Of a stretch of DNA of 50,623 nucleotides, positions 1 through 50,623 are shown one piece after another. Each line of letters starts with the position of its first letter. Position 1 is the first letter of the stretch. The stretch is from Sandaracinus sp. (GTDB lineage Bacteria > Myxococcota_A > Polyangia > Polyangiales > Houyiibacteriaceae). The notes under the pieces were generated by a model. That model was not told the DNA's origin, did not search any database, and worked only from the letters and a program-made list of their open reading frames with translations. The stretch is from contig PABA01000130.1 in the NCBI GenBank assembly GCA_002699025.1, positions 1 to 50,623 of the forward strand, in the 5' to 3' direction. Position numbers and translations under genes: made by a program.

Positions 1-239
1 AGGCAGGGCGCCGCGGCCGCCGCCACGCAGCCGAAGGCCGTCGCCTCGTCGTTCCCCGGCGCGCAGACCTCGATGCCGTTGCAGAAGACCCCGTCGTCGC
101 AGTCCGCCGCCGACGTGCAGAGGGCCGTCAGCCCCCCGTCCGGCACCATGCCCCCGTCGTCGTCGCCGCAGCCCGCGAGCGCCCACAGCGCCATCAGCCC
201 CGCGAGCCGGCTCGCGCGCATCCACTTCCTCTCGACCAT
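1..239 (-). CDS. Cys-rich lipoprotein, C-terminus cut by window edge
   Basis: Reading leftward from an ATG at 239, the first 79 codons are present and the rest lies outside the window. The N-terminus is basic, followed by a hydrophobic stretch and a lipobox ending LWALAGC, so the product should be exported and lipidated. After the Cys comes an acidic DDDGG linker and then Cys-containing sequence with the pattern DCDDGVFCNGIEVC, a motif common in myxobacterial surface proteins (Cys-rich repeat families). No enzymatic function can be inferred. It is divergent from the cyclophilin gene starting at 363, with about 120 bp between them that should hold both promoters. Confidence 0.75.
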   Translation of the reverse strand, partial: MVERKWMRASRLAGLMALWALAGCGDDDGGMVPDGGLTALCTSAADCDDGVFCNGIEVCAPGNDEATAFGCVAAAAAPC

Positions 240-362
240 TCGCCGGTTCCCCCTCCGCGGAAGAGGGTGCATAAATCCGCTGCGAGCGCAACCGTCGTGG
301 ATCCGCGAGCCCCGATCGGAGCGCGTTCGACCCGCCCCATCGCGGCGTCTATGCTCCGCTCG

Positions 363-1193
363 ATGCCCCGCGGACCGAATCCCCCGCCCGGCGCCCGCGC
401 CGTCGCGCGCGTCGCCGCCCTCTCGCTCCTCGCCGCGCTCGCCCTCGGCGGCTGCCGCTCCGAGGAGCCCGACGACTCGGCCTTCCGCGCCGCCCGGGCC
501 GAGGCGCGCGGCGCCGAGCCCGCGCGAGCCGCCGAGGCCCCGCCCGCCGAGGACGGCGTCGCCCACGCCCAGGCGCCCGGCAACCCGCCGCCGACCGGCA
601 CCCCGGCCCCGGACCCGCGCCTGCTCCGCCCGGCCGCCGCCAACGAGCAGGCCCCCGAGCGCTACACGGTCGAGCTGACGACCACCGAGGGCCCGATCCT
701 CATCGACGTCACCCGCGCCTGGGCCCCGCTCGGCGCCGACCGCTTCTACAACCTGGTGAAGATCGGCTTCTTCGAGGACATGGCCTTCTTCCGCGTCATC
801 GAGGGCTTCATGGCGCAGACGGGCCTCCACGGGGACCCGCGCGTGAACCGCGCCTGGCGCACGGCGAGCATCCAGGACGACCCGGTCCGCCAGAGCAACA
901 CGCGCGGCCGCGTCACCTTCGCCACCAGCGGCGCCAACAGCCGCACGACCCAGTTCTTCATCAACTTCGGCGACAACTCGCGCCTCGACGGCATGGGCTT
1001 CGCGCCCTTCGGTCAGGTCCGCGACATGCGCGCCGTCGACGCGCTCCACGCCGGCTACGGCGAGGGCGCCCCGCGCGGCCGGGGCCCCTCCCAGGGGCGC
1101 ATCCAGAGCCAGGGGAACGCCTACCTCCGGCAGGCCTTCCCCGAGCTCGACTACATCCGCAGCGCGCGGATCGTCTCGGAGGGTGGACAGTGA
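363..1193 (+). CDS. Cyclophilin-type peptidyl-prolyl isomerase lipoprotein
   Basis: Predicted exported prolyl cis-trans isomerase of 276 aa. The chosen ATG gives a clean lipoprotein signal ending ALALGGC (Cys31); an ATG at 351 is an alternative. An Ala/Pro/Glu-rich linker runs to about residue 95, and the cyclophilin domain fills the rest: EGPILIDV, a DRFYNLVKIGFFEDMAFFRVI stretch, FMAQTG, then TFATSGANSRTTQFFINFGDN. The active-site surroundings FFRVI..FMAQ and QFFINF match the family. It probably helps fold exported proteins in the periplasm. Its stop codon overlaps the GTG start of the next gene by 4 bp, so the two are likely translationally coupled. Family assignment is firm; the cellular substrate is unknown. 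Confidence 0.9.
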   Translation: MPRGPNPPPGARAVARVAALSLLAALALGGCRSEEPDDSAFRAARAEARGAEPARAAEAPPAEDGVAHAQAPGNPPPTGTPAPDPRLLRPAAANEQAPERYTVELTTTEGPILIDVTRAWAPLGADRFYNLVKIGFFEDMAFFRVIEGFMAQTGLHGDPRVNRAWRTASIQDDPVRQSNTRGRVTFATSGANSRTTQFFINFGDNSRLDGMGFAPFGQVRDMRAVDALHAGYGEGAPRGRGPSQGRIQSQGNAYLRQAFPELDYIRSARIVSEGGQ

Positions 1194-1624
1194 AGCGGCT
1201 CTTTCTCAGCACGCTCCTCGTCTTCGCGCTCGCCTGCGGCGGGAGCGCCGAGCCTGGCACCGGCGAGGGCGCCGAGGGGACCAGCGGCGCCACCGAATCC
1301 GAGGGCGAGACCTCCGTCGAGGTCGTGCGCGAGGACCTGGCGGAGGGCGAATCGACCGAGGGCGAGACCGCCGGAGCGACGCCGACCGAGACCGAGGGCG
1401 CCGAGGCCCAGGCCGAGGGCCCGCCCTGCAGCACCAGCGACGACTGCCCGGACGGCACCTTCTGCATCGGCCCCGAGGGCTGCGACGTCCAGTGGACCTG
1501 CCAGCCCTTCCGCCCCTGCACGCGGGATCTCCGCCCCTACTGCGGCTGCGACGGCCAGACCTTCCAGTCCAGCGGCACCTGCCCCGAGCGCCCCTACGCG
1601 CACCGCGGCCCCTGCGAGGGCTGA
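1190..1624 (+). CDS. Lipoprotein with C-terminal Cys-rich Kazal-like domain
   Basis: A 144-aa protein starting with GTG inside the stop region of the cyclophilin gene (GTGA overlap). The signal peptide ends LLVFALAC (Cys16). Residues 17-75 are a Glu/Gly/Thr-rich low-complexity linker. The last 65 residues hold about ten Cys, including CSTSDDCPDGTFC and RPYCGCDGQTFQSSGTCP; the YCGCDGxTF core resembles the Kazal-like inhibitor domain seen in many myxobacterial lipoproteins. A protease-inhibitor role is only a family-based possibility. The operon with a secreted prolyl isomerase suggests envelope function. A GC-rich 14-bp tandem array begins directly after its stop codon. Confidence 0.75.
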   Translation: MKRLFLSTLLVFALACGGSAEPGTGEGAEGTSGATESEGETSVEVVREDLAEGESTEGETAGATPTETEGAEAQAEGPPCSTSDDCPDGTFCIGPEGCDVQWTCQPFRPCTRDLRPYCGCDGQTFQSSGTCPERPYAHRGPCEG

Positions 1625-1760
1625 GCGACTCGGCGCTTTCGATCTCGGCGCCTCGACCTCGCGCGTTCGACCTCGCGCGTTCGACCTCGCGCGTTCGACC
1701 TCGCGCGTTCGACCTCGCGCGTTCGACCTTGCGCGTTCGACCTCGGGCGTTCGACCTCGC
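1625..1760. repeat. 14-bp tandem array directly after a stop codon
   Basis: Unit tcgacctcgcgcgt occurs seven times in direct succession from 1653 to 1750: five exact copies and two with one substitution. Two degenerate units precede it (1625-1638 and 1639-1652), so the array starts at the first base after the TGA at 1622-1624. A partial unit follows to about 1760. The period is not a multiple of three, which argues against coding. It lies between convergent genes. Confidence 0.9.
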
Positions 1761-1827
1761 CGTGGCGCGAGCCAGGGACAGGCGCGCGGGCGAGCCTCCT
1801 CATGGAGCCCTGGGGCCTCCGCCGCGC

Positions 1828-1847
1828 CGTGGGCGTGAGCGCCCACG
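1828..1847. terminator. Hairpin between convergent genes
   Basis: Inverted repeat cgtgggcg / cgcccacg, an 8-bp perfect stem with a tgag loop, between the convergent ends of the Kazal-like lipoprotein gene and the acyltransferase gene. No T-run follows on either strand, so it could act as a bidirectional pause or terminator only in a loose sense. Confidence 0.35.
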
Positions 1848-1871
1848 CGAGCCTCGCCGCGGGCCCTCGCC

Positions 1872-2603
1872 TCAACCTCGCGGGGCAGGCTGGAGCTCGG
1901 GCGGCAGCCCGGACGCGATGATCCCGCGCACGTGCGCGACCAGCTCGTCGCGCCGCTCCCAGTCCCACGCCCCCACGTCCACCGGCGGGTGGAAGCGCGC
2001 CGTCACCGTGCGGTGCCGGGTGATGCGCGGGTCGCCTTTCTTCATGACCGCGTGCGTCCCCGTCAGCGTGATCGGCAGGATCGGCGCCCCCGTCCCGAGG
2101 GCGAGCACGAAGCCGCCCTTCTTGAAGGGCAGGAGCCGCCCGTCGGCGCTCCGCGTCCCCTCCGGCGCGATCCACACGCTCACGCCCGACGTGAGGCGCT
2201 CGCGCGCGACGTCGATGGCCCGGCGCGCGCGCTCGTGGTTCTTCCGGTCGACGAAGATGAACTCCGCCGCCTCCATGGCCGGGCCCATGATCGGGATCTT
2301 TCGCATCTCGATCTTCGCGACCATGCGCAGCGTGCTCGGGAAGACGTGGAAGAGCACCAGGATGTCCATGTTGGACATGTGGTTGGACATCACCACGTAG
2401 GTCTGCCCGGGCTCCACGTGCTCGCGCCCCTCGACGCGCACGCGCATGTCGGCGATCTCGACGCCGTGCCGGGACCACTCCTCGAGGCGCCGGTCGACCG
2501 CCTCGCGCTCGAGCCGGCCGAGGGCGGCCTCGGCGATGGTCGGCGTGCTCACGCGGACCGTCTCGGCCCACTGGAGCAGGGTCGGCGTCAGGCTGGGGCG
2601 CAC
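1872..2603 (-). CDS. 1-acylglycerol-3-phosphate acyltransferase (PlsC family)
   Basis: A 243-aa acyltransferase expected to acylate lysophosphatidic acid or a related acceptor at the inner face of the membrane. The family's catalytic HX4D motif is seen as HMSNMD near residue 77, the substrate-binding block as APEGTRSADGRLLPFKKGG, and the later block as ILPITLTGT. The order and spacing match PlsC. The start is a GTG at 2603; no ATG lies close upstream. It follows the amphi-Trp gene by 78 bp on the same strand. Paralogs with other acceptors are frequent in this superfamily, so the exact substrate is not established. Confidence 0.88.
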   Translation of the reverse strand: MRPSLTPTLLQWAETVRVSTPTIAEAALGRLEREAVDRRLEEWSRHGVEIADMRVRVEGREHVEPGQTYVVMSNHMSNMDILVLFHVFPSTLRMVAKIEMRKIPIMGPAMEAAEFIFVDRKNHERARRAIDVARERLTSGVSVWIAPEGTRSADGRLLPFKKGGFVLALGTGAPILPITLTGTHAVMKKGDPRITRHRTVTARFHPPVDVGAWDWERRDELVAHVRGIIASGLPPELQPAPRG

Positions 2604-2681
2604 CGCGACCGGAGTATACGCGCTTCGCGAGACGCGCGGTCGGCGAAGCGGAGGAGCGCCGCCGACGCGAGCCGGGCCCGC

Positions 2682-2894
2682 TCAGTCGTCCGACCATTGG
2701 AGCTCGAGCGCCAGCTCGTGGCTCCCTTCCTCCACCTCGTGCTCGATCACCAGCGTCGCGCCCTTCGGCACGGTGAAGCGCTCGCCTTCCACCTGGATGC
2801 GGAAAGGCTCACCGCCCTCGAGGGCGTCGGCGAGGCGCCGGAGCGTCTCCACGTACTGGGCGAGGGGCACGTTCTTCTCGACGTCGCGCTGCAT
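2682..2894 (-). CDS. Amphi-Trp domain protein
   Basis: A 70-aa acidic protein beginning at the ATG at 2894; frames upstream of that ATG are Arg/Pro-rich and not protein-like. It has an N-terminal helix (YVETLRRLADALEGG) followed by EPFRIQVEGERFTVPKGATL and a Glu-rich beta segment ending LALELQWSDD. This order, with a conserved Trp in the final strand, matches the small amphi-Trp domain known from archaea and bacteria, whose function is unknown. It is likely cotranscribed with the acyltransferase downstream on the same strand. The 281 bp upstream to the next divergent gene hold no other recognisable gene. Confidence 0.8.
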   Translation of the reverse strand: MQRDVEKNVPLAQYVETLRRLADALEGGEPFRIQVEGERFTVPKGATLVIEHEVEEGSHELALELQWSDD

Positions 2895-3175
2895 GGGCCG
2901 AGGCTCGGCGCGCCCGGTGGCGGGACAGCGACGGGCGCGTGGCGAAGCGGCGCCAGCGTACCCCCATCGCTGCGGCCGCGAAGCACATGGACGGGAACCG
3001 CTCGGCGGCGATCCGCCCCCTCCTTCGCACCGCTCTGGGGCGTCCGCGCCCGCGCCCGAGCCGGCGTCGGCGCAGCGGCGCTCGGGGTCCGGCCGCCGCC
3101 GCCGTCTGGGCCGAGCGGCGCGCAACCGCTCCGAGCTCGGGTCGAGGACCGGCCCGTTCTTCACGGAGGAGCATC

Positions 3176-4177
3176 ATGACCGAGCCCATGCGAGTGACCG
3201 GCCCCCGCGCCACGACGACCCCCACTCCGACCGCTGCCGCCGCCCCGACCGCCCCGCCCCCCGACCCGAGCCAGGTCGCCGACGCCGCCGCCGGCGACGT
3301 GGCCCGCCTCCAGGCCGCGCGCCCGAGCGCCCTCCGCCGCGCCACCGCCGGGGACCTCGCTCGCGCTGCGAACGGCGTCGCCCAGGCCTACGAGCGGGCC
3401 GGCGACGCCGGCGTCCACGCCTACCTCCGCCGCAACCCGGCCGCCCTCCGCGCTTTCGCGCAGGCCACGCCCGACGCCGCCGAGGCCGCCCTCGAGCGCG
3501 CGGGCACCAGCGGCCACGTGCGCATCGCCCTCGAGGATCACCTCGAGTCGGTCCTCCGCTCGGAGGTCGCCTCGGAGGCCAGCGCCGCCGTCCGCCGCCA
3601 GCTCGCCCAGCTCGACCGCACCGAGCAGCAGGTCCTCGACAAGCTCGGCATGTTCCGCGACGCCCCGCCGGACTCGCCCCTCGGCCAGATCGCCGAGCAG
3701 CTCGGCATCCGCGGTGACGAGGGCGACGCCGCGCGCGTCCGCGAGCGCTTCGCCGAGGCCCGTGAGGGCCTCCAGGAGCTCGGCCGTTGGTCCCAGGGCC
3801 AGGCCTGGGACCTGCGCGACTTCCCCCGGACGGCAGGGGCCGCCGCCCGCGAGCGCGGCTGGGTGAGCTACGGCGGCGAGGACACGATGATCGACGAGAT
3901 CATGAACGACTGGGGCTGGGAGTCCGAGGCCGTGCACATCGCCGCCGACATCACGCACCAGGTGTACGAGCTCGCCCACATCGCCGTCCACGCCCATCAC
4001 CACCACGCCGCCGCACAGGCGGGGGCGAACTGGATGGGACGGGTCATCAGCGTGGGTCAGGGGTGGAGCGTCCTGTCCGGCTTCGTCGGCGTCGCCGTGG
4101 GGGCCTACATCCACCACATCGCCGAGGACGCGCGCGCGGAGCACATCGCCGGCGTCCACGCGCTCGGGGTGCGCTGA
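3176..4177 (+). CDS. Unknown Ala-rich helical protein with His-rich segment
   Basis: A 333-aa protein; the ATG at 3176 is chosen because a ggagga Shine-Dalgarno sequence lies about 6 bp upstream and sequence before it is not protein-like. A Thr/Pro/Ala-rich N-terminus is followed by a long Ala/Arg/Glu-rich, probably helical region to about residue 240. The C-terminal part is different: EIMNDWGWESEAVHIAADITHQVYELAHIAVHAHHHHAAAQ, then a Gly/Val-rich hydrophobic stretch (VLSGFVGVAVGAYIHHIAED). The dense His could bind metal, and the hydrophobic stretch could touch a membrane. I do not recognise the family. The next gene starts 1 bp after its stop, so they form an operon. Confidence 0.7.
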   Translation: MTEPMRVTGPRATTTPTPTAAAAPTAPPPDPSQVADAAAGDVARLQAARPSALRRATAGDLARAANGVAQAYERAGDAGVHAYLRRNPAALRAFAQATPDAAEAALERAGTSGHVRIALEDHLESVLRSEVASEASAAVRRQLAQLDRTEQQVLDKLGMFRDAPPDSPLGQIAEQLGIRGDEGDAARVRERFAEAREGLQELGRWSQGQAWDLRDFPRTAGAAARERGWVSYGGEDTMIDEIMNDWGWESEAVHIAADITHQVYELAHIAVHAHHHHAAAQAGANWMGRVISVGQGWSVLSGFVGVAVGAYIHHIAEDARAEHIAGVHALGVR

Positions 4178-4178
4178 G

Positions 4179-4973
4179 ATGTGGGTCCCCTCGCCCGAGC
4201 TGGTCAGCGAGAGCGGGCAGCGCCCCTTCGGCGACGCCGTGAACGTGAACACCCTCCACCTCTCCGGGGTTCCGTCCGGCTCGCCGCTCGGCAAGCGCGG
4301 CCGGGTGGCGCGCGCCCTGAGTTGGACGCTGGCCGCGCTCTTCCTGCCCGCCTACGCCATCCTGCGCTTCGCGAGGGCGCCGATCGATCTGTCTCCGGAG
4401 CTGATCGCCATCTGGCTCGGGGCGGCCGTGGTCGGCGGGCTCGTCGCCTACGCGGCGCGGCCCGGCTGGGTGGCGCTCCGGACGTGGTGGCGCAGCCGGA
4501 AGGCGACGCGCGGCCCGGCGCACGAGGGGGTCGTCGAGCACGTGCTCGGCGGCGGCCCGGCGGTGCGCACGGAGGGCATCGTGGGCGAGCCCTCGGTCGC
4601 GGATCGGCACGTCCTGCTCCGCCGCTTCGTCGTCCGCCTCGACGACGGGCGCCGGGTGCTGGTCGAGCCGGGGGCCGCCTTCGTGAAGGCCGAGGGCGTC
4701 ACCGTCACGGTCGACCGGGGCGATCGCGTCCGCCTCCGCGGCCCGCTCCGCGCGGAGGCCGTGCCGCTCCCGGCCGAGGCGGCGGGGCAGGGCTACCGCG
4801 ACGCCGAGGTGCTCTCCTGGGTCTGCGAGGGCACGCGGAAGGCGCCGCTCTTCCTCGAGCCGCTCGCGCCCGCCCCGAGCCCGACCCCCCGCGCCCGCGT
4901 CGAGGTCGTCGAGACCGAGTCCGTCGAGACCGAGGCCTCCGCCTCCGCTCGTCCGCGCGAGCGCGTCGCCTGA
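4179..4973 (+). CDS. Unknown membrane protein with two TM segments
   Basis: A 264-aa protein starting 1 bp after the preceding stop (TGAGATG). Two hydrophobic segments are visible, about residues 46-65 (WTLAALFLPAYAIL) and 75-93 (AIWLGAAVVGGLVAYAA). A soluble beta-rich domain follows (FVVRLDDGRRVLVEPGAAFV, VTVDRGDRVRLRGPL), ending in an acidic/Thr tail. The layout resembles small proteins with an E3-ligase-like membrane topology (two TMs, then a domain with GDxVxLxG), but this is loose. Tight coupling to the His-rich protein upstream suggests the two act together. No function assigned. Confidence 0.65.
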   Translation: MWVPSPELVSESGQRPFGDAVNVNTLHLSGVPSGSPLGKRGRVARALSWTLAALFLPAYAILRFARAPIDLSPELIAIWLGAAVVGGLVAYAARPGWVALRTWWRSRKATRGPAHEGVVEHVLGGGPAVRTEGIVGEPSVADRHVLLRRFVVRLDDGRRVLVEPGAAFVKAEGVTVTVDRGDRVRLRGPLRAEAVPLPAEAAGQGYRDAEVLSWVCEGTRKAPLFLEPLAPAPSPTPRARVEVVETESVETEASASARPRERVA

Positions 4974-5075
4974 GGACTCCCTCCCTCCGGTCGAGACGCG
5001 CTCCGCCGTCCGCCGTGGCGCTCGAATGCAGCGTCCACGCGCAGGCGGCGGGGGCGCCGGGCGGCCGGGTCCGGC

Positions 5076-5654
5076 TCAGCGCGTCGGCGCGGGGTGCAGG
5101 CGCTCGAGCACGAAGAAGTTCGAGAACACCCGGCCGACGCCGAGGTCCAGGAAGGCCTTGCCGAGGTAGAGGTCCGGGTTCGCCGGGTCGACCTGCACCA
5201 GGAAGTCGCGGATCCGCGCCTCCGGGTTGAGCGCCGCGTTCCGCCCGCTCCCGTAGTTCAGGAGCACCGCGTTCGGGTAGTCGGCGTAGCGCCCACGCGG
5301 CGTCTCGACGTCGTAGAAGCCGTGCCGGGTCTCGGCGCCGCCGCCCTTCTTCGGCACCCAGGGCGCCTTCGGGCCGCCCCGCGGCCGCTCCACGAAGAGG
5401 TTGTAGCCGGCGAGCTTGCCGCCGCCGTCCACGAAGAAGCCCTTGATGAACTTCTGGAAGCCGAGCACCCGCGCGAAGACCGGCGGGTTGTAGCCCTTGA
5501 ACTCCCACCCGGCGAGCGCGTCCCGCGCCGGGGTGGCTCCGACCTCCATCACCCGGTCGAGCTCCCCCTTCGGCATGTGGATGACGTCCTCGAAGCGGAC
5601 GCCCGCGAAGGGGTGCGCGGCGTTGGCGGGGGAGGCGTGAACGCTCTTCTCCAT
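5076..5654 (-). CDS. Conserved-looking unknown protein downstream of ACP
   Basis: A 192-aa protein starting 53 bp after the acyl carrier protein stop on the same strand, so it may be the third gene of a FAAL-ACP operon. No signal peptide or TM is seen. It is rich in aromatic and Gly residues (GWEFKGYNPPVFARVLGFQK, FIKGFFVDGGGKLAGYNLFV). The C-terminus, DLYLGKAFLDLGVGRVFSNFFVLERL, has the shape of small beta-barrel proteins. I cannot name a family. The genomic position makes binding or processing of an acyl chain a possibility, but that is context-based inference only. Confidence 0.6.
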   Translation of the reverse strand: MEKSVHASPANAAHPFAGVRFEDVIHMPKGELDRVMEVGATPARDALAGWEFKGYNPPVFARVLGFQKFIKGFFVDGGGKLAGYNLFVERPRGGPKAPWVPKKGGGAETRHGFYDVETPRGRYADYPNAVLLNYGSGRNAALNPEARIRDFLVQVDPANPDLYLGKAFLDLGVGRVFSNFFVLERLHPAPTR

Positions 5655-5707
5655 GCGCGCGAGTCTACGCAGCCCGCGCTCGCCACGCCACGCGCGAGTC
5701 TGCCGGC

Positions 5708-5947
5708 TCAGCCCTTCTCTTCGAGCTTCGCCTTCACCTTCGCGTAGACCGCGTCGAGGTCCGTGAGCTCCTGAAGCTCCTCCTCGGGGATGGCCAGCTG
5801 AAACTCGCGCTCCACGTCGGCGACGATCTCGATCGCCATCATGCTGTCGATCCCGAGGTCCTTGAACGGCGTCCCGTCCGGCACCTCGTCGATCTCCGCG
5901 ACCTCGGCGATGATCTCGCGCAGCTTTTCCTTCAGCTCGTCCGCCAT
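5708..5947 (-). CDS. Acyl carrier protein
   Basis: A 79-aa acidic four-helix carrier protein. The phosphopantetheine attachment site is visible as LGIDSMMAIE (Ser35), in the usual place at the start of helix II. A ggagga sequence lies 10 nt before the ATG. It follows the fatty acyl-AMP ligase gene by 83 bp on the same strand. The pairing suggests this ACP receives the acyl chain activated by that enzyme rather than serving housekeeping fatty acid synthesis. The divergent ketosynthase and oxoamine synthase genes would then use it as the carrier. ACP identity is firm; the dedicated role is inferred from context. Confidence 0.93.
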   Translation of the reverse strand: MADELKEKLREIIAEVAEIDEVPDGTPFKDLGIDSMMAIEIVADVEREFQLAIPEEELQELTDLDAVYAKVKAKLEEKG

Positions 5948-6030
5948 GGCTTCCGTGTCCTCCCCGGGCTCGACCGCTCGCGCGCCCGGATCGCGCGGAG
6001 GGTACGCGAGGCCGCGCCCCTCCGTCGCCC

Positions 6031-7695
6031 TCATTCGTGCTCGTTCAGCTCTCCGGCCTCGAAGAGCTGCCGCGTCTTCCGACGCTGGGCCTTGCCGCTG
6101 CTCGTCTTCGGCAGCGTCCCCACCGGGCACACGGCCACGTGCGCCGGCGTCAGCCCGAACTCCTGCTGCACCAGCCGTGTGATGTCCTCGCGGATCCGCG
6201 CCGCGTCGGCGCGGTTCCCCTCGGCGGCCAGCACCAGCTCTTCGGCGCCGTCCTTCATCACGCTGAAGGCGAAGACGTTCCCGCGGCGCACGCCCTCCAC
6301 GTCCTGCACCGCCCACTCGATGTCCTGCGGGTAGTGGTTCGCGCCGCGGATGATGATCAGGTCCTTGATGCGCCCGCAGATGAAGAGCTGCTCGCCCGCG
6401 AAGTAGCCGAGGTCCCCGGTCTGGAGCCAGCCATCCCGGTAGCCCTCGGCCGTCGCCGCCTCGTTCTCGAAGTAGCCCTTCGTCACGCTCGGCCCGCGCG
6501 TCACCACCTGGCCCACGCGCCGCTCGGGCAGCGGCTCGCCCGCCTCGTCCACGACGCGCACCTCGTGCTCGGGGAAGCCGCGACCGCAGCCGACGATCTC
6601 GAGCACGGTCTGCGTGTCGTCGTCGGCGGGCTTCGCGACGCCGTCCTTCATCGCCTCGGCGTCGACCCGGTCGACCACCATCTCCTGCCCGCGCGGGTGG
6701 AAGGTGATCGCGAGCGTCGCCTCGGCCATGCCGTAGCTCGGCAGGAAGGCCTTCGGGTCGAAGCCGGCCGGCGCGAACTTGTCGGCAAAGGCCTTCAGCG
6801 TCGCCGCGTGGATCGGCTCGGCGCCGCTCCCGGCCACGCGCAGGCTCGAGAGGTCGAGCCCGGCCATGTGCCGCTCCTTCATGCGCTTCGTCACCAGCTG
6901 GTACGCGAAGTTCGGCGCGTAGGTGATCGTCCCGCGGTGCTTGCTGATCGTCTCGAGCCAGAGCGCCGGGCTCCGCGCGAAGAGCTCGGTCGGCAGGAGC
7001 ACGACCGGGATGTCGTAGATCAGCGTCCCGAGCACGAAGCCGATCAGGCCCATGTCGTGGAAGAGCGGCAGCCAGCTGACGCCCTTGTCCTCGTCGCTCC
7101 GGTTCAGCCCGTGCGGCCCGAGGAAGGCGCCGGCGTTCGCCACCAGGTTGCCGTGCGTGACCATCACGCCCTTCGGCTTGCTCGTGCTGCCGCTCGTGAA
7201 CTGCAGAAAGCAGAGGTCGTCCGAGCCGATGGTCGGCGTCGCGAAGGGCGGGGCGCTCCCCTCGAAGGCCGTCGCCGCGTCCAGGATCGGCGCCTCGATC
7301 CCGTGCTCGCGCACGCGCTCGACGACCTCCCGGTTGCCCTCCATGCAGAAGACGAGCTTCGCGCCCGCCGTCCCGAGGATGTGCGCGAGCACGTCCACGT
7401 AGCCGTCGACGTTCTTGAAGCTCGCCCGCGGGTAGATGGGCACGGGCACGGCGCCGGCGACGGTCGCGGCGAGGAAGGTCAGCACGAACTCGTGCGGCTC
7501 GGGGATGACCAGGCCGATCCGGTCGCCCTTCTTCACGCCCCGCGCCTGCAGGAAGGCCGCCCGGCGGTGCGCCTCGGCTTCGAGCTCGTCGTAGCCGAAG
7601 TAGCGCTCCTGCCGGTCGCGGCCCATGAACGTGAAGCCGCGCCCCTCACCGCGCCGCAGGCGCGCCATCGCCGAGACCAGGGTCAGGTCGCTCAT
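6031..7695 (-). CDS. Fatty acyl-AMP ligase (FAAL)
   Basis: A 554-aa ANL-superfamily enzyme that should activate a fatty acid as acyl-AMP and pass it to an ACP. Motifs: P-loop-like FTSGSTSKPKG (residues 166-176), the FAAL-typical SWLPLFHDMGLIG (207-219), SYGMAEA, GWLQTGDLGYF, GRIKDLIIIRG and a C-terminal PKTSSGKAQRRKTR carrying the adenylation Lys. The block after the HDMGLIG motif fits FAALs better than acyl-CoA ligases, but the FAAL-specific insertion should be checked by alignment. The ATG at 7695 is chosen; sequence before it is Arg/Pro-rich and not protein-like. The ACP gene follows in the same direction, and the ketosynthase operon diverges from it. Confidence 0.9.
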   Translation of the reverse strand: MSDLTLVSAMARLRRGEGRGFTFMGRDRQERYFGYDELEAEAHRRAAFLQARGVKKGDRIGLVIPEPHEFVLTFLAATVAGAVPVPIYPRASFKNVDGYVDVLAHILGTAGAKLVFCMEGNREVVERVREHGIEAPILDAATAFEGSAPPFATPTIGSDDLCFLQFTSGSTSKPKGVMVTHGNLVANAGAFLGPHGLNRSDEDKGVSWLPLFHDMGLIGFVLGTLIYDIPVVLLPTELFARSPALWLETISKHRGTITYAPNFAYQLVTKRMKERHMAGLDLSSLRVAGSGAEPIHAATLKAFADKFAPAGFDPKAFLPSYGMAEATLAITFHPRGQEMVVDRVDAEAMKDGVAKPADDDTQTVLEIVGCGRGFPEHEVRVVDEAGEPLPERRVGQVVTRGPSVTKGYFENEAATAEGYRDGWLQTGDLGYFAGEQLFICGRIKDLIIIRGANHYPQDIEWAVQDVEGVRRGNVFAFSVMKDGAEELVLAAEGNRADAARIREDITRLVQQEFGLTPAHVAVCPVGTLPKTSSGKAQRRKTRQLFEAGELNEHE

Positions 7696-8083
7696 GAGGG
7701 CCCGCTTACGGGAGGAGCCGGGGCCTCGCAAGAGGAAAGGGCGCGCCCGGAAGCGCTCGAAAAAACAGGACGATCGGCCGAAACGGGGTCGCCTCCGGCG
7801 AATGGATTTCCGTCCGGCCGGCCGGTTCTTCGTCGTCCTCCCTGGTGCCCTCGGGCACGGCCCGCGTGAAGTCGAGGCCACGCTCGGCGCCCGGCCGACG
7901 CCCCCGCGCCGGCGAACGCCGCGAATTGCCCAGTGATCCCGGGGTGGAACGCGCGTTGCTGTGACGATCGACGCCCTCGCGCGTCCAAGAGGCGCCGGGA
8001 GCCCGCAAAAGCGGCCGAACGGCCTATTTTTCCGAGATGTTCTTTGCTTGCTCGATTCCGGGCAGGCGGGTAAGGAGGCGACG
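7696..8083. promoter_or_regulatory. Divergent intergenic region, FAAL versus ketosynthase operon
   Basis: This 388-bp stretch separates divergent operons and must hold both promoters. It has short AT-enriched tracts, unusual for the window: cgaaaaaaca near 7753 and ctattttt at 8024-8031. A small hairpin (ggcc gaac ggcc, 8013-8024) followed by tattttt lies about 55 bp before the ketosynthase start and could be a weak attenuator. The right-hand gene has a strong aaggagg Shine-Dalgarno at 8072-8078. I see no convincing -35/-10 pair or operator. Confidence 0.45.
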
Positions 8084-9316
8084 ATGCGACGCGTGTTCGT
8101 GACGGGAGTGGGGGTCATCAGCTCGCTCGGCTTCGGCCGCGAGGCCTTCTGGCGCTCCCTGGTCTCCGGTCGGAGCGGCGCGGCGCCCATCGAGCTCTTC
8201 GACACGAGCGACCTCGACCGCAGCATCGCCTGCGAGGTGAAGGGCTTCCGGCCGCGCGACTTCCTCACCGCCGCCGAGGTGCGGCGCACCGGTCGCTGCT
8301 CGGCCATGTCCATCGCCGCCGCGCGCATGGCCGTGGAGGACGCGGGCATCGGCGTCGAGCACCTCGAGGGCCCGGGCACCTCCGTGATCCTCGGCACGAC
8401 CATGGGCGAGGCGAACGTGCTCGGCGAGCTCGAGCAGGCCTGGCTCCACCAGGGCGAGGACTCGGTCGCGACCGGGCTCATCCCCCGCTACGGCACGACG
8501 CTCCTGCCCATCCACGTGGCCCGCGCCTTCGGCGCCCGCGGCATGGTGCAGACCATGCCCGCCGCCTGCGCCGCCGGAAACTACGCCATCGGCTACGCCG
8601 CCGATCAGGTGCGCGCCGGCCGCGCGGACGTCGCGCTCACGGGCGCCGCCGAGGTCATCGAGCGGCTCCAGTTCGCCGGCTTCTGCCGCCTCGGCGCCGT
8701 CTCCCCGGACGTCTGCCGCCCCTTCGATCAGCAGCGCCAGGGCCTCCTCGTCGGCGAGGGCGCGGCCATCCTCGTGCTCGAGTCCGAGGAGTCGGTCGTG
8801 CGCCGCGGCGCCACCCCGCTCGCCGAGGTCGGCGGCTACGGTCTCGCCTGCGACGCGCACCACATCACGCGCCCGCACCCGGACGGCGAGGGCAGCGCCC
8901 ACGCCATGCGCGAGGCCATCCGCACGAGCGGCCTCGACCCGCGGCAGGTCGACTTCGTCAACGCCCACGGCACGGGCACGGCGGCCAACGACAAGGTCGA
9001 GTCGAAGGTGCTCGCGCAGATCTTCGGCGACCGGCAGCCCATGGTCACGAGCGTGAAGAGCATGCTCGGCCACTGCATGGGCGCGGCGAGCGCCATGGAG
9101 GCCGTGAGCTGCGTGCTCACGCTCCAGGACGACGTGGTCCCGCCGACCATGAACTACGAGCACCCGGATCCGGAGTGCGAGGTGAACCTGGTCGCGAACG
9201 CGGCGCGCAAGCAGCGCGTCGACGTCGTGCTCAACAACTCGCTCGCCTTCGGAGGCTACGACGCGGTCGTGGCCTTCGCGAAGCCGGACGTGCTCCCGAA
9301 CGAGGCCCGCGCCTGA
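8084..9316 (+). CDS. 3-oxoacyl-ACP synthase (FabF-like ketosynthase)
   Basis: A 410-aa condensing enzyme with a complete catalytic set: Cys162 in PAACAAG, His295 in NAHGTGT, and Lys325/His330 in SVKSMLGH. The N-terminus RRVFVTGVGVISSLG is typical of FabF/KS II. The ATG at 8084 has aaggagg 5 bp upstream. It should elongate an ACP-bound acyl chain by decarboxylative Claisen condensation. Its stop codon overlaps the next start (TGATG), so it is made together with a ketosynthase-like partner lacking both His. The divergent FAAL/ACP pair probably supplies its primer. Housekeeping FabF is less likely, because no fabD, fabG or fabH lies nearby. Confidence 0.92.
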   Translation: MRRVFVTGVGVISSLGFGREAFWRSLVSGRSGAAPIELFDTSDLDRSIACEVKGFRPRDFLTAAEVRRTGRCSAMSIAAARMAVEDAGIGVEHLEGPGTSVILGTTMGEANVLGELEQAWLHQGEDSVATGLIPRYGTTLLPIHVARAFGARGMVQTMPAACAAGNYAIGYAADQVRAGRADVALTGAAEVIERLQFAGFCRLGAVSPDVCRPFDQQRQGLLVGEGAAILVLESEESVVRRGATPLAEVGGYGLACDAHHITRPHPDGEGSAHAMREAIRTSGLDPRQVDFVNAHGTGTAANDKVESKVLAQIFGDRQPMVTSVKSMLGHCMGAASAMEAVSCVLTLQDDVVPPTMNYEHPDPECEVNLVANAARKQRVDVVLNNSLAFGGYDAVVAFAKPDVLPNEARA

Positions 9317-10491
9317 TGGAGCTCGCGATCACCGGGCTCGGCGCCGTCTCCCCCTTCGGCGTCGGGCGCGAGGCGTGGTGCGCGGCGCTCGCGGAGGGCG
9401 AGGGCGCGCGGGCGAAGGCTTTCCGCGAGGGGCCCTCGGAGGTGCTCGAGGGCGAGGCCTTCGCCGACGCGCGCACGGCCGAGGTCTGGGGCTGGGACCC
9501 GAAGGCGCACCTCGGCAAGCGCGGCCACCGGAGCTACGACCGGCTGACGAAGTTCCTGATCGCCGCCGCCAAGCACGCGCTGGCGGACGCGGGCGTGAAG
9601 GTGGAGGGCGAGTTCGCCCCGCCCCTCGGCCCGGAGAAGGTGGGCATCTGCAGCGCGACGGCCTACGGCTCGCTGGACGCGATCACCGAGCTGAACCGGG
9701 TCGCCGAGCTCGAGAACCCGCGCTACCTGAACCCGACGCGCTTCCCGAACACGGTCATCAACGCGGCCGCCGGCTACGTGTCGATCTGGGAGGACCTGCG
9801 CGCCCCGAACACGACCGTCGTGGACGGCAACTGCGGCGCGCTGGATGCCGTGCTCACCGCCTCGACGCACCTCGAGCACGGCCGCGGCGAGGCCTTCCTG
9901 GTCGGCGGCGGCGAGGTCGTGAGCGAGCCGCTCTACCTGGCGCTGAAGAAGCTCGGCGTGCTCGCCGACGGGCGCACGGACGGGCAGGGCGTCGAGATGG
10001 GCGAGGGCGCGGCCTACGTGGTCGTCGAGAAGCCCGAGGCGGCGGCGGCGCGCGGCGCGACCGTGCACGCGCGCATCCGCGGCTACGGCACGGCCTTCGA
10101 GCCGCCCGAGTCCGAGGCGCTGCTCGTGCACTGCGGCGCGGACGCCGTCGAGCGGGCGGCGCGCATGGCGCTGAGCGAGGCGGGCGTCGCGCCCGAGGAG
10201 CTCGACGCGGTGGTGACGGCGACGGGCGGCATCGGCGACATCGACGGCGCGGAGATGGCCGGGCTGAAGCGCGTCTTCGGCGAGGGCCTGGCCTACGCGC
10301 CGACCAAGCGGCTCCAGGGCGAGACCTTCGGGGCCGCCGGGGCCTTCGGGCTCGCCTCCGTGCTGGCCTGGATGGGCGGCGCGCCGGTCGCTCCGGTCGG
10401 AGCGGGCGCGGCGCCGGAGAAGGTCGGGGCGGCGCTCGTCAGCACGGTGGGCTTCTACGGCAACGTGAGCTGCGTCGTCGTCACGCGCTGA
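9316..10491 (+). CDS. Ketosynthase-like partner lacking catalytic His residues
   Basis: A 391-aa thiolase-fold protein, translationally coupled to the ketosynthase before it. The fold is clear: LAITGLGAVSPFG at the N-terminus and GNCGALDAVLTAS around Cys173. The expected NAHGTGT is replaced by TATGGIG (about residues 301-307), and the second His is Glu336 in TKRLQGETFG, with Lys331 kept. Loss of both His should prevent malonyl decarboxylation. This resembles chain-length factors (KS-beta), although classical ones replace the Cys, usually by Gln, while this one keeps it. It probably forms a heterodimer with the upstream ketosynthase and sets chain length; that is inference. Confidence 0.83.
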   Translation: MELAITGLGAVSPFGVGREAWCAALAEGEGARAKAFREGPSEVLEGEAFADARTAEVWGWDPKAHLGKRGHRSYDRLTKFLIAAAKHALADAGVKVEGEFAPPLGPEKVGICSATAYGSLDAITELNRVAELENPRYLNPTRFPNTVINAAAGYVSIWEDLRAPNTTVVDGNCGALDAVLTASTHLEHGRGEAFLVGGGEVVSEPLYLALKKLGVLADGRTDGQGVEMGEGAAYVVVEKPEAAAARGATVHARIRGYGTAFEPPESEALLVHCGADAVERAARMALSEAGVAPEELDAVVTATGGIGDIDGAEMAGLKRVFGEGLAYAPTKRLQGETFGAAGAFGLASVLAWMGGAPVAPVGAGAAPEKVGAALVSTVGFYGNVSCVVVTR

Positions 10492-10603
10492 GCGGCGCGG
10501 CGACTCATCCGGCGTGCGGGCTTCGAGCTTCGACCTGAAGCCCGGGAGCCGAGCTGCTACACCGCGCGGCGCGCTCGCCCGGGCGGCGCACGAGAGGACG
10601 ATC

Positions 10604-11836
10604 ATGAGCTGGGTCACGGAGAAGGCGAAGAAGGGCCTCGAGCGCATCCGCGAGGCGCAGGACAAGCAGGTCTACCCCTACTTCAAGCCCTTCGAGTCGG
10701 GCGGGCTGCACACGACGATCGACGGCAAGCCGATCGTGAACTTCAGCTCGAACGACTACCTCGGCCTGACGACGCACCCGAAGGTGAAGGAGGCGTCCAT
10801 CGAGGCCGTGAAGAAGTTCAGCTGCGGGCTGAGCTCGAGCCGCGTGCAGGCGACGACGACGGCCCACGTGGAGCTCGAGGAGCGCCTCGCCGACTGGTTC
10901 GGCTACGAGGCCTGCCTGATCTTCACCACCGGCTACCAGGCCATGGTCGGCACGATCATGTCGCTCGCGGACAAGGACACGACCCTCGTCCTCGACAACC
11001 TCGCCCACGCCTGCATCCTCGACGGCACCTTCCTCGCGGCGGGCGTGCCCCGGAGCGGCAGCGAGATCCGCTTCTTCAACCACAACAGCGCCCGCTCCCT
11101 CCGCCGCGCGCTCTCGAAGCGCGAGCGAAAGAACGCGCTCGTCGCCATCGAGGGCATCTACAGCCTCGACGGCGACGAGGCGAACATCCTCGAGCTCCTC
11201 GACGCGGCCGAGGAGGACCCGAACGCCGTGATGCTCGTCGATGACGCGCACGGCACGGGCACGCTCGGCATGCACGGCAAGGGCATCCACGAGAAGTACG
11301 ACATCGCCTCGCGCGTGCCGATCCTCGTGAGCACCTTCTCGAAGACCTTCGGCGGCATCGGCGGCCTGCTCCTCGGCTCGAAGGACGTCGTCGAGCACGT
11401 GAAGCACCAGGCGCGCTCCTTCCTCTTCAGCGCAAGCCTGCCCGTGCCGGTGGTGGCGGCGGCGGCGACGATCCTGGACATGCTCGAGGAGAGCGGGCCG
11501 CAGCTCGTGGCCGAGCTCCACGAGAAGGCCGCCTACATGCGCAAGAGCCTGACGGAGATCGGCTTCGATCTCGGCAAGAGCGACACGCACATCATGCCCG
11601 TGATGTGCCGTGAGGAGCGCAAGGCGCTCTTCACGCACGTGGCCATGCTCGAGAGCGGCGTGATGATGGTGCCGATCACCTACCCGGGCGTGCAGAAGGG
11701 CGAGGAGCGGCTGCGCCTGAACGTGACCCGCGGGCACACGCGCGAGGACATGGACCAGGCGCTCGACCTCCTGAAGATCTACGGCGAGGCGTTCTTCATC
11801 CTGAGCGGCGAAGAGCTCGCGCCCATGGAGAGCTGA
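10604..11836 (+). CDS. Alpha-oxoamine synthase, serine palmitoyltransferase-like
   Basis: A 410-aa PLP enzyme of the family that includes serine palmitoyltransferase, 8-amino-7-oxononanoate synthase and 2-amino-3-ketobutyrate CoA ligase. Visible are NFSSNDYLGL, the cofactor-region DDAHGTG (213-219), and the PLP Lys247 in STFSKTFGG. The C-terminal GVQKGEERLRLNVTRGHTREDMDQA block is typical. The reaction would be decarboxylative condensation of an amino acid with an acyl thioester. Biotin synthesis is unlikely: no other bio gene is near, while an ACP, FAAL and ketosynthases are. An ACP-dependent sphingoid-base or aminoketone product is the best reading. The ATG at 10604 is preceded by gagagga. 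Confidence 0.85.
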   Translation: MSWVTEKAKKGLERIREAQDKQVYPYFKPFESGGLHTTIDGKPIVNFSSNDYLGLTTHPKVKEASIEAVKKFSCGLSSSRVQATTTAHVELEERLADWFGYEACLIFTTGYQAMVGTIMSLADKDTTLVLDNLAHACILDGTFLAAGVPRSGSEIRFFNHNSARSLRRALSKRERKNALVAIEGIYSLDGDEANILELLDAAEEDPNAVMLVDDAHGTGTLGMHGKGIHEKYDIASRVPILVSTFSKTFGGIGGLLLGSKDVVEHVKHQARSFLFSASLPVPVVAAAATILDMLEESGPQLVAELHEKAAYMRKSLTEIGFDLGKSDTHIMPVMCREERKALFTHVAMLESGVMMVPITYPGVQKGEERLRLNVTRGHTREDMDQALDLLKIYGEAFFILSGEELAPMES

Positions 11837-11845
11837 GCTCCGAGC

Positions 11846-12340
11846 ATGGCGCGGCGGCGCGCGCGGATCGGGCTGGTCTCGGACACGCACGGGCTCGTGC
11901 GGCCGGAGGTGCTGGCGGCGCTCGAGGGCTGCGAGCGGATCGTGCACGCCGGCGACGTGGGCGGGCCGCACGTGCTCGAGGCGCTGGAGGCGGTGGCGCC
12001 GGTGACGGCCGTGCGCGGGAACGTCGACGAGCCGGCGGCGATCCGGCGCGGGCGGCGGAAGCTCGAGCCCGAGTGGGCGGCGGCGTTGCCGGAGACGGCG
12101 ACGCTCGCGGTGCGGGGCAAGCGCCTCTTCGTGCTGCACGTGCTCGAGGCGCTCGCGCCGGAGGTCGAGGCGGACGTGGTCATCAGCGGGCACTCGCACC
12201 GGCCGCGGGTCGAGCGGCGGGGTGGGGTGCTCTACGTCAACCCGGGGAGCGTGGGGCCCCGGCGCTTCTCGCTGCCGGTGGCGATGGCGATCCTGAAGGT
12301 CGGCGCGCGCGTGGACGTCGAGCCGATCGTGTTCGGATGA
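11846..12340 (+). CDS. YfcE/MJ0936-type metallophosphoesterase
   Basis: A 164-aa calcineurin-like phosphodiesterase with all metal-binding motifs in order: SDTHG (residues 12-16), HAGDVGG, VRGNVDE, LHVL and SGHSHRP, then NPGSVGPRR. Length and motif order match the small single-domain YfcE family. It starts 9 bp after the oxoamine synthase stop and may be cotranscribed, but it is a common housekeeping type and need not belong to that pathway. The natural substrate is unknown. A 16-bp tandem array begins within its stop codon. Confidence 0.9.
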   Translation: MARRRARIGLVSDTHGLVRPEVLAALEGCERIVHAGDVGGPHVLEALEAVAPVTAVRGNVDEPAAIRRGRRKLEPEWAAALPETATLAVRGKRLFVLHVLEALAPEVEADVVISGHSHRPRVERRGGVLYVNPGSVGPRRFSLPVAMAILKVGARVDVEPIVFG

Positions 12341-12458
12341 GGCCGTGCTCGGGTGAGCGCGCGCGCGGCTGAGGCCGTGCTCGGGTGAGGGCGCCACGGC
12401 TGAGGGTACGCGCGGTTGAGGACGCGCGCGGCTGAGGGCGCGTTCGGGTGAGGACGCT
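12339..12458. repeat. 16-bp tandem array overlapping a stop codon
   Basis: Seven consecutive degenerate units of the type gaggccgtgctcgggt / gaggacgcgcgcggct run from 12339 to 12449 (one unit is 15 bp), plus a partial eighth. The first unit begins at the last two bases of the phosphoesterase TGA. Each unit starts with GAG and ends in GGGT, GGCT or GGTT. It lies between convergent genes. Confidence 0.8.
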
Positions 12459-12470
12459 CTGCCCCGCCGA

Positions 12471-12911
12471 CTACGGTGCGGGCGCCGGGCTCTCCGAGCG
12501 GGCGTAGAACGCGAAGTCCGTGTCGCGTTCGAGCACCTGGAGCTCCACGCGCCGGCCGTCCTCGCGGAGCTCACCGCCGAGCATCGCGTCCGGCTCGGGC
12601 GGGTTCCACCAGGGGAGCCGCTCCTCCGGCGCCGCGAGCGTCGGGTAGCCCTGCACCAGCGCCTCCCGCTCGAGGCCGCAGCTCGTCACCAGCGCGTCGA
12701 TTCGGTCCTTGGGCACGACGAGCTTCACCCAGGCGACGTAGCTCGCGTCGTCGCCCGTGATGTGGTCGTGCACGCGCACGGCGCCCGAGGGCACCTCGCA
12801 GCCCGTGAAGTGCTTCACGCGCGAGCGCGGCCCGCCACCCGGGTCCGAGCCGCCGCAGGCGAGGAGCGAGAACGCGAAGACGATGGGGAGCGTGCGCACG
12901 ACCGGCGGCAT
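12471..12911 (-). CDS. Unknown lipoprotein
   Basis: A 146-aa protein from the ATG at 12911, chosen because it puts a compact signal peptide (VRTLPIVFAFSLLAC, Cys19) at the start; an in-frame GTG/ATG upstream would add ten residues. The mature part is short and without repeats, with three Cys in total and segments such as VRVHDHITGDDASYVAWVKLVVP. It ends in a Ser/Pro/Ala tail. No family recognised. It is convergent with the phosphoesterase gene; the 16-bp array sits between them. Confidence 0.65.
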   Translation of the reverse strand: MPPVVRTLPIVFAFSLLACGGSDPGGGPRSRVKHFTGCEVPSGAVRVHDHITGDDASYVAWVKLVVPKDRIDALVTSCGLEREALVQGYPTLAAPEERLPWWNPPEPDAMLGGELREDGRRVELQVLERDTDFAFYARSESPAPAP

Positions 12912-13046
12912 CCTAGCCCGGATGAGTCCCGGATGAGTCACCGCGCGACGTGATGCTTCGCGCGCTCGTGCGGGGACGCGCTCGGCCCAGCCCCGTCGGG
13001 GCGCGCGACGCTGGCGACGCGCCGCTCCCCGGCGACGGGCGCGGGA

Positions 13047-13712
13047 TCACCAGGGCAGCTCTTCACCGTTCGCGTGCCAGAAGACGCCCGTGTGGTCCAT
13101 GTCGAGGTCCGCGTAGCGGTCGAGGAGCATGGCCGCGGCCTCGTCCGGGTCCACGTTCCCGTTCCCGCCCGTCATGTCCGTGCGAACGTAGCCGGGGTGG
13201 AAGAGGCCGACGGCGATGCGGCGCGGGGCGAGGTCGCGGGCGAGGGAGACGCCAGCGGCGTTCACGGCCGTCTTGCTCATGCGGTAGCCGTAGGAGCCGC
13301 CGGAGCCGTTGTCGGCGATGGAGCCCATGCGGCTCGTGATGATGGCGACCTTCGCGCCGTCCTCGAGGGCATCCCGGAGCGCGGCGACGACGCGGAGCGG
13401 GCCGAGGGCGTTGACCTCGAGCTGCTTCCGGATGGAGTCGAAGTCGAGGTGCGCGAGGGTGTTCCGCTCGAGGACGCCCGCGTTCACGATCAGCCCGTCG
13501 AGCTCGCGCCCTTTCATCTTCGCGGCGAAGGCCGCGACGGCCTCGTCCGAGGTCACGTCGACGCCCTCGTGGACCTCGGCCCCGGTCGCGTTCAGGCCCT
13601 CGCTGCTCTTCCGGCAGGTGGCGATGACCTTCTGGTCTTCCTTGGCGTGGAGCTGCTTGGCGAGCTCGAGGCCGATGCCCCGGTTCGCGCCGACGATGAC
13701 GTGGGTGCTCAT
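13047..13712 (-). CDS. Short-chain dehydrogenase/reductase
   Basis: A 221-aa SDR starting at the ATG at 13712. The nucleotide-binding motif is VGANRGIGLEL near the N-terminus, NAGV marks the middle, and the catalytic set is Ser in ITSRMGS plus YRMSK (YxxxK). Length and pattern fit the carbonyl-reductase/sniffer group, which includes the myxobacterial C-factor CsgA; orthology to CsgA cannot be claimed from motifs. A ketosphinganine reductase role for the nearby oxoamine synthase is conceivable, but the gene lies on the opposite strand with two genes and an array between. Confidence 0.88.
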   Translation of the reverse strand: MSTHVIVGANRGIGLELAKQLHAKEDQKVIATCRKSSEGLNATGAEVHEGVDVTSDEAVAAFAAKMKGRELDGLIVNAGVLERNTLAHLDFDSIRKQLEVNALGPLRVVAALRDALEDGAKVAIITSRMGSIADNGSGGSYGYRMSKTAVNAAGVSLARDLAPRRIAVGLFHPGYVRTDMTGGNGNVDPDEAAAMLLDRYADLDMDHTGVFWHANGEELPW

Positions 13713-13819
13713 GGCCCCGGTTGTAGGGAAGCGGCCCGACGATGACAACGGGGTCGCCTGGCGCGGGGGTGGGGACGAGGTTTGCGGGGGGCGATGGGGC
13801 GCGCCCTCTGGCAGTCCCC

Positions 13820-13890
13820 CTTTCGCGTTGCGGGAGTGTCTTCGCGAACGATTTAGACCATTGATGAGCTGCCTGTTAAACCGTACGCTC
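13820..13890 (+). promoter_or_regulatory. AT-enriched candidate promoter for the FG-GAP gene
   Basis: Within the 260-bp divergent gap between the SDR and the FG-GAP gene, the stretch from about 13821 to 13885 is clearly less GC-rich than its surroundings. A ttgcgg at 13828 followed 17 bp later by atttag at 13851 is a possible -35/-10 pair, but a weak match. Base composition is the main support. Confidence 0.3.
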
Positions 13891-13972
13891 CGGGGGCGTC
13901 TTGGCGGAGCCTCGGCAGGCTGCCGCCGAGGCGAGGGTCGTCACGACCTCCCTTCGAGGCTCCGGCGCTTTC

Positions 13973-16900
13973 ATGTCTCCCTTTCCTCTTCCGATCGCCC
14001 CCCGGCGGCTACTCGTGTCCGTCGCGGTTCTCTTCGCTGCCTGCGCGTCCGACGTCGAGCCTGCTTCACACAGAAGCGGACCCCCACAGGACGACCTCCC
14101 GACCAACGAATCGCTCGCTGGCGCGGCGAGCTCCTTGCGTTTCGCCTACGTCCGCGCGCGACAGGCGAGAGGTGCGGAGGAGCCCCGGTTCCATGTTCGT
14201 CGCTCGGCCGGGGTGTTGGCCGCGAGAAGCCCGGAGCGCGGCGTGCGAGGGGTCTTCGAGACCCACGGGCTGGCTCTCGAGAGTGACAACGGCCTCCGGG
14301 GGCGTCTCCGTCCTCGGGCGATTCGCTGCGATGAGACAATGAGGGAGGCGTTGGCCACCCCATGGAGCCGTGCCGACTCGCCCCACCGCGTGGAGCGCCG
14401 GATCATCGGGGGAACTCTCGACGTGACTGAGTGGGTCGAGAGTGGGCCGCTCGGTCTGGAGCAGGGATTCGACGTCATCGCGTCTTCTGGATGCGACACT
14501 CTCTCCATCGAGCTGGAGGCGCACGGCTTCGGCGTGGAGAGGGTGGGGGACGCCGTACGTCTCACCGGCGACGAGGGAGCCTTCCGCTATGCGCAGCTCT
14601 TCGCCGTGGACGCTGCCGGCCAACCGCTTCCGGCGCGTTTCGTGGTGAATGGGTCGCATATCGCGCTGGACGTCGAGGCCGCGGGCGCCGTGTTCCCGGT
14701 GGTGGTGGACCCGCTCGTCTACGTCGAGGATCGGAAGCTGACGCTACCGAGGGAGCTCGGTAGCGATGGCGCGGGCGGGGACGATCTCGGTCGAGCGGTC
14801 GCGATGGCCGGGGACCTCGCCGTCGTGGGAGCACCCGGGGGTGCCGTGGGCCCTTCGCCGGAGCGCGGGGCGGCCTACGTCTTCGTGCGGTCGGGGGCTA
14901 CCTGGACGATCGAGGCCAAGCTGGTCGCTTCCGATGGGCTCGCTGGGGATCAGTTCGGCGCAAGCGTTGCCATCGCGGGAGAAACGATTCTGGTGGGAGC
15001 GCCGCACAACGACGCCGCTGGGGTCGACGGCGGCTCGGCCTACGTGTTCACGCGGTCGGCGGGAACATGGCTCGAGGAGCAAAAGCTCGTCTCGGCCGAT
15101 GGAGCCCCGGACGATCTCTTCGGGACCAGCGTGGCCCTGGATGGGGACTTCGCTCTGATCGGTGCTCCGCAGGACGACGATATCGGGTTCAGCAGCGGTG
15201 CGGCGTACGTATTCGCCCGGGTCGGGGGCGCGTGGGCCGAGCAGCGAAAGCTCCGAGCTGGCGATGAGGCCGCAGGTGACGAGTTCGGCTGGAGCGTGGC
15301 GCTCTCGGGCGATACGGCGCTGATCGGCGCCAGGTACGATGACGACGCTGGCACCAACAGCGGTTCGGCCTACGTATTCGTGCGCTCGGGGGGCGGCTGG
15401 AGGGAGGAGCAGAAGCTCGCGGCCAGCGACTCTACGCCGGGAGACATCTTCGGGTTCGCGGTGGCGATAGACGGGGACACGGTGGTGATTGGTGCCGACG
15501 GCGACGACGACGGGGGTATGAGCAGCGGCGCTGCGTACGTCTTCGTGCGGTCGGGAGGAACTTGGACCGAGCAGCAGAAGCTCACCGCGGGTGACGGCGG
15601 TTCTTTCGACCGCTTCGGAACGAGCGTGGCGGTATCGGGGGACACGGTCTTGGTCGGTATGCCCGGGGATGACGGCCTGCACGCGGATAGCGGAGCGGTG
15701 TACGTCTTCGCGCGCGACGACTCGCTTTGGAGCGAGCGGGTGAAGCTGACTGGCAGCGACGGAGGGAGTGCAGCGCAACTGGGCTGGAGCGTTGCGTTGT
15801 CGGGAACGAGCGCCCTGGCCGGTTCGCCTCGCGCCGATGCCGCTACGCGGAACAGCGGAGCGGCATACGTCTTCGTCTCTTCCGGGGGTGTGTGGAGCGA
15901 GGAGGTCAAGCTGGACGCGGGGGCAGCGACGGCGTGGGCCCTGGGGGAGAGTGTGGCGCTGGATGCAGACACGGCTCTCGTGGGGTCTCGCGAGGGCGCC
16001 TATGTCTTCGTCCGGTCGGGAACGGGATGGGTCCTGGAGCAGGTTCTCTCTGCCAGCGATGCGGCACCGAACGACGGCTTCGGGTCGTCGGTGGCGCTTG
16101 ATGGCGACACGGCGCTCGTGGGCGCGCCATGGGACGACGATGGCGATGCCGAGACGGGATCGGTGTACGTGTTCGTGCGTTCGAGTGGCTCTTGGAGCCA
16201 GCAGCAGAAGCTGACGGCCGTCGACGGCGAAGAGAACGACAGGCTCGGCACCAGCGTGGCGCTGTTCGGAGACACCGCGCTGGTAGGGGCTCCGCTGGAG
16301 GATGACTCCGGCCTGGATGCTGGCGCGGCGTACGTCTTCGTCCGTTCGGGAGGCGTGTGGACCGAGCAACAGAAGCTGGTCGCGGGCGGGGCAGGAGATC
16401 GGCTGGGGACGAGCGTTGCGCTCGATGGGGACACCGCGCTGTTGGGTGTCCCCCGCCATGACGTGGTCGGCAGCACACGAGGGGCGGCGTACGTCTTCGT
16501 CCGCTCGGGGGTCGTGTGGCTCGAGCAGCAGGTGCTCCGGGCGAGCGACGGGATGTCGGGGGACGGCTTCGGCGCCACCGTGGCGCTCTCCGGAGAGATC
16601 GCGCTGATCGGTGCGGCTGGTGATGACGACGCCGGCTCGGAGAGCGGCTCCGCCTACGTATTCGTTCGCTCGGCAGGACGCTGGACGCAAGAGCAGAAGC
16701 TGTCGGCGACCGACGGGGAGCCGGGTGACCGGTTCGGTGCGAGTGTGGCGCTGTCCGATCGGGTCGCGCTCGTCGGCGTGCCATGGGACGACGTCGCAGA
16801 CGTCGAGAGCGGCGCGGTCTACGCCTACGCGCGTGTGGGAGATGCGTGGGTCGAGCAGCTTCGGCTGTCCGCGAGCGACGGTGGCAGATCCCAGTGGTTC

Positions 16901-18121
16901 GGGTCGGCCGTCGCGCTCGACGGGCGGGACACGCTCATCGGAGCGCCGCGCGGACATGGAGAGCCACCCTTCGGCAAGCCCAACGAGGGCGTGGCCTACG
17001 TGGGCAGGCTCCTCCTCGCCGCTGGTGACGAGTGCGGTTCGGGCATGTCCTGTGCGACCGGGTTCTGCGTCGATGGTGTGTGCTGCGATACCGCCTGTGG
17101 TGGGGGCCTGGAGGGCGACTGCCAAGCCTGCTCCCTCGCATCGGGGGGCAGCGTGGACGGTACGTGCACGCCCAGCACAGGCAATGTTTGCGATGACGGG
17201 CTCGCCTGCACGGCGAGCGACTCGTGCACGGACGGTAGCTGTGGCGGCGATAGCGCGTGTGTTGGAGGGACTGCGTGTACGGAGACGGGCGGGGAAGCCT
17301 TCGCTTGTGCGCCTTGTCCCGCGGGCACGTTCTCCATCGACGGTTCCGGAGCCTTCGACTGCGAGCCGTGTTCCGCCGGCACCTGGTCCATGGCCGGGGC
17401 CACCAGCTGTACGTCGTGGTCTTCGTGTGCCCCGGGTAGCCAAGTGGAGACCATGGGCAGCGACACCGCCGACCGTAGCTGTGCCCCGTGCGCTGCGGGG
17501 ACCTTCTCCAGTACCGTGAACGCCAGCGCCTGTGAACCATGTCCGGCGGGTTCGTTCGCCGCCGTGCCCGGCGCGGTCGCTTGCAGTCCTTGGAGGACCT
17601 GCGGCGCGATGGAGTACGAAGCAGCTGCGCCCTCGGATACCTCAGATCGCGTCTGCGAGGCTGTCACGGAATGCGGCGCAACGGAGTACGAGTCGACGCC
17701 CCCCACGGCGATGAGCGACCGAGAATGCACGCCCTGCTCGATGTGTGGTGAAGGCGAGATGGAGGTCCGTGCCTGCAGCGCGACCGCCGACACGGTCTGC
17801 GCTTCCACAGAAGACGCCGGAGCGCTCCAGCCTGACGGCGGCGTGTCTGGCTCCGACGCGGGCTCGGTCGCTCTCGATGCGGGCTCGATGGTCGCCGACG
17901 CCGGGGCTGCCGATGATGCGGGAGTCTCCGAGGACGCGAGCGCATCAATCGACGCCGGTGGGGACGCGGGCTCCGACGACGGAGCGGGAGGCGGCTGCAT
18001 GGCGGCCGGTGCGGGCCGTTCTTCGGATGGGACCTGGGCGCTCTGGCTCCTCGGTGCAGGGGTCCTCTCTCGCCGTTCACGTAGGCGCAGGACGCCCCGT
18101 TCCTCAGCCCAGCTCCGCTGA
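13973..18121 (+). CDS. Giant FG-GAP surface lipoprotein with MYXO-CTERM-like tail
   Basis: A 1382-aa exported protein. The signal peptide ends VLFAAC (Cys24). After a 230-residue N-terminal region come 14 modules of about 55 residues (roughly 262-1015) with the pattern FGxSVALxGDTALVGAP..DD..G..SGAAYVFVRSGG.W.EQQKL, which are FG-GAP (integrin alpha-like) blades. Then come Cys-rich modules (CATGFCVDGVCCDTAC; CPAGTFS..CEPCSAGTWS, TNFR/ephrin-like). An Asp/Ala/Gly-rich linker follows, then Cys1342, a hydrophobic helix (TWALWLLGAGVL) and RRSRRRR, like MYXO-CTERM sorting signals. Cell-surface adhesion or binding is likely but inferred. Third-position GC looks lower than in neighbours. The ATG is preferred to an upstream TTG. 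Confidence 0.87.
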   Translation: MSPFPLPIAPRRLLVSVAVLFAACASDVEPASHRSGPPQDDLPTNESLAGAASSLRFAYVRARQARGAEEPRFHVRRSAGVLAARSPERGVRGVFETHGLALESDNGLRGRLRPRAIRCDETMREALATPWSRADSPHRVERRIIGGTLDVTEWVESGPLGLEQGFDVIASSGCDTLSIELEAHGFGVERVGDAVRLTGDEGAFRYAQLFAVDAAGQPLPARFVVNGSHIALDVEAAGAVFPVVVDPLVYVEDRKLTLPRELGSDGAGGDDLGRAVAMAGDLAVVGAPGGAVGPSPERGAAYVFVRSGATWTIEAKLVASDGLAGDQFGASVAIAGETILVGAPHNDAAGVDGGSAYVFTRSAGTWLEEQKLVSADGAPDDLFGTSVALDGDFALIGAPQDDDIGFSSGAAYVFARVGGAWAEQRKLRAGDEAAGDEFGWSVALSGDTALIGARYDDDAGTNSGSAYVFVRSGGGWREEQKLAASDSTPGDIFGFAVAIDGDTVVIGADGDDDGGMSSGAAYVFVRSGGTWTEQQKLTAGDGGSFDRFGTSVAVSGDTVLVGMPGDDGLHADSGAVYVFARDDSLWSERVKLTGSDGGSAAQLGWSVALSGTSALAGSPRADAATRNSGAAYVFVSSGGVWSEEVKLDAGAATAWALGESVALDADTALVGSREGAYVFVRSGTGWVLEQVLSASDAAPNDGFGSSVALDGDTALVGAPWDDDGDAETGSVYVFVRSSGSWSQQQKLTAVDGEENDRLGTSVALFGDTALVGAPLEDDSGLDAGAAYVFVRSGGVWTEQQKLVAGGAGDRLGTSVALDGDTALLGVPRHDVVGSTRGAAYVFVRSGVVWLEQQVLRASDGMSGDGFGATVALSGEIALIGAAGDDDAGSESGSAYVFVRSAGRWTQEQKLSATDGEPGDRFGASVALSDRVALVGVPWDDVADVESGAVYAYARVGDAWVEQLRLSASDGGRSQWFGSAVALDGRDTLIGAPRGHGEPPFGKPNEGVAYVGRLLLAAGDECGSGMSCATGFCVDGVCCDTACGGGLEGDCQACSLASGGSVDGTCTPSTGNVCDDGLACTASDSCTDGSCGGDSACVGGTACTETGGEAFACAPCPAGTFSIDGSGAFDCEPCSAGTWSMAGATSCTSWSSCAPGSQVETMGSDTADRSCAPCAAGTFSSTVNASACEPCPAGSFAAVPGAVACSPWRTCGAMEYEAAAPSDTSDRVCEAVTECGATEYESTPPTAMSDRECTPCSMCGEGEMEVRACSATADTVCASTEDAGALQPDGGVSGSDAGSVALDAGSMVADAGAADDAGVSEDASASIDAGGDAGSDDGAGGGCMAAGAGRSSDGTWALWLLGAGVLSRRSRRRRTPRSSAQLR

Positions 18122-18359
18122 TGGATCGTTCGCCTGGGGCGTGCACACACTCGCGCTCCCGACCGTCTCTCGTTCGGGCGAATCGACGGGCGCTAGACTA
18201 GTTGGCGTCGAAGCGGTCAACGTGCTCGCGGCACCGAGGTCCTCTCGTTTTGCCTGGTCGTGCGCCGATGCTGATGGTGCGGTGACGGGAGGCAGGGCTG
18301 CCCCATGGGGCGCGACGGCGGGGTTGCGGCCGGGCGGGGAACGCGCTGTGCTCGCGGGC

Positions 18360-18704
18360 ATGGACGTGGAGATCTGGCACAACCCCCGCTGCACCAAGTC
18401 GCGGCAGACGCTCGCCCTGCTCGAGGAGAAGGGCATCGCGCCGAAGGTCGTGAAGTACCTCGAGACGCCGCCCACGCAGAAGCGGCTGAAGGAGGTCATC
18501 GGGCTGCTCGGCGTCGAGCCGATCGCGCTCGTGCGCACCAAGGAGAAGGCGTGGAAGGAGCTCGGGCTCGGCAAGGACGCGCCGGCGAAGGAGCTCATCC
18601 GCGCGATGGTCGAGCACCCGAAGCTCATCGAGCGCCCGGTGGTCATCACGAAGAAGGGCGCGGCCCTGGGGCGCCCGCCGGAGAACGTCCTCGCGGTGCT
18701 CTGA
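18360..18704 (+). CDS. ArsC/Spx-family thioredoxin-fold reductase
   Basis: A 114-aa protein with NPRCTKSRQTLALLEEKG at the N-terminus (Cys11) and ERPVV in the C-terminal half, the two hallmarks of ArsC-type arsenate reductases using glutathione/glutaredoxin. No arsenite pump or ArsR regulator is nearby, so the role could instead be that of the related YffB group. The 238 bp upstream, back to the FG-GAP gene, hold no recognisable gene. It converges with the next gene, only 2 bp between stops. Confidence 0.85.
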   Translation: MDVEIWHNPRCTKSRQTLALLEEKGIAPKVVKYLETPPTQKRLKEVIGLLGVEPIALVRTKEKAWKELGLGKDAPAKELIRAMVEHPKLIERPVVITKKGAALGRPPENVLAVL

Positions 18705-18706
18705 GC

Positions 18707-19516
18707 TCAGCGCAGCTCCGTGAAGGGGTCCTCGCCCTCGAGGGCCTCGACGCTGGCGGCGGCCTCGATGTCCGTGAGCTCCATCGTGAAGGGGCCCCAG
18801 TCGTGCTCGGTCGCGACCTGGGCGCCGCCCTCGAGGGTCTGCCAGCCCTCCCAGGTGGTGCCGAGGCCGCCGATCGGGATGATCGAGACCCACATGCGCC
18901 AGCGCACGGGGCGGCCCCGCTCGTCGAGGATCCAGAGGTAGGCGTCGCCGGGGGTCACGCCGCCGCTCGCGTAGCTCACGAGCAGGCCCTCGCCGCCCTC
19001 CTCGAGCTCGACGATGGAGCGCGTCGTGCCCTCGTCGAAGGCCTTCACGACCGGGTTCAGCCAGAAGGAGTCGTTGGCCCAGAGCGCGAAGGCCTTCTCG
19101 CGGAGCTCGCGGGCGGCCTCGCCGCCGACTTCCTCGCCGGCGGTGCGCGCCACGCCGCTCCGATCGCTCAGGCGGAGGAGCACCTCGTGCGCGTCCCAGC
19201 GCACCCGCGCGAAGCCGCGGCGCTTGTCCCAGAGGTGCCGGTGGCCGCGCGGGAAGCGCCAGCGGACGGCGCCGAGCGCCTCCCAGGCCTCGCCGTCCAC
19301 GGCGTCGACCATGCGGCGCGCCATGGCCTCGGCCTCGGGGCCGGTGCGTCCCTCGGGGCGCGGCTCGTGGAGCACGACGCCGGTGATCCCGAGGCCGAGC
19401 ACGATGAGGAGCAGCAGCGCGCCGAGCCCGCGGAGGAGCCGCTTCCACCAGGGCCGCTTCGCCTTCGCCGGGCGCTGCCCCTTCGCGTCGTCGTCGTCGG
19501 TCACGGGGCGCGGCAT
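18707..19516 (-). CDS. Unknown single-pass membrane-anchored protein
   Basis: A 269-aa protein with a Lys/Arg-rich cytoplasmic N-terminus, one TM segment (about residues 31-50, LGALLLLIVLGLGITGVVL) and a periplasmic domain of about 215 residues. The domain has many Trp and beta-like stretches (RWRFPRGHRHLW, GDAYLWILDERGRPVRWRMW), a pattern seen in LolA-fold-like outer-membrane sorting proteins and in unannotated myxobacterial proteins. This resemblance is weak. The N-terminal ATG at 19516 gives a sensible signal anchor. No partner gene is obvious. Confidence 0.65.
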   Translation of the reverse strand: MPRPVTDDDDAKGQRPAKAKRPWWKRLLRGLGALLLLIVLGLGITGVVLHEPRPEGRTGPEAEAMARRMVDAVDGEAWEALGAVRWRFPRGHRHLWDKRRGFARVRWDAHEVLLRLSDRSGVARTAGEEVGGEAARELREKAFALWANDSFWLNPVVKAFDEGTTRSIVELEEGGEGLLVSYASGGVTPGDAYLWILDERGRPVRWRMWVSIIPIGGLGTTWEGWQTLEGGAQVATEHDWGPFTMELTDIEAAASVEALEGEDPFTELR

Positions 19517-19580
19517 AGCAGCCCTGGCGGCGGCGCGCGCCCGGCCTCCACCGACACGGGGGCGGCGCGAGACGGCGTGG

Positions 19581-19626
19581 ACGCGTCGAGCGGGCCGACG
19601 GTCGACCGCCGGCCCGCTCGACGCGT
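19581..19626. terminator. Strong 17-bp hairpin downstream of Cys-rich gene
   Basis: Perfect inverted repeat: 5' arm 19581-19597 (acgcgtcgagcgggccg) and 3' arm 19610-19626, with a 12-nt loop that itself contains the palindrome ggtcgacc. It lies just past the stop of the leftward gene ending at 19640. No T-run follows, so it may stop or protect the transcript without being a canonical intrinsic terminator. Confidence 0.5.
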
Positions 19627-19639
19627 GTCGCGACCGCGC

Positions 19640-20869
19640 CTACTGCGCCTGGACGCTCGCCGACGCGCTCACGCTGACGCTCACCTCGACGCTGACGCTC
19701 ACGGACGCCATCGCGTTCGGGATGACGGCGGCGGCCTCGGCGAGGCAGAGCACGGCGTCGGCGCCGGCCTGGCCCGCGCCCCGGAGGCGGCGCGCGGCGG
19801 CGACGAGGTCCTCGCCGGCCTCCTTCACGTGGCGCGCCTTCTCGCGGATCACGGCGAGCTGCCGGAACTGCGAGAGGGCGGCGCGGAGCCGGGCGACGCG
19901 ATCGGCGGCCGCGTCCACGTCGCCGGTCACGCGCACCTCGAGCTCACCGGGCTGGCACTGGGCGTCGGCCTGCAGGCGCGCCTCGCAGGAGGCCTGGCAG
20001 TCGACGTCGACCTCGGGCGCCCGGTAGTGCCCCGTGCAGCGCGGCTCCTGGTAGTCCACGGAGCAGCCCCCGCGGCACATGCCCTCGCAGCTCGCCTGAC
20101 CCTCGACCCAGCAGCTCCCCTCGCAGCTCCCGTTGCAGCCGGCCGAGCAGGTGCCGTAGCAGGTGCCGTCGCAGCTCCCGTTGCACTGCCCATCGGGCCC
20201 GTAGGCGCTGCAGGTGCCCTCGCAGGAGCCCTGGCAGACGCCGGTGCAGCCGCCCTGGCAGGTGCCCTCGCAGGCGCCGCTGCACTGGCCGCTCACGTCC
20301 ACGGCGCAGCTGCCCTGGCACTCGGCCTCGCAGCGCCCGTAGACGTAGCCGCCCTCGCAATTCACCTCGAGCTCGCCCGGCGTGACCGTCGCGTCGCACT
20401 CGGCGGCGCAGCGCGCGTAGGCGTCGAGGGTGACCTCGCAGCGCGGCGGCTGCGCGAACACGTCGACCCGCAGGTTGGCCTCGCTCTGGGCCGCCTGGAG
20501 CTCGCTCCGGACCTTCGCCGCGACCGCGTCGCAGGTGCCGCGGAGGTCGCCGCTCAGCTCCGCTTCGCTCATGCCGAGCTCGCGGCCGACGCTCTTGCAG
20601 ACGTCGAAGAGCGAGTCGGCGAGGTCCGCCGAGGCGTTGGAGAAGGCCGCCGTGGCGCGGAGGAAGGTCGACACCTTCCGCGCCGCCTCGGAGGCGCTGA
20701 AGCTGGCCTGGGCACAGCGGTTCGAGAGCCGGGGCTGCGCGGCCGTGCCGCCGCCCCCGCTCGTGGAGCCGCCGCTCGAGCTCGAGCCGCCGCCGCTCGT
20801 GGTTCCCCCCTGGGGAGGAGGACAACCGATCAGGCCCACCAGGGCCAACAGGATCGCGCTTCGTCGCAT
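19640..20869 (-). CDS. Cys-rich lipoprotein with CxGxC repeats
   Basis: A 409-aa protein. The signal peptide ends ALVGLIGC (Cys16), followed by a Ser/Gly linker. A helical region (about 50-130) precedes a Cys-rich core (about 140-300) of roughly 20 short repeats such as CEGTCQGGCTGVCQGSC, in which CxGxC or CxGSC recurs every four or so residues. A C-terminal helical segment with Arg/Ala/Glu follows, and a Ser/Val repeat (SVSVSVEVSVSVSASAS) ends the protein. The Cys spacing suggests a disulfide-stacked rod or a metal-binding ladder. I know of no named function; similar proteins occur in Polyangiales. Confidence 0.7.
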   Translation of the reverse strand: MRRSAILLALVGLIGCPPPQGGTTSGGGSSSSGGSTSGGGGTAAQPRLSNRCAQASFSASEAARKVSTFLRATAAFSNASADLADSLFDVCKSVGRELGMSEAELSGDLRGTCDAVAAKVRSELQAAQSEANLRVDVFAQPPRCEVTLDAYARCAAECDATVTPGELEVNCEGGYVYGRCEAECQGSCAVDVSGQCSGACEGTCQGGCTGVCQGSCEGTCSAYGPDGQCNGSCDGTCYGTCSAGCNGSCEGSCWVEGQASCEGMCRGGCSVDYQEPRCTGHYRAPEVDVDCQASCEARLQADAQCQPGELEVRVTGDVDAAADRVARLRAALSQFRQLAVIREKARHVKEAGEDLVAAARRLRGAGQAGADAVLCLAEAAAVIPNAMASVSVSVEVSVSVSASASVQAQ

Positions 20870-21021
20870 CGTCTTCCCTCCTCGCCGGCGCCGACCCCCT
20901 CGTGCGCCGCGATGTCCGGCCGCGCTCGTCGCGGCTGGGCCGCTGGTATCAGAGCGCGGTGCGCCCGACAAGGGCGGCCCGATTGACGGCGCCGGGGCCC
21001 GGGCGCACCCTGGGAGCCAGG

Positions 21022-21690
21022 ATGGGTTCCGCGCGCACCGTCGTCGTCGCCGCGCTGGCGACGCTCGTGGCCGCCCCGGCCGCGCTCGCCGAGCCGGGCG
21101 CCGCGGTGGTGGTCGTCGTCGAGTCGCTCGATCGGGCCGCGGAGCCCGCGGCGATACGCGCGGCGCTCGAGGCGGAGGGCATCCCCACGCTCTCGCTCCT
21201 CGACGAGGGGGCCGGCGACGCGGACGAGACCGTGACCATCGCCATCCCCGCCGACGGGCGGAGCGCGCGCGTGCGGCTCCGCGTGGGCGACGCGGTCTCC
21301 GAGCGCGTGCTCCAGCGGCGCCAGGGGGCCCCGGCCGACGGCGCCTGGATCGCCTCGCCCCTCGCCGCGCTCGTGCGGGCGGAGCGCGCCTCCCGCCCCG
21401 GCGCGGAGCCCGAGCCGCCCCGCTCGGAGGTGCTCGACCCCTGGGCGCGCCCGCGCGCGACCGAGGCCCACGCCTGGCTCCGCGTGCCGACCACCGAGGT
21501 GCTCGACCCCTGGGCGCAGCACGGGCCCACGCCGCGCTCCGAGGCGCGCATCGTGCGCTTCCCGGAGAGCGAGGTGCTCGACCCGTGGCGCGATCGCACG
21601 CCCGAGGGCGCGCTCTCCGGCGCGGTCTTCGATCCCTGGCGGGACGAGGCCGCCGAGGGGCTGAGCCGGCCCCGGCCCCGGTCGCGCTGA
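21022..21690 (+). CDS. Secreted protein with four DPW repeats
   Basis: A 222-aa protein with a cleavable signal peptide (VVVAALATLVAAPAALA) and no lipobox. Residues 25-120 form an alpha/beta-like domain (VVVVVESLDRAAEPAAIRAA). The C-terminal half carries four copies of a short motif: EVLDPWARPR, EVLDPWAQHG, EVLDPWRDRT and AVFDPWRDEA, spaced about 18-32 residues apart. Such regularly spaced Trp motifs often serve as docking peptides. No family assigned. The next small gene starts on the last base of its stop codon (TGATG), so they are coupled. Confidence 0.72.
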   Translation: MGSARTVVVAALATLVAAPAALAEPGAAVVVVVESLDRAAEPAAIRAALEAEGIPTLSLLDEGAGDADETVTIAIPADGRSARVRLRVGDAVSERVLQRRQGAPADGAWIASPLAALVRAERASRPGAEPEPPRSEVLDPWARPRATEAHAWLRVPTTEVLDPWAQHGPTPRSEARIVRFPESEVLDPWRDRTPEGALSGAVFDPWRDEAAEGLSRPRPRSR

Positions 21691-21917
21691 TGGCCTTCGG
21701 CGCCGGCCTGCGCCCGGTCCCCACGGAGGATCTCGTGGCGCTCCTCCGCGCGCTCCACCGCGGGCGCCTCGCCTATCCGCTCCGCCGCGAGGCCCTGCTG
21801 CTGATGGGCATGAACCGGCTCGCCGAGCACGCCGACCTGCTCGTCGGCCTCGACGAGCGCGGCCTCCGCTCCGTGCTCACCGCCGTCATCGCCGAGCGGC
21901 GCCGCCCCGCTCCGTGA
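21690..21917 (+). CDS. Small unknown helical protein coupled to DPW protein
   Basis: A 75-aa Leu/Arg-rich protein, ATG overlapping the previous TGA. The sequence (MAFGAGLRPVPTEDLVALLR, RGRLAYPLRREALLLMGMNR) looks entirely helical, with no signal or TM segment. Coupled translation suggests it works with or regulates the secreted DPW-repeat protein. No family recognised. Confidence 0.6.
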   Translation: MAFGAGLRPVPTEDLVALLRALHRGRLAYPLRREALLLMGMNRLAEHADLLVGLDERGLRSVLTAVIAERRRPAP

Positions 21918-21962
21918 GCGCGCCCCTCGAATTCGGCGCCCCGAGGCGCTAAGAGGACGGGT

Positions 21963-22727
21963 ATGAGCGACGCCCCCAAGGCCCCCGTCGGCCCCCGCCA
22001 GAAGCTCCCCGAGATCGACGTCTTCGAGCACGGCGCCACGCGCGGTGACGTGAAGCAGTCGATGGACGCGCGGCTCTTCATGCAGCTGCTCGTCTTCACG
22101 AGCCCGGTCGGTGAGGACCCGCAGCGCTACGTCGACGCGCTGGTGAAGGGCCTCGAGGAGGCCGGGGCGGGCGCCGTCGTCTATGCGGACGCGAACGACC
22201 CGCGGGGCATCGGCCTGCTCACCTGGAGCCAGGACCCGGAGCACTTCGTCACCACCGTGCGCCCGCTCTTCGCGCGCGAGCTCCTCCGCGACCTGACGCT
22301 CCGGCCCGAGATGACCATGCTCGGCCGCACCTACTCGGTGGGCTACGAGCAGAACCTCGCCCACTGGATCCTCGAGCGGCCCATCGAGAACGTCACGAAC
22401 GGCGAGCTCGGCTGGCACGTCTGGTATCCGCTCCGCCGCATCGGCGCCTTCGAGCGCCTCGACGCGCAGGAGCAGCGGGCGATCCTCGGCGAGCACGCGC
22501 TCCTCGGTCGCGCCTACGGCGCCCAGGGGCTGGCCCACGACGTGCGCCTCGCCTGCCACGGCCTGGACGCAAACGACAACGAGTTCGTGATCGGCCTGCT
22601 CGGGGCGAAGCTCCACCCGCTCAGCCACGTCGTGCAGACCATGCGCAAGACGAAGCAGACCTCCGAGTACATCTCGCAGATGGGGCCCTTCTTCGTGGGC
22701 CGCGTCGTGCACGCGTCGAAGGGCTGA
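21963..22727 (+). CDS. Chlorite dismutase family heme protein
   Basis: A 254-aa protein of the chlorite dismutase/HemQ family. The C-terminal signature is visible: [20 protein letters not shown] followed by [12 protein letters not shown]. The ferredoxin-like repeats fit [20 protein letters not shown] and the segment around [11 protein letters not shown]. HemQ members are coproheme decarboxylases in heme synthesis; others remove chlorite or have peroxidase activity. Without alignment of the distal Arg and other residues I cannot choose. It is followed after 8 bp by chorismate synthase, so they may share a transcript. The role in this genome is uncertain. Confidence 0.85.
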
Positions 22728-22735
22728 GCGCGCCC

Positions 22736-23842
22736 ATGGCCGGGAGCACCTTCGGCGTCGCGCTCCGCGTGACCACGGCCGGCGAGAGCCACGGGCCCGG
22801 CAACGTCGTGATCGTCGACGGCTGCCCGCCCGGCATCGCGCTGAGCGTGGAGGACCTGCAGGTCGACCTCGACCGGCGGCGGCCCGGCCAGTCGAAGGTG
22901 GTGACGCAGCGCAAGGAGCCGGACCGGCCGGAGATCCTCTCCGGGGTCTTCGAGGGGCGGACGACGGGGACGCCGATCGCGATCCTCGTGCGCAACGTGG
23001 ACCAAAAGAGCCGCGACTACTCGGAGATCGCGCGGCTCTACCGGCCCGGCCACGCGGACTATACCTTCGACGCGAAGTACGGGCGGCGCGACTACCGGGG
23101 CGGCGGGCGCTCGAGCGCGCGGGAGACCGTGGCGCGGGTCGCGGCGGGCGTCGTGGCCAAGAAGATCCTCGCGGAGGCCTTCGGCGGCGAGGTGCTCGGC
23201 TACGTGGTGCAGGTGGGCGACGTCGTGGCCGAGGTGCCCGAGGGGGTGACGCTGGACGCCGTCGAGCGGCTGCCGGACGGCGAGCCGAACATCGTGCGCT
23301 GCCCGGACGTGGCGGCGGCGGCGAAGATGGTCGAGCTGATCCAGCGCATGCGGAAGCAGCAGGACTCGATCGGCGGCGTGGCGGAGATCGTCGCCCGGGG
23401 CGTGCCGGCGGGGCTCGGCGAGCCGGTCTTCGACAAGCTGAAGGCGGACCTGGCGAAGGCGCTCTTCAGCCTGCCGGCGGTGATGGGCGTGGAGTACGGC
23501 GCGGGCTTCCGCGTGGCGACGGCGCGCGGGAGCGAGAACAACGACGTCTTCGTCGGCGGCGAGGGCGGCGTGCGCACGGAGACGAACCGGCACGGGGGCA
23601 TGCTCGGGGGCATCAGCACCGGGATGCCGATCGTGCTGCGCGCGGCCGTGAAGCCGACCTCGAGCCTGCCGCAGGAGCAACGGACGGTGACGACCGAGGG
23701 GGAGGCGGCGACGATCCGCACGAAGGGGCGCCACGACCCCTGCCTCTTGCCGCGCTTCGTGCCGATGGCGGAGGCGATGGTCGCGCTGACGATCGCGGAC
23801 CACTGGCTGCGCCAGCAGGCGGTGGGCGCGGGACTCGGCTGA
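22736..23842 (+). CDS. aroC: Chorismate synthase
   Basis: A 368-aa enzyme converting 5-enolpyruvylshikimate-3-phosphate to chorismate, the last step of the shikimate pathway, using reduced FMN. Signature stretches are present: [21 protein letters not shown] near the start, [25 protein letters not shown] and [13 protein letters not shown]. The C-terminal [19 protein letters not shown] also fits. Length is usual for the family. It starts 8 bp after the chlorite-dismutase-family gene. No other aro gene is in the window. Confidence 0.97.
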
Positions 23843-24021
23843 GTCGGCCCGGCTCCGCCGAGTCCCGTGCTCGCGTCCCGCGCCCGTGCCCGCGCGTGCC
23901 CGCGCTGAGCGTCCGACGAGGTCGACATGCGCGACCGCACGACGCGCGCGGGGGAGCGAGGCCGGGCGCGTGTTCGACGCGCTGGAACCGTCGAGAAGGG
24001 GCAGGGGTACGGCGGGCGCCT

Positions 24022-25090
24022 TCAGCGCGGCCGGCAGGCGGGGGCGAAGAGCTCGGGGCGGTACTCGAAGTGCAGCGTGTCGTAGTGGTGCCAGCGGCCG
24101 CCCCAGACGAAGCGCTCGCCCTCGAAGGCACGGACGACCTCGGCGGGCATGCGGTTTCGCCAGGCGCCGCGGAAGGGGCGGGCCCAGCGCCAGTAGTCGC
24201 CGCAGCGGAGGTCGATGGCGATGCCCCAGGAGTGCGGGCTCCGCCGGTCGGTGCCGCGGATGGTCCGCCAGTGGAAGGTGCCGCGGGTCGGGGCGACGCA
24301 GCGCCGGGCGGCGGCCGGGAGCGTGGCCAGGCGCCGGGCGACGCGCTCGAGGGCGTCGGCGGCGCCGTGGGCGGCGTGGAAGCGGACCGGGCGCCGCTGG
24401 AAGGGCCAGTCGACGGAGCGGAGGCGCGCCCGGACCTCGCGCGGGTCGTGGCCCAGGCCGCTTCGAGGAGCGCGCGGTGGCGGACGCGGCCGGGGTCGCT
24501 GCCGGCGGGGGGCGGTCCGAGCGGCGCGCCGGCGGGGTAGGGCGTGGCGAGCGTGTCCTCGAGATCCGGGGCCGCGAGGCGCTCGGCGGGGGACTTCGCG
24601 CGGCCGTCGTCCCAGCGGGCGGTCCGGCCGTCCCGGAGGTGGACGAGGGGGCCTTCGGGCGTGCGCTCGATCCGCGCGAGGGTGTCGCCGTAGGCGCGCT
24701 CGAGGCAGGCGAGGCGTTCGGGGAGGGGCGGCTCGCCGGGCACCTCCGCGCCGGGGGCGTCGGCTTCGGAGGCAGCCGTCTCGGAGGCAGCCGTCCCGGA
24801 GGCAGTCGTCTCGGACGCGGCCGCCAGGGACGTCGCGGGCTCGGAGCCGGCCGTGTCGGAGGCCGTCGATCCGGAAGCACCGACTTCGGGATCACCGGCT
24901 TCGGGAGCCGCGCCCCCGGAAGGCGCGGTGCGCGTCGGCTGCGGCGCGCTTCGCCCGGTCCGGCGGCCCCGCTCGCTCGACCCGCGCGCTCCGTTCACCG
25001 GGGCCGCTGCGTTCGAGGCGCAAGCGAGCAGGAGCGCCGCCGTCAGCGCGAGCGCTCCTGGGCGGGCGGACCGGGCGAAGGGCGGGCCTC
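24022..25090 (-). pseudogene. M15-type D-Ala-D-Ala carboxypeptidase, broken by frameshift
   Basis: Two frames together encode one lipoprotein-like M15 peptidase. The first frame begins near 25090 with a hydrophobic segment ending ALLLACAS. It runs through an Ala/Ser/Thr-rich linker with SETAAS repeats to HRALLEAAW near 24455. The catalytic half is one frame off: GHDPREVRARLRSVDWPF, then SPHSWGIAIDLRCGDYW (Zn ligands His and Asp) and GGRWHHYDTLHFEYRPELF, ending at 24022. One G missing from the TGGGCC at about 24450-24456 would restore W-G-H-D-P. No ATG/GTG/TTG is obvious for the 5' part, so the start is unresolved. Either a real inactivation or a sequencing error. Confidence 0.72.
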
Positions 25091-25092
25091 GC

Positions 25093-25356
25093 TCAGCCGC
25101 GGCCGAAGCGCCAGAAGAGGATCCCGCCGATGGCGAGGAGCAGGAGGATCGTCCACGTGTAGTCGACCCAGGTCTTCTTCTTCTTCTTCTCGACGCCGAT
25201 GGCGCGCCGGAAGCCCGTGACCATGCCGCCCATCGCGCCCGACGAGCCGTAGTCCTCGCCGCCGCTGCCGCCGTCGCTCGGCATCGCGTCGCGCGGCCCC
25301 TTGTACTTCTTCTTGCGCCGCTTCTTCGCGCCGGACTTGCTCTGCCGCTTGGCCAT
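25093..25356 (-). CDS. Small Lys-rich single-TM protein
   Basis: An 87-aa protein with a very basic N-terminus (KRQSKSGAKKRRKKKYKG), a Gly/Ser-rich middle, a second KKKKK cluster and one C-terminal TM segment (TWVDYTWTILLLLAIGGILF). The likely topology is tail-anchored with the basic part in the cytoplasm. It lies just upstream of the M15 peptidase on the same strand, 2 bp apart, but shares no obvious function. No family recognised. Confidence 0.65.
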   Translation of the reverse strand: MAKRQSKSGAKKRRKKKYKGPRDAMPSDGGSGGEDYGSSGAMGGMVTGFRRAIGVEKKKKKTWVDYTWTILLLLAIGGILFWRFGRG

Positions 25357-25448
25357 GGGGCGGGCAGGCTAGTCGATCGGCGCGGCGGGGGCGAGCAGGC
25401 CCGTCCGGCCTCGCGCTCGGCGGGCTCGTCGCCCGGCGCGCATCCGCT

Positions 25449-25739
25449 ATGCTCCGCGCCGTGACCGACATCGACGCCATCCCCTTCGTCGACCCGGAGA
25501 CGCACGAGCCCGTCGTGAAGGCCGACGAGCCCACGCTCGCCAAGCTCCGCGAGGCCGTCGCCGCCGGCCAGGCGCGCCGCCCGGACGGAGAGCCCGTCCC
25601 CGCCGAGTTCGATGGGGCCTACCTCACGGAAGACGGCCGCCGCGCCTACCTCGTCCTCGAGGGCATCCCGAACTTCCTCGTCGAGGAGCGCCTCGAGCTC
25701 TCGCCGGCCGTCGCCCCGAGCGCGGAGGCGGCGTCGTGA
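25449..25739 (+). CDS. Trm112-like protein without zinc-binding Cys
   Basis: A 96-aa protein with the typical Trm112/UPF0434 ending: GAYLTEDGRRAYLVLEGIPNFLVEERLEL (compare the family's RRAYPIRDGIPVML). The two zinc-binding Cys pairs of standard members are absent, so this is a degenerate, Cys-free version. In well-studied systems Trm112 activates methyltransferases; here that role is not supported. The last bases overlap the GTG start of the next gene (GTGA), indicating coupled translation. Confidence 0.65.
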   Translation: MLRAVTDIDAIPFVDPETHEPVVKADEPTLAKLREAVAAGQARRPDGEPVPAEFDGAYLTEDGRRAYLVLEGIPNFLVEERLELSPAVAPSAEAAS

Positions 25740-26743
25740 GCCGCGCCTGGTCCTTCGACGAGTTCGGCCTCGAGCACCTGAAGCTCGTGGACGTCGACGA
25801 GCCGGCCCCCGGGCCCGGCCAGGTGAAGCTCCGCGTGAAGGCTGCGAGCCTGAACTTCCGCGACACGCTGATGGTCGCCGGCAAGTACGACCCGCGTGTG
25901 CCGCGCCCGCTCGTGCCCCTCTCGGACGGCGTGGGCGAGGTCGTCGCCGTGGGCGAGGGCGTCGAGCGCGTGGCCGTCGGCGATCGGGTCGCCGCGACCT
26001 TCACGCCGAAGTGGATCGCCGGGCCCCCCGAGCGCGCGCTCATCCGCGCCACCCGCGGCGGCCCCCTGCCGGGCATGCTCGCCGAGGAGCGCACGCTCTC
26101 GGCCGAGGGTGTGGTGAAGGTCCCGGCGCACCTCGGCGACGCCGAGGCGGCGACGCTCCCCTGCGCGGCGCTCACGGCCTGGTCCTCGCTGGTGACCGAA
26201 GGCGGCGTGACGGCCGGGCAGACCGTGCTCGTGCAGGGCACGGGCGGCGTGAGCATCTTCGCGCTCCAGCTCGGCGTGATCCTCGGGGCGCGGGTGATCG
26301 TCACCTCGAGCAGCGACGAGAAGCTCGCCCAGGCGAAGGAGCTCGGCGCCTTCGCGACGATCAACTACCGCGAGGACGAGAGCTGGGGGAAGACGGCGGC
26401 CGAGCTCGTCGGCGGCGTGGACCACGTGATCGAGGTCGGCGGCGCCAAGACCCTCGAGCAGTCGCTCCGCGCCGTGAAGCCCGGCGGGACCATCTCGCTC
26501 ATCGGCATCCTCTCGGGGACGACGGCGCCGATCCCGCTCACGAAGATCCTCATGAACCAGGTGCGCGTGCAGGGCATCCTCGTCGGTCATCGGGCCGGCT
26601 TCGAGGCCATGAACCGCGCCGTCGAGGCGCACGCGCTGAAGCCGGTCGTCGATCGGGTCTTCCCCTTCGAGGAGGCGCCGGAGGCCTTCCGCTACCTGCA
26701 GAGCGGCGCGCACTTCGGCAAGGTGGTCATCGCCACGAGCTGA
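25736..26743 (+). CDS. Quinone-oxidoreductase-like MDR dehydrogenase
   Basis: A 335-aa medium-chain dehydrogenase/reductase starting with GTG within the previous stop. The NAD(P)-binding site shows as VLVQGTGGVSIFALQ, and the substrate-side N-terminal domain as ASLNFRDTLMVAGKYDPRVP. The catalytic zinc Cys/His set of alcohol dehydrogenases is absent, which fits the zinc-independent quinone oxidoreductase/enoyl reductase branch. The substrate is unknown. The pairing with the Trm112-like gene is unusual but clear from the 4-bp overlap. Confidence 0.87.
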   Translation: MSRAWSFDEFGLEHLKLVDVDEPAPGPGQVKLRVKAASLNFRDTLMVAGKYDPRVPRPLVPLSDGVGEVVAVGEGVERVAVGDRVAATFTPKWIAGPPERALIRATRGGPLPGMLAEERTLSAEGVVKVPAHLGDAEAATLPCAALTAWSSLVTEGGVTAGQTVLVQGTGGVSIFALQLGVILGARVIVTSSSDEKLAQAKELGAFATINYREDESWGKTAAELVGGVDHVIEVGGAKTLEQSLRAVKPGGTISLIGILSGTTAPIPLTKILMNQVRVQGILVGHRAGFEAMNRAVEAHALKPVVDRVFPFEEAPEAFRYLQSGAHFGKVVIATS

Positions 26744-26832
26744 GGGCTGCGCGAGCACGTCGGCGCGGTCTCGTCGGCGCGTCGGCGAAGGGCCGCCGTC
26801 GGCGCCAGTGGGACGCGATCGGCGGGACGCGC

Positions 26833-27858
26833 TCAGCGGGAGGCGAAGAGCCAGATCAGCCCGGCGATCGCCGCGACGCCCGCCACGCCGCCGAGCACGG
26901 CGAGGAGGATCTTCCACACGGACCAGGGCGCCTTGCCGAAGGCCACCCGCGCGTCCTGGCCGTGCACGATCGCCCGGTAGAGCTTCTCCCGGTAGCGGTA
27001 GGCGAGGACGTAGCTCGGGAAGCCATAGCGGCGCGTCCTCAGGCGGCGCGGCAGGACGGCGGCGCTCAGCTTCCGCACGCGCGAGCCGGGGATGAACTGC
27101 TTGGCGTGCGAGCGCGCCTGCGCCATCACGGCCCGCTCGATGATCCGCCGCGCCGCCGAGCGCGGCACGGCGAAGCGCTCGATGGCCGCGCCTTCCATCT
27201 CGTGGGGCGCCTCCTGGGCGCTGCTCAGGTCGAAGTGCGGCGCGAGCTTCGCGACCTCCTCCTCCTCGAGGCCGCGCGACGCGCTCACGAGCGCCGCCTG
27301 CACGGTCATCGGCACCTGCCCCGAGTGCGGCGCCCAGGCCGCGCGTCCGGCGCCGGCGTTCGAGTCCGCCGCCCAGCTGACGAGGGCCTCCACGTCGAAG
27401 GTCCAGGCCACGAACCAGAGCGGCGTGAGCTCCGCGACCGTCGCCTCGGTCGCGAGGTCCGCGGGGCGGAACCAGCCGAGGGAGCCGAGCCAGCTCTTCA
27501 CCGCCTGCCGCGCCGTCGCCGGGTCGACCCGGAAGGGCAGGTAGGCGTCGGCCTCCTCGATCGGATCCTCGGTCTCCTCGAGGCGCGCGACCGAACCGCA
27601 GAAGGCGCATTTCGGCGCCTGCACCTTCACGTCGTAGGTGAGCGCCGCGCCGCATCCGTCGCAGCGGAGGATGCGCGCCACGGCCCGCGCCGCCCCGCCC
27701 TGGCCCGCGGGCACGGGCAGAAAGCACACGGCGCAGCGGAGGTCCTCGGGCTCGAGGGGGCTCCCGCAGCGGCCGCAGCCGGGCTTGGTCCGGTCGTCGT
27801 CCCAGGCGCTCGCGCCCATGCGCGCCGTCCCCGAGGCCTCGCGCTCCCAGCCGCTCAC
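26833..27858 (-). CDS. Zinc-ribbon membrane protein (second of a pair)
   Basis: A 341-aa protein starting with GTG in a GTGA overlap with the upstream paralog's stop. It carries two N-terminal zinc ribbons (CGRCGSPLEPEDLRCAVC and CDGCGAALTYDVKVQAPKCA), a 180-residue domain with FVPRSAARR-like segments, and one C-terminal TM segment (LLAVLGGVAGVAAIAGLIWLF). The domain ending LYRAIVHGQDARVAFGKAPW is shared with the upstream gene (LVNGQTGKIFGKAPTSW). The zinc ribbons should be cytoplasmic if the TM is the only anchor. Function unknown. Confidence 0.72.
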   Translation of the reverse strand: MSGWEREASGTARMGASAWDDDRTKPGCGRCGSPLEPEDLRCAVCFLPVPAGQGGAARAVARILRCDGCGAALTYDVKVQAPKCAFCGSVARLEETEDPIEEADAYLPFRVDPATARQAVKSWLGSLGWFRPADLATEATVAELTPLWFVAWTFDVEALVSWAADSNAGAGRAAWAPHSGQVPMTVQAALVSASRGLEEEEVAKLAPHFDLSSAQEAPHEMEGAAIERFAVPRSAARRIIERAVMAQARSHAKQFIPGSRVRKLSAAVLPRRLRTRRYGFPSYVLAYRYREKLYRAIVHGQDARVAFGKAPWSVWKILLAVLGGVAGVAAIAGLIWLFASR

Positions 27859-28757
27859 GTCAGCTCCCGGAAGGCGATGAAGGCGCCGGCGAAGACCGCG
27901 ATGGCGAGGAGCACGGCGAAGGTGACCTTGAGCCAGCTCGTCGGCGCCTTGCCGAAGATCTTGCCCGTCTGCCCGTTCACCAGCAGGCGCACGACCGGCT
28001 TCTCCTCGTCGTAGCGCACGGGCAGCACCCAGACCGGGAGGAGCGTGAGCTCGAGGTCCTCGCCGTCGAACTCGGTCGAGTACTGGAGGTTGCGGTGCTT
28101 GTCGCCGGGCATGAAGCCGTGGAGCTCCCGCCCGATGCCCGCCATGGCCTCCCGGCGCGCGAGCTGGATGCACTCGGCCGGCGCGTAGGAGGGCTCCTCG
28201 GCGACCCAGCCGCTCACGAGCTTCGGTCCGTAGCGGCGCAGCGCGCGGAGGTCGAAGGGCTCGATGGCCTCGAGCTCCTCGTTCGGGAGGCCCCGCGAGG
28301 CGGTGACGACGTGGTCGCTCACGTACACCGCGTGGTGACCGCTGAGCGAGCGCCACTCGGTCTTCGTCTTGGTGCGCGTGCGCGTGACCGTCCGGCCCTT
28401 GCTGTCGGTGGTCGTGTAGGTCTCCGTGACCGTGTAGTTCTCGCCGATGCTCGCCGAGTAGCCCGAGCGCGCGACGGCCGAGTAGAGGTAGGTCGGCACG
28501 TAGACGCCGCGGATGTCGTCGACCTTCGCCTTCCGGAAGGCCTGCGGTGCGAAGAGCGGGCGGCGCACCCAGCGGCGGGCGACCTCGAGGGCGCGCTCCG
28601 GCGGGACCGTGAAGCCGAGGGCGAAGGTCGGGTTCGGCCGGTCGGGGCTCGGCGGGCGGTCGAGCACCTGCGGAGAGCCGCAGTACACGCAGCGCCCCGT
28701 TCGCTGGTCCGGCGCGAGCTCGACGCGGGCGCCGCAGCTCTGACATTCGAGCTGCAT
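27855..28757 (-). CDS. Zinc-ribbon membrane protein (first of a pair)
   Basis: A 300-aa protein with an N-terminal TFIIB-like zinc ribbon (CQSCGARVELAPDQRTGRC..CG), a central domain (VYVPTYLYSAVARSGY, a Thr-rich strand with TETYTTTDSKGRTVTRTR) and a C-terminal TM (VTFAVLLAIAVFAGAFIAF). The motif NGQTGKIFGKAP before the TM matches the next gene, so the two are probably a duplicated pair acting together. Such zinc-ribbon/TM proteins are seen across bacteria without a known role. Confidence 0.75.
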   Translation of the reverse strand: MQLECQSCGARVELAPDQRTGRCVYCGSPQVLDRPPSPDRPNPTFALGFTVPPERALEVARRWVRRPLFAPQAFRKAKVDDIRGVYVPTYLYSAVARSGYSASIGENYTVTETYTTTDSKGRTVTRTRTKTKTEWRSLSGHHAVYVSDHVVTASRGLPNEELEAIEPFDLRALRRYGPKLVSGWVAEEPSYAPAECIQLARREAMAGIGRELHGFMPGDKHRNLQYSTEFDGEDLELTLLPVWVLPVRYDEEKPVVRLLVNGQTGKIFGKAPTSWLKVTFAVLLAIAVFAGAFIAFRELT

Positions 28758-28913
28758 CGCGCCGAAGCCTACACGCTCTCGCGGGCGCGCGCGGAACCTG
28801 GATGGGGGGCGCGCGCGGCGGCGGCGGGCGACGGGGTCGGCGCGTCGGGCTGCGGGGGAAAGCCCGGCGGGCGAAGGCGACGCCGGAGCCCCTCAGCCGG
28901 CATCATGGGGTGC

Positions 28914-30437
28914 ATGAGGCGATGGACGAGCTGCGCAGTGCTCCTGACGCTCTCCGCGCTCCTCGGCGCTCCGGGCTGCGGGGACGACGACGGGGGCGCG
29001 CGCGATGCTGGGCCGATGGACGGCGGTCCGATCGATACCGGGCCGGTGGACGCCGGGTCGAGCGACGGCGGATCGACGGACGGCGCGCCGGGCGTGGACG
29101 CGGCGGGCCTCGACGGCGGGCCCGGGCGCGACGGCGGCGTCGGGGCGGTGCGCGCGGTCGGGCTGCCCTGGGAGGACTGCGAGGGCGGCGGCCGCATGCT
29201 CGAGGCCGGGCCGGACGACTACCGCGCCCTCCTCGACATGCTCGAGCCCGGCGACACGCTCCGGCTCCGCCCGGGCACCTACGCGCGCGGCCTGCCGATC
29301 TCGCGCGGCGGCGAGGAGGGGCGCTGCGTCGTCATCGAGGGCATCGAGGAGGGCGGCGAGCGGCCGCTCTTTCTGGGCAGCGACGCCTTCAACGTGATCG
29401 CCCTCCGCGACGTGAGCTGGGTGAAGGTGCGCCACCTCGACCTCGACGGCATGGGGCGCGCGGGCTTCGGCGTGGCCTCGCAGAACCCCGACGTGCCCGT
29501 GCACCACGTCGTCATCGAGGACCTCGAGATGGTGGGCTTCGCTGCCAACCGGCAGATCACCGGCATCTCGACCAAGACGCCCGCCTGGGCCTGGGTCATC
29601 CGCGGCAACCGCATCCTCGAGGCGGGCACGGGCCTCTACCTCGGCAACTCGGACGGGCGGCAGCCCTTCGTCGGCGGGCTCGTCGAGTACAACCTGGTGC
29701 TGAACCCGCGCGGCTACGCCATGCAGATCAAGCATCAGCGCGCGGAAGGGCGGGGCGACCTCGCGCTCGAGGGCATGCCGGAGCGGGCGACGACGATCGT
29801 CCGCTACAACGTCTTCGCGAAGGCCGAGCGCGGGGAGGGCGGCGGTGGAGCGCGGCCGAACCTCCTGGTCGGGCACTTCCCGCGCCGCGGCGCCGGGGTC
29901 GACGACCAGTACCTGATCTACGGCAACCTCTTCTGGCAGAACCCGACGGAGAACCTCTTCCAGGGGGAGGGGAACGTCGCCTTCTACGCGAACCTGCTCG
30001 TGAACGACGGCGGCGGCGGCGTGAGCGTGCAGCCGCACAACGACGTCCCGAAGCGCATCGACGTCTTCTTCAACACGATCCTCGTGCGCGACCGGGCGAT
30101 CCGCGTGACGGGCGGGGACGAGGGCTTCGCGCAGCGCGTCCGCTGGAACGCCCTCTTCGGCGGCACCGGCATCGGCGGGGACGCGGAGGTCGAGGGGAAC
30201 GTGGAGCGGGCGGACGCGAGCGCGCTCCGGGCGCCGGACGCGGAGCCGGGCGCGGGGCTCGACCTGCGGCCCGAGGACGCGGCGGCGCTGGCGGTGGAGG
30301 CGGACCTCGAGAGCGTGGCGGCCTACGCGGACGCGGACCGGGCCTTCGACGGAACCCCGCGGGACGGGACGACGGCCGGCGCCTACGCCGCGAGCGCGGG
30401 CCCGGGCCCCGTCGCCCTCGAGGCCCCGCCCTACTGA
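28914..30437 (+). CDS. Lipoprotein with right-handed beta-helix
   Basis: A 507-aa exported protein. The signal peptide ends SALLGAPGC (Cys18); an ATG 9 bp upstream (28905) is equally possible. The linker is Asp/Gly/Ala-rich, as in other lipoproteins here. The main domain has repeating Asn/Gly-ladder strands (HLDLDGMGRAGFGVASQ, VIEDLEMVGF, WVIRGNRILEAGTGLYLGNS, VEYNLVLNPRGYAMQIK, VRYNVFAKA, YLIYGNLFWQN, VAFYANLLVN, VFFNTILV), the signature of a parallel beta-helix as in polysaccharide lyases. A carbohydrate-related surface role is likely; catalytic residues were not identified. Confidence 0.83.
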   Translation: MRRWTSCAVLLTLSALLGAPGCGDDDGGARDAGPMDGGPIDTGPVDAGSSDGGSTDGAPGVDAAGLDGGPGRDGGVGAVRAVGLPWEDCEGGGRMLEAGPDDYRALLDMLEPGDTLRLRPGTYARGLPISRGGEEGRCVVIEGIEEGGERPLFLGSDAFNVIALRDVSWVKVRHLDLDGMGRAGFGVASQNPDVPVHHVVIEDLEMVGFAANRQITGISTKTPAWAWVIRGNRILEAGTGLYLGNSDGRQPFVGGLVEYNLVLNPRGYAMQIKHQRAEGRGDLALEGMPERATTIVRYNVFAKAERGEGGGGARPNLLVGHFPRRGAGVDDQYLIYGNLFWQNPTENLFQGEGNVAFYANLLVNDGGGGVSVQPHNDVPKRIDVFFNTILVRDRAIRVTGGDEGFAQRVRWNALFGGTGIGGDAEVEGNVERADASALRAPDAEPGAGLDLRPEDAAALAVEADLESVAAYADADRAFDGTPRDGTTAGAYAASAGPGPVALEAPPY

Positions 30438-30456
30438 GACTTCACCCGGCGCCGTC

Positions 30457-30526
30457 GCGGGCTCCGAAGCGCGGGCTCCGAAGCGTGGGCTCGAAGGCGC
30501 GGGCTCGGAGGCGCGGGCTCAGAAGC
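30457..30526. repeat. 14-bp tandem array overlapping a stop codon
   Basis: Five consecutive 14-bp units, gcgggctccgaagc twice exactly, then gtgggctcgaaggc, gcgggctcggaggc and gcgggctcagaagc. The fifth unit contains the stop codon of the leftward DUF924 gene (tca at 30519-30521) and its last codon. It lies between two convergent genes and has the same period as the array at 1625-1760, but a different unit. Confidence 0.9.
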
Positions 30527-31118
30527 TCGAGCCCGGCTCCTTCAGGAAGGCCTCCTCCTCCGCCGTGCTCGCGCGGCCGAGGATGGCGTTGCGGTGCGGG
30601 AAGCGCCCGAAGCGCGCGACGATGTCCCGGTGCTGGCGGGCGAAGCGGAGGTTCTGCCCGAAGGCGGCGCGGAGCGGCTCCGAGCGCGTCGCGGCGAGCT
30701 CTCCCTCGAAGAGCCCGACGCAGCGCTCCTGGTCGGCGAGCGCCTCGCTGTGCATGAGCGGCATGTAGAGGAAGAGCCGCTCGTGGGCGCGCAGCACCAG
30801 GAAGTCGTCGCGCTCGAGCCCCGTCTTCGCGAGCCCGAGGGCGAGCGGGTCCGCGGCGTACATGGCCGTCGCGTCGCGGTGGATGTTCCGGCTGAGCTGG
30901 TCCAGGACGATGACGACCGCCAGGAGCCCGCGCGGCGTCTCGCGCCAGGCGGGGTGGCCGTTCGCCGCGAGCTTTCCGTGCAGCTCCCCGAAGCGCTCGG
31001 CGCAGGTCCGGTCGAGCTCCGGGTCCTTGCTCCACCAGCGCTTCTGCGCGTCGGGCGCGGCGAGCCCGTCGTCGTCGAGGGGGCCGATCCAGAAGGAGAG
31101 CACGTCGTCCGGGGTCAT
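30519..31118 (-). CDS. DUF924 family protein
   Basis: A 199-aa protein with the DUF924 pattern: N-terminal DDVLSFWIGPLD, then AQKRWWSKDPELDRTCAERFGEL and the strongly conserved LLAVVIVLDQLSRNIHRDAT. LFLYMPLMHSEALADQERCV and RFPHRNAILGR follow, including the RHRDI/FPHRN region. The fold is helical, TPR-like. No biochemical function is established. The ATG at 31118 is at the usual family start. A 14-bp tandem array overlaps its stop. Confidence 0.9.
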   Translation of the reverse strand: MTPDDVLSFWIGPLDDDGLAAPDAQKRWWSKDPELDRTCAERFGELHGKLAANGHPAWRETPRGLLAVVIVLDQLSRNIHRDATAMYAADPLALGLAKTGLERDDFLVLRAHERLFLYMPLMHSEALADQERCVGLFEGELAATRSEPLRAAFGQNLRFARQHRDIVARFGRFPHRNAILGRASTAEEEAFLKEPGSSF

Positions 31119-31338
31119 GGCGCGAGGGTAGTACGGCGCCGGCGCGCCCGTCCCGGGAGACCCCGTGTCGGCGGCTCGAGCGGAGTCGGGCGTGCGGGAG
31201 ACCCTGACGTGGGGCGGGGGGCTTCGCCGGCCCCCGGGCAGGGCCGCGTGCGCGTCAAGTGGCGGATATCGTGCGTGAATTCCCGTCGCGAGCGATGCCT
31301 TCGTCACCTCCCCGTTCCCTGCGGACGGGAGGTCGGCT

Positions 31339-31346
31339 GTGATACT
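31339..31346 (+). promoter_or_regulatory. Candidate -10 element for heme peroxidase gene
   Basis: The sequence tgtgatact carries an extended -10 (TG-N-GATACT, hexamer at 31341-31346), about 70 bp before the start codon, in a region less GC-rich than the average. No good -35 is at 17 bp; ttccct at 31315 is 20 bp away. Offered as a candidate only. Confidence 0.35.
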
Positions 31347-31416
31347 CTTCACACTCCGGTGGGTGAGCGGGCGCCGTTGGGGGCGCCGTCGCGACCGCCG
31401 GGACGTGGAGGACGCG

Positions 31417-33507
31417 ATGGTGAACGTGCGATGGATCGCCGCGCTCGGAGCAGCGTGTGCGCTGGGCGCGCTCTCGACGCCGACGGTGGTGGAGGCGCAG
31501 GGCTTCTGCGGGCTCGGAGGCACACCGGCGTGTGACCCGGGCACCGTCTGCGAGCCGATCAACGCCAGCATGGGCCTCTGCTGTCCCGACGATCCGGGCA
31601 CCGGGCAGGTCCCCGCCTGCATCGGCCCCGACGGCGCGCCCCCCGCGACGGTGCTCGCCTCGGACCTGCTCGACCTGCTCGGCCTGGCCTCGGACCCGGC
31701 GCTCGCCGCCGACCTCTTCACCGGCCCGTGGACCAACTGGTACCACGAGCCGCGCGAGCGGGGCCTCGCGAAGCTCGCGCTGATGCGCGGCATCCTCGAG
31801 ACCTACAACCTCCACGACACCTACGTGGGCGGCGAGGCCGGCGTGCCGATCGTGACCGACCCGGCGCGCGACGGGCTCGTCTGCGCGCCCCAGCCCTACC
31901 GGCACCGGAACGCCGACGGCACCTGCACGGACGTGGCGAACCCGCTCATGGGCGCAGCCGGCACGCGCTTCGGCCGCAACGTCCCGCTCGCCGCCTCGTT
32001 CCCGAACGAGGCGGAGCTGCTCGAGCCGAACCCGCGCGAGGTCTCGCTCCGGCTCCTCCGGCGCCGCCGCTTCCAGGAGGTGCCCTTCCTGAACAACCTC
32101 GCCGGCGTCTGGACCCAGTTCCAGATCCACGACTGGTTCGATCACGGCGCGCCGACGCGCCACGCCTACATCGAGGTGCCCCTCTCGCGCTGGGATCCGC
32201 TCCGCTGGCGCCGCGGCATGCGCACCATGCACGTGCGGCGCTCGATGCCGGACCCGACGCGCGTCGAGGGGCGCGACGACGCCCTGCCGCCGACCTTCGT
32301 GAACACCGAGACGCATTGGTGGGACGGCTCGCAGCTCTACGGCAGCGACGAGGAGACGGCGGCGCGGCTGCGCAGCTACGAGGGCGGCAAGCTCCGCGTG
32401 ACCCGCGACGGGCTCCTGCCCATCGGCGAGGGGGGCTACGGCGACACCGGCTTCCGCGAGAACTTCTGGGTCGGCCTCGAGCTGCTCCACACGCTCTTCG
32501 CGCTCGAGCACAACGCCATCGCCGAGATGCTCGCCGAGAGCTACCCGGATTGGGACGACCAGCGCCTCTACGACACGGCGCGCCTGATCAACGCGGCGCT
32601 CATGGCGAAGATCCACACCATCGAGTGGACGCCCGCGATCCTGCCGAACGAGGGCCTGAACATCGGCATGAACGCGAACTGGTACGGGCTGAACCGCTTC
32701 ACCTGCCCGCCGCTGCCCGAGATCCCCGGCGTCTTCCCGAACCCGGTCATCTACGGCGTCGTCGGCAACCCCGGCGCGCGCGACCTCTACGGGGCGGCCT
32801 ACCAGCTCACCGAGGAGTTCGTCTCCGTCTACCGCATGCACCCGCTCCTGCCCGAGTGGTTCGTCGTGCGCGACGCGGACTCGGGGCGCTTCCGGGACGT
32901 GGTGCCGACCGAGCGGACGCGCGACCGGGGCGGGCGCCACGTGCTCCAGCGCCACGGCATGGAGGACATGCTCTACACCTTCGGCATCTCGCATCCGGGG
33001 GCGCTCGTGCTCGACAACTACCCGCGCTTCATGCAGGACCTGCACATCCCGGGGCGCGGCGTGATCGACATGGGCACGATCGACGTGCTGCGCGATCGGG
33101 AGCGGGGGCTGCCGCGCTACAACGACGCGCGGGAGATGCTCGGTCTGCCGCGGGTGCCCGACTTCCTCACGCTGACCGGGGGGGACGCGCGGACGGCGCG
33201 ACGCCTCGAGCGGGTCTACGGGGACATCGAGAACCTCGACCTCCTGGTCGGCACCTACGCCGAGGGCCAGCGGCCGAGCTGCTACGGCTTCGGCGAGACG
33301 CTCTTCCAGGTGTTCACGCTGATGGCGACGCGCCGCCTTCAGGCCGACCCGTTCTACACGGAGCTCTACAACGCGGACGTGTACACGGCGGAGGGCCTGA
33401 TGTGGGTCGAGGCGAACTCGATGAAGTCGGTGCTCCTGCGTCACTTCCCGGAGCTCGGCGAGACGGGCCTCGCGGACGTGGCGAACGCCTTCTACCCCTG
33501 GGAGTGA
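31417..33507 (+). CDS. Secreted animal-type heme peroxidase/dioxygenase
   Basis: A 696-aa exported protein of the animal heme peroxidase (myeloperoxidase/alpha-dioxygenase/cyclooxygenase) superfamily. The ATG at 31417 has ggagga just upstream; signal peptide ALGAACALGALSTPTVVEA. A short Cys-rich segment (CGLGGTPACDPGTVCEP) precedes the peroxidase domain, which shows distal His238 in QFQIHDWFDHG, FALEHNAIAEML, proximal His475 in YRMHPLLPEWF, and DRERGLPRYNDAR. These are the heme-binding and RGLPxYN signatures. In fungi and plants such proteins oxygenate fatty acids; mammalian ones oxidise halides. Substrate unknown. Confidence 0.9.
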   Translation: MVNVRWIAALGAACALGALSTPTVVEAQGFCGLGGTPACDPGTVCEPINASMGLCCPDDPGTGQVPACIGPDGAPPATVLASDLLDLLGLASDPALAADLFTGPWTNWYHEPRERGLAKLALMRGILETYNLHDTYVGGEAGVPIVTDPARDGLVCAPQPYRHRNADGTCTDVANPLMGAAGTRFGRNVPLAASFPNEAELLEPNPREVSLRLLRRRRFQEVPFLNNLAGVWTQFQIHDWFDHGAPTRHAYIEVPLSRWDPLRWRRGMRTMHVRRSMPDPTRVEGRDDALPPTFVNTETHWWDGSQLYGSDEETAARLRSYEGGKLRVTRDGLLPIGEGGYGDTGFRENFWVGLELLHTLFALEHNAIAEMLAESYPDWDDQRLYDTARLINAALMAKIHTIEWTPAILPNEGLNIGMNANWYGLNRFTCPPLPEIPGVFPNPVIYGVVGNPGARDLYGAAYQLTEEFVSVYRMHPLLPEWFVVRDADSGRFRDVVPTERTRDRGGRHVLQRHGMEDMLYTFGISHPGALVLDNYPRFMQDLHIPGRGVIDMGTIDVLRDRERGLPRYNDAREMLGLPRVPDFLTLTGGDARTARRLERVYGDIENLDLLVGTYAEGQRPSCYGFGETLFQVFTLMATRRLQADPFYTELYNADVYTAEGLMWVEANSMKSVLLRHFPELGETGLADVANAFYPWE

Positions 33508-33528
33508 GCGCGCCGCGCGCGTGAGGCA

Positions 33529-33564
33529 CGAAGGCCGCCCGAGCGAGCGCTCCGGCGGCCTTCG
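33529..33564. terminator. Hairpin after heme peroxidase gene
   Basis: Perfect 11-bp stem cgaaggccgcc / ggcggccttcg with a 14-nt loop, 22 bp past the stop of the peroxidase gene and before the convergent cupin gene. No T-run follows. Probably a bidirectional terminator-type structure. Confidence 0.55.
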
Positions 33565-33597
33565 TCGTCGAGCGATGCGCCGAGGGGAGGGCCGGGG

Positions 33598-33999
33598 TCA
33601 GGGGGCGTCGGGGCCGCGGGCGCCGCGGAGCTGGTGCACGACCAGCAGGAGCGCCTGGTCCGGCGCGGGCTCGACGACGTGAGGCTGGCCCGTGGGGACC
33701 AGCACGACGTGCTCGCCGTCGAGCCGGTGCGGCTCCCCGTCGACGAGCACCGTCCCCTCGCCCGCCACGGCGGTGATGCAGACCGGGTGCGGGATCACGT
33801 GCTCGGGCAGTCGCCCTCCCGGCGCGATGCGGATCGAGAGCACGCGCACGCCCGGCTCGTCGACGATGGTGCGCGCCGCGAGGGGCCGGTCCGACTCGCC
33901 GACGAGCTCGACGCTGCGCGGCGTGGTCCAGCCGGCGGGGGCGGCGCCGCCGCAGGCGAGCGCGAGGAGAGGGAAGGCGGTGAGGGCGATCCGACGCAT
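33598..33999 (-). CDS. Cupin-domain lipoprotein
   Basis: A 133-aa protein from the ATG at 33999; an ATG four codons upstream is an alternative. The signal peptide ends PLLALAC (Cys16). The mature part is a single cupin: SIRIAPGGRLPEHVIPHPVC, GEGTVLVDGEPHRL, GEHVVLVPTGQPHVVEP. The two conserved cupin motifs are recognisable, with His residues that could bind a metal. Ligand or reaction unknown. It is convergent with the heme peroxidase. Confidence 0.8.
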   Translation of the reverse strand: MRRIALTAFPLLALACGGAAPAGWTTPRSVELVGESDRPLAARTIVDEPGVRVLSIRIAPGGRLPEHVIPHPVCITAVAGEGTVLVDGEPHRLDGEHVVLVPTGQPHVVEPAPDQALLLVVHQLRGARGPDAP

Positions 34000-34112
34000 C
34001 GGGGCGACCATGACCCACCTCGCCCACGGGCGCCCGCGCTCGGCGTCGCCCCTCGGTGCGAGCGTCGGTAGGTCGCGAAGGCCGCACGCCGTGGGGGAGC
34101 TTCGAAAACGCG

Positions 34113-34146
34113 CGAAGCCGCGCCCCTCGAGGGGAGCGCGGCTTCG
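34113..34146 (-). terminator. Intrinsic terminator of rpsD
   Basis: Eleven-bp perfect stem cgaagccgcgc / gcgcggcttcg, with an inner palindrome ccctcgaggg. Read on the minus strand it lies downstream of the S4 stop codon and is followed by gcgTTTTcg, a short T-run, so it fits a rho-independent terminator for the leftward S4 gene. Confidence 0.75.
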
Positions 34147-34189
34147 TCGCGGGTGGGTGGCCGTCCCGGGGTCGGGCGGCCTCGGAGGC

Positions 34190-34810
34190 TCAGAGGCGCT
34201 TCGAGTAGTACTCGACGATGAGCTGCATCTCGACCGGGAAGGGCACGGCGTCCTTGGTCGGGAGCTCGGCCATGCTCGCCACGAGCTTCTCCTCGTCGAA
34301 GCGCATCCACTCGGGGCGCTGCAGGGAGATCTTCTCGAGCGACTCCTTCACGATCGCGAGCTCCTTCGACTTGTCGCGGACGGTGATCTCGTCACCGACG
34401 GAGACGCGGAAGGAGGGGATGTCCACGCGCTTGCCGTTCACGCGGATGTGGCGGTGCCGCACGAGCTGACGGGCGGCCGGGATGGTCGGCGCGAAGCCGG
34501 CGCGGAAGACGGCGTTGTCGAGGCGACGCTCGAGGAACTCGAGGAGCTTGTCCGGCGTCGGCGCCTTGTCGCGCTTGGCCTCGACGAAGAGGCGGCGGAA
34601 CTGCTTCTCGGTGAGGCCGTAGTTGAAGCGGAGCTTCTGCTTCTCGACGAGCTGCTTCTTGAAGTCCGACTCGCGGCGGCGGCGAGCGTTGCGGGGGCCA
34701 TGCTCGCCGGGCGGGTAGGCCCGCTCCCACATGGTCTTCCGCGAGAGGCCGGGGAGGTCGATCCCCAGGGCGCGCATCTTCTTCACGCGCGGTCCGGTAT
34801 AACGCGACAT
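34190..34810 (-). CDS. rpsD: 30S ribosomal protein S4
   Basis: A 206-aa S4. MSRYTGPRVKKMRALGIDLP at the start, the RNA-binding S4 domain with RRLDNAVFRAGFAPTIPAARQLVRH, and VNGKRVDIPSFRVSVGDEI are diagnostic. It is the zinc-free form (no N-terminal Cys cluster). On the minus strand an aggagaa Shine-Dalgarno lies 8 nt before the ATG. It stands alone here rather than in the rpsM-rpsK-rpsD-rpoA operon. S4 often represses its own synthesis, but I see no clear autoregulatory pseudoknot. Confidence 0.98.
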   Translation of the reverse strand: MSRYTGPRVKKMRALGIDLPGLSRKTMWERAYPPGEHGPRNARRRRESDFKKQLVEKQKLRFNYGLTEKQFRRLFVEAKRDKAPTPDKLLEFLERRLDNAVFRAGFAPTIPAARQLVRHRHIRVNGKRVDIPSFRVSVGDEITVRDKSKELAIVKESLEKISLQRPEWMRFDEEKLVASMAELPTKDAVPFPVEMQLIVEYYSKRL

Positions 34811-35007
34811 CTTCGATGTTCTCCTGATGAGGCACGCGGACGCCGACGTGGCGCCCACGGAGAGCGAGGAAACGGGTTCCCCGCGAAATCTGGACCGAGC
34901 CCTTTAGCCGGAAGCGTGGGGGGCGTCAAACCGGGCACGGGGGGGCCGGCCGGCGTGGAGGCGAGCCGGCAGCGCCCGCTCGAGGTCGGCGCGCTCGAGG
35001 CCGACGC

Positions 35008-35102
35008 GCTCGCGGTCGGCGTGCTCGCGGTCGGCGTGCTCGCGGTCGGCGTGCTCGCGGTCGGCGTGCTCGCGGTCGGCTGGCTCGCGGTCCGCTGGCT
35101 CA
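35008..35102. repeat. 15-bp tandem array overlapping a stop codon
   Basis: Six tandem 15-bp units, gctcgcggtcggcgt: four exact copies from 35008 to 35067, then two variants (35068-35082 and 35083-35097). The next bases, gctca, include the stop codon (tca, 35100-35102) of the leftward lipoprotein gene. A degenerate unit precedes 35008. Although the period is a multiple of three, it lies outside any gene with protein-like sequence. Confidence 0.9.
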
Positions 35103-36056
35103 GCGGACGACGTGGATCAGCTCCCCGGCCTCGCCCGCGGGCCCCTCCACGCTCTGCCCGGCGAAGAGCGCCTGGACGCACTGGGCCACCGGGTCGTCCT
35201 CCTCGAGCCCCCGCGGCGCGACCGTGAGCGCCCCCTCGGCGTCCCAGCTCGCCGCGAGCCCCATCGGCGCGGCGAGCCCGCAGGCGAGGAGGGCCTCGCG
35301 CTCCCCGTCGAGGAGCCCCCGGACGGCGGCCTCGACGTCGATCTCCTCGCTCGGGAGCTCCACGGGGACCTCCCGATCGACGACCTCCCCGCCGCGGGCC
35401 TGCTCGAGCCGCACGCGCAGGCGGGCGAAGGTGCGCCGGTCGGCCTCGTCGAAGATCCAGCCGCGCCCGCAGAGGTAGCCCCGCGCCTCCGGCTCCTCGA
35501 CGCGGTCGAGGAGCTCGTCGAGCGACACCACGAAGCCGCCCCGCCCCTCGTCGAGGGCCATCTGCAGGGGCCAGTTCACGCCTCGGACGTTCCACTCGTC
35601 GCAGGGCGGCGGCGTGTAGCCCCCGCGCCCGTGGACGGAGAGGAGGGCCTCCTCGAAGGGGGCCGTCGAGAGGAAACGGTACTCGAGCTCTCCGATGAAG
35701 AAGCGGGCGCGGATGCCCTCGATCCGCGACTCGTCATCGGTGGCGATGGCCACGCCGGACTGGTGCTCGCGGCTCGCGTCGTTCGGTGCGGCCTCGCCCC
35801 CGCTCGTGCCTTCGTCCTCCACGAGGATGGTCGTCCTTCGATGCTCGCGGATGCAGGTGTGGCCACCGCAGATGTAGCGGACGGTGTTTCCGCACCCCCG
35901 GACCTCGATCAGGCCCGCGCCGAGATGCTCCCAGTCCGAGTCACGGGCCGGGCAGCCGGTCTCGGTCTCGAAGCGCCGCTGGACCGTGGTGAGCGGGGAG
36001 CAGGCGCCCACGAGGACGAGACTCGTGCAGACGAAGAGCAGGAATCGCGACGGCAT
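35100..36056 (-). CDS. Unknown lipoprotein with Cys-rich N-terminal domain
   Basis: A 318-aa protein from the ATG at 36056, giving the signal peptide LLFVCTSLVLVGAC (Cys19). The mature N-terminus has FETETGCPARDSDWEHLGAG and RGCGNTVRYICGGHTC, a Cys pattern that recurs in myxobacterial lipoproteins. A longer alpha/beta region follows, with the pattern EALLACGLAAPMGLAASWDA near the end. No known fold. It diverges from the DUF5916 gene and is the second gene whose stop codon overlaps a tandem array. Confidence 0.68.
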   Translation of the reverse strand: MPSRFLLFVCTSLVLVGACSPLTTVQRRFETETGCPARDSDWEHLGAGLIEVRGCGNTVRYICGGHTCIREHRRTTILVEDEGTSGGEAAPNDASREHQSGVAIATDDESRIEGIRARFFIGELEYRFLSTAPFEEALLSVHGRGGYTPPPCDEWNVRGVNWPLQMALDEGRGGFVVSLDELLDRVEEPEARGYLCGRGWIFDEADRRTFARLRVRLEQARGGEVVDREVPVELPSEEIDVEAAVRGLLDGEREALLACGLAAPMGLAASWDAEGALTVAPRGLEEDDPVAQCVQALFAGQSVEGPAGEAGELIHVVR

Positions 36057-36148
36057 CGAGCCGCGCACCCTAACCGCCGCTTGCCTCGCGCGCGTCCCAC
36101 ATTCAGAGGAAGCGGCGGCCTCCGCCCCCCGTACCCCTTCTCGCCGCC

Positions 36149-38401
36149 GTGCGCGCCCTCGCCCCGCTCCTCTTCGCTCCCCTCGTGGCCGCCGCCCTCG
36201 CGGCCGCCTTCACGACGCCCGCCGTCGCGCAGGACGCGCCGCGTCGCACGCTCGAGGTCCGCCCGCGCCGCGCCGAGCCCATCCGCATCGACGGCCGCCT
36301 CGACGAGCCCATCTGGGAGGAGGCCGAGGAGGCCACCGGCTTCGTCGAGCGCCGCCCCCTCACGGGCCAGCCGGCCCCCGCCCGCACCCGCTTCCGCGTC
36401 CTCTACGACCCCGAGGCCCTCTACGTCGGCGTCGTCTGCGAGCTCCTCCCGGGCGAGACCCCCCGCGGCGTCGAGATGACCCGCGACGACTTCCGCCTCT
36501 TCAGCGACGACGCCATCAGCCTGAAGTTCGACGTCCGCCACGACCGCCGCAACACCGTCGGCTTCGCCACCAACCCCGCCGGCGCCCAGCTCGACTACGT
36601 CGCCGTCGACAACGGCACCTCCTTCCGCCGCGAGTTCGACGCCGTCTGGGAGGTCGCCACCTCCGTCCGCGAAGGCGCCTGGGTCGCCGAGTTCCGCATC
36701 CCCGTCGCCGCCCTCGGCCTGGCCCCCACGGAGGGTGCGCGCGTGCTCGGCTTCAACGTCACCCGCGACCACAACCACCGGCGCGCCACCTACGACTGGA
36801 ACGCCATCCCCCTCGAGTTCGGCGCCACCTCCGCGCTGCACTACGGCGAGCTCCGCGGCATGGAGGGCATGGCCGGCGGCCGCCCGCTCATCCTCATCCC
36901 CTACCTGCTCGGCGCCTGGCGCGAGGGCGACGAGAGCCGCCCGCCCCGCGGCTCGCCCTGGACCCTCGGCGCCGGCCTCGACGCCCGCGTACGCCTCGCC
37001 GACGACGTCTGGGGCGAGCTGACCACGCTCACCGACTTCGCCCAGGTCGACCTCGACGACCCGGCCGTGAACCTCGACCGCTTCCCGCTCTTCTTTCCCG
37101 AGCGCCGCCCCTTCTTCCTCAGCGGCCTCGACGTCTTCGAGTTCGGCCTCGAGGCCGTCGCCCAGCCCTTCTTCTCGCGCCGCATCGGCCTCGACGAGGG
37201 CCGCGACGAGATCCCGATGCTCGCCGGCGCGAAGGTCTACGGTCGCGCGCCCCTCTCGGAGCGCACCTCGCTCAGCTTCGGCGTCCTGAACGCGCTCACG
37301 GGCGGCGACCTCTTCGGCGACGCGCCCCTCACGAACGACTCGGTCGCGCGCCTCCGCCTGAACGTCGGCGAGGCCTCCTACGTGGGCGGCATCGCGACCG
37401 TCCACTGGGTCGACGGCGCCCGCACGCGGCCCGAGACCACCGCCGGCGCCGACTTCCGCCTCCGCGCCGCCGAGGGCCAGCGCCTGCAGATCGACGGCTT
37501 CTTCGCCGGCACCTTCGCCGAGCGCGCGGCCGAGCCGGAGGACGAGATGGCGCCCCCGCCGCCCCTCGAGAGCGTGCGCTCCGCCGCCGGCCAGCTCGCC
37601 GTGCGCTGGCGCGGCGCCGCCTTCCGCCCGAGCGCCTCGCTCCTCTGGGTCGACGCGGAGTTCGATCCCGCCGTCGGCTTCGTGCGCCGCCGCGGCGTCG
37701 CCCAGGCCAACGCCACGATCCAGTACCAGCACCGCACCTCCACCTACGGGCTCGAGGCCGTCGACCTCTACCTGCGCGGCACGCAGGAGCTCGAGCAGGA
37801 CCTGAGCGGGAGCCTCGGCCGCAACGTGAACGCCGAGCTCGCCCTCGGCTGGGTCGCCGGCGGCTACCTCTACCTGCGCGCCGACTGGGACGAGAAGGTC
37901 GTGCGCGAGGCCTTCGAGGTCGCCGGGCGCGAGGTCCCCGCCGGCGTCTACCGCGGCCCGCGCGTCTTCGCCGGCTTCAGCCGCCCCGACACCGTGAACC
38001 CGGCCTTCTCCATCGACTACTTCGGCGAGGGCAGCTACTTCGGCGGCGTCCAGCAGACCGTCAGCGGGACCTTCAGCGCCTACGCCTCGCGCTTCTTCCG
38101 CTTCGCCCTGAGCGGCGCCGGGTCGTTCGTCCGCCTCCCGAACGAGGAGCCCTTCGTGGCGGCGACCGGCGCGGCCTCGTTCACCGTCGCGCCGACGACC
38201 ACGCTGCAGATGGACGGCGTCTTCCAGATCAACAACGTCGCCGGCTCGCTGGTCACGCTGGCGCGGCTCCGCTGGCGCTACGTGCCCGGGAGCGACCTCT
38301 TCGTCGTCTACCGCGAGCAGCGGCCCTACGGCGGCGGGACCGTCGAGCGGGAGCGGCGCCTCACGGTGAAGCTGACCTACCGCTACGACGCGCTGCTCTG
38401 A
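36149..38401 (+). CDS. DUF5916-type outer-membrane protein with CBM9-like domain
   Basis: A 750-aa exported protein starting with GTG (36149). Signal peptide LAAAFTTPAVAQA-type cleavage near residue 28. An N-terminal carbohydrate-binding family 9-like domain (IRIDGRLDEPIWEEAEEATG, FRVLYDPEALYVGVVCELLP) is followed by a long beta-rich part (VDLDDPAVNLDRFPLFFPER, FLSGLDVFEFGLE) and ends in strands finishing KLTYRYDALL, as in outer-membrane barrels that end with an aromatic or Leu. This order is the DUF5916 architecture. Sugar-binding or uptake is possible; not proven. Confidence 0.83.
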   Translation: MRALAPLLFAPLVAAALAAAFTTPAVAQDAPRRTLEVRPRRAEPIRIDGRLDEPIWEEAEEATGFVERRPLTGQPAPARTRFRVLYDPEALYVGVVCELLPGETPRGVEMTRDDFRLFSDDAISLKFDVRHDRRNTVGFATNPAGAQLDYVAVDNGTSFRREFDAVWEVATSVREGAWVAEFRIPVAALGLAPTEGARVLGFNVTRDHNHRRATYDWNAIPLEFGATSALHYGELRGMEGMAGGRPLILIPYLLGAWREGDESRPPRGSPWTLGAGLDARVRLADDVWGELTTLTDFAQVDLDDPAVNLDRFPLFFPERRPFFLSGLDVFEFGLEAVAQPFFSRRIGLDEGRDEIPMLAGAKVYGRAPLSERTSLSFGVLNALTGGDLFGDAPLTNDSVARLRLNVGEASYVGGIATVHWVDGARTRPETTAGADFRLRAAEGQRLQIDGFFAGTFAERAAEPEDEMAPPPPLESVRSAAGQLAVRWRGAAFRPSASLLWVDAEFDPAVGFVRRRGVAQANATIQYQHRTSTYGLEAVDLYLRGTQELEQDLSGSLGRNVNAELALGWVAGGYLYLRADWDEKVVREAFEVAGREVPAGVYRGPRVFAGFSRPDTVNPAFSIDYFGEGSYFGGVQQTVSGTFSAYASRFFRFALSGAGSFVRLPNEEPFVAATGAASFTVAPTTTLQMDGVFQINNVAGSLVTLARLRWRYVPGSDLFVVYREQRPYGGGTVERERRLTVKLTYRYDALL

Positions 38402-38507
38402 GACCGAAGAGGGTGGCGGAGCGTGGAGCGGTCGTCCGGTCGCGGGGCGCGCCTGACGCGCGGGCACCGGAGACGCGGCGTCATCCCGCGCTCCTCCTCC
38501 GCGCGCC

Positions 38508-38903
38508 TCACTCCTCCTCGCGGATGGACGCCACGTTCTCCTCCCAGTGCCGACCGTCGAAGGGCGCGATCGTCCAGTCGCCGAGGCCCTGCTCGGCGAC
38601 CTCGTCCAGGCAGCGCACGTTCACGTCGAAGCCGCCCGGGTGCGAGCGCGGCACGTACCAGGGCGCGCAGCCGCAGCGCCAGCAGAAGTGGTGCTTCGCC
38701 GTGCCCGTGCCGAAGGTGTAGGTCTCGAGCGCGTCCTCGTCGCCCTCGAGCACCTCGAAGCGATCTGCCGGCACGATGAGGTGGAGGTAGCCCTTCTTCG
38801 TGCAGATCGAGCAGTTGCACTCGATGGCCTCGCGCGCCTCGAGGTGCACCCGGAAGCGGAGCGCGCCGCAGTGGCAGCCGCCGTCGAGGAAGAACGCGCT
38901 CAC
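38508..38903 (-). CDS. GFA/CENP-V family zinc protein
   Basis: A 131-aa protein of the glutathione-dependent formaldehyde-activating family: GGCHCGALRFRV near the start, CNCSICTKKGYLHLIVP, and FCWRCGC. All zinc-binding Cys are present. The start is a GTG (38903) overlapping by 4 bp the stop of the preceding membrane protein gene, so the two are coupled. The family's true biochemical role in bacteria is unclear. Confidence 0.87.
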   Translation of the reverse strand: MSAFFLDGGCHCGALRFRVHLEAREAIECNCSICTKKGYLHLIVPADRFEVLEGDEDALETYTFGTGTAKHHFCWRCGCAPWYVPRSHPGGFDVNVRCLDEVAEQGLGDWTIAPFDGRHWEENVASIREEE

Positions 38904-40174
38904 TCCGCGGCCTCGGCCGGCGCGGCCTCGGGGGGCGCGACGGGCGCCGGCATCACGGCCGCCGCGTCGGAGACCGGGCGGAGCGTCTCCGGGTCGAGCG
39001 CGAGGAGGGCCGCCTCGGTCCAGGCCCAGACCTTCGCGCCATCGCTCGCCGCGCCGCGCAGCCCGGGGAGCGAGACCGCCTCGTCGCTCCCGACGCGCCA
39101 GAGCCGGGCCCCGTCGCGGCTCACGTGCCCCCCGGCGAGGGCGAGCGCCGCGTCGAAGGCGCCCGCCGCCACCCGAACGCCGCGCCCGTCGAAGAGCCCC
39201 TCCGCCGTGGGGAGGAGCCCGTCGAAGCCGAAGGGCCGCGCCGCCGGCAGGGAGGCCTCGGCCACCGGCAGCGGTCGCCCGCCGACCGGCGCGTGGTCCC
39301 GAACGCGCTGGAGCGCGAGCTCGCCCGCCGGCGTGCGGATCGCGAGCAGGTCGTCGCCCCCGTCGCGGCCGCAGCCGAGCAGGTGGATCGGCGCGCCGTC
39401 GCCGTGGGTCGCGACGCCGCCGTCCGCCCAGAGCCGGAAGCCCCGCGCGTCGCCCGCGTAGACGGCCCGCCCGGTCGCGCACCAGCCGTGGTCCGTGGAC
39501 GCGACCCGCTCGGCCTCGCCCGCCTCGAGCCGGTAGAGCCCGCCGTCGCCGGGCGCGATCCACAGCGTGCCCGCCACGACCGCCGCGCCCCGGGGTGCGT
39601 CCCCCGTGGGCAGCTCGACCCGGGCGCGCTCCTCGCCGTCCTCGAGCGCGAGCGCGATGACCTCGACGGGCTCGCCGCCGAGCAGCACGAAGAGCTCGTC
39701 CTCCCCGAGCCGCAGCGGCCGCGGGCCGAAGGGGGGGAGCCCCTCCGGGTTCTCGTCGGGCGTCTCGTAGGTGCCCCGCCCGCCACGCCAGCGGAAGGGC
39801 CCGTCCGGCGCGAAGGCGTGCACCTCCGCGTAGCCGCGCGCCTCGCGCGCGAGGAGGTACACGCCGCCCTCGTCCGCGACCAGCCCCGGCTCCTCCGCCA
39901 CGCCGAAGAGCGCCTCGGACCAGTCCTGGGCGCCGTCCTCGCGCTCGCGGACGAGGTGCACGTAGCCGCGCTCCTCGAAGCCACGCCGGAGCGTGTAGGC
40001 CACGCCCGCGCCGCTCGGCGCCACCGCCATGAGCGGCCCGTCGGGCTCCCGATTGGCGAACCACATGGAGAGCGCGAAGGTGACGAGCGAGCCGATCAGG
40101 AGCAGCAGCCCGAAGGCCACGAAGCGCCCGCGGACGCGGCCACGCGGCGCGGAGTCGGAGGAGGCGTCGGCCAC
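38900..40174 (-). CDS. Membrane-anchored beta-propeller-like protein
   Basis: A 424-aa protein with one N-terminal TM (FVAFGLLLLIGSLVTFALSMWF) and a large outer domain. The domain has repeated units of the type PLMAVAPSGAGVAYTL, GLVADEGGVYLLAREARGY and ALRLGEDELFVLL. Each pairs a short strand with a value-like phrase, as in WD/PQQ-like propellers; a fold assignment is tentative. The start is uncertain between GTGs at 40174 and 40210, neither with a good ribosome site. The C-terminus is Ala/Pro/Glu-rich. It is coupled to the GFA gene. Function unknown. Confidence 0.65.
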   Translation of the reverse strand: MADASSDSAPRGRVRGRFVAFGLLLLIGSLVTFALSMWFANREPDGPLMAVAPSGAGVAYTLRRGFEERGYVHLVREREDGAQDWSEALFGVAEEPGLVADEGGVYLLAREARGYAEVHAFAPDGPFRWRGGRGTYETPDENPEGLPPFGPRPLRLGEDELFVLLGGEPVEVIALALEDGEERARVELPTGDAPRGAAVVAGTLWIAPGDGGLYRLEAGEAERVASTDHGWCATGRAVYAGDARGFRLWADGGVATHGDGAPIHLLGCGRDGGDDLLAIRTPAGELALQRVRDHAPVGGRPLPVAEASLPAARPFGFDGLLPTAEGLFDGRGVRVAAGAFDAALALAGGHVSRDGARLWRVGSDEAVSLPGLRGAASDGAKVWAWTEAALLALDPETLRPVSDAAAVMPAPVAPPEAAPAEAAE

Positions 40175-40274
40175 GGCGAGTAGGTAGCGCCACCGCTCCG
40201 CCGGGGCCACCGCTCGCCGCGGGCCCCGACCGATCGCGTCCCCGCGGCGTACGCCGGAGCCCGAGCGTCCGCGG

Positions 40275-42539
40275 CTACTCCGGGCGCTGCGTGCCGACGT
40301 AGCCGAGGGCGCGGAGCTGGGCGTCCGTCTCCGGGTCGATCTCCGTGGTCTCCGCCTCGGCCCGAGGCATGGTGTGACCCGCCTGGGCGAGGCCGAGCAT
40401 GCCGCGGAGCCAGCGCACGGCGAGGGGGCGCTCGGCCGCGAGGTCGCGCTCCTCGCCCGGGTCCTCCGCGAGGTCGTGGAGCATCCAGCGCCGGTGCGTC
40501 CGCTGGATGAGCTTCCAGCGCCCGACCACGACCGCCCGCCAGCCCTCCATGAAGCCCGCGATGCGCGCCCGCGGCGCGTCGCTCGTCTCCCCGCGGAGGA
40601 GCGGCAGGAGCGAGCGCCCGGGGAGCCCCTCGGGGCGCGCGTCCGCGTCGAGGCCGAGCGCGTCGTAGGCCGTCGGCGCGACGTCCACGAGCCCGACCGC
40701 CCCGGGCACGCGCGCCGAGCCGTCCGTCAGCCCCGGCACGCGCATCACCAGCGGCACGTGGAGCAGCTCCTCGTAGAGCGTGTGCCCGTGGCCGACGCTC
40801 TCGTGGTCGAAGAATTCCTCGCCGTGGTCCGCCGTGAAGACGACCAGGGTCTCCTCCGCGAGGCCGCGCCGCGCGAGCCCGTCGAGGATCGAGGCGAAGT
40901 GCGTGTCGTGGTAGGTGATCTCGCCGTCGTAGAGGGCCTCGAGGCGCTGCCGGTCTCGCGCGTTCACGCGCAGCGTGCCGGCCTTGATCTTCTCGAGCAG
41001 CTCCCGGTCGCGGCGGAAGTCCACGGGGCCGTCGTAGGGGCCCGGGTCGTACTCCTCGATCAGCTCGTCCGGGGGGATGTAGGGCACGTGCGGATCGATG
41101 GTGTGCACGTAGAGGAAGAAGGGGCGGTCCTCGGGGCGCGCGTCGAGCCACTCGAGGACGTCGGCGGCGACGAAGCGCGCGGCCGAGCGGCGGCCCTCGC
41201 GGATGTAGTTGCGCCAGGTGGTCCAGCCCTGCTCGAAGCCGAACTTGTCCGAGACGTAGCCGTTGCAGACGAAGGCGCCGGTGTGGAACCCGGCCTCGCG
41301 GAGCGTCTCGCTCATCATCTCGACGGCGCGCGGGAGCACGGCCTCGCCGCCGGTGGCCGTGTGCTGCCAGGGGAGCAAGCCGCTGAGGAGGGTCGCGACC
41401 GAGGGCTTGGTCCAGTTCTCCTGCGCCCAGCCGTGCTCGAAGACGGCGGCCTCGCGGACCCAGCGGTCGAGGCCGGGCGTGCGGACGCGCGTGTCCGGGT
41501 TCCAGGGGGAGAGCTTGTCGGCGCGGACCGTGTCGACGAGGTAGACGAGGACGTTGCGGGCGGGGGGCGCGGCGGCGAGGGCGGGCGCGGCGTCCGCGAG
41601 GGTGACGACGCGGGGGCGGGCGAGGTCGAGGTCGGCGCGGGCGCCGAGCTCGAGGCGGACGAGCTGGCCGGCGAGCGGGCCGAGATCGACGTCGAGCTCG
41701 CCTTCGTGGCGGCCGAGGTCGACGGGCTCGGCGCCGTCCCGGGCGGCGCGGAGCGTGAGCGCACCGCCCTGGGCGACGCCGCGGAGGCGCGCGCCCTCGG
41801 GGACGACCATCGCGTAGCCGAGGCGGAGCCCGGCCGGGAGCTGGAGCGCGTCGCCGGCCGCGAGGACGGGCGGCGGGTCGTCGGGCGCCGCGCCTTCGTC
41901 GTCGCTCTCGGCGGGCGCCGCGCCGGGGCTCAGGCGCATCCAGTCGAGGGCGATGCCCGCGCGGAAGCCGTCGTCGCGGCCGCGCTCGGGGACGCGGAGT
42001 TGGAGCGCGTGCTCGCCGGGCTCGAGGGCGTCGAGGGCCACGGTGACGGTGTCGAAGGAGCCGTCCGTCGGGAGGCGATCGTGGTGGACCGTGTCGCCGT
42101 CGAGGTAGACGGTGAGGCGGCCGTCGCCGAAGGCGCGGGCGCGGAGGCGGAGGACGTGGGGGCCGGCCTCGGCGACCGGGAGGATCACCTCGCCGGTCAC
42201 GCCCTCGATGAGGGTGGTGCTGACCTCGCCGAAGGTGTGGCTCCCGTCCGTGCGCGTCCGCCAACCGCCGAGCGTGTACTTGGCCGCGCCGGGGGTGCCG
42301 AAGTCGACGAGGAGCGCGTCCCCCTCGGCGAGCTCCGCGCGGGCGACGTGGCGGGCGAGATCGAAGTGCATGCGCTCGTGGGCGGGTGTGGCCTCTTCGG
42401 CAGGCTCCGCCCGCCCCTCGTCGCCCGACCTCTCTGCACGCTCTTCCCCGCGCGACGCCGAAGTCGGCTCCTCTGGCGCGTCGTCGTCGCAAGCCAGCGC
42501 ACCGAGGAGGAGGAGCGCGATCGGGGTCCAGCGCCGCAT
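40275..42539 (-). CDS. Sulfatase-like phosphatase/transferase lipoprotein
   Basis: A 754-aa exported protein; signal peptide ALLLLGALAC (Cys17). The N-terminal 300 residues are a beta-rich, Asp/Glu/Ala-rich region (a jelly-roll-like LEPGEHALQLRVPERG). The C-terminal domain is of the alkaline phosphatase/sulfatase superfamily: VLVYLVDTVRADKLSPW (metal Asp), NWTKPSVATLLSGLLPWQH (nucleophile region), FTADHGEEFFDHESVGHGHTLYEE. The formylglycine CxPxR of true sulfatases is replaced by TKPSV, so Thr would be the nucleophile, as in phosphoethanolamine transferases. The 249 bp upstream of it hold no gene. Confidence 0.82.
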   Translation of the reverse strand: MRRWTPIALLLLGALACDDDAPEEPTSASRGEERAERSGDEGRAEPAEEATPAHERMHFDLARHVARAELAEGDALLVDFGTPGAAKYTLGGWRTRTDGSHTFGEVSTTLIEGVTGEVILPVAEAGPHVLRLRARAFGDGRLTVYLDGDTVHHDRLPTDGSFDTVTVALDALEPGEHALQLRVPERGRDDGFRAGIALDWMRLSPGAAPAESDDEGAAPDDPPPVLAAGDALQLPAGLRLGYAMVVPEGARLRGVAQGGALTLRAARDGAEPVDLGRHEGELDVDLGPLAGQLVRLELGARADLDLARPRVVTLADAAPALAAAPPARNVLVYLVDTVRADKLSPWNPDTRVRTPGLDRWVREAAVFEHGWAQENWTKPSVATLLSGLLPWQHTATGGEAVLPRAVEMMSETLREAGFHTGAFVCNGYVSDKFGFEQGWTTWRNYIREGRRSAARFVAADVLEWLDARPEDRPFFLYVHTIDPHVPYIPPDELIEEYDPGPYDGPVDFRRDRELLEKIKAGTLRVNARDRQRLEALYDGEITYHDTHFASILDGLARRGLAEETLVVFTADHGEEFFDHESVGHGHTLYEELLHVPLVMRVPGLTDGSARVPGAVGLVDVAPTAYDALGLDADARPEGLPGRSLLPLLRGETSDAPRARIAGFMEGWRAVVVGRWKLIQRTHRRWMLHDLAEDPGEERDLAAERPLAVRWLRGMLGLAQAGHTMPRAEAETTEIDPETDAQLRALGYVGTQRPE

Positions 42540-42788
42540 GCCCGCCGATGTACCACGACCCGATCGGGCGAGCCCGGCCTCACGGCCACGGCTTCGGAGT
42601 CGAAGACGCCTTCGGCGGCCTGCGCCAGCCCCACCCATGCGACCCTGGTCTCCCCCGCCGGGGGCCTCGCCGGATTCCCCGAATCCGGCTCAGCGCGCGA
42701 CCGGAGGGCGCGCGCTCTGTCACGCGCCCCGCTGTCGTTCGTCATGCCGAGCGAGGCCCGGAGGACGGGCCCGAAAGGAGCCGAGACG

Positions 42789-43154
42789 ATGATCGAGTTC
42801 TTCCGTGCGGGCGGCTGGCCCATGTTCCTGGTGCTGGCCTTCGGGGTCCTCACCTTCGGCGCCGCCGTCGCGCTCGCGCGCCGTCCGAAGGAGGAGACCG
42901 TGGGCATGGTGCGCGCCATGAGCGTCGCGACCGTCTTCGCCGTGCTGAGCGGCATCGCCGCCGACCTCGCCGCCGTCTTCACGCACGTGCCCAACCATCC
43001 CGAGTGGGCCGAGAGCCCCGACATGCCGCTGATCGTGATGATCGGCCTCGGCGAGGCCCTCGCGCCGGCGATCCTCGGCTTCTCGCTGCTGGCCCTGGCC
43101 TGGATGGTGGCCGCCGTCGGCGTGCGGCGTCTCGCGGCGGCCGCGGCGGCGTGA
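42789..43154 (+). CDS. Small three-TM membrane protein, MotA/ExbB-like
   Basis: A 121-aa membrane protein with three TM segments: MFLVLAFGVLTFGAAVALA, ATVFAVLSGIAADLAAVF and AILGFSLLALAWMVAAVGV. The N-terminus MIEFFRAGGWPMF resembles the first segment of ExbB/TolQ/MotA proteins, but it is far shorter and the family link is tentative. It precedes an ECF sigma factor gene by 4 bp, so it is probably in the same operon. Confidence 0.6.
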   Translation: MIEFFRAGGWPMFLVLAFGVLTFGAAVALARRPKEETVGMVRAMSVATVFAVLSGIAADLAAVFTHVPNHPEWAESPDMPLIVMIGLGEALAPAILGFSLLALAWMVAAVGVRRLAAAAAA

Positions 43155-43158
43155 CGGC

Positions 43159-43770
43159 GTGGACGGTGGGGAGAGCGAAGCGGTCCCGCGAGGCGCTCCG
43201 CCTCGCGCGGACCCCGAGGGGAGGGCGGACGAGGACGCCGCGCTCCTGGCGGCCCTCCGCCTCGGCGAGCGCGCCGCCTTCGACGCGCTCTACGACGCCT
43301 GGCGCCCCCGGGTCTTCGCCTTTCTGGCGCGCCTCTCCGGCGACCGGCTCCTCGCGGAGGACTTGATGCAGGAGACCTTCCTGAAGCTCGCCCGCCACGG
43401 GCGCGACCTGCCACCCGGGACCCACCTCCGGCGCTGGCTCTTCACCGTCGCCCGGAACCTCTTCATCGACCAGCGGCGCCGCGCGCTCCTGGACGTGGAT
43501 CGGCTGCGCGAGCTCCGCCTCTGGCCGAGCCGGCCGCGTCGGGTCGAGGAGACCCCCTTCGACCTCGCCGAGGCCGGCGAGACCCGGCGTCGCCTCGAGG
43601 GGGCGCTCCTCGGGCTGCCCGTGAAGCATCGCGAGGCCGTGCTCCTGGTCTGCGTCGAGGGCTTCTCGCCCGCCGAAGCCGCCGAGGCCCTCGGCGTGAA
43701 ACCCGCGGCGCTGCGGCAGCGCCTCGCCCGCGGCCGCAAGATGCTCCGCGAAGCGCTGGAGGCGCGATGA
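43159..43770 (+). CDS. ECF-type RNA polymerase sigma factor
   Basis: A 203-aa sigma-70-family protein (GTG start). Region 2 is DRLLAEDLMQETFLKLARHG and region 4 is LPVKHREAVLLVCVEGFSPAEAAEALGVKPAALRQRLARGRKMLRE, a helix-turn-helix. No region 3 lies between, as in ECF sigmas. It is coupled to a small TM protein downstream (4-bp overlap) that is a candidate anti-sigma factor. The target promoter is unknown; genes nearby are possible. Confidence 0.87.
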   Translation: MDGGESEAVPRGAPPRADPEGRADEDAALLAALRLGERAAFDALYDAWRPRVFAFLARLSGDRLLAEDLMQETFLKLARHGRDLPPGTHLRRWLFTVARNLFIDQRRRALLDVDRLRELRLWPSRPRRVEETPFDLAEAGETRRRLEGALLGLPVKHREAVLLVCVEGFSPAEAAEALGVKPAALRQRLARGRKMLREALEAR

Positions 43771-44015
43771 GCGACGAACACCGCTGGACCGACGACGAGC
43801 TCGACGCCGCCCTCGCCGCCCTCCCTCCCGACGACGTCGGCGCCTGGCGCCGCGAGCACGTCCGCCGCCGCGCCCACCGCGCCATGGACGCTCGGGGCCG
43901 CGGCCGCCTCGCCGCCGCCTGGGACCGCTGGCTCGAGCCCGGTCTGGTGACCGCCGTCTGCGCCGCCCACCTGCTCTGGGCCCTCGCCGCCACCGCCGCC
44001 GTCCTGCTGCGTTAG
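43767..44015 (+). CDS. Small single-TM protein, candidate anti-sigma factor
   Basis: An 82-aa protein overlapping the sigma gene by 4 bp (ATGA). An acidic/basic cytoplasmic N-terminus (DDELDAALAALPPDDVGAWR) is followed by one TM near the C-terminus (LVTAVCAAHLLWALAATAAVLL). The size, topology and coupling fit a membrane anti-sigma factor, but no zinc-binding HxxxCxxC motif is seen, so this is context-based. Confidence 0.65.
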   Translation: MSDEHRWTDDELDAALAALPPDDVGAWRREHVRRRAHRAMDARGRGRLAAAWDRWLEPGLVTAVCAAHLLWALAATAAVLLR

Positions 44016-44421
44016 GGGCGCGCGGCTTCGCCGCGGCCCCGGGGGGAGGGTTTCGCCGCCTCCGGCGACGACCGGCCCCCGGCCGGGGGGATCGGGGAAC
44101 GCGGGCCCTCGTCGGGCAGCCGTCGACCCCGGCCTCCGCGTCGAGCCCGCGCGGGCGTGACGCCGGGCTCGCTTCGGCTCCGCACGCTCCGGCTGGGGGC
44201 TGGGGCTGGGGCTGGCCGGGGCTGGCGCTCGGGCTCGATGGCTCGTGCTCGGGCTCGATGGCTGGGGCTCGCAGGCTGGGGCTCGGGCTGGCCGGGGCTG
44301 GCGCTCGGCCTCTCGGCTCTGGCCTCCGGGCTTGGGCTCCCCCCTTCGGCGGCGTCCCGCGGCTCCTTGCGCCGCCGCTCTCCCGCCGCAACTCTGGCGC
44401 TCCCCCTTCGAAGAGGTCCCC
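44016..44421. other. Intergenic region with G-quadruplex-type tract and repeats
   Basis: Holds no protein-like gene. A G-run array at 44195-44221 (ggggg-N2-gggg-N2-gggg-N6-gggg) on the + strand fits the G-quadruplex pattern. From 44227 to 44270 ctcgggctcgatgg recurs twice with a 20-bp period, and the 24-mer at 44209-44232 is repeated exactly at 44285-44308. No clear promoter. Confidence 0.75.
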
Positions 44422-46005
44422 ATGCTCGCTTCCCGCCTCTCCCGCGTCCCCGCCGCGGCGCTCCTGCTGCTGCTCTCCCTCGCCGGCTGCAAAGAGGGCG
44501 ACCTCTGCGCGCCCCTCGCGGTCTCCGAGGACGGGACCCGCTGCGTCTGCGCCGGTGATCTCGTCGAGACCGACGATCCCTTCGTCTGCGCATGCCCGGC
44601 CGGAGAAGTCCCGTCCCCCGCCGACGAGACGCGCTGCCTCCCCGCCGACGGAGGCGCCCCGCCGATGGACGCCGGCCGCGACGCGGGCACGGACGCGGGG
44701 CCGGACGCCGGCCCCGACGCCTGCACGCCCACCACCTGGTACCGGGACGCGGACGAGGACGGGCGGGGCGACCCCGCTGAGACGACCACCGCCTGCACCA
44801 TGCCCGCCGGCTACGTCGCGAGCGCCGACGACTGCGACGACGGCTGCGACACCTGCTGGACCGGCGCCGCCGAGACCTGCGACACCGCCGACAACGACTG
44901 CGACGGCTTCACGGACGAGGGCGTGCGTTCGCTCCTGGGCGAGCCGCGCGAGCTCGCCAGCAGCCTGGGGAACGAGACGCGCCACTTCACGACGGCACAG
45001 TCCCTGACTGCTGGGGGCGGTCTCGCGTTCTACATCGAGAGGTCCGGGGCCACCCTCGGGGGCTCGGCGCGTTGGGTTCGGTTCGAGTCCGACGGTTCGG
45101 TGATGGGCTCGGCCCAGCCGGTGGGGAGCTCCGCCAACGGCCGTTGGCTGACCTCGACAGCGTCGGCCACGACGATCGTGGTGGCGTTCGTCCAAGATGG
45201 ACGGCTGGTGGCTCGAGCCTTCGACAGGCGCACGGGAGCCCCTTCGACGGAGGCCATCGAGCTCGCGGACTCGGCCCGGGCGCCAGCGGTGACCGCGCTC
45301 GGGACGGGATTCCTGTTCGCGTGGGAGGATACGAGCACCGATCAGGTCCTCTGGCGTGGCACCTCGGCCACACTCGATGGTTTCCTGTCGGCAGCGCCAG
45401 TCGCGGACATCGACTCCGCCGAAGACCACGGCCTGGGGGCCCGCCGCCTCAGCTGGGTCGAGATGGACGGGTCGCTCTTTCTCGTGCTGCTGGACGGATC
45501 CTCGGCCAACGAACGCCTCTCCGCTCGTCCTTTCGACGCAGATGGATTGCCCAGTGGCGAGTGGGCCGAGTTGCTGAGCTTGCCCCATCTGGCCGATTTT
45601 CGTTTGCGAAGCGATGGGGTCACCGGCCGCCTCGTGACCATCGAGTTGGCGTTCGGCGAGATGGCTCCTCCGCCTGCCATCCGCCTGCACGAGACGGAAG
45701 TCGTCGATGGGGTGTTGCGCGTCTCTGGCAGCCAAGCGGTGGAGTCCGGAACGGCCCTCTACACGTACGGGGAGCCGGGTCCCACGCCTCGCACTCTCTT
45801 CGTGACCCGCGTGGGAACCGCCGACACGGGCCTGTTTCTCTACCAGGGCGGCCACGATGGGTGGGAGCGCACCCTCATCCACCCGCGGCCCGCGGTCGCC
45901 TCCGCGAGCCTGATCGGCGACGCCCTGGTCTTCGCCGCGGGCGAAGACGCGGACCTCGACGACGTCCGTCTGCGCTGGCAGCGCCTCGGCTGCCCCGAAC
46001 CCTGA
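44422..46005 (+). CDS. Lipoprotein with MopE-type metal-binding motif
   Basis: A 527-aa exported protein; signal peptide LLLLLSLAGC (Cys23). A short Cys-rich N-terminal part (DGTRCVCAGDLVETDDPFVC) and Asp/Ala/Gly linker precede a MopE-like motif at about residues 106-170: YRDADEDGRGDPAE, then CTMPAGYVASADDCDDGCDTCWTG and CDTADNDCDGFTDEG. This Asp-rich pattern is known from putative metal-binding surface proteins. The rest, about 350 residues, is beta-rich (propeller-like). From about 44990 third-position GC drops compared with the first part. Confidence 0.77.
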   Translation: MLASRLSRVPAAALLLLLSLAGCKEGDLCAPLAVSEDGTRCVCAGDLVETDDPFVCACPAGEVPSPADETRCLPADGGAPPMDAGRDAGTDAGPDAGPDACTPTTWYRDADEDGRGDPAETTTACTMPAGYVASADDCDDGCDTCWTGAAETCDTADNDCDGFTDEGVRSLLGEPRELASSLGNETRHFTTAQSLTAGGGLAFYIERSGATLGGSARWVRFESDGSVMGSAQPVGSSANGRWLTSTASATTIVVAFVQDGRLVARAFDRRTGAPSTEAIELADSARAPAVTALGTGFLFAWEDTSTDQVLWRGTSATLDGFLSAAPVADIDSAEDHGLGARRLSWVEMDGSLFLVLLDGSSANERLSARPFDADGLPSGEWAELLSLPHLADFRLRSDGVTGRLVTIELAFGEMAPPPAIRLHETEVVDGVLRVSGSQAVESGTALYTYGEPGPTPRTLFVTRVGTADTGLFLYQGGHDGWERTLIHPRPAVASASLIGDALVFAAGEDADLDDVRLRWQRLGCPEP

Positions 46006-46043
46006 CAAGCCGTGCGCCGGCTGCATTCACGGTGAAGACGCTG

Positions 46044-46073
46044 TTGTCGGCGGCTCGGGCTTCCCGTTAGGCT
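46044..46073 (+). promoter_or_regulatory. Candidate promoter of the large two-part gene
   Basis: ttgtcg at 46044-46049, then 18 bp, then taggct at 46068-46073. It lies in the 126-bp gap before the gene starting at 46132. Partial consensus match only. Confidence 0.3.
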
Positions 46074-46131
46074 GCACGCGTGGCGCTCGTGTTGGGCGGG
46101 CGTCCGGCGTGCTTATCGGGAGTGTTGGGAT

Positions 46132-49100
46132 ATGAGTGGATGGCGTCCGCGGGAGCGGAGCCCTTGGGAGCGAAGTGTGCTCCATGGGGCTCTGATGTTC
46201 GTTCTCATGGCTTGCGGCGGCGGGGGCTGCTCGGGCTGTGACGGCTGCGGCGTCGAGCCGATCCCGGGAGGCTTCCCGATCGAGCAGCGAGTCCCGAACT
46301 CGGCCCAGATCCGCCTGACCTCCTCGGGCATCGAGTTCATGGAGAGCAACGCCGACGCCCTCGTCGGCTTGGCGCTGCCCGATGGGCTCGAGTTCGAGGT
46401 GCCCCCGACCACGACCACGGTCGACGCCACCGTCTGTGAGCCCGAGGTGCGAGTCTGCCAGAGCGGCGACTGCGTCATCCAAGGCGAGATCGCGAACCTC
46501 GACATCCAGCCCATCGACCCGAACCAGCTCTCGGTCACCGTTCGAGTGGAGCTCCAGAGCCGCCGATGCACCGCCAGAGACGGCGACGGAACGTGTATCG
46601 AGTCGGAGCGAGGCCCTCTCGACATCCGAACGAGTGGCGGCTTCCTGGGCGCCTGTAGCGGCGGCATCAACGCAGACATCGACACGCTCCGCGGCGACCG
46701 CCGCGACGTCGGGCTCGAGCTCGACATCCTGTTCGAGCAGGAGACCGAAGCAGCCCGCGCCGGCTACACGAAGGTCACCGTGACGCGAGCAGGACTCGAG
46801 GACGGTCGCAACCTCGAAGATGCCGACATCGACCTGGACGGCGATGGCGGGCTCATCGACATCTTGGTCGACGTTCTGGGGGGGCTCCTCCGCGGCATCA
46901 TCGTCGGGGCGCTGGAGGACCAGGTCTCGGGCATCGTCCAGGACACGATCGAAGACCAGCTCTGCACGCGCACCGGCGAAACTGGCTGCCCGACCGGCAC
47001 CGTCTCCGACGACCCGGCCGATCCCGAGTCTCTGTGCCGTTTCTCCGAGGGCGGGGAGTGCGTGCCCATCCTCCTCGGTACGGACGGCCAGGGGGACCTC
47101 GGCGCGGCCTTCCTCGGCTCCATCTCGCCGGGCACCCACGCGCCGGGGCAGTTCCTCCTCGCCTCCGGCGGCGAGGGAGAGGCCGTCAACGACGGCATGA
47201 GCCTCTTCTTCTACGGCGGCTTCCTCGGCACGAGTCGCGACTTCGAGACCGTCTACCCGCACAACCCGTGCGTCCCGGTCGTCGAGCCGCCGCCCATCCC
47301 GACCATCCCGCGCGTCGGAACCTTCCGCGGCAACAGCGTCCCGGGCCTCGCCGAGGATCCGCACGTGGGCATCGGTCTGAGCGAGTCCTTCCTCAACCAC
47401 GCCGGCTACGGCGCCTTCGACGCGGGCCTGCTCTGCATCGGCGCCGGCACGCCGCTCAGCCAGCAGCTCTCGACGGGCCTCTTCTCGCTGCTCGTCCCCT
47501 CGCTGAACCGGCTCACCTTCCCCGACGGCGCCTCGCCGCTGGCGGTCCTCCTCCGCCCGCAGACGCCGCCGACCTTCGAGATCGGTGAGGGCACGGCCGA
47601 GGACCCGCTCCTCGATGTCTCCCTCGAGCAGCTCCAGGTCGACTTCTACGTCTGGTCCAACGAGCGCTTCATCCGCTTCATGACCTACCAGGCGGACCTC
47701 TCCATCGACATCAACCTCTCGGTCGTCGACGGCGAGATCGTCCCGGAGATCCTCGGCCTCGAGGCCACGAACTCGACGGTCACGAACCAGGAGGACCTGC
47801 TCACGGAGCGCCCGGAGGCGCTCGCCGACATCATCCAAGACGTCCTCTCGAGCTTCGCCTCCATGGCCTTCGGCGATCTCGGCGGCTTCGCCCTGCCCGA
47901 CCTCATGGGTCTACAGCTCGACGTGCAGGAGGGCGGCGTCCGCGGCATCGAGGAGGGCGGCGAGGAGTTCCTCGGCATCTTCGCGAACCTCGCCGTCGCC
48001 GACCCGATGGCCCTCTCGGCGCCGGTGGAGACGCGCGTCGAGGTCAGCGACCTCACGCTCGACCCGGTCTCCATGCACCCGGACACCTGGCGCCAGGGTG
48101 AGATGCCCTACGCGCACCTCTGGTTCGACGGCGGCGGCCCCGCGGGCGTCGAGCTCGAGTACAGCTGGCGCATCGACGGCAAGCCCTGGTCGCGCTGGAC
48201 GACCGAGCGCCACGTCGTCATCGAGGACCCGGCGCTCCTCTTCCAGGCGCGCCACGAGCTCGAGGCCCGGGCGCGGGTCGTCGGCGAGCCGGAGAGCGTG
48301 GACCTCACGCCGGCGCGCGCCGAGATCCTCGTCGATCTGATCGAGCCCGAGATCTGGCTCGAGCGCGGCGCCACCGGCGTGCGCGTCCAGGCCTGGGACA
48401 TCGTCTCCGACCAGCTCGAGATGCGCTGGCGCATGCCCGGCGACGAGGCTTGGTCGGAGTGGCAGCTCGTCACGGACGAGATGGTGATCGACGCCCTCGA
48501 GGCGGAGGTCGAGGTGCGCGACGAGGCAGGGAACGTGGGCTCGGCCTCGAGCGCGCTCATCCGCGGCCGCGCCAACCCGAACGCCGACGCCGGCTGCGCG
48601 TGCGCCGTGCCCGGCGAGAAGTCGAACGCGCCCTTCTCGGCCCTCGCGCTCCTCGGCGCGCTCGGCCTGGTCCTCCGGCGCCGCCGGAAGGGTCTCGCGA
48701 AGGGTCGCGCGACGAAGGCGCCGAAGGAGGTCGCGCGGCACGCGCGCAGCTTTCTCTTCTTCGTCCTCCCGCTGACGCTCGCCATCGCCGGATGCGACTG
48801 CGGTGACGGCGGCGGCGGGGAGATGGTCGACGCGGGCCCGATGGTGGACGGCGAGGTGCCCGACGACGCGGGCCCGCCCGCGGCGCTCGTCCCCGGCCTG
48901 CTCGCGACGCACCTCGACATGGCCGCCCTCGACGACGGCTCGCTGGTGCTCAGCGGCTACAGCCCGGGCGCGCCGCCGCGCTCGGCCTACGGCGACCTCG
49001 TGATCGGCGTCTACGACGCCGCCGGCGAGAGCGTGGACTGGGAGATCGTCGACGGCGTGCCCGACGAGGCGCCCACGGGCGACCCGACCGGCTGGCGTGG

Positions 49101-50211
49101 CGGCATCAGCGCGGCCGGCGACGACGTCGGCACCTTCACGAGCGTCGTCGGCGACGGAGCGAACGTCCACGTGACCTACTTCGATCGCACCAACGGCGCG
49201 CTGAAGTTCGCGACCGGCACGCCCGGGGGCGAGTGGTCCACGCACACGGTCGACGACGACGGCTTCGCCGGCGAGTACTCCTCGCTGACGCTCGCGAGCG
49301 GCGGCCCGGCGGTCTCCTACCTGGGCATCACCGCGCCGGCCATGCTCCCCGGTCGCCCGGTCTCGGAGGTGCGCGTGGCGACGGCGAGCGGCGTGCCGAG
49401 TGGCCCGACCGACTGGACGATCACGGACGTGGTCACGGCCGAGATCGACTGCCGCCCGGAGCTCTGCCCGGAGGGCAGCACCTGCCTCGAGAGCGGCGAG
49501 TGCGTGATGCCCTCGAGCGACTGCACGGAGGAGTGCGCCGACGACACGGCCTGCGTGATGGGGAGCTGCGAGGCGGCCCTGCCGGAGGACTTCATCGAGG
49601 ACCTCGCGCCGGCCGTCGGCCTCTTCACGAGCATGGCGCCGACCTCGGGGGGCCTGGCCCTCGTCTACTACGACCGGGCCCAGGGCAACCTGATGGGCGT
49701 CGAGTTCGACGGGAGCGCCTGGGGGGAGCCCTTCCTCATCGACGGCTACGGCGTCGGCGACCCGGACATCGGCGACTCCGGCCTCTCGGCGACGCTCGCC
49801 GTGGACGCCGCGGGCGTCTGGCACGTGGCCTACGTGGACGGCGCCGAGGAGACGCTCCGCTACGCGCGCATCGAGGGCGGCACGGCGACGACCGAGATCG
49901 TCGACGACGGCTCGACGGACGGGACCGACCCGAACCCGGATGGCCGGCACGTGGTCGGCGACGACGCGGACCTGGTCGTGACCGATGGCGGCGAGGTGCG
50001 CATCACCTACCAGGACGCGACGGCGCAGCGGACCATGTTCGCCCGCAAGAGCGGCGAGGAGTGGGCGCTCTCGGTGCTCGACGACTCGGACAGCACCGGG
50101 TACTTCACGAGCCAGGTGCTGCTCGGCACGACCTCCTTCGTCGCCGCCTGGTGGCGCCAGGAGGCCCGCGACAGCCGCGACAACGGCGTGCGCGTCTACA
50201 CCGTCGACTGA
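46132..50211 (+). CDS. Two-part surface protein with internal MYXO-CTERM-like segment
   Basis: A 1359-aa protein in one uninterrupted frame. N-terminal signal ending MFVLMAC (Cys28). Part one (to about 820) includes DxDGD motifs and long beta-rich segments. Then comes a MYXO-CTERM-like tail: GCAC (Cys822 and Cys824), hydrophobic residues 833-849 (FSALALLGALGLVL), and RRRRKG. A basic stretch leads directly into a second lipoprotein-type signal (FLFFVLPLTLAIAGC, Cys888), a DAG-rich linker, and part two, with a Cys-rich insert (CRPELCPEGSTCLESGEC) and propeller-like strands. I see no start codon between the parts. It may be cut into two surface proteins. The ribosome site is weak. Confidence 0.8.
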   Translation: MSGWRPRERSPWERSVLHGALMFVLMACGGGGCSGCDGCGVEPIPGGFPIEQRVPNSAQIRLTSSGIEFMESNADALVGLALPDGLEFEVPPTTTTVDATVCEPEVRVCQSGDCVIQGEIANLDIQPIDPNQLSVTVRVELQSRRCTARDGDGTCIESERGPLDIRTSGGFLGACSGGINADIDTLRGDRRDVGLELDILFEQETEAARAGYTKVTVTRAGLEDGRNLEDADIDLDGDGGLIDILVDVLGGLLRGIIVGALEDQVSGIVQDTIEDQLCTRTGETGCPTGTVSDDPADPESLCRFSEGGECVPILLGTDGQGDLGAAFLGSISPGTHAPGQFLLASGGEGEAVNDGMSLFFYGGFLGTSRDFETVYPHNPCVPVVEPPPIPTIPRVGTFRGNSVPGLAEDPHVGIGLSESFLNHAGYGAFDAGLLCIGAGTPLSQQLSTGLFSLLVPSLNRLTFPDGASPLAVLLRPQTPPTFEIGEGTAEDPLLDVSLEQLQVDFYVWSNERFIRFMTYQADLSIDINLSVVDGEIVPEILGLEATNSTVTNQEDLLTERPEALADIIQDVLSSFASMAFGDLGGFALPDLMGLQLDVQEGGVRGIEEGGEEFLGIFANLAVADPMALSAPVETRVEVSDLTLDPVSMHPDTWRQGEMPYAHLWFDGGGPAGVELEYSWRIDGKPWSRWTTERHVVIEDPALLFQARHELEARARVVGEPESVDLTPARAEILVDLIEPEIWLERGATGVRVQAWDIVSDQLEMRWRMPGDEAWSEWQLVTDEMVIDALEAEVEVRDEAGNVGSASSALIRGRANPNADAGCACAVPGEKSNAPFSALALLGALGLVLRRRRKGLAKGRATKAPKEVARHARSFLFFVLPLTLAIAGCDCGDGGGGEMVDAGPMVDGEVPDDAGPPAALVPGLLATHLDMAALDDGSLVLSGYSPGAPPRSAYGDLVIGVYDAAGESVDWEIVDGVPDEAPTGDPTGWRGGISAAGDDVGTFTSVVGDGANVHVTYFDRTNGALKFATGTPGGEWSTHTVDDDGFAGEYSSLTLASGGPAVSYLGITAPAMLPGRPVSEVRVATASGVPSGPTDWTITDVVTAEIDCRPELCPEGSTCLESGECVMPSSDCTEECADDTACVMGSCEAALPEDFIEDLAPAVGLFTSMAPTSGGLALVYYDRAQGNLMGVEFDGSAWGEPFLIDGYGVGDPDIGDSGLSATLAVDAAGVWHVAYVDGAEETLRYARIEGGTATTEIVDDGSTDGTDPNPDGRHVVGDDADLVVTDGGEVRITYQDATAQRTMFARKSGEEWALSVLDDSDSTGYFTSQVLLGTTSFVAAWWRQEARDSRDNGVRVYTVD

Positions 50212-50267
50212 GGGGGTCTCATGACCCTCGGGTCGTGAGCCGTCCGCCGTCGCCCCCTCCGAACGCC

Positions 50268-50298
50268 GAGAGGCCGCTCCCACCCGGGGCGGCCTCTC
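50268..50298 (+). terminator. Hairpin terminator after the two-part gene
   Basis: Ten-bp perfect stem gagaggccgc / gcggcctctc with an 11-nt loop, 57 bp past the stop. No strong T-run. A second hairpin, ggccgcc / ggcggcc, lies inside the direct repeat just downstream. Confidence 0.55.
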
Positions 50299-50318
50299 GT
50301 GCTTCGCTTCCATGCGCG

Positions 50319-50611
50319 GCGCGCCGACGACGAAGGCCGCCCCCGAAGAGGCGGCCCCAGGAGAGCCCCACACGGCCCGCGCGTTTCACCCACGACCCGA
50401 CGCGGCCCAGTTCCCCGACCCCCGCCGAGCGAAGCGCGTCCCGCCAAGCGAAGCTCGTCGCCGGAGGCGACGAAACCGCGACCCCTCGCGCGAAGCGCGC
50501 CGACGACGAAGGCCGCCCCCGAAGAGGCGGCCCCTCAGGAGCCGAACGCGTTGCAGGCGTCGTTCGATGACCCGACGCGGCCCAGTTCCCCGACCCCCGC
50601 CGAGCGAAGCG
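50319..50611. repeat. About 175-bp direct repeat at the right edge
   Basis: Two 40-bp identical blocks (50319-50358 and 50495-50534) 176 bp apart contain gacgaaggccgcccccgaag and a 7-bp-stem hairpin. Two 43-bp identical blocks (50394-50436 and 50569-50611) lie 175 bp apart. The second copy probably extends beyond the window. Between the shared blocks the copies differ. No gene is seen from 50212 to the end. Confidence 0.85.
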
Positions 50612-50623
50612 AGGCTCGTCGCC

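Follow-up and report, generated by a model that had tools for sequence, protein, structure and literature searches.

Sphingolipid genes of the rhodobacterial type are described in one study as spt-acpR-aasR sets, with cerR and cerS in some cases, from Caulobacter and Escherichia coli BL21 (PMC9386255). In Pseudomonas fluorescens MYb115, according to another study, the polyketide synthase SgaA and the alpha-oxoamine synthase SgaB make sphinganines (PMC12134224). Type II ketosynthase/chain-length-factor pairs (ishigamide, 6kxd; actinorhodin, 1tqy; PDB 9s5h) place a complete ketosynthase beside a His-less partner. The window, that is, the whole 50,623-nucleotide stretch of Sandaracinus sp. DNA analysed here, contains a locus (positions 5708-11836) with features of each of these systems. 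As in the rhodobacterial sets, an alpha-oxoamine synthase (AOS) is accompanied by a dedicated acyl carrier protein (ACP) and an acyl-ACP synthetase, here a fatty acyl-AMP ligase (FAAL), and the genome carries a homologue of the ceramide synthase CerS; identities to the E. coli set are 37% for the FAAL (against the ligase AasR), 33% for the AOS and 26% for the ACP. However, the E. coli cluster is without ketosynthases, and the window AOS sits in another clade than the rhodobacterial serine palmitoyltransferase (SPT). As in SgaAB, which the source text reports to yield sphinganine-type bases, polyketide-type chain building would be followed by an AOS. By contrast with SgaA, which that text presents as a single iterative type I polyketide synthase, no such multidomain enzyme adjoins the AOS of the window: KS-alpha, KS-beta and the ACP are separate, type II proteins, joined by the FAAL. 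The same text describes SgaAB as secondary metabolism, whereas the window locus is kept through most of an order. Our search of titles, abstracts and passages, with most subscription papers outside it, returned no description of a ketosynthase pair with an AOS for sphingolipids, and for Sandaracinus and sphingolipids nothing relevant on lipids.

Two units face each other across a shared intergenic region (7696-8083). The reverse strand encodes the ACP (5708-5947; 79 residues, PP-binding PF00550, 2e-15), with its phosphopantetheine Ser in the motif LGIDS, and the FAAL (6031-7695; AMP-binding PF00501, 6.6e-72), whose best NCBIfam model is 'fatty acyl-AMP ligase' PRK09192, at 523.8 bits below its cut-off of 600. 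The forward strand encodes KS-alpha (8084-9316), a FabF-type ketosynthase scoring 412 bits against the fabF model, KS-beta (9316-10491; ketoacyl-synt, 1e-19), its chain-length-factor-like, His-less partner, and a PLP-dependent AOS of clade I (10604-11836; Aminotran_1_2 PF00155, 1.1e-45). The KS-alpha stop and the KS-beta start share one base in TGATG (9314-9318), and no sigma-70-like promoter was found within 5000-12400, the divergent gap included. All these genes had been named by a sequence-only reading of this DNA, which grouped them as a candidate aminoketone or sphingoid-base locus, and neighbourhood comparison across 43 regions from relatives shows that the divergent block recurs, with both operons conserved jointly. 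Because the block recurs and its genes co-occur across 183 genomes of the window's order, the arrangement is more than chance. The same reading had suggested a 192-residue protein (5076-5654, reverse strand) as a further component, a suggestion that we discard: this ORF matches no Pfam or NCBIfam family, is absent from all 43 relatives' regions and has homologues in 22 of the 54 genomes searched (its own included) that are either separated from the block or encoded on different contigs. Also left out of the locus were an SDR (13047-13748), with a close counterpart in only a few of the 43 fetched regions, and a metallophosphatase (11846-12340), found in none.

KS-alpha has a complete triad (Cys162/His295/His330), kept in all 36 aligned sequences, and adjoins a partner that lacks it. 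KS-beta in the window retains the Cys, with Gly and Glu at the positions of the two His; none of 44 aligned family members has His at either position, the second being Glu in 43 and Asp in one. This Glu, together with the retention of the Cys in 31 of the 44, sets the family apart from known type II pairs, as do the lack of a ketoreductase or dehydratase in the locus and the coupling to an AOS. A structure model of KS-beta (pLDDT 91.4) has the ketosynthase fold. The top PDB matches of KS-alpha and KS-beta are two different chains of one entry (9s5h_B, 8.3e-121; 9s5h_C, 2.4e-36), and those of the ACP include 9s5i_E; we found no paper describing 9s5h, which is absent among the structure matches listed. 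Judged indirectly from these matches, KS-alpha and KS-beta may form a heterodimer with a shared acyl pocket.

The AOS keeps Lys247, His135, Asp213, His216 and Arg371 in 66 of 66 aligned sequences, residues that we take to be the PLP Lys, the stacking His, the Asp/His pair and the carboxylate Arg. Its best PDB matches are the SPTs 8guh and 3a2b, and it resembles the SPTs of Polyangiales and Bacteroidota (NF047600) in family fold, PLP residues, the TFSK motif (TLGK in BioF and KBL) and the presence of CerS in the same genomes. It differs from them in sequence (about 36% identity), clade and surroundings, no matches to the ketosynthase pair, ACP or FAAL being found near SPT in six probed SPT loci of the order (L079, L080, L146, L148, L149 and L150). 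In a quick tree of a small sample of 50, AOS-I and AOS-II form a separate long-branched clade (support 100), apart from both SPTs and BioF/KBL. Scores against SPT models all fall far under the cut-offs (305/640, 271.7/500 and 201.7/670); the cut-off of 640, passed in none of the 183 genomes, the order's SPTs included, is a weak test of the AOS. A role in biotin synthesis, which the sequence-only reading had set against its own proposal, can be rejected: the AOS scores 319.3 against the BioF model TIGR00858 (cut-off 426.45), which a different protein of the genome, a separate bioF, passes with 430.7. A KBL role in threonine degradation is likewise rejected, as the genome has a separate KBL, adjoining an apparent threonine dehydrogenase (both names assigned by reading the sequences).

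The distribution of these genes was scanned in the phylum (Myxococcota) and, with a close-relative query, in one named genome collection. Within the order, clade I AOS occurs in 103 of 183 genomes, after removal from an initial 109 of six with matches of only 41-50% (G288, G293, G296, G297, G302 and G322) and with the 37%, SPT-type matches of G045, G038 and G051 excluded. KS-beta occurs in 88 and both genes in 86; the remaining two KS-beta genomes are G366, with a weak match, and G047, where a truncated AOS adjoins at the contig end and, if counted, raises the total to 87 of 88. A Bacteroidota-type SPT is present in 63 of the 183 genomes and coincides with clade I AOS in a single one (G350, a divergent fusion protein) versus 35.5 expected. 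This exclusion rests on few switches (three changes of the SPT label on the CerS tree, two for SPT versus AOS alone), so that Fisher values overstate the case.

Around the AOS, gene content is uneven. Among the 31 regions from relatives that offer 7 kb or more of upstream sequence, the ACP lies near the AOS in 25 and the FAAL in 8, being missing nearby in 23, which makes it, of the five genes, the one least regularly found there; its inclusion in the set by the sequence-only reading has to be qualified accordingly. KS-beta is missing near the AOS in 14 regions, 11 of them from genus g2, where only ACP and AOS remain, side by side, in 11 of 11 regions. The phosphopantetheine Ser is present in 56 of 56 aligned ACPs, and the family membership of both proteins suggests that the FAAL should load the ACP.

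Candidate ceramide genes lie elsewhere in the genomes. A CerS homologue, of the YghO/CC_1154 family that belongs to the bacterial ceramide pathway, occurs in 95 of the 103 AOS genomes of the order, including that of the window (C59:50647-51771; 35% identical to E. coli YghO over 376 aligned residues). The family was recognised through YghO (40%), listed as the N-acyltransferase gene in PMC9386255. Of 161 phylum genomes that lack both AOS and SPT, 46 nevertheless have CerS, which weakens it as a specific sphingolipid marker. In 10 of 27 CerS loci of AOS genomes, a CerR is encoded no more than 2 kb away. In the window's own genome the best CerR match is 38% identical to that of L148, among 18 epimerase matches of a large family, and no linked sphingolipid genes were recognised around the candidates in contigs C162 and C197.

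Gene content, catalytic residues, conservation, co-occurrence, the exclusion of SPT and the CerS homologue are all direct observations, and from them we consider it reasonably probable that the locus is a type II, ACP-dependent synthase of sphingoid bases (long-chain alpha-aminoketones) that takes the place of SPT in this order. The sequence-only proposal of a ketosynthase pair acting before the AOS gains from the joint conservation of the operons, the near-constant company of KS-beta and AOS, the replacement of SPT, the presence of CerS and the separate bioF, and neither of the two outcomes that it had named as refuting it was found; its chemistry, from each reaction to the amino acid, chain length, heterodimer and final lipid, is given here as prediction. 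The FAAL would convert a free fatty acid to acyl-AMP and pass it to the dedicated ACP, ordinary fatty acid synthesis supplying the acyl group in genomes without a FAAL nearby. The KS-alpha/KS-beta heterodimer would add one or more malonyl units, a catalytically dead KS-beta shaping the chain-length pocket. As the locus encodes no reductase, reduction is assigned to housekeeping fatty-acid enzymes. Release by the AOS would come next: a decarboxylative condensation of the ACP-bound chain with an amino acid, L-serine being the likeliest, would give a 3-keto sphingoid base, probably 3-ketosphinganine-like, which CerS and a CerR-like reductase, both with genes outside the locus, would turn into a ceramide-like lipid. 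Sphingolipid-like membrane lipids probably receive their backbone from this locus, through an undescribed variant of the known way of starting sphingolipids. More tentatively, most of the order may build this backbone in the manner of type II polyketides: a length-setting KS-alpha/KS-beta pair would act on an ACP of its own, a new AOS clade that replaces SPT would release the chain, and a 'chain length factor' would determine chain length in a core membrane lipid instead of in a natural product. If the proposed pathway is right, bacterial sphingolipid capacity is under-counted in surveys keyed on SPT, polyketide logic makes a core membrane lipid, and the pair offers a clean genetic handle on the role of a His-less KS-beta. 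The SPT/AOS exchange among related lineages amounts to a natural experiment, directly testable by lipid analysis of existing cultures.

Several of the observations count against this interpretation: the AOS falls outside the SPT clade and below SPT cut-offs, CerS is unspecific, SPT/AOS switches are few, the AOS has a KBL-like loop, FAAL and KS-beta are often missing near the AOS, and the own genome has no clear CerR. Some of them bear on the amino acid, which may be glycine, alanine or cysteate in place of serine, giving 1-deoxy- or sulfono-type bases, so that the lipids would be related to sphingolipids without being true ones; 1-deoxyceramides and sulfono-1-deoxyceramides are reported from nature (PMC11334938). 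In addition to its separate clade, the AOS has a loop (ITYPGVQKG) similar to that of KBL (FSYPVVPKG), its ITYP being nearer to SYP/SFP of KBL than to SPT, which makes glycine or alanine possible, and the cysteate acyltransferase 28eh is among its nearest solved structures. Ser79, present in 66 of 66 sequences at the position of the Thr that, we assume, restricts ALAS to glycine, is not decisive. The nearest solved structures are nevertheless serine enzymes, and the AOS replaces SPT while CerS stays; we regard a non-serine substrate as unlikely, if well worth considering. A secondary-metabolite or signalling locus with no bearing on membrane lipids, its product an aminoketone of the alpha-hydroxyketone or pyrrole type, seems very improbable. 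The AOS family does include the CAI-1 autoinducer synthase, and AOS-II sisters adjoin ketosynthase and reductase genes as in polyketide clusters, L193 adding an ACP and L194 a FabA-like gene; yet clade I AOS is a slowly evolving ortholog (63-85% identity outside its own genome) in 103 of 183 genomes, retained even in genus g2, and its exclusion of SPT would go unexplained.

The preferred reading, with the ketosynthase pair as part of the pathway, must also be weighed against one in which the AOS and its ACP alone substitute for SPT, the adjacent pair extending chains that have other destinations as well. Consistent with the latter, genus g2 and G320 carry AOS without KS-beta (17 of 103 genomes), and the two genes can be unlinked in family f5. 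We nonetheless hold it to be distinctly unlikely, since KS-beta is practically never found without AOS even when unlinked: G055 and G268 keep both genes, deep inside different contigs.

The divergent block on this contig, in which genes for an acyl carrier protein (ACP; 5708-5947, minus strand) and a fatty acyl-AMP ligase (FAAL; 6031-7695, minus strand) face those for a ketosynthase (KS-alpha; 8084-9316, plus strand), its His-less partner (KS-beta; 9316-10491, plus strand, with a 1-base overlap with the KS-alpha stop) and a PLP-dependent alpha-oxoamine synthase (AOS; 10604-11836, plus strand), all identified by gene calls and family searches, is a real feature retained across most of the order. 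We consider it reasonably probable that it encodes an uncharacterised form of ACP-dependent sphingoid-base synthesis. The function that we infer largely agrees with the sequence-only reading, which had proposed a candidate aminoketone or sphingoid-base locus. The window (73.4% G+C) is the entire contig C141 of a 9.24-Mb genome with 95.9% completeness, and the closest orthologs in named records come from metagenome-assembled Myxococcales, Polyangiaceae and Sandaracinaceae, which makes Polyangiales the most likely order.

The divergent arrangement of ACP and FAAL against KS-alpha, KS-beta and AOS recurs among 40 stretches around AOS orthologs from 40 relatives, bearing out the association of the two operons assumed in the sequence-only reading. 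Gene-presence counts were limited to the 31 stretches that reach 7 kb or more upstream of AOS: 25 have ACP near AOS, 17 KS-beta, 15 KS-alpha, 8 FAAL and 6 a YbgC-like thioesterase. A single genus, g2 (genomes of about 3-4 Mb), accounts for 11 of the 31; in it only ACP and AOS remain, next to each other. FAAL, taken earlier as a member of the locus, is encoded in the window but does not belong to it constantly among relatives. The 192-aa protein (5076-5654, minus strand; no family match), once suggested as a further component, occurs near AOS in 0 of these 31 stretches and should be removed from the locus; its homologues, present in 22 of the 54 genomes searched (own included), lie about 7 kb past ACP in genome G014, about 22 kb from AOS in G007 and otherwise on other contigs. 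A YbgC-type 4HBT thioesterase is encoded just past ACP in several relatives (L040:6383-6715, L048:3146-3571, and stretches L042, L044, L045, L052 and L060), and none is encoded in the window.

AOS and KS-beta co-occur strongly. In a phylum sample of 235 genomes (E <= 1e-80 for AOS, E <= 1e-60 for KS-beta), AOS was found in 27 and KS-beta in 21, all within the 27 (Fisher 6e-25). Across the 183 order genomes searched, 109 AOS matches became 103 once six with only 41-50% identity were dropped; KS-beta was found in 88 and both in 86, the two remaining KS-beta genomes being G047, where a contig end cuts AOS beside KS-beta, and G366, a weak match. The 17 genomes with AOS and no KS-beta comprise 16 of genus g2 plus G320. 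The two genes share a contig in 70 of the 86 (within 2.5 kb in 69) and lie on different contigs in 16, some of which may be assembly breaks; in G055 and G268 both genes are deep within long, different contigs, and KS-alpha, KS-beta, two ACPs and a thioesterase-like gene cluster without AOS. The G055 cluster also encodes an acyl-ACP desaturase-like protein (PF03405; L151:11856-12767, plus strand) between two ACPs beside KS-alpha/KS-beta, which may desaturate the chain.

The distribution of serine palmitoyltransferase (SPT) is indirect evidence on the role of AOS. A Bacteroidota-type SPT model (E <= 1e-110) matches 63 of the 183 order genomes, overlapping with AOS clade I in one (G350) against 35.5 expected by chance; that match ranks last among the 63 in strength and belongs to a 1,470-aa fusion of FAAL, ACP, luciferase-like monooxygenase and SPT-like AOS (L203:5401-9810, minus strand). 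Neither enzyme was found in 18 genomes. A protein of about 376 aa accompanies SPT in the order: its gene adjoins SPT in L146 and L148 (followed in L148 by an epimerase), lies about 7 kb away in L149 and, for the genome of L150 (G205), is on a different contig. Over 365 residues this protein shares 40% identity with E. coli YghO. In the Figure 9 legend of PMC9386255, YghO and CC_1154 are given as the N-acyltransferase among the sphingolipid genes, and PMC11324152 names CC_1154 ceramide synthase (CerS); the spt cluster of E. coli BL21 was taken from its sequence record. CerS homologues occur in 169 of the 183 order genomes, including 95 of 103 with AOS and 61 of 62 with SPT (G350 left out). Of 27 CerS loci taken from AOS genomes, 10 have the reductase CerR (48-57% identity) within 2 kb; the window's own genome has no CerR close to CerS, and its CerR is uncertain. 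In the phylum sample, CerS was found in 26 of 27 AOS genomes and 22 of 47 SPT genomes; its presence in 46 of the 161 that lack both enzymes counts against a simple reading, although these genomes may have other SPT types. A quick CerS tree was made from 78 proteins, representing a selection of the 169 CerS-bearing genomes: AOS genomes contributed 44, SPT genomes 31, genomes with neither two and E. coli one. On this tree three changes are required to account for the SPT label, and at least two if only SPT and AOS are contrasted. Since the distribution is phylogenetically clumped and label changes are few, the exclusion reflects a few exchanges, and p-values cannot be read literally. Even so, AOS lineages lie both on either side of SPT lineages and within them, the pattern that replacement of one enzyme by the other would give.

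Two other roles for AOS were weighed. A biotin role is contradicted by its score against the BioF model (319, cut-off 426), and a separate own-genome protein passes that cut-off with 430.7; this refuting possibility, raised in the sequence-only reading, thus falls away. Nor does threonine breakdown fit, as the genome encodes a separate KBL adjoining what we take to be threonine dehydrogenase. The C-terminal loop ITYP is nearer in look to KBL than to SPT, and the amino acid used may be one other than serine. TFSK is common to AOS and SPTs, where BioF and KBL carry TLGK. A quick tree of 50 sequences groups AOS clade I with a second set, AOS-II (L190-L194, from G263 and some order genomes; 41-46% identical), with support of 100, and SPTs and BioF/KBL fall apart from both; both AOS sets carry TFSK and a one-residue deletion after an SR/AR pair. 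AOS-II sits in rows with an epimerase, reductases (several SDRs among the L193 and L194 neighbours), ACP and KS in L193, and with reductases, an HMG-CoA-synthase-like gene, KS and a FabA-like gene in L194, an uncharacterised polyketide-type cluster with AOS, so that chain building on an ACP is apparently associated with the entire AOS clade. Under the rule used in PMC11334938, a homologue outside the SPT clade is called divergent, which would apply to AOS; we regard the SPT-replacement pattern, itself indirect, as outweighing that label as evidence of function.

In the proposed ACP-dependent sphingoid-base synthesis, chains would pass from FAAL to ACP to AOS, following the same logic as the rhodobacterial set, whose SPT requires a dedicated ACP and synthetase according to PMC9386255. 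The ketosynthase step would parallel PKS-fed SgaB, described in PMC12134224 as condensing L-serine with long-chain acyl thioesters; the new element here is a discrete KS-alpha/KS-beta pair in the PKS's place. The block has no reductase genes, and the extended chain would either be reduced by housekeeping FAS II enzymes or keep its beta-keto group; we favour the former, since CerS would have to accept the product. KS-alpha retains the full Cys-His-His set (36 of 36 aligned sequences). KS-beta lacks His at both catalytic positions in 44 of 44, with Glu (43) or Asp (one) at the second and Cys present in 31 and substituted in 13; its predicted model, at a mean pLDDT of 91.4, adopts the KS fold (against FabF chains, Z 52.1, rmsd 2.2, 376 aligned). 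The best solved relatives of KS-alpha and KS-beta are chains B and C of PDB entry 9s5h and the third-best PDB match of ACP is 9s5i_E, which suggests a KS-alpha/KS-beta/ACP complex.

Elsewhere, window positions 21963-23839 encode a 254-aa protein and, presumably, chorismate synthase; two similar genes directly adjoin AOS in L075. The translation at about 1600-1850 contains near-repeats of a short motif (ARSN-ARGRTREVER), which suggests a short tandem DNA repeat.

Follow-up and report, generated by a model that had tools for sequence, protein, structure and literature searches.

A single open reading frame on the forward strand of a Sandaracinus sp. contig (positions 46132–50211 of the window, by which we mean the whole analyzed stretch of 50,623 nucleotides) encodes two complete envelope modules placed end to end. 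It starts with ATG, extends over 1359 amino acids without internal stops, and comprises in order a lipoprotein signal, a BPI-like and FnIII-like half, a MYXO-CTERM segment, a basic loop, a second lipoprotein signal and a beta-propeller half. An earlier note on this DNA had described one frame running through a MYXO-CTERM-like segment into a second lipoprotein signal, with Cys822, Cys824, a helix, an Arg cluster and an AIAGC lipobox (Cys888) at the junction, and all these features are present at the residues it gave. This arrangement is real and beyond chance, because the same junction occurs in one open frame at 73 other loci. We consider it likely that the frame encodes a conserved polyprotein in which myxosortase would cut behind the first Cys of the MYXO-CTERM segment and signal peptidase II (LspA) ahead of the Cys of the second lipobox, yielding two lipidated proteins.

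The first half, about 800 residues long, begins with an N-terminal lipoprotein signal (46132–46215) carrying the lipobox L-M-A-Cys28, and this Cys is retained by the orthologs whose available sequence includes the N-terminus. The half closes with the MYXO-CTERM segment (48586–48690), composed of GC822AC824 (Cys822 codon at 48595–48597), a helix at residues 833–848 and RRRRK at 849–853. The TIGR03901 MYXO-CTERM model matched residues 819–852 with 29.1 bits (cutoff 20), and in a search of the genome this internal segment, at 36.3 bits, was the best of 36 matches. The signature (invariant Cys, helix and Arg cluster) is therefore above the model cutoff, but the tag is not C-terminal: since 507 residues follow it, the protein works like a MYXO-CTERM protein without being a standard member. 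A basic loop (48676–48747), predicted to be cytoplasmic from its sequence and from loop charge in orthologs, separates the two helices. The basic stretch reaches residue 872, and a second hydrophobic segment (873–887) leads to the lipobox I-A-G-Cys888 (48748–48795; Cys888 codon at 48793–48795). With the loop as basic n-region, the hydrophobic segment as h-region and the lipobox IAGC888, half 2 has the parts of a lipoprotein signal, which is internal in the window protein and in fused orthologs and N-terminal in split relatives. It is followed by a low-complexity tether typical of a lipoprotein (48796–48888), in which the first 32 residues had AF2 pLDDT below 50. The earlier note had seen no recognisable start at the junction, and the frame has indeed no ATG, GTG or TTG from the Arg cluster to the lipobox. 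A Shine-Dalgarno-like AAGGAGGT at 48724–48731, with no start codon after it, is a possible relic of a formerly separate second gene. The NCBIfam model NF058595 (lipo-invert C-terminal anchoring domain) was rejected as the family of the junction, with 10.4 bits in the window against a cutoff of 37; it matched 8 of 15 orthologs with a best E value of 0.0047 (E cutoff 10).

The AF2 model of half 1 (pLDDT 89.8) matched the entire length of human BPI (1bp1) with a Foldseek E value of 7.9e-19 and 1ewf with a VIA Z score of 18.1 (444 of 456 residues aligned, rmsd 5.6), and it also resembles LBP and CETP. Residues 54–623 (46291–48000) are thus modeled as a BPI/LBP/CETP-like double TULIP module having the two-barrel fold, followed by two FnIII/Ig-like domains at residues 629–810 (48016–48561; model residues 602–783, Z 8–9.6). 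No Pfam BPI model matched the window half 1 at cutoff, and PF01273 and PF02886 gave weak matches (E about 0.005 each) in 3 of 46 orthologs. Bacteria are known to have BPI-like DUF4403 proteins of full length (PMC6791001), and half 1 shares the two-barrel pseudodimeric TULIP fold with these and with BPI, LBP and CETP; unlike them, it belongs to a surface-sorting precursor that also has FnIII-like domains, and it reaches no Pfam cutoff. Half 2, of about 440 residues, was modeled as a beta-propeller with a Cys-rich insertion (residues 920–1359, 48889–50208; AF2 pLDDT 91.4). The VIA comparison placed it closest to the CylK propeller (Z 33) and PLL lectins (Z about 29), and it is also close to sialidase-like enzymes. 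Judging from the folds, half 1 may bind lipid and half 2 a ligand.

The earlier note had called for a comparison with orthologs, counting a stop codon and a separate start between the halves against its reading. In a search of 57 relatives, a single stop-free frame covered both halves or the entire junction in 25 genomes, and the halves were separate in 3 (G004, G008 and G044), as tallied by hand from the search table. A scan of GTDB with one genome per species yielded 78 named loci; profiles of each half placed both in a single frame at approximately 73 of them, and together with the window and five repeats of the same genes from the search of relatives these gave 78 frames. The fused loci were found in Sandaracinaceae, Polyangiaceae, Kofleriaceae, Myxococcaceae MAGs and other Myxococcota, including complete Sorangium cellulosum chromosomes (L072, L098 and L117) and Polyangium isolates (L060, L063, L067 and L093). 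Of 70 first halves placed in a maximum-likelihood tree, 65 were fused and 4 split, with the split ones dispersed over the tree. A stop with a separate start between the halves was seen only in a few scattered relatives. Taken together, the compared sequences establish that the fusion has been kept across dozens of myxobacterial species, with conservation of the frame, both cysteines and the predicted helix-basic loop-helix pattern. All-against-all comparison of flanking frames revealed no conserved neighbour gene, as antisense frames of GC-rich DNA swamped the comparison; the contig of the window ends 412 bases 3' of the fused gene.

We further scored 72 distinct fused junctions, leaving out L109 (Kofleriaceae-like), which has no RR pair. 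The Cys of the second lipobox was invariant (72/72) and was preceded by G in 66, A in 5 and S in 1 junction, and the second Cys of the MYXO-CTERM segment was retained in 70. The loop varied in length from 3 to 47 residues, and its net charge was always positive, between +2 and +13. No in-frame stop was present in 2710 junction codons, whereas the two alternative frames contained 51 and 14. Among close relatives, dN/dS was 0.40 for the first helix, 0.54 for the loop, 0.38 for the second helix and 0.26 for half 2; the values for the helices and the loop indicate that the junction segment is translated and constrained. The loop appears to be a loose basic spacer between helices and cysteines that are kept, as would be expected if the hairpin were discarded.

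The rare split relatives may point to the origin of the fusion. Their two genes are joined by stop-start overlaps, TGATG or ATGA, and each signal is located at a true terminus. For example, the half 1 gene of G044 ends shortly after ..WRRRSSRR, and its half 2 gene starts through a TGATG overlap and has its own lipoprotein signal, MNARTCLVGALALTLAGVANPGCSCG; in G008, half 2 is a stand-alone lipoprotein gene. Besides, a half 1 paralog in the window genome (C204) ends in RRRRGRRS followed by a stop codon, and no second half was found for it. Fused genes probably arose from such stop-start-coupled gene pairs, which are still visible in the split relatives.

In the mechanism we propose, Sec would export half 1 until the MYXO-CTERM helix halts in the membrane, oriented from outside to inside; the Arg-rich loop would stay in the cytoplasm, doubling as the n-region of the following lipoprotein signal, and the second helix would restart export from inside to outside. 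The myxosortase MrtC would then cut just after Cys822 and LspA just before Cys888, with the hairpin between them discarded. This would give two separately lipidated mature proteins at a ratio of 1:1; Cys28 and Cys822 would anchor half 1, and Cys888 would anchor half 2. Both enzymes are encoded in the window genome (MrtC, NF040594, 255.9 bits, cutoff 195; LspA, PF01252, 121.3 bits). In Myxococcus xanthus, cleavage by myxosortase takes place beside the MYXO-CTERM Cys, and this Cys is believed to carry a lipid (PMC11980579). The two cuts suggested by the earlier note fit best with the kept cysteines, the always basic loop, the split relatives and the presence of MrtC and LspA, whereas topology, lipidation, cleavage at both sites and the final location of the halves are what we infer from these features. 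Some observations speak against two cuts: action of signal peptidase II on an internal signal would be unusual, 20 of the 72 second lipoboxes do not match a PROSITE-type core pattern, and the window junction is far below the lipo-invert cutoff. The note had also regarded both products as surface proteins. For half 2 this label is unsupported, because the mature N-terminus would be C-D-C-G, with Asp at position +2 after Cys888, and in E. coli an Asp at this position favours retention of a lipoprotein in the inner membrane. This residue differs among orthologs.

The strongest competing explanation, though rather unlikely, is that the chain stays uncut as one inner-membrane protein, in which a transmembrane hairpin connects two periplasmic modules. 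The topology of such a hairpin is sound and the frame is conserved, a stable two-domain protein of this kind would have the same gene structure, and uncut forms of MYXO-CTERM proteins are able to persist when mrtX is deleted (PMC11980579). However, an uncut chain leaves unexplained why all 72 junctions have the lipobox Cys and a small residue before it when the loop itself varies in both length and sequence, and why both signals are at true termini in split relatives. We regard it as improbable that just one of the cuts takes place, for example that LspA cuts and half 1 keeps an uncut MYXO-CTERM hairpin as its tail; each enzyme acts independently and some junctions have unusual lipoboxes, but the two motifs are conserved together. 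Very little room is left for production of half 2 mainly by internal translation initiation, with the fusion being incidental. The window loop does contain a perfect AAGGAGGT and some orthologs have an in-frame ATG in the loop, but the window offers no in-frame start, 40 of the 72 junctions have none, and ATG together with a Shine-Dalgarno-like site occurred in just 1, so that internal initiation was rejected as a general rule; moreover, with no stop in between, any ribosome completing half 1 goes on to make half 2. Finally, sequencing or assembly error and recent stop loss, both raised in the earlier note and conceivable for a window from a draft assembly of 238 contigs, can be dismissed, as 73 further loci have the same fused frame and identical architecture is present in independently assembled genomes, including the complete Sorangium chromosomes.

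The same type of junction was also observed in other families. Most of 30 inspected MYXO-CTERM matches in the window genome (36 in total) end a few residues from a stop codon, but two matches of another, unrelated family, C24 (a frame of 2212 aa) and C163 (2004 aa), continue into a lipobox, and continued reading revealed further fused copies of this family in C6 (1838 aa) and C145 (1940 aa). In all four, a VWA/MopE-repeat protein is fused to a MopE-repeat lipoprotein that has a formylglycine-enzyme-like end (domain names were assigned by eye). In addition to the four fused copies, the window genome has one split pair of this family, C19, whose stop and start codons overlap as ATGA and which has MSRLLQRFATLSALGLAAGALAGC as its N-terminal lipoprotein signal; similar split pairs were found in G007, G010, G034 and G043. 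A junction profile searched against 190 Myxococcota genomes detected further uninterrupted junctions at G034:C128, G043:C1:41051, G141 and G158, in frames that do not belong to the window family, and reading added G043:C1:6224513, G149 and G162 as candidates of the same kind. Some of these junctions occur as single cases and may represent young fusions.

Internal MYXO-CTERM motifs have already been called rare but real. The standard tag of the MYXO-CTERM/myxosortase system (MrtX, MrtC) is C-terminal; the window protein shares its GC-x-C motif, helix and Arg cluster, and its genome has MrtC, but here the tag is internal and a second protein follows. MXAN_5598 of M. xanthus also has a mid-protein MYXO-CTERM and was described as a likely gene fusion whose N-terminal part was proposed to be processed and surface-anchored (PMC11980579). 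In MXAN_5598 the C-terminal part forms an outer-membrane beta-barrel and has OmpA domains, whereas half 2 of the window protein is a predicted lipoprotein that has a lipobox of its own, and the window-type fusion, unlike MXAN_5598, has been kept in many genera and is seen again in unrelated families. In Haloferax volcanii, a Tat substrate with a non-C-terminal ArtA tripartite signal is likewise processed mid-protein by its enzyme (Abdul Halim et al. 2017, as cited in PMC11980579), but its enzyme and signal are unrelated to those considered here. Our survey of the open literature found no bacterial polyproteins with internal lipoprotein signals. The Bradyrhizobium cytochrome b/c1 precursor FbcH is a bacterial polyprotein that is divided by way of a signal sequence within the chain; unlike the window protein, it involves signal peptidase I only and respiratory subunits, with no sorting tag and no lipidation. 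Within the open literature searched, it appears to be new that MYXO-CTERM and a lipoprotein signal form a conserved pair, that this pair has long persisted across Myxococcota, and that it has come up again in families unrelated to each other.

Bacterial polyproteins are rare, and two parts freed by two unrelated intramembrane proteases at adjoining sorting signals would, if true, be a new arrangement and bear on whether myxosortase and LspA accept internal signals. Catalogues of MYXO-CTERM proteins and lipoproteins would then have to be compiled differently, since tools that consider only termini miss such internal signals. The fusion is conserved in the culturable Sorangium cellulosum and Polyangium fumosum, which makes it testable with known tools. 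The precursor would also be a natural co-delivery device. In addition, the analysis brings to light a family of BPI-like proteins of the myxobacterial envelope. Whether this reflects a general myxobacterial strategy we judge to be an even question: pairs of envelope proteins would be made as one chain and freed by myxosortase and LspA at a shared hairpin with a basic loop that serves the two signals alike, and such chains would have been invented repeatedly from stop-start-coupled gene pairs and long kept, fixing a 1:1 ratio and the co-delivery of lipidated partners.

The loop between the MYXO-CTERM helix and the second lipoprotein signal (48676-48747) contains a perfect Shine-Dalgarno-like site, AAGGAGGT, at 48724-48731, and no start codon was found in any frame within the 35 bases that follow it. 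This site is perhaps a relic of a once separate second gene. Upstream of the fused gene, a separate lipoprotein gene on the + strand (about 44410-46005; LLSLAGC) showed a weak match to a MopE-type metal-binding motif.

The same MYXO-CTERM/lipobox junction was also observed within this genome in a second, unrelated polyprotein family, represented by four fused copies (L156 on contig C24, L157 on C163, L179 on C6 and L180 on C145) and one split copy, the ATGA-coupled pair L178 on C19. In another genome (G149), locus L248 (C3:995500-1003000) is a 1393-aa fused frame in which both MYXO-CTERM and lipobox are internal and whose C-terminal end is a second MYXO-CTERM (GCAIG..LRRRDRKGGL, then stop), so that one chain carries three sorting sites. 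L121 (C100:77314 of the window's genome) continues for 67 residues after its MYXO-CTERM, without a second helix; this extension could reflect stop loss or another kind of tail.

The first half also occurs alone in the same genome, as a paralog (L002, C204:535-2919) with 45% identity to the window copy and a truly C-terminal MYXO-CTERM. The first half (46291-48000) was predicted to form a two-barrel, BPI/LBP/CETP-like TULIP module, and its Pfam signal was nearly absent; it represents an unannotated BPI-like family, widespread on myxobacterial envelopes.
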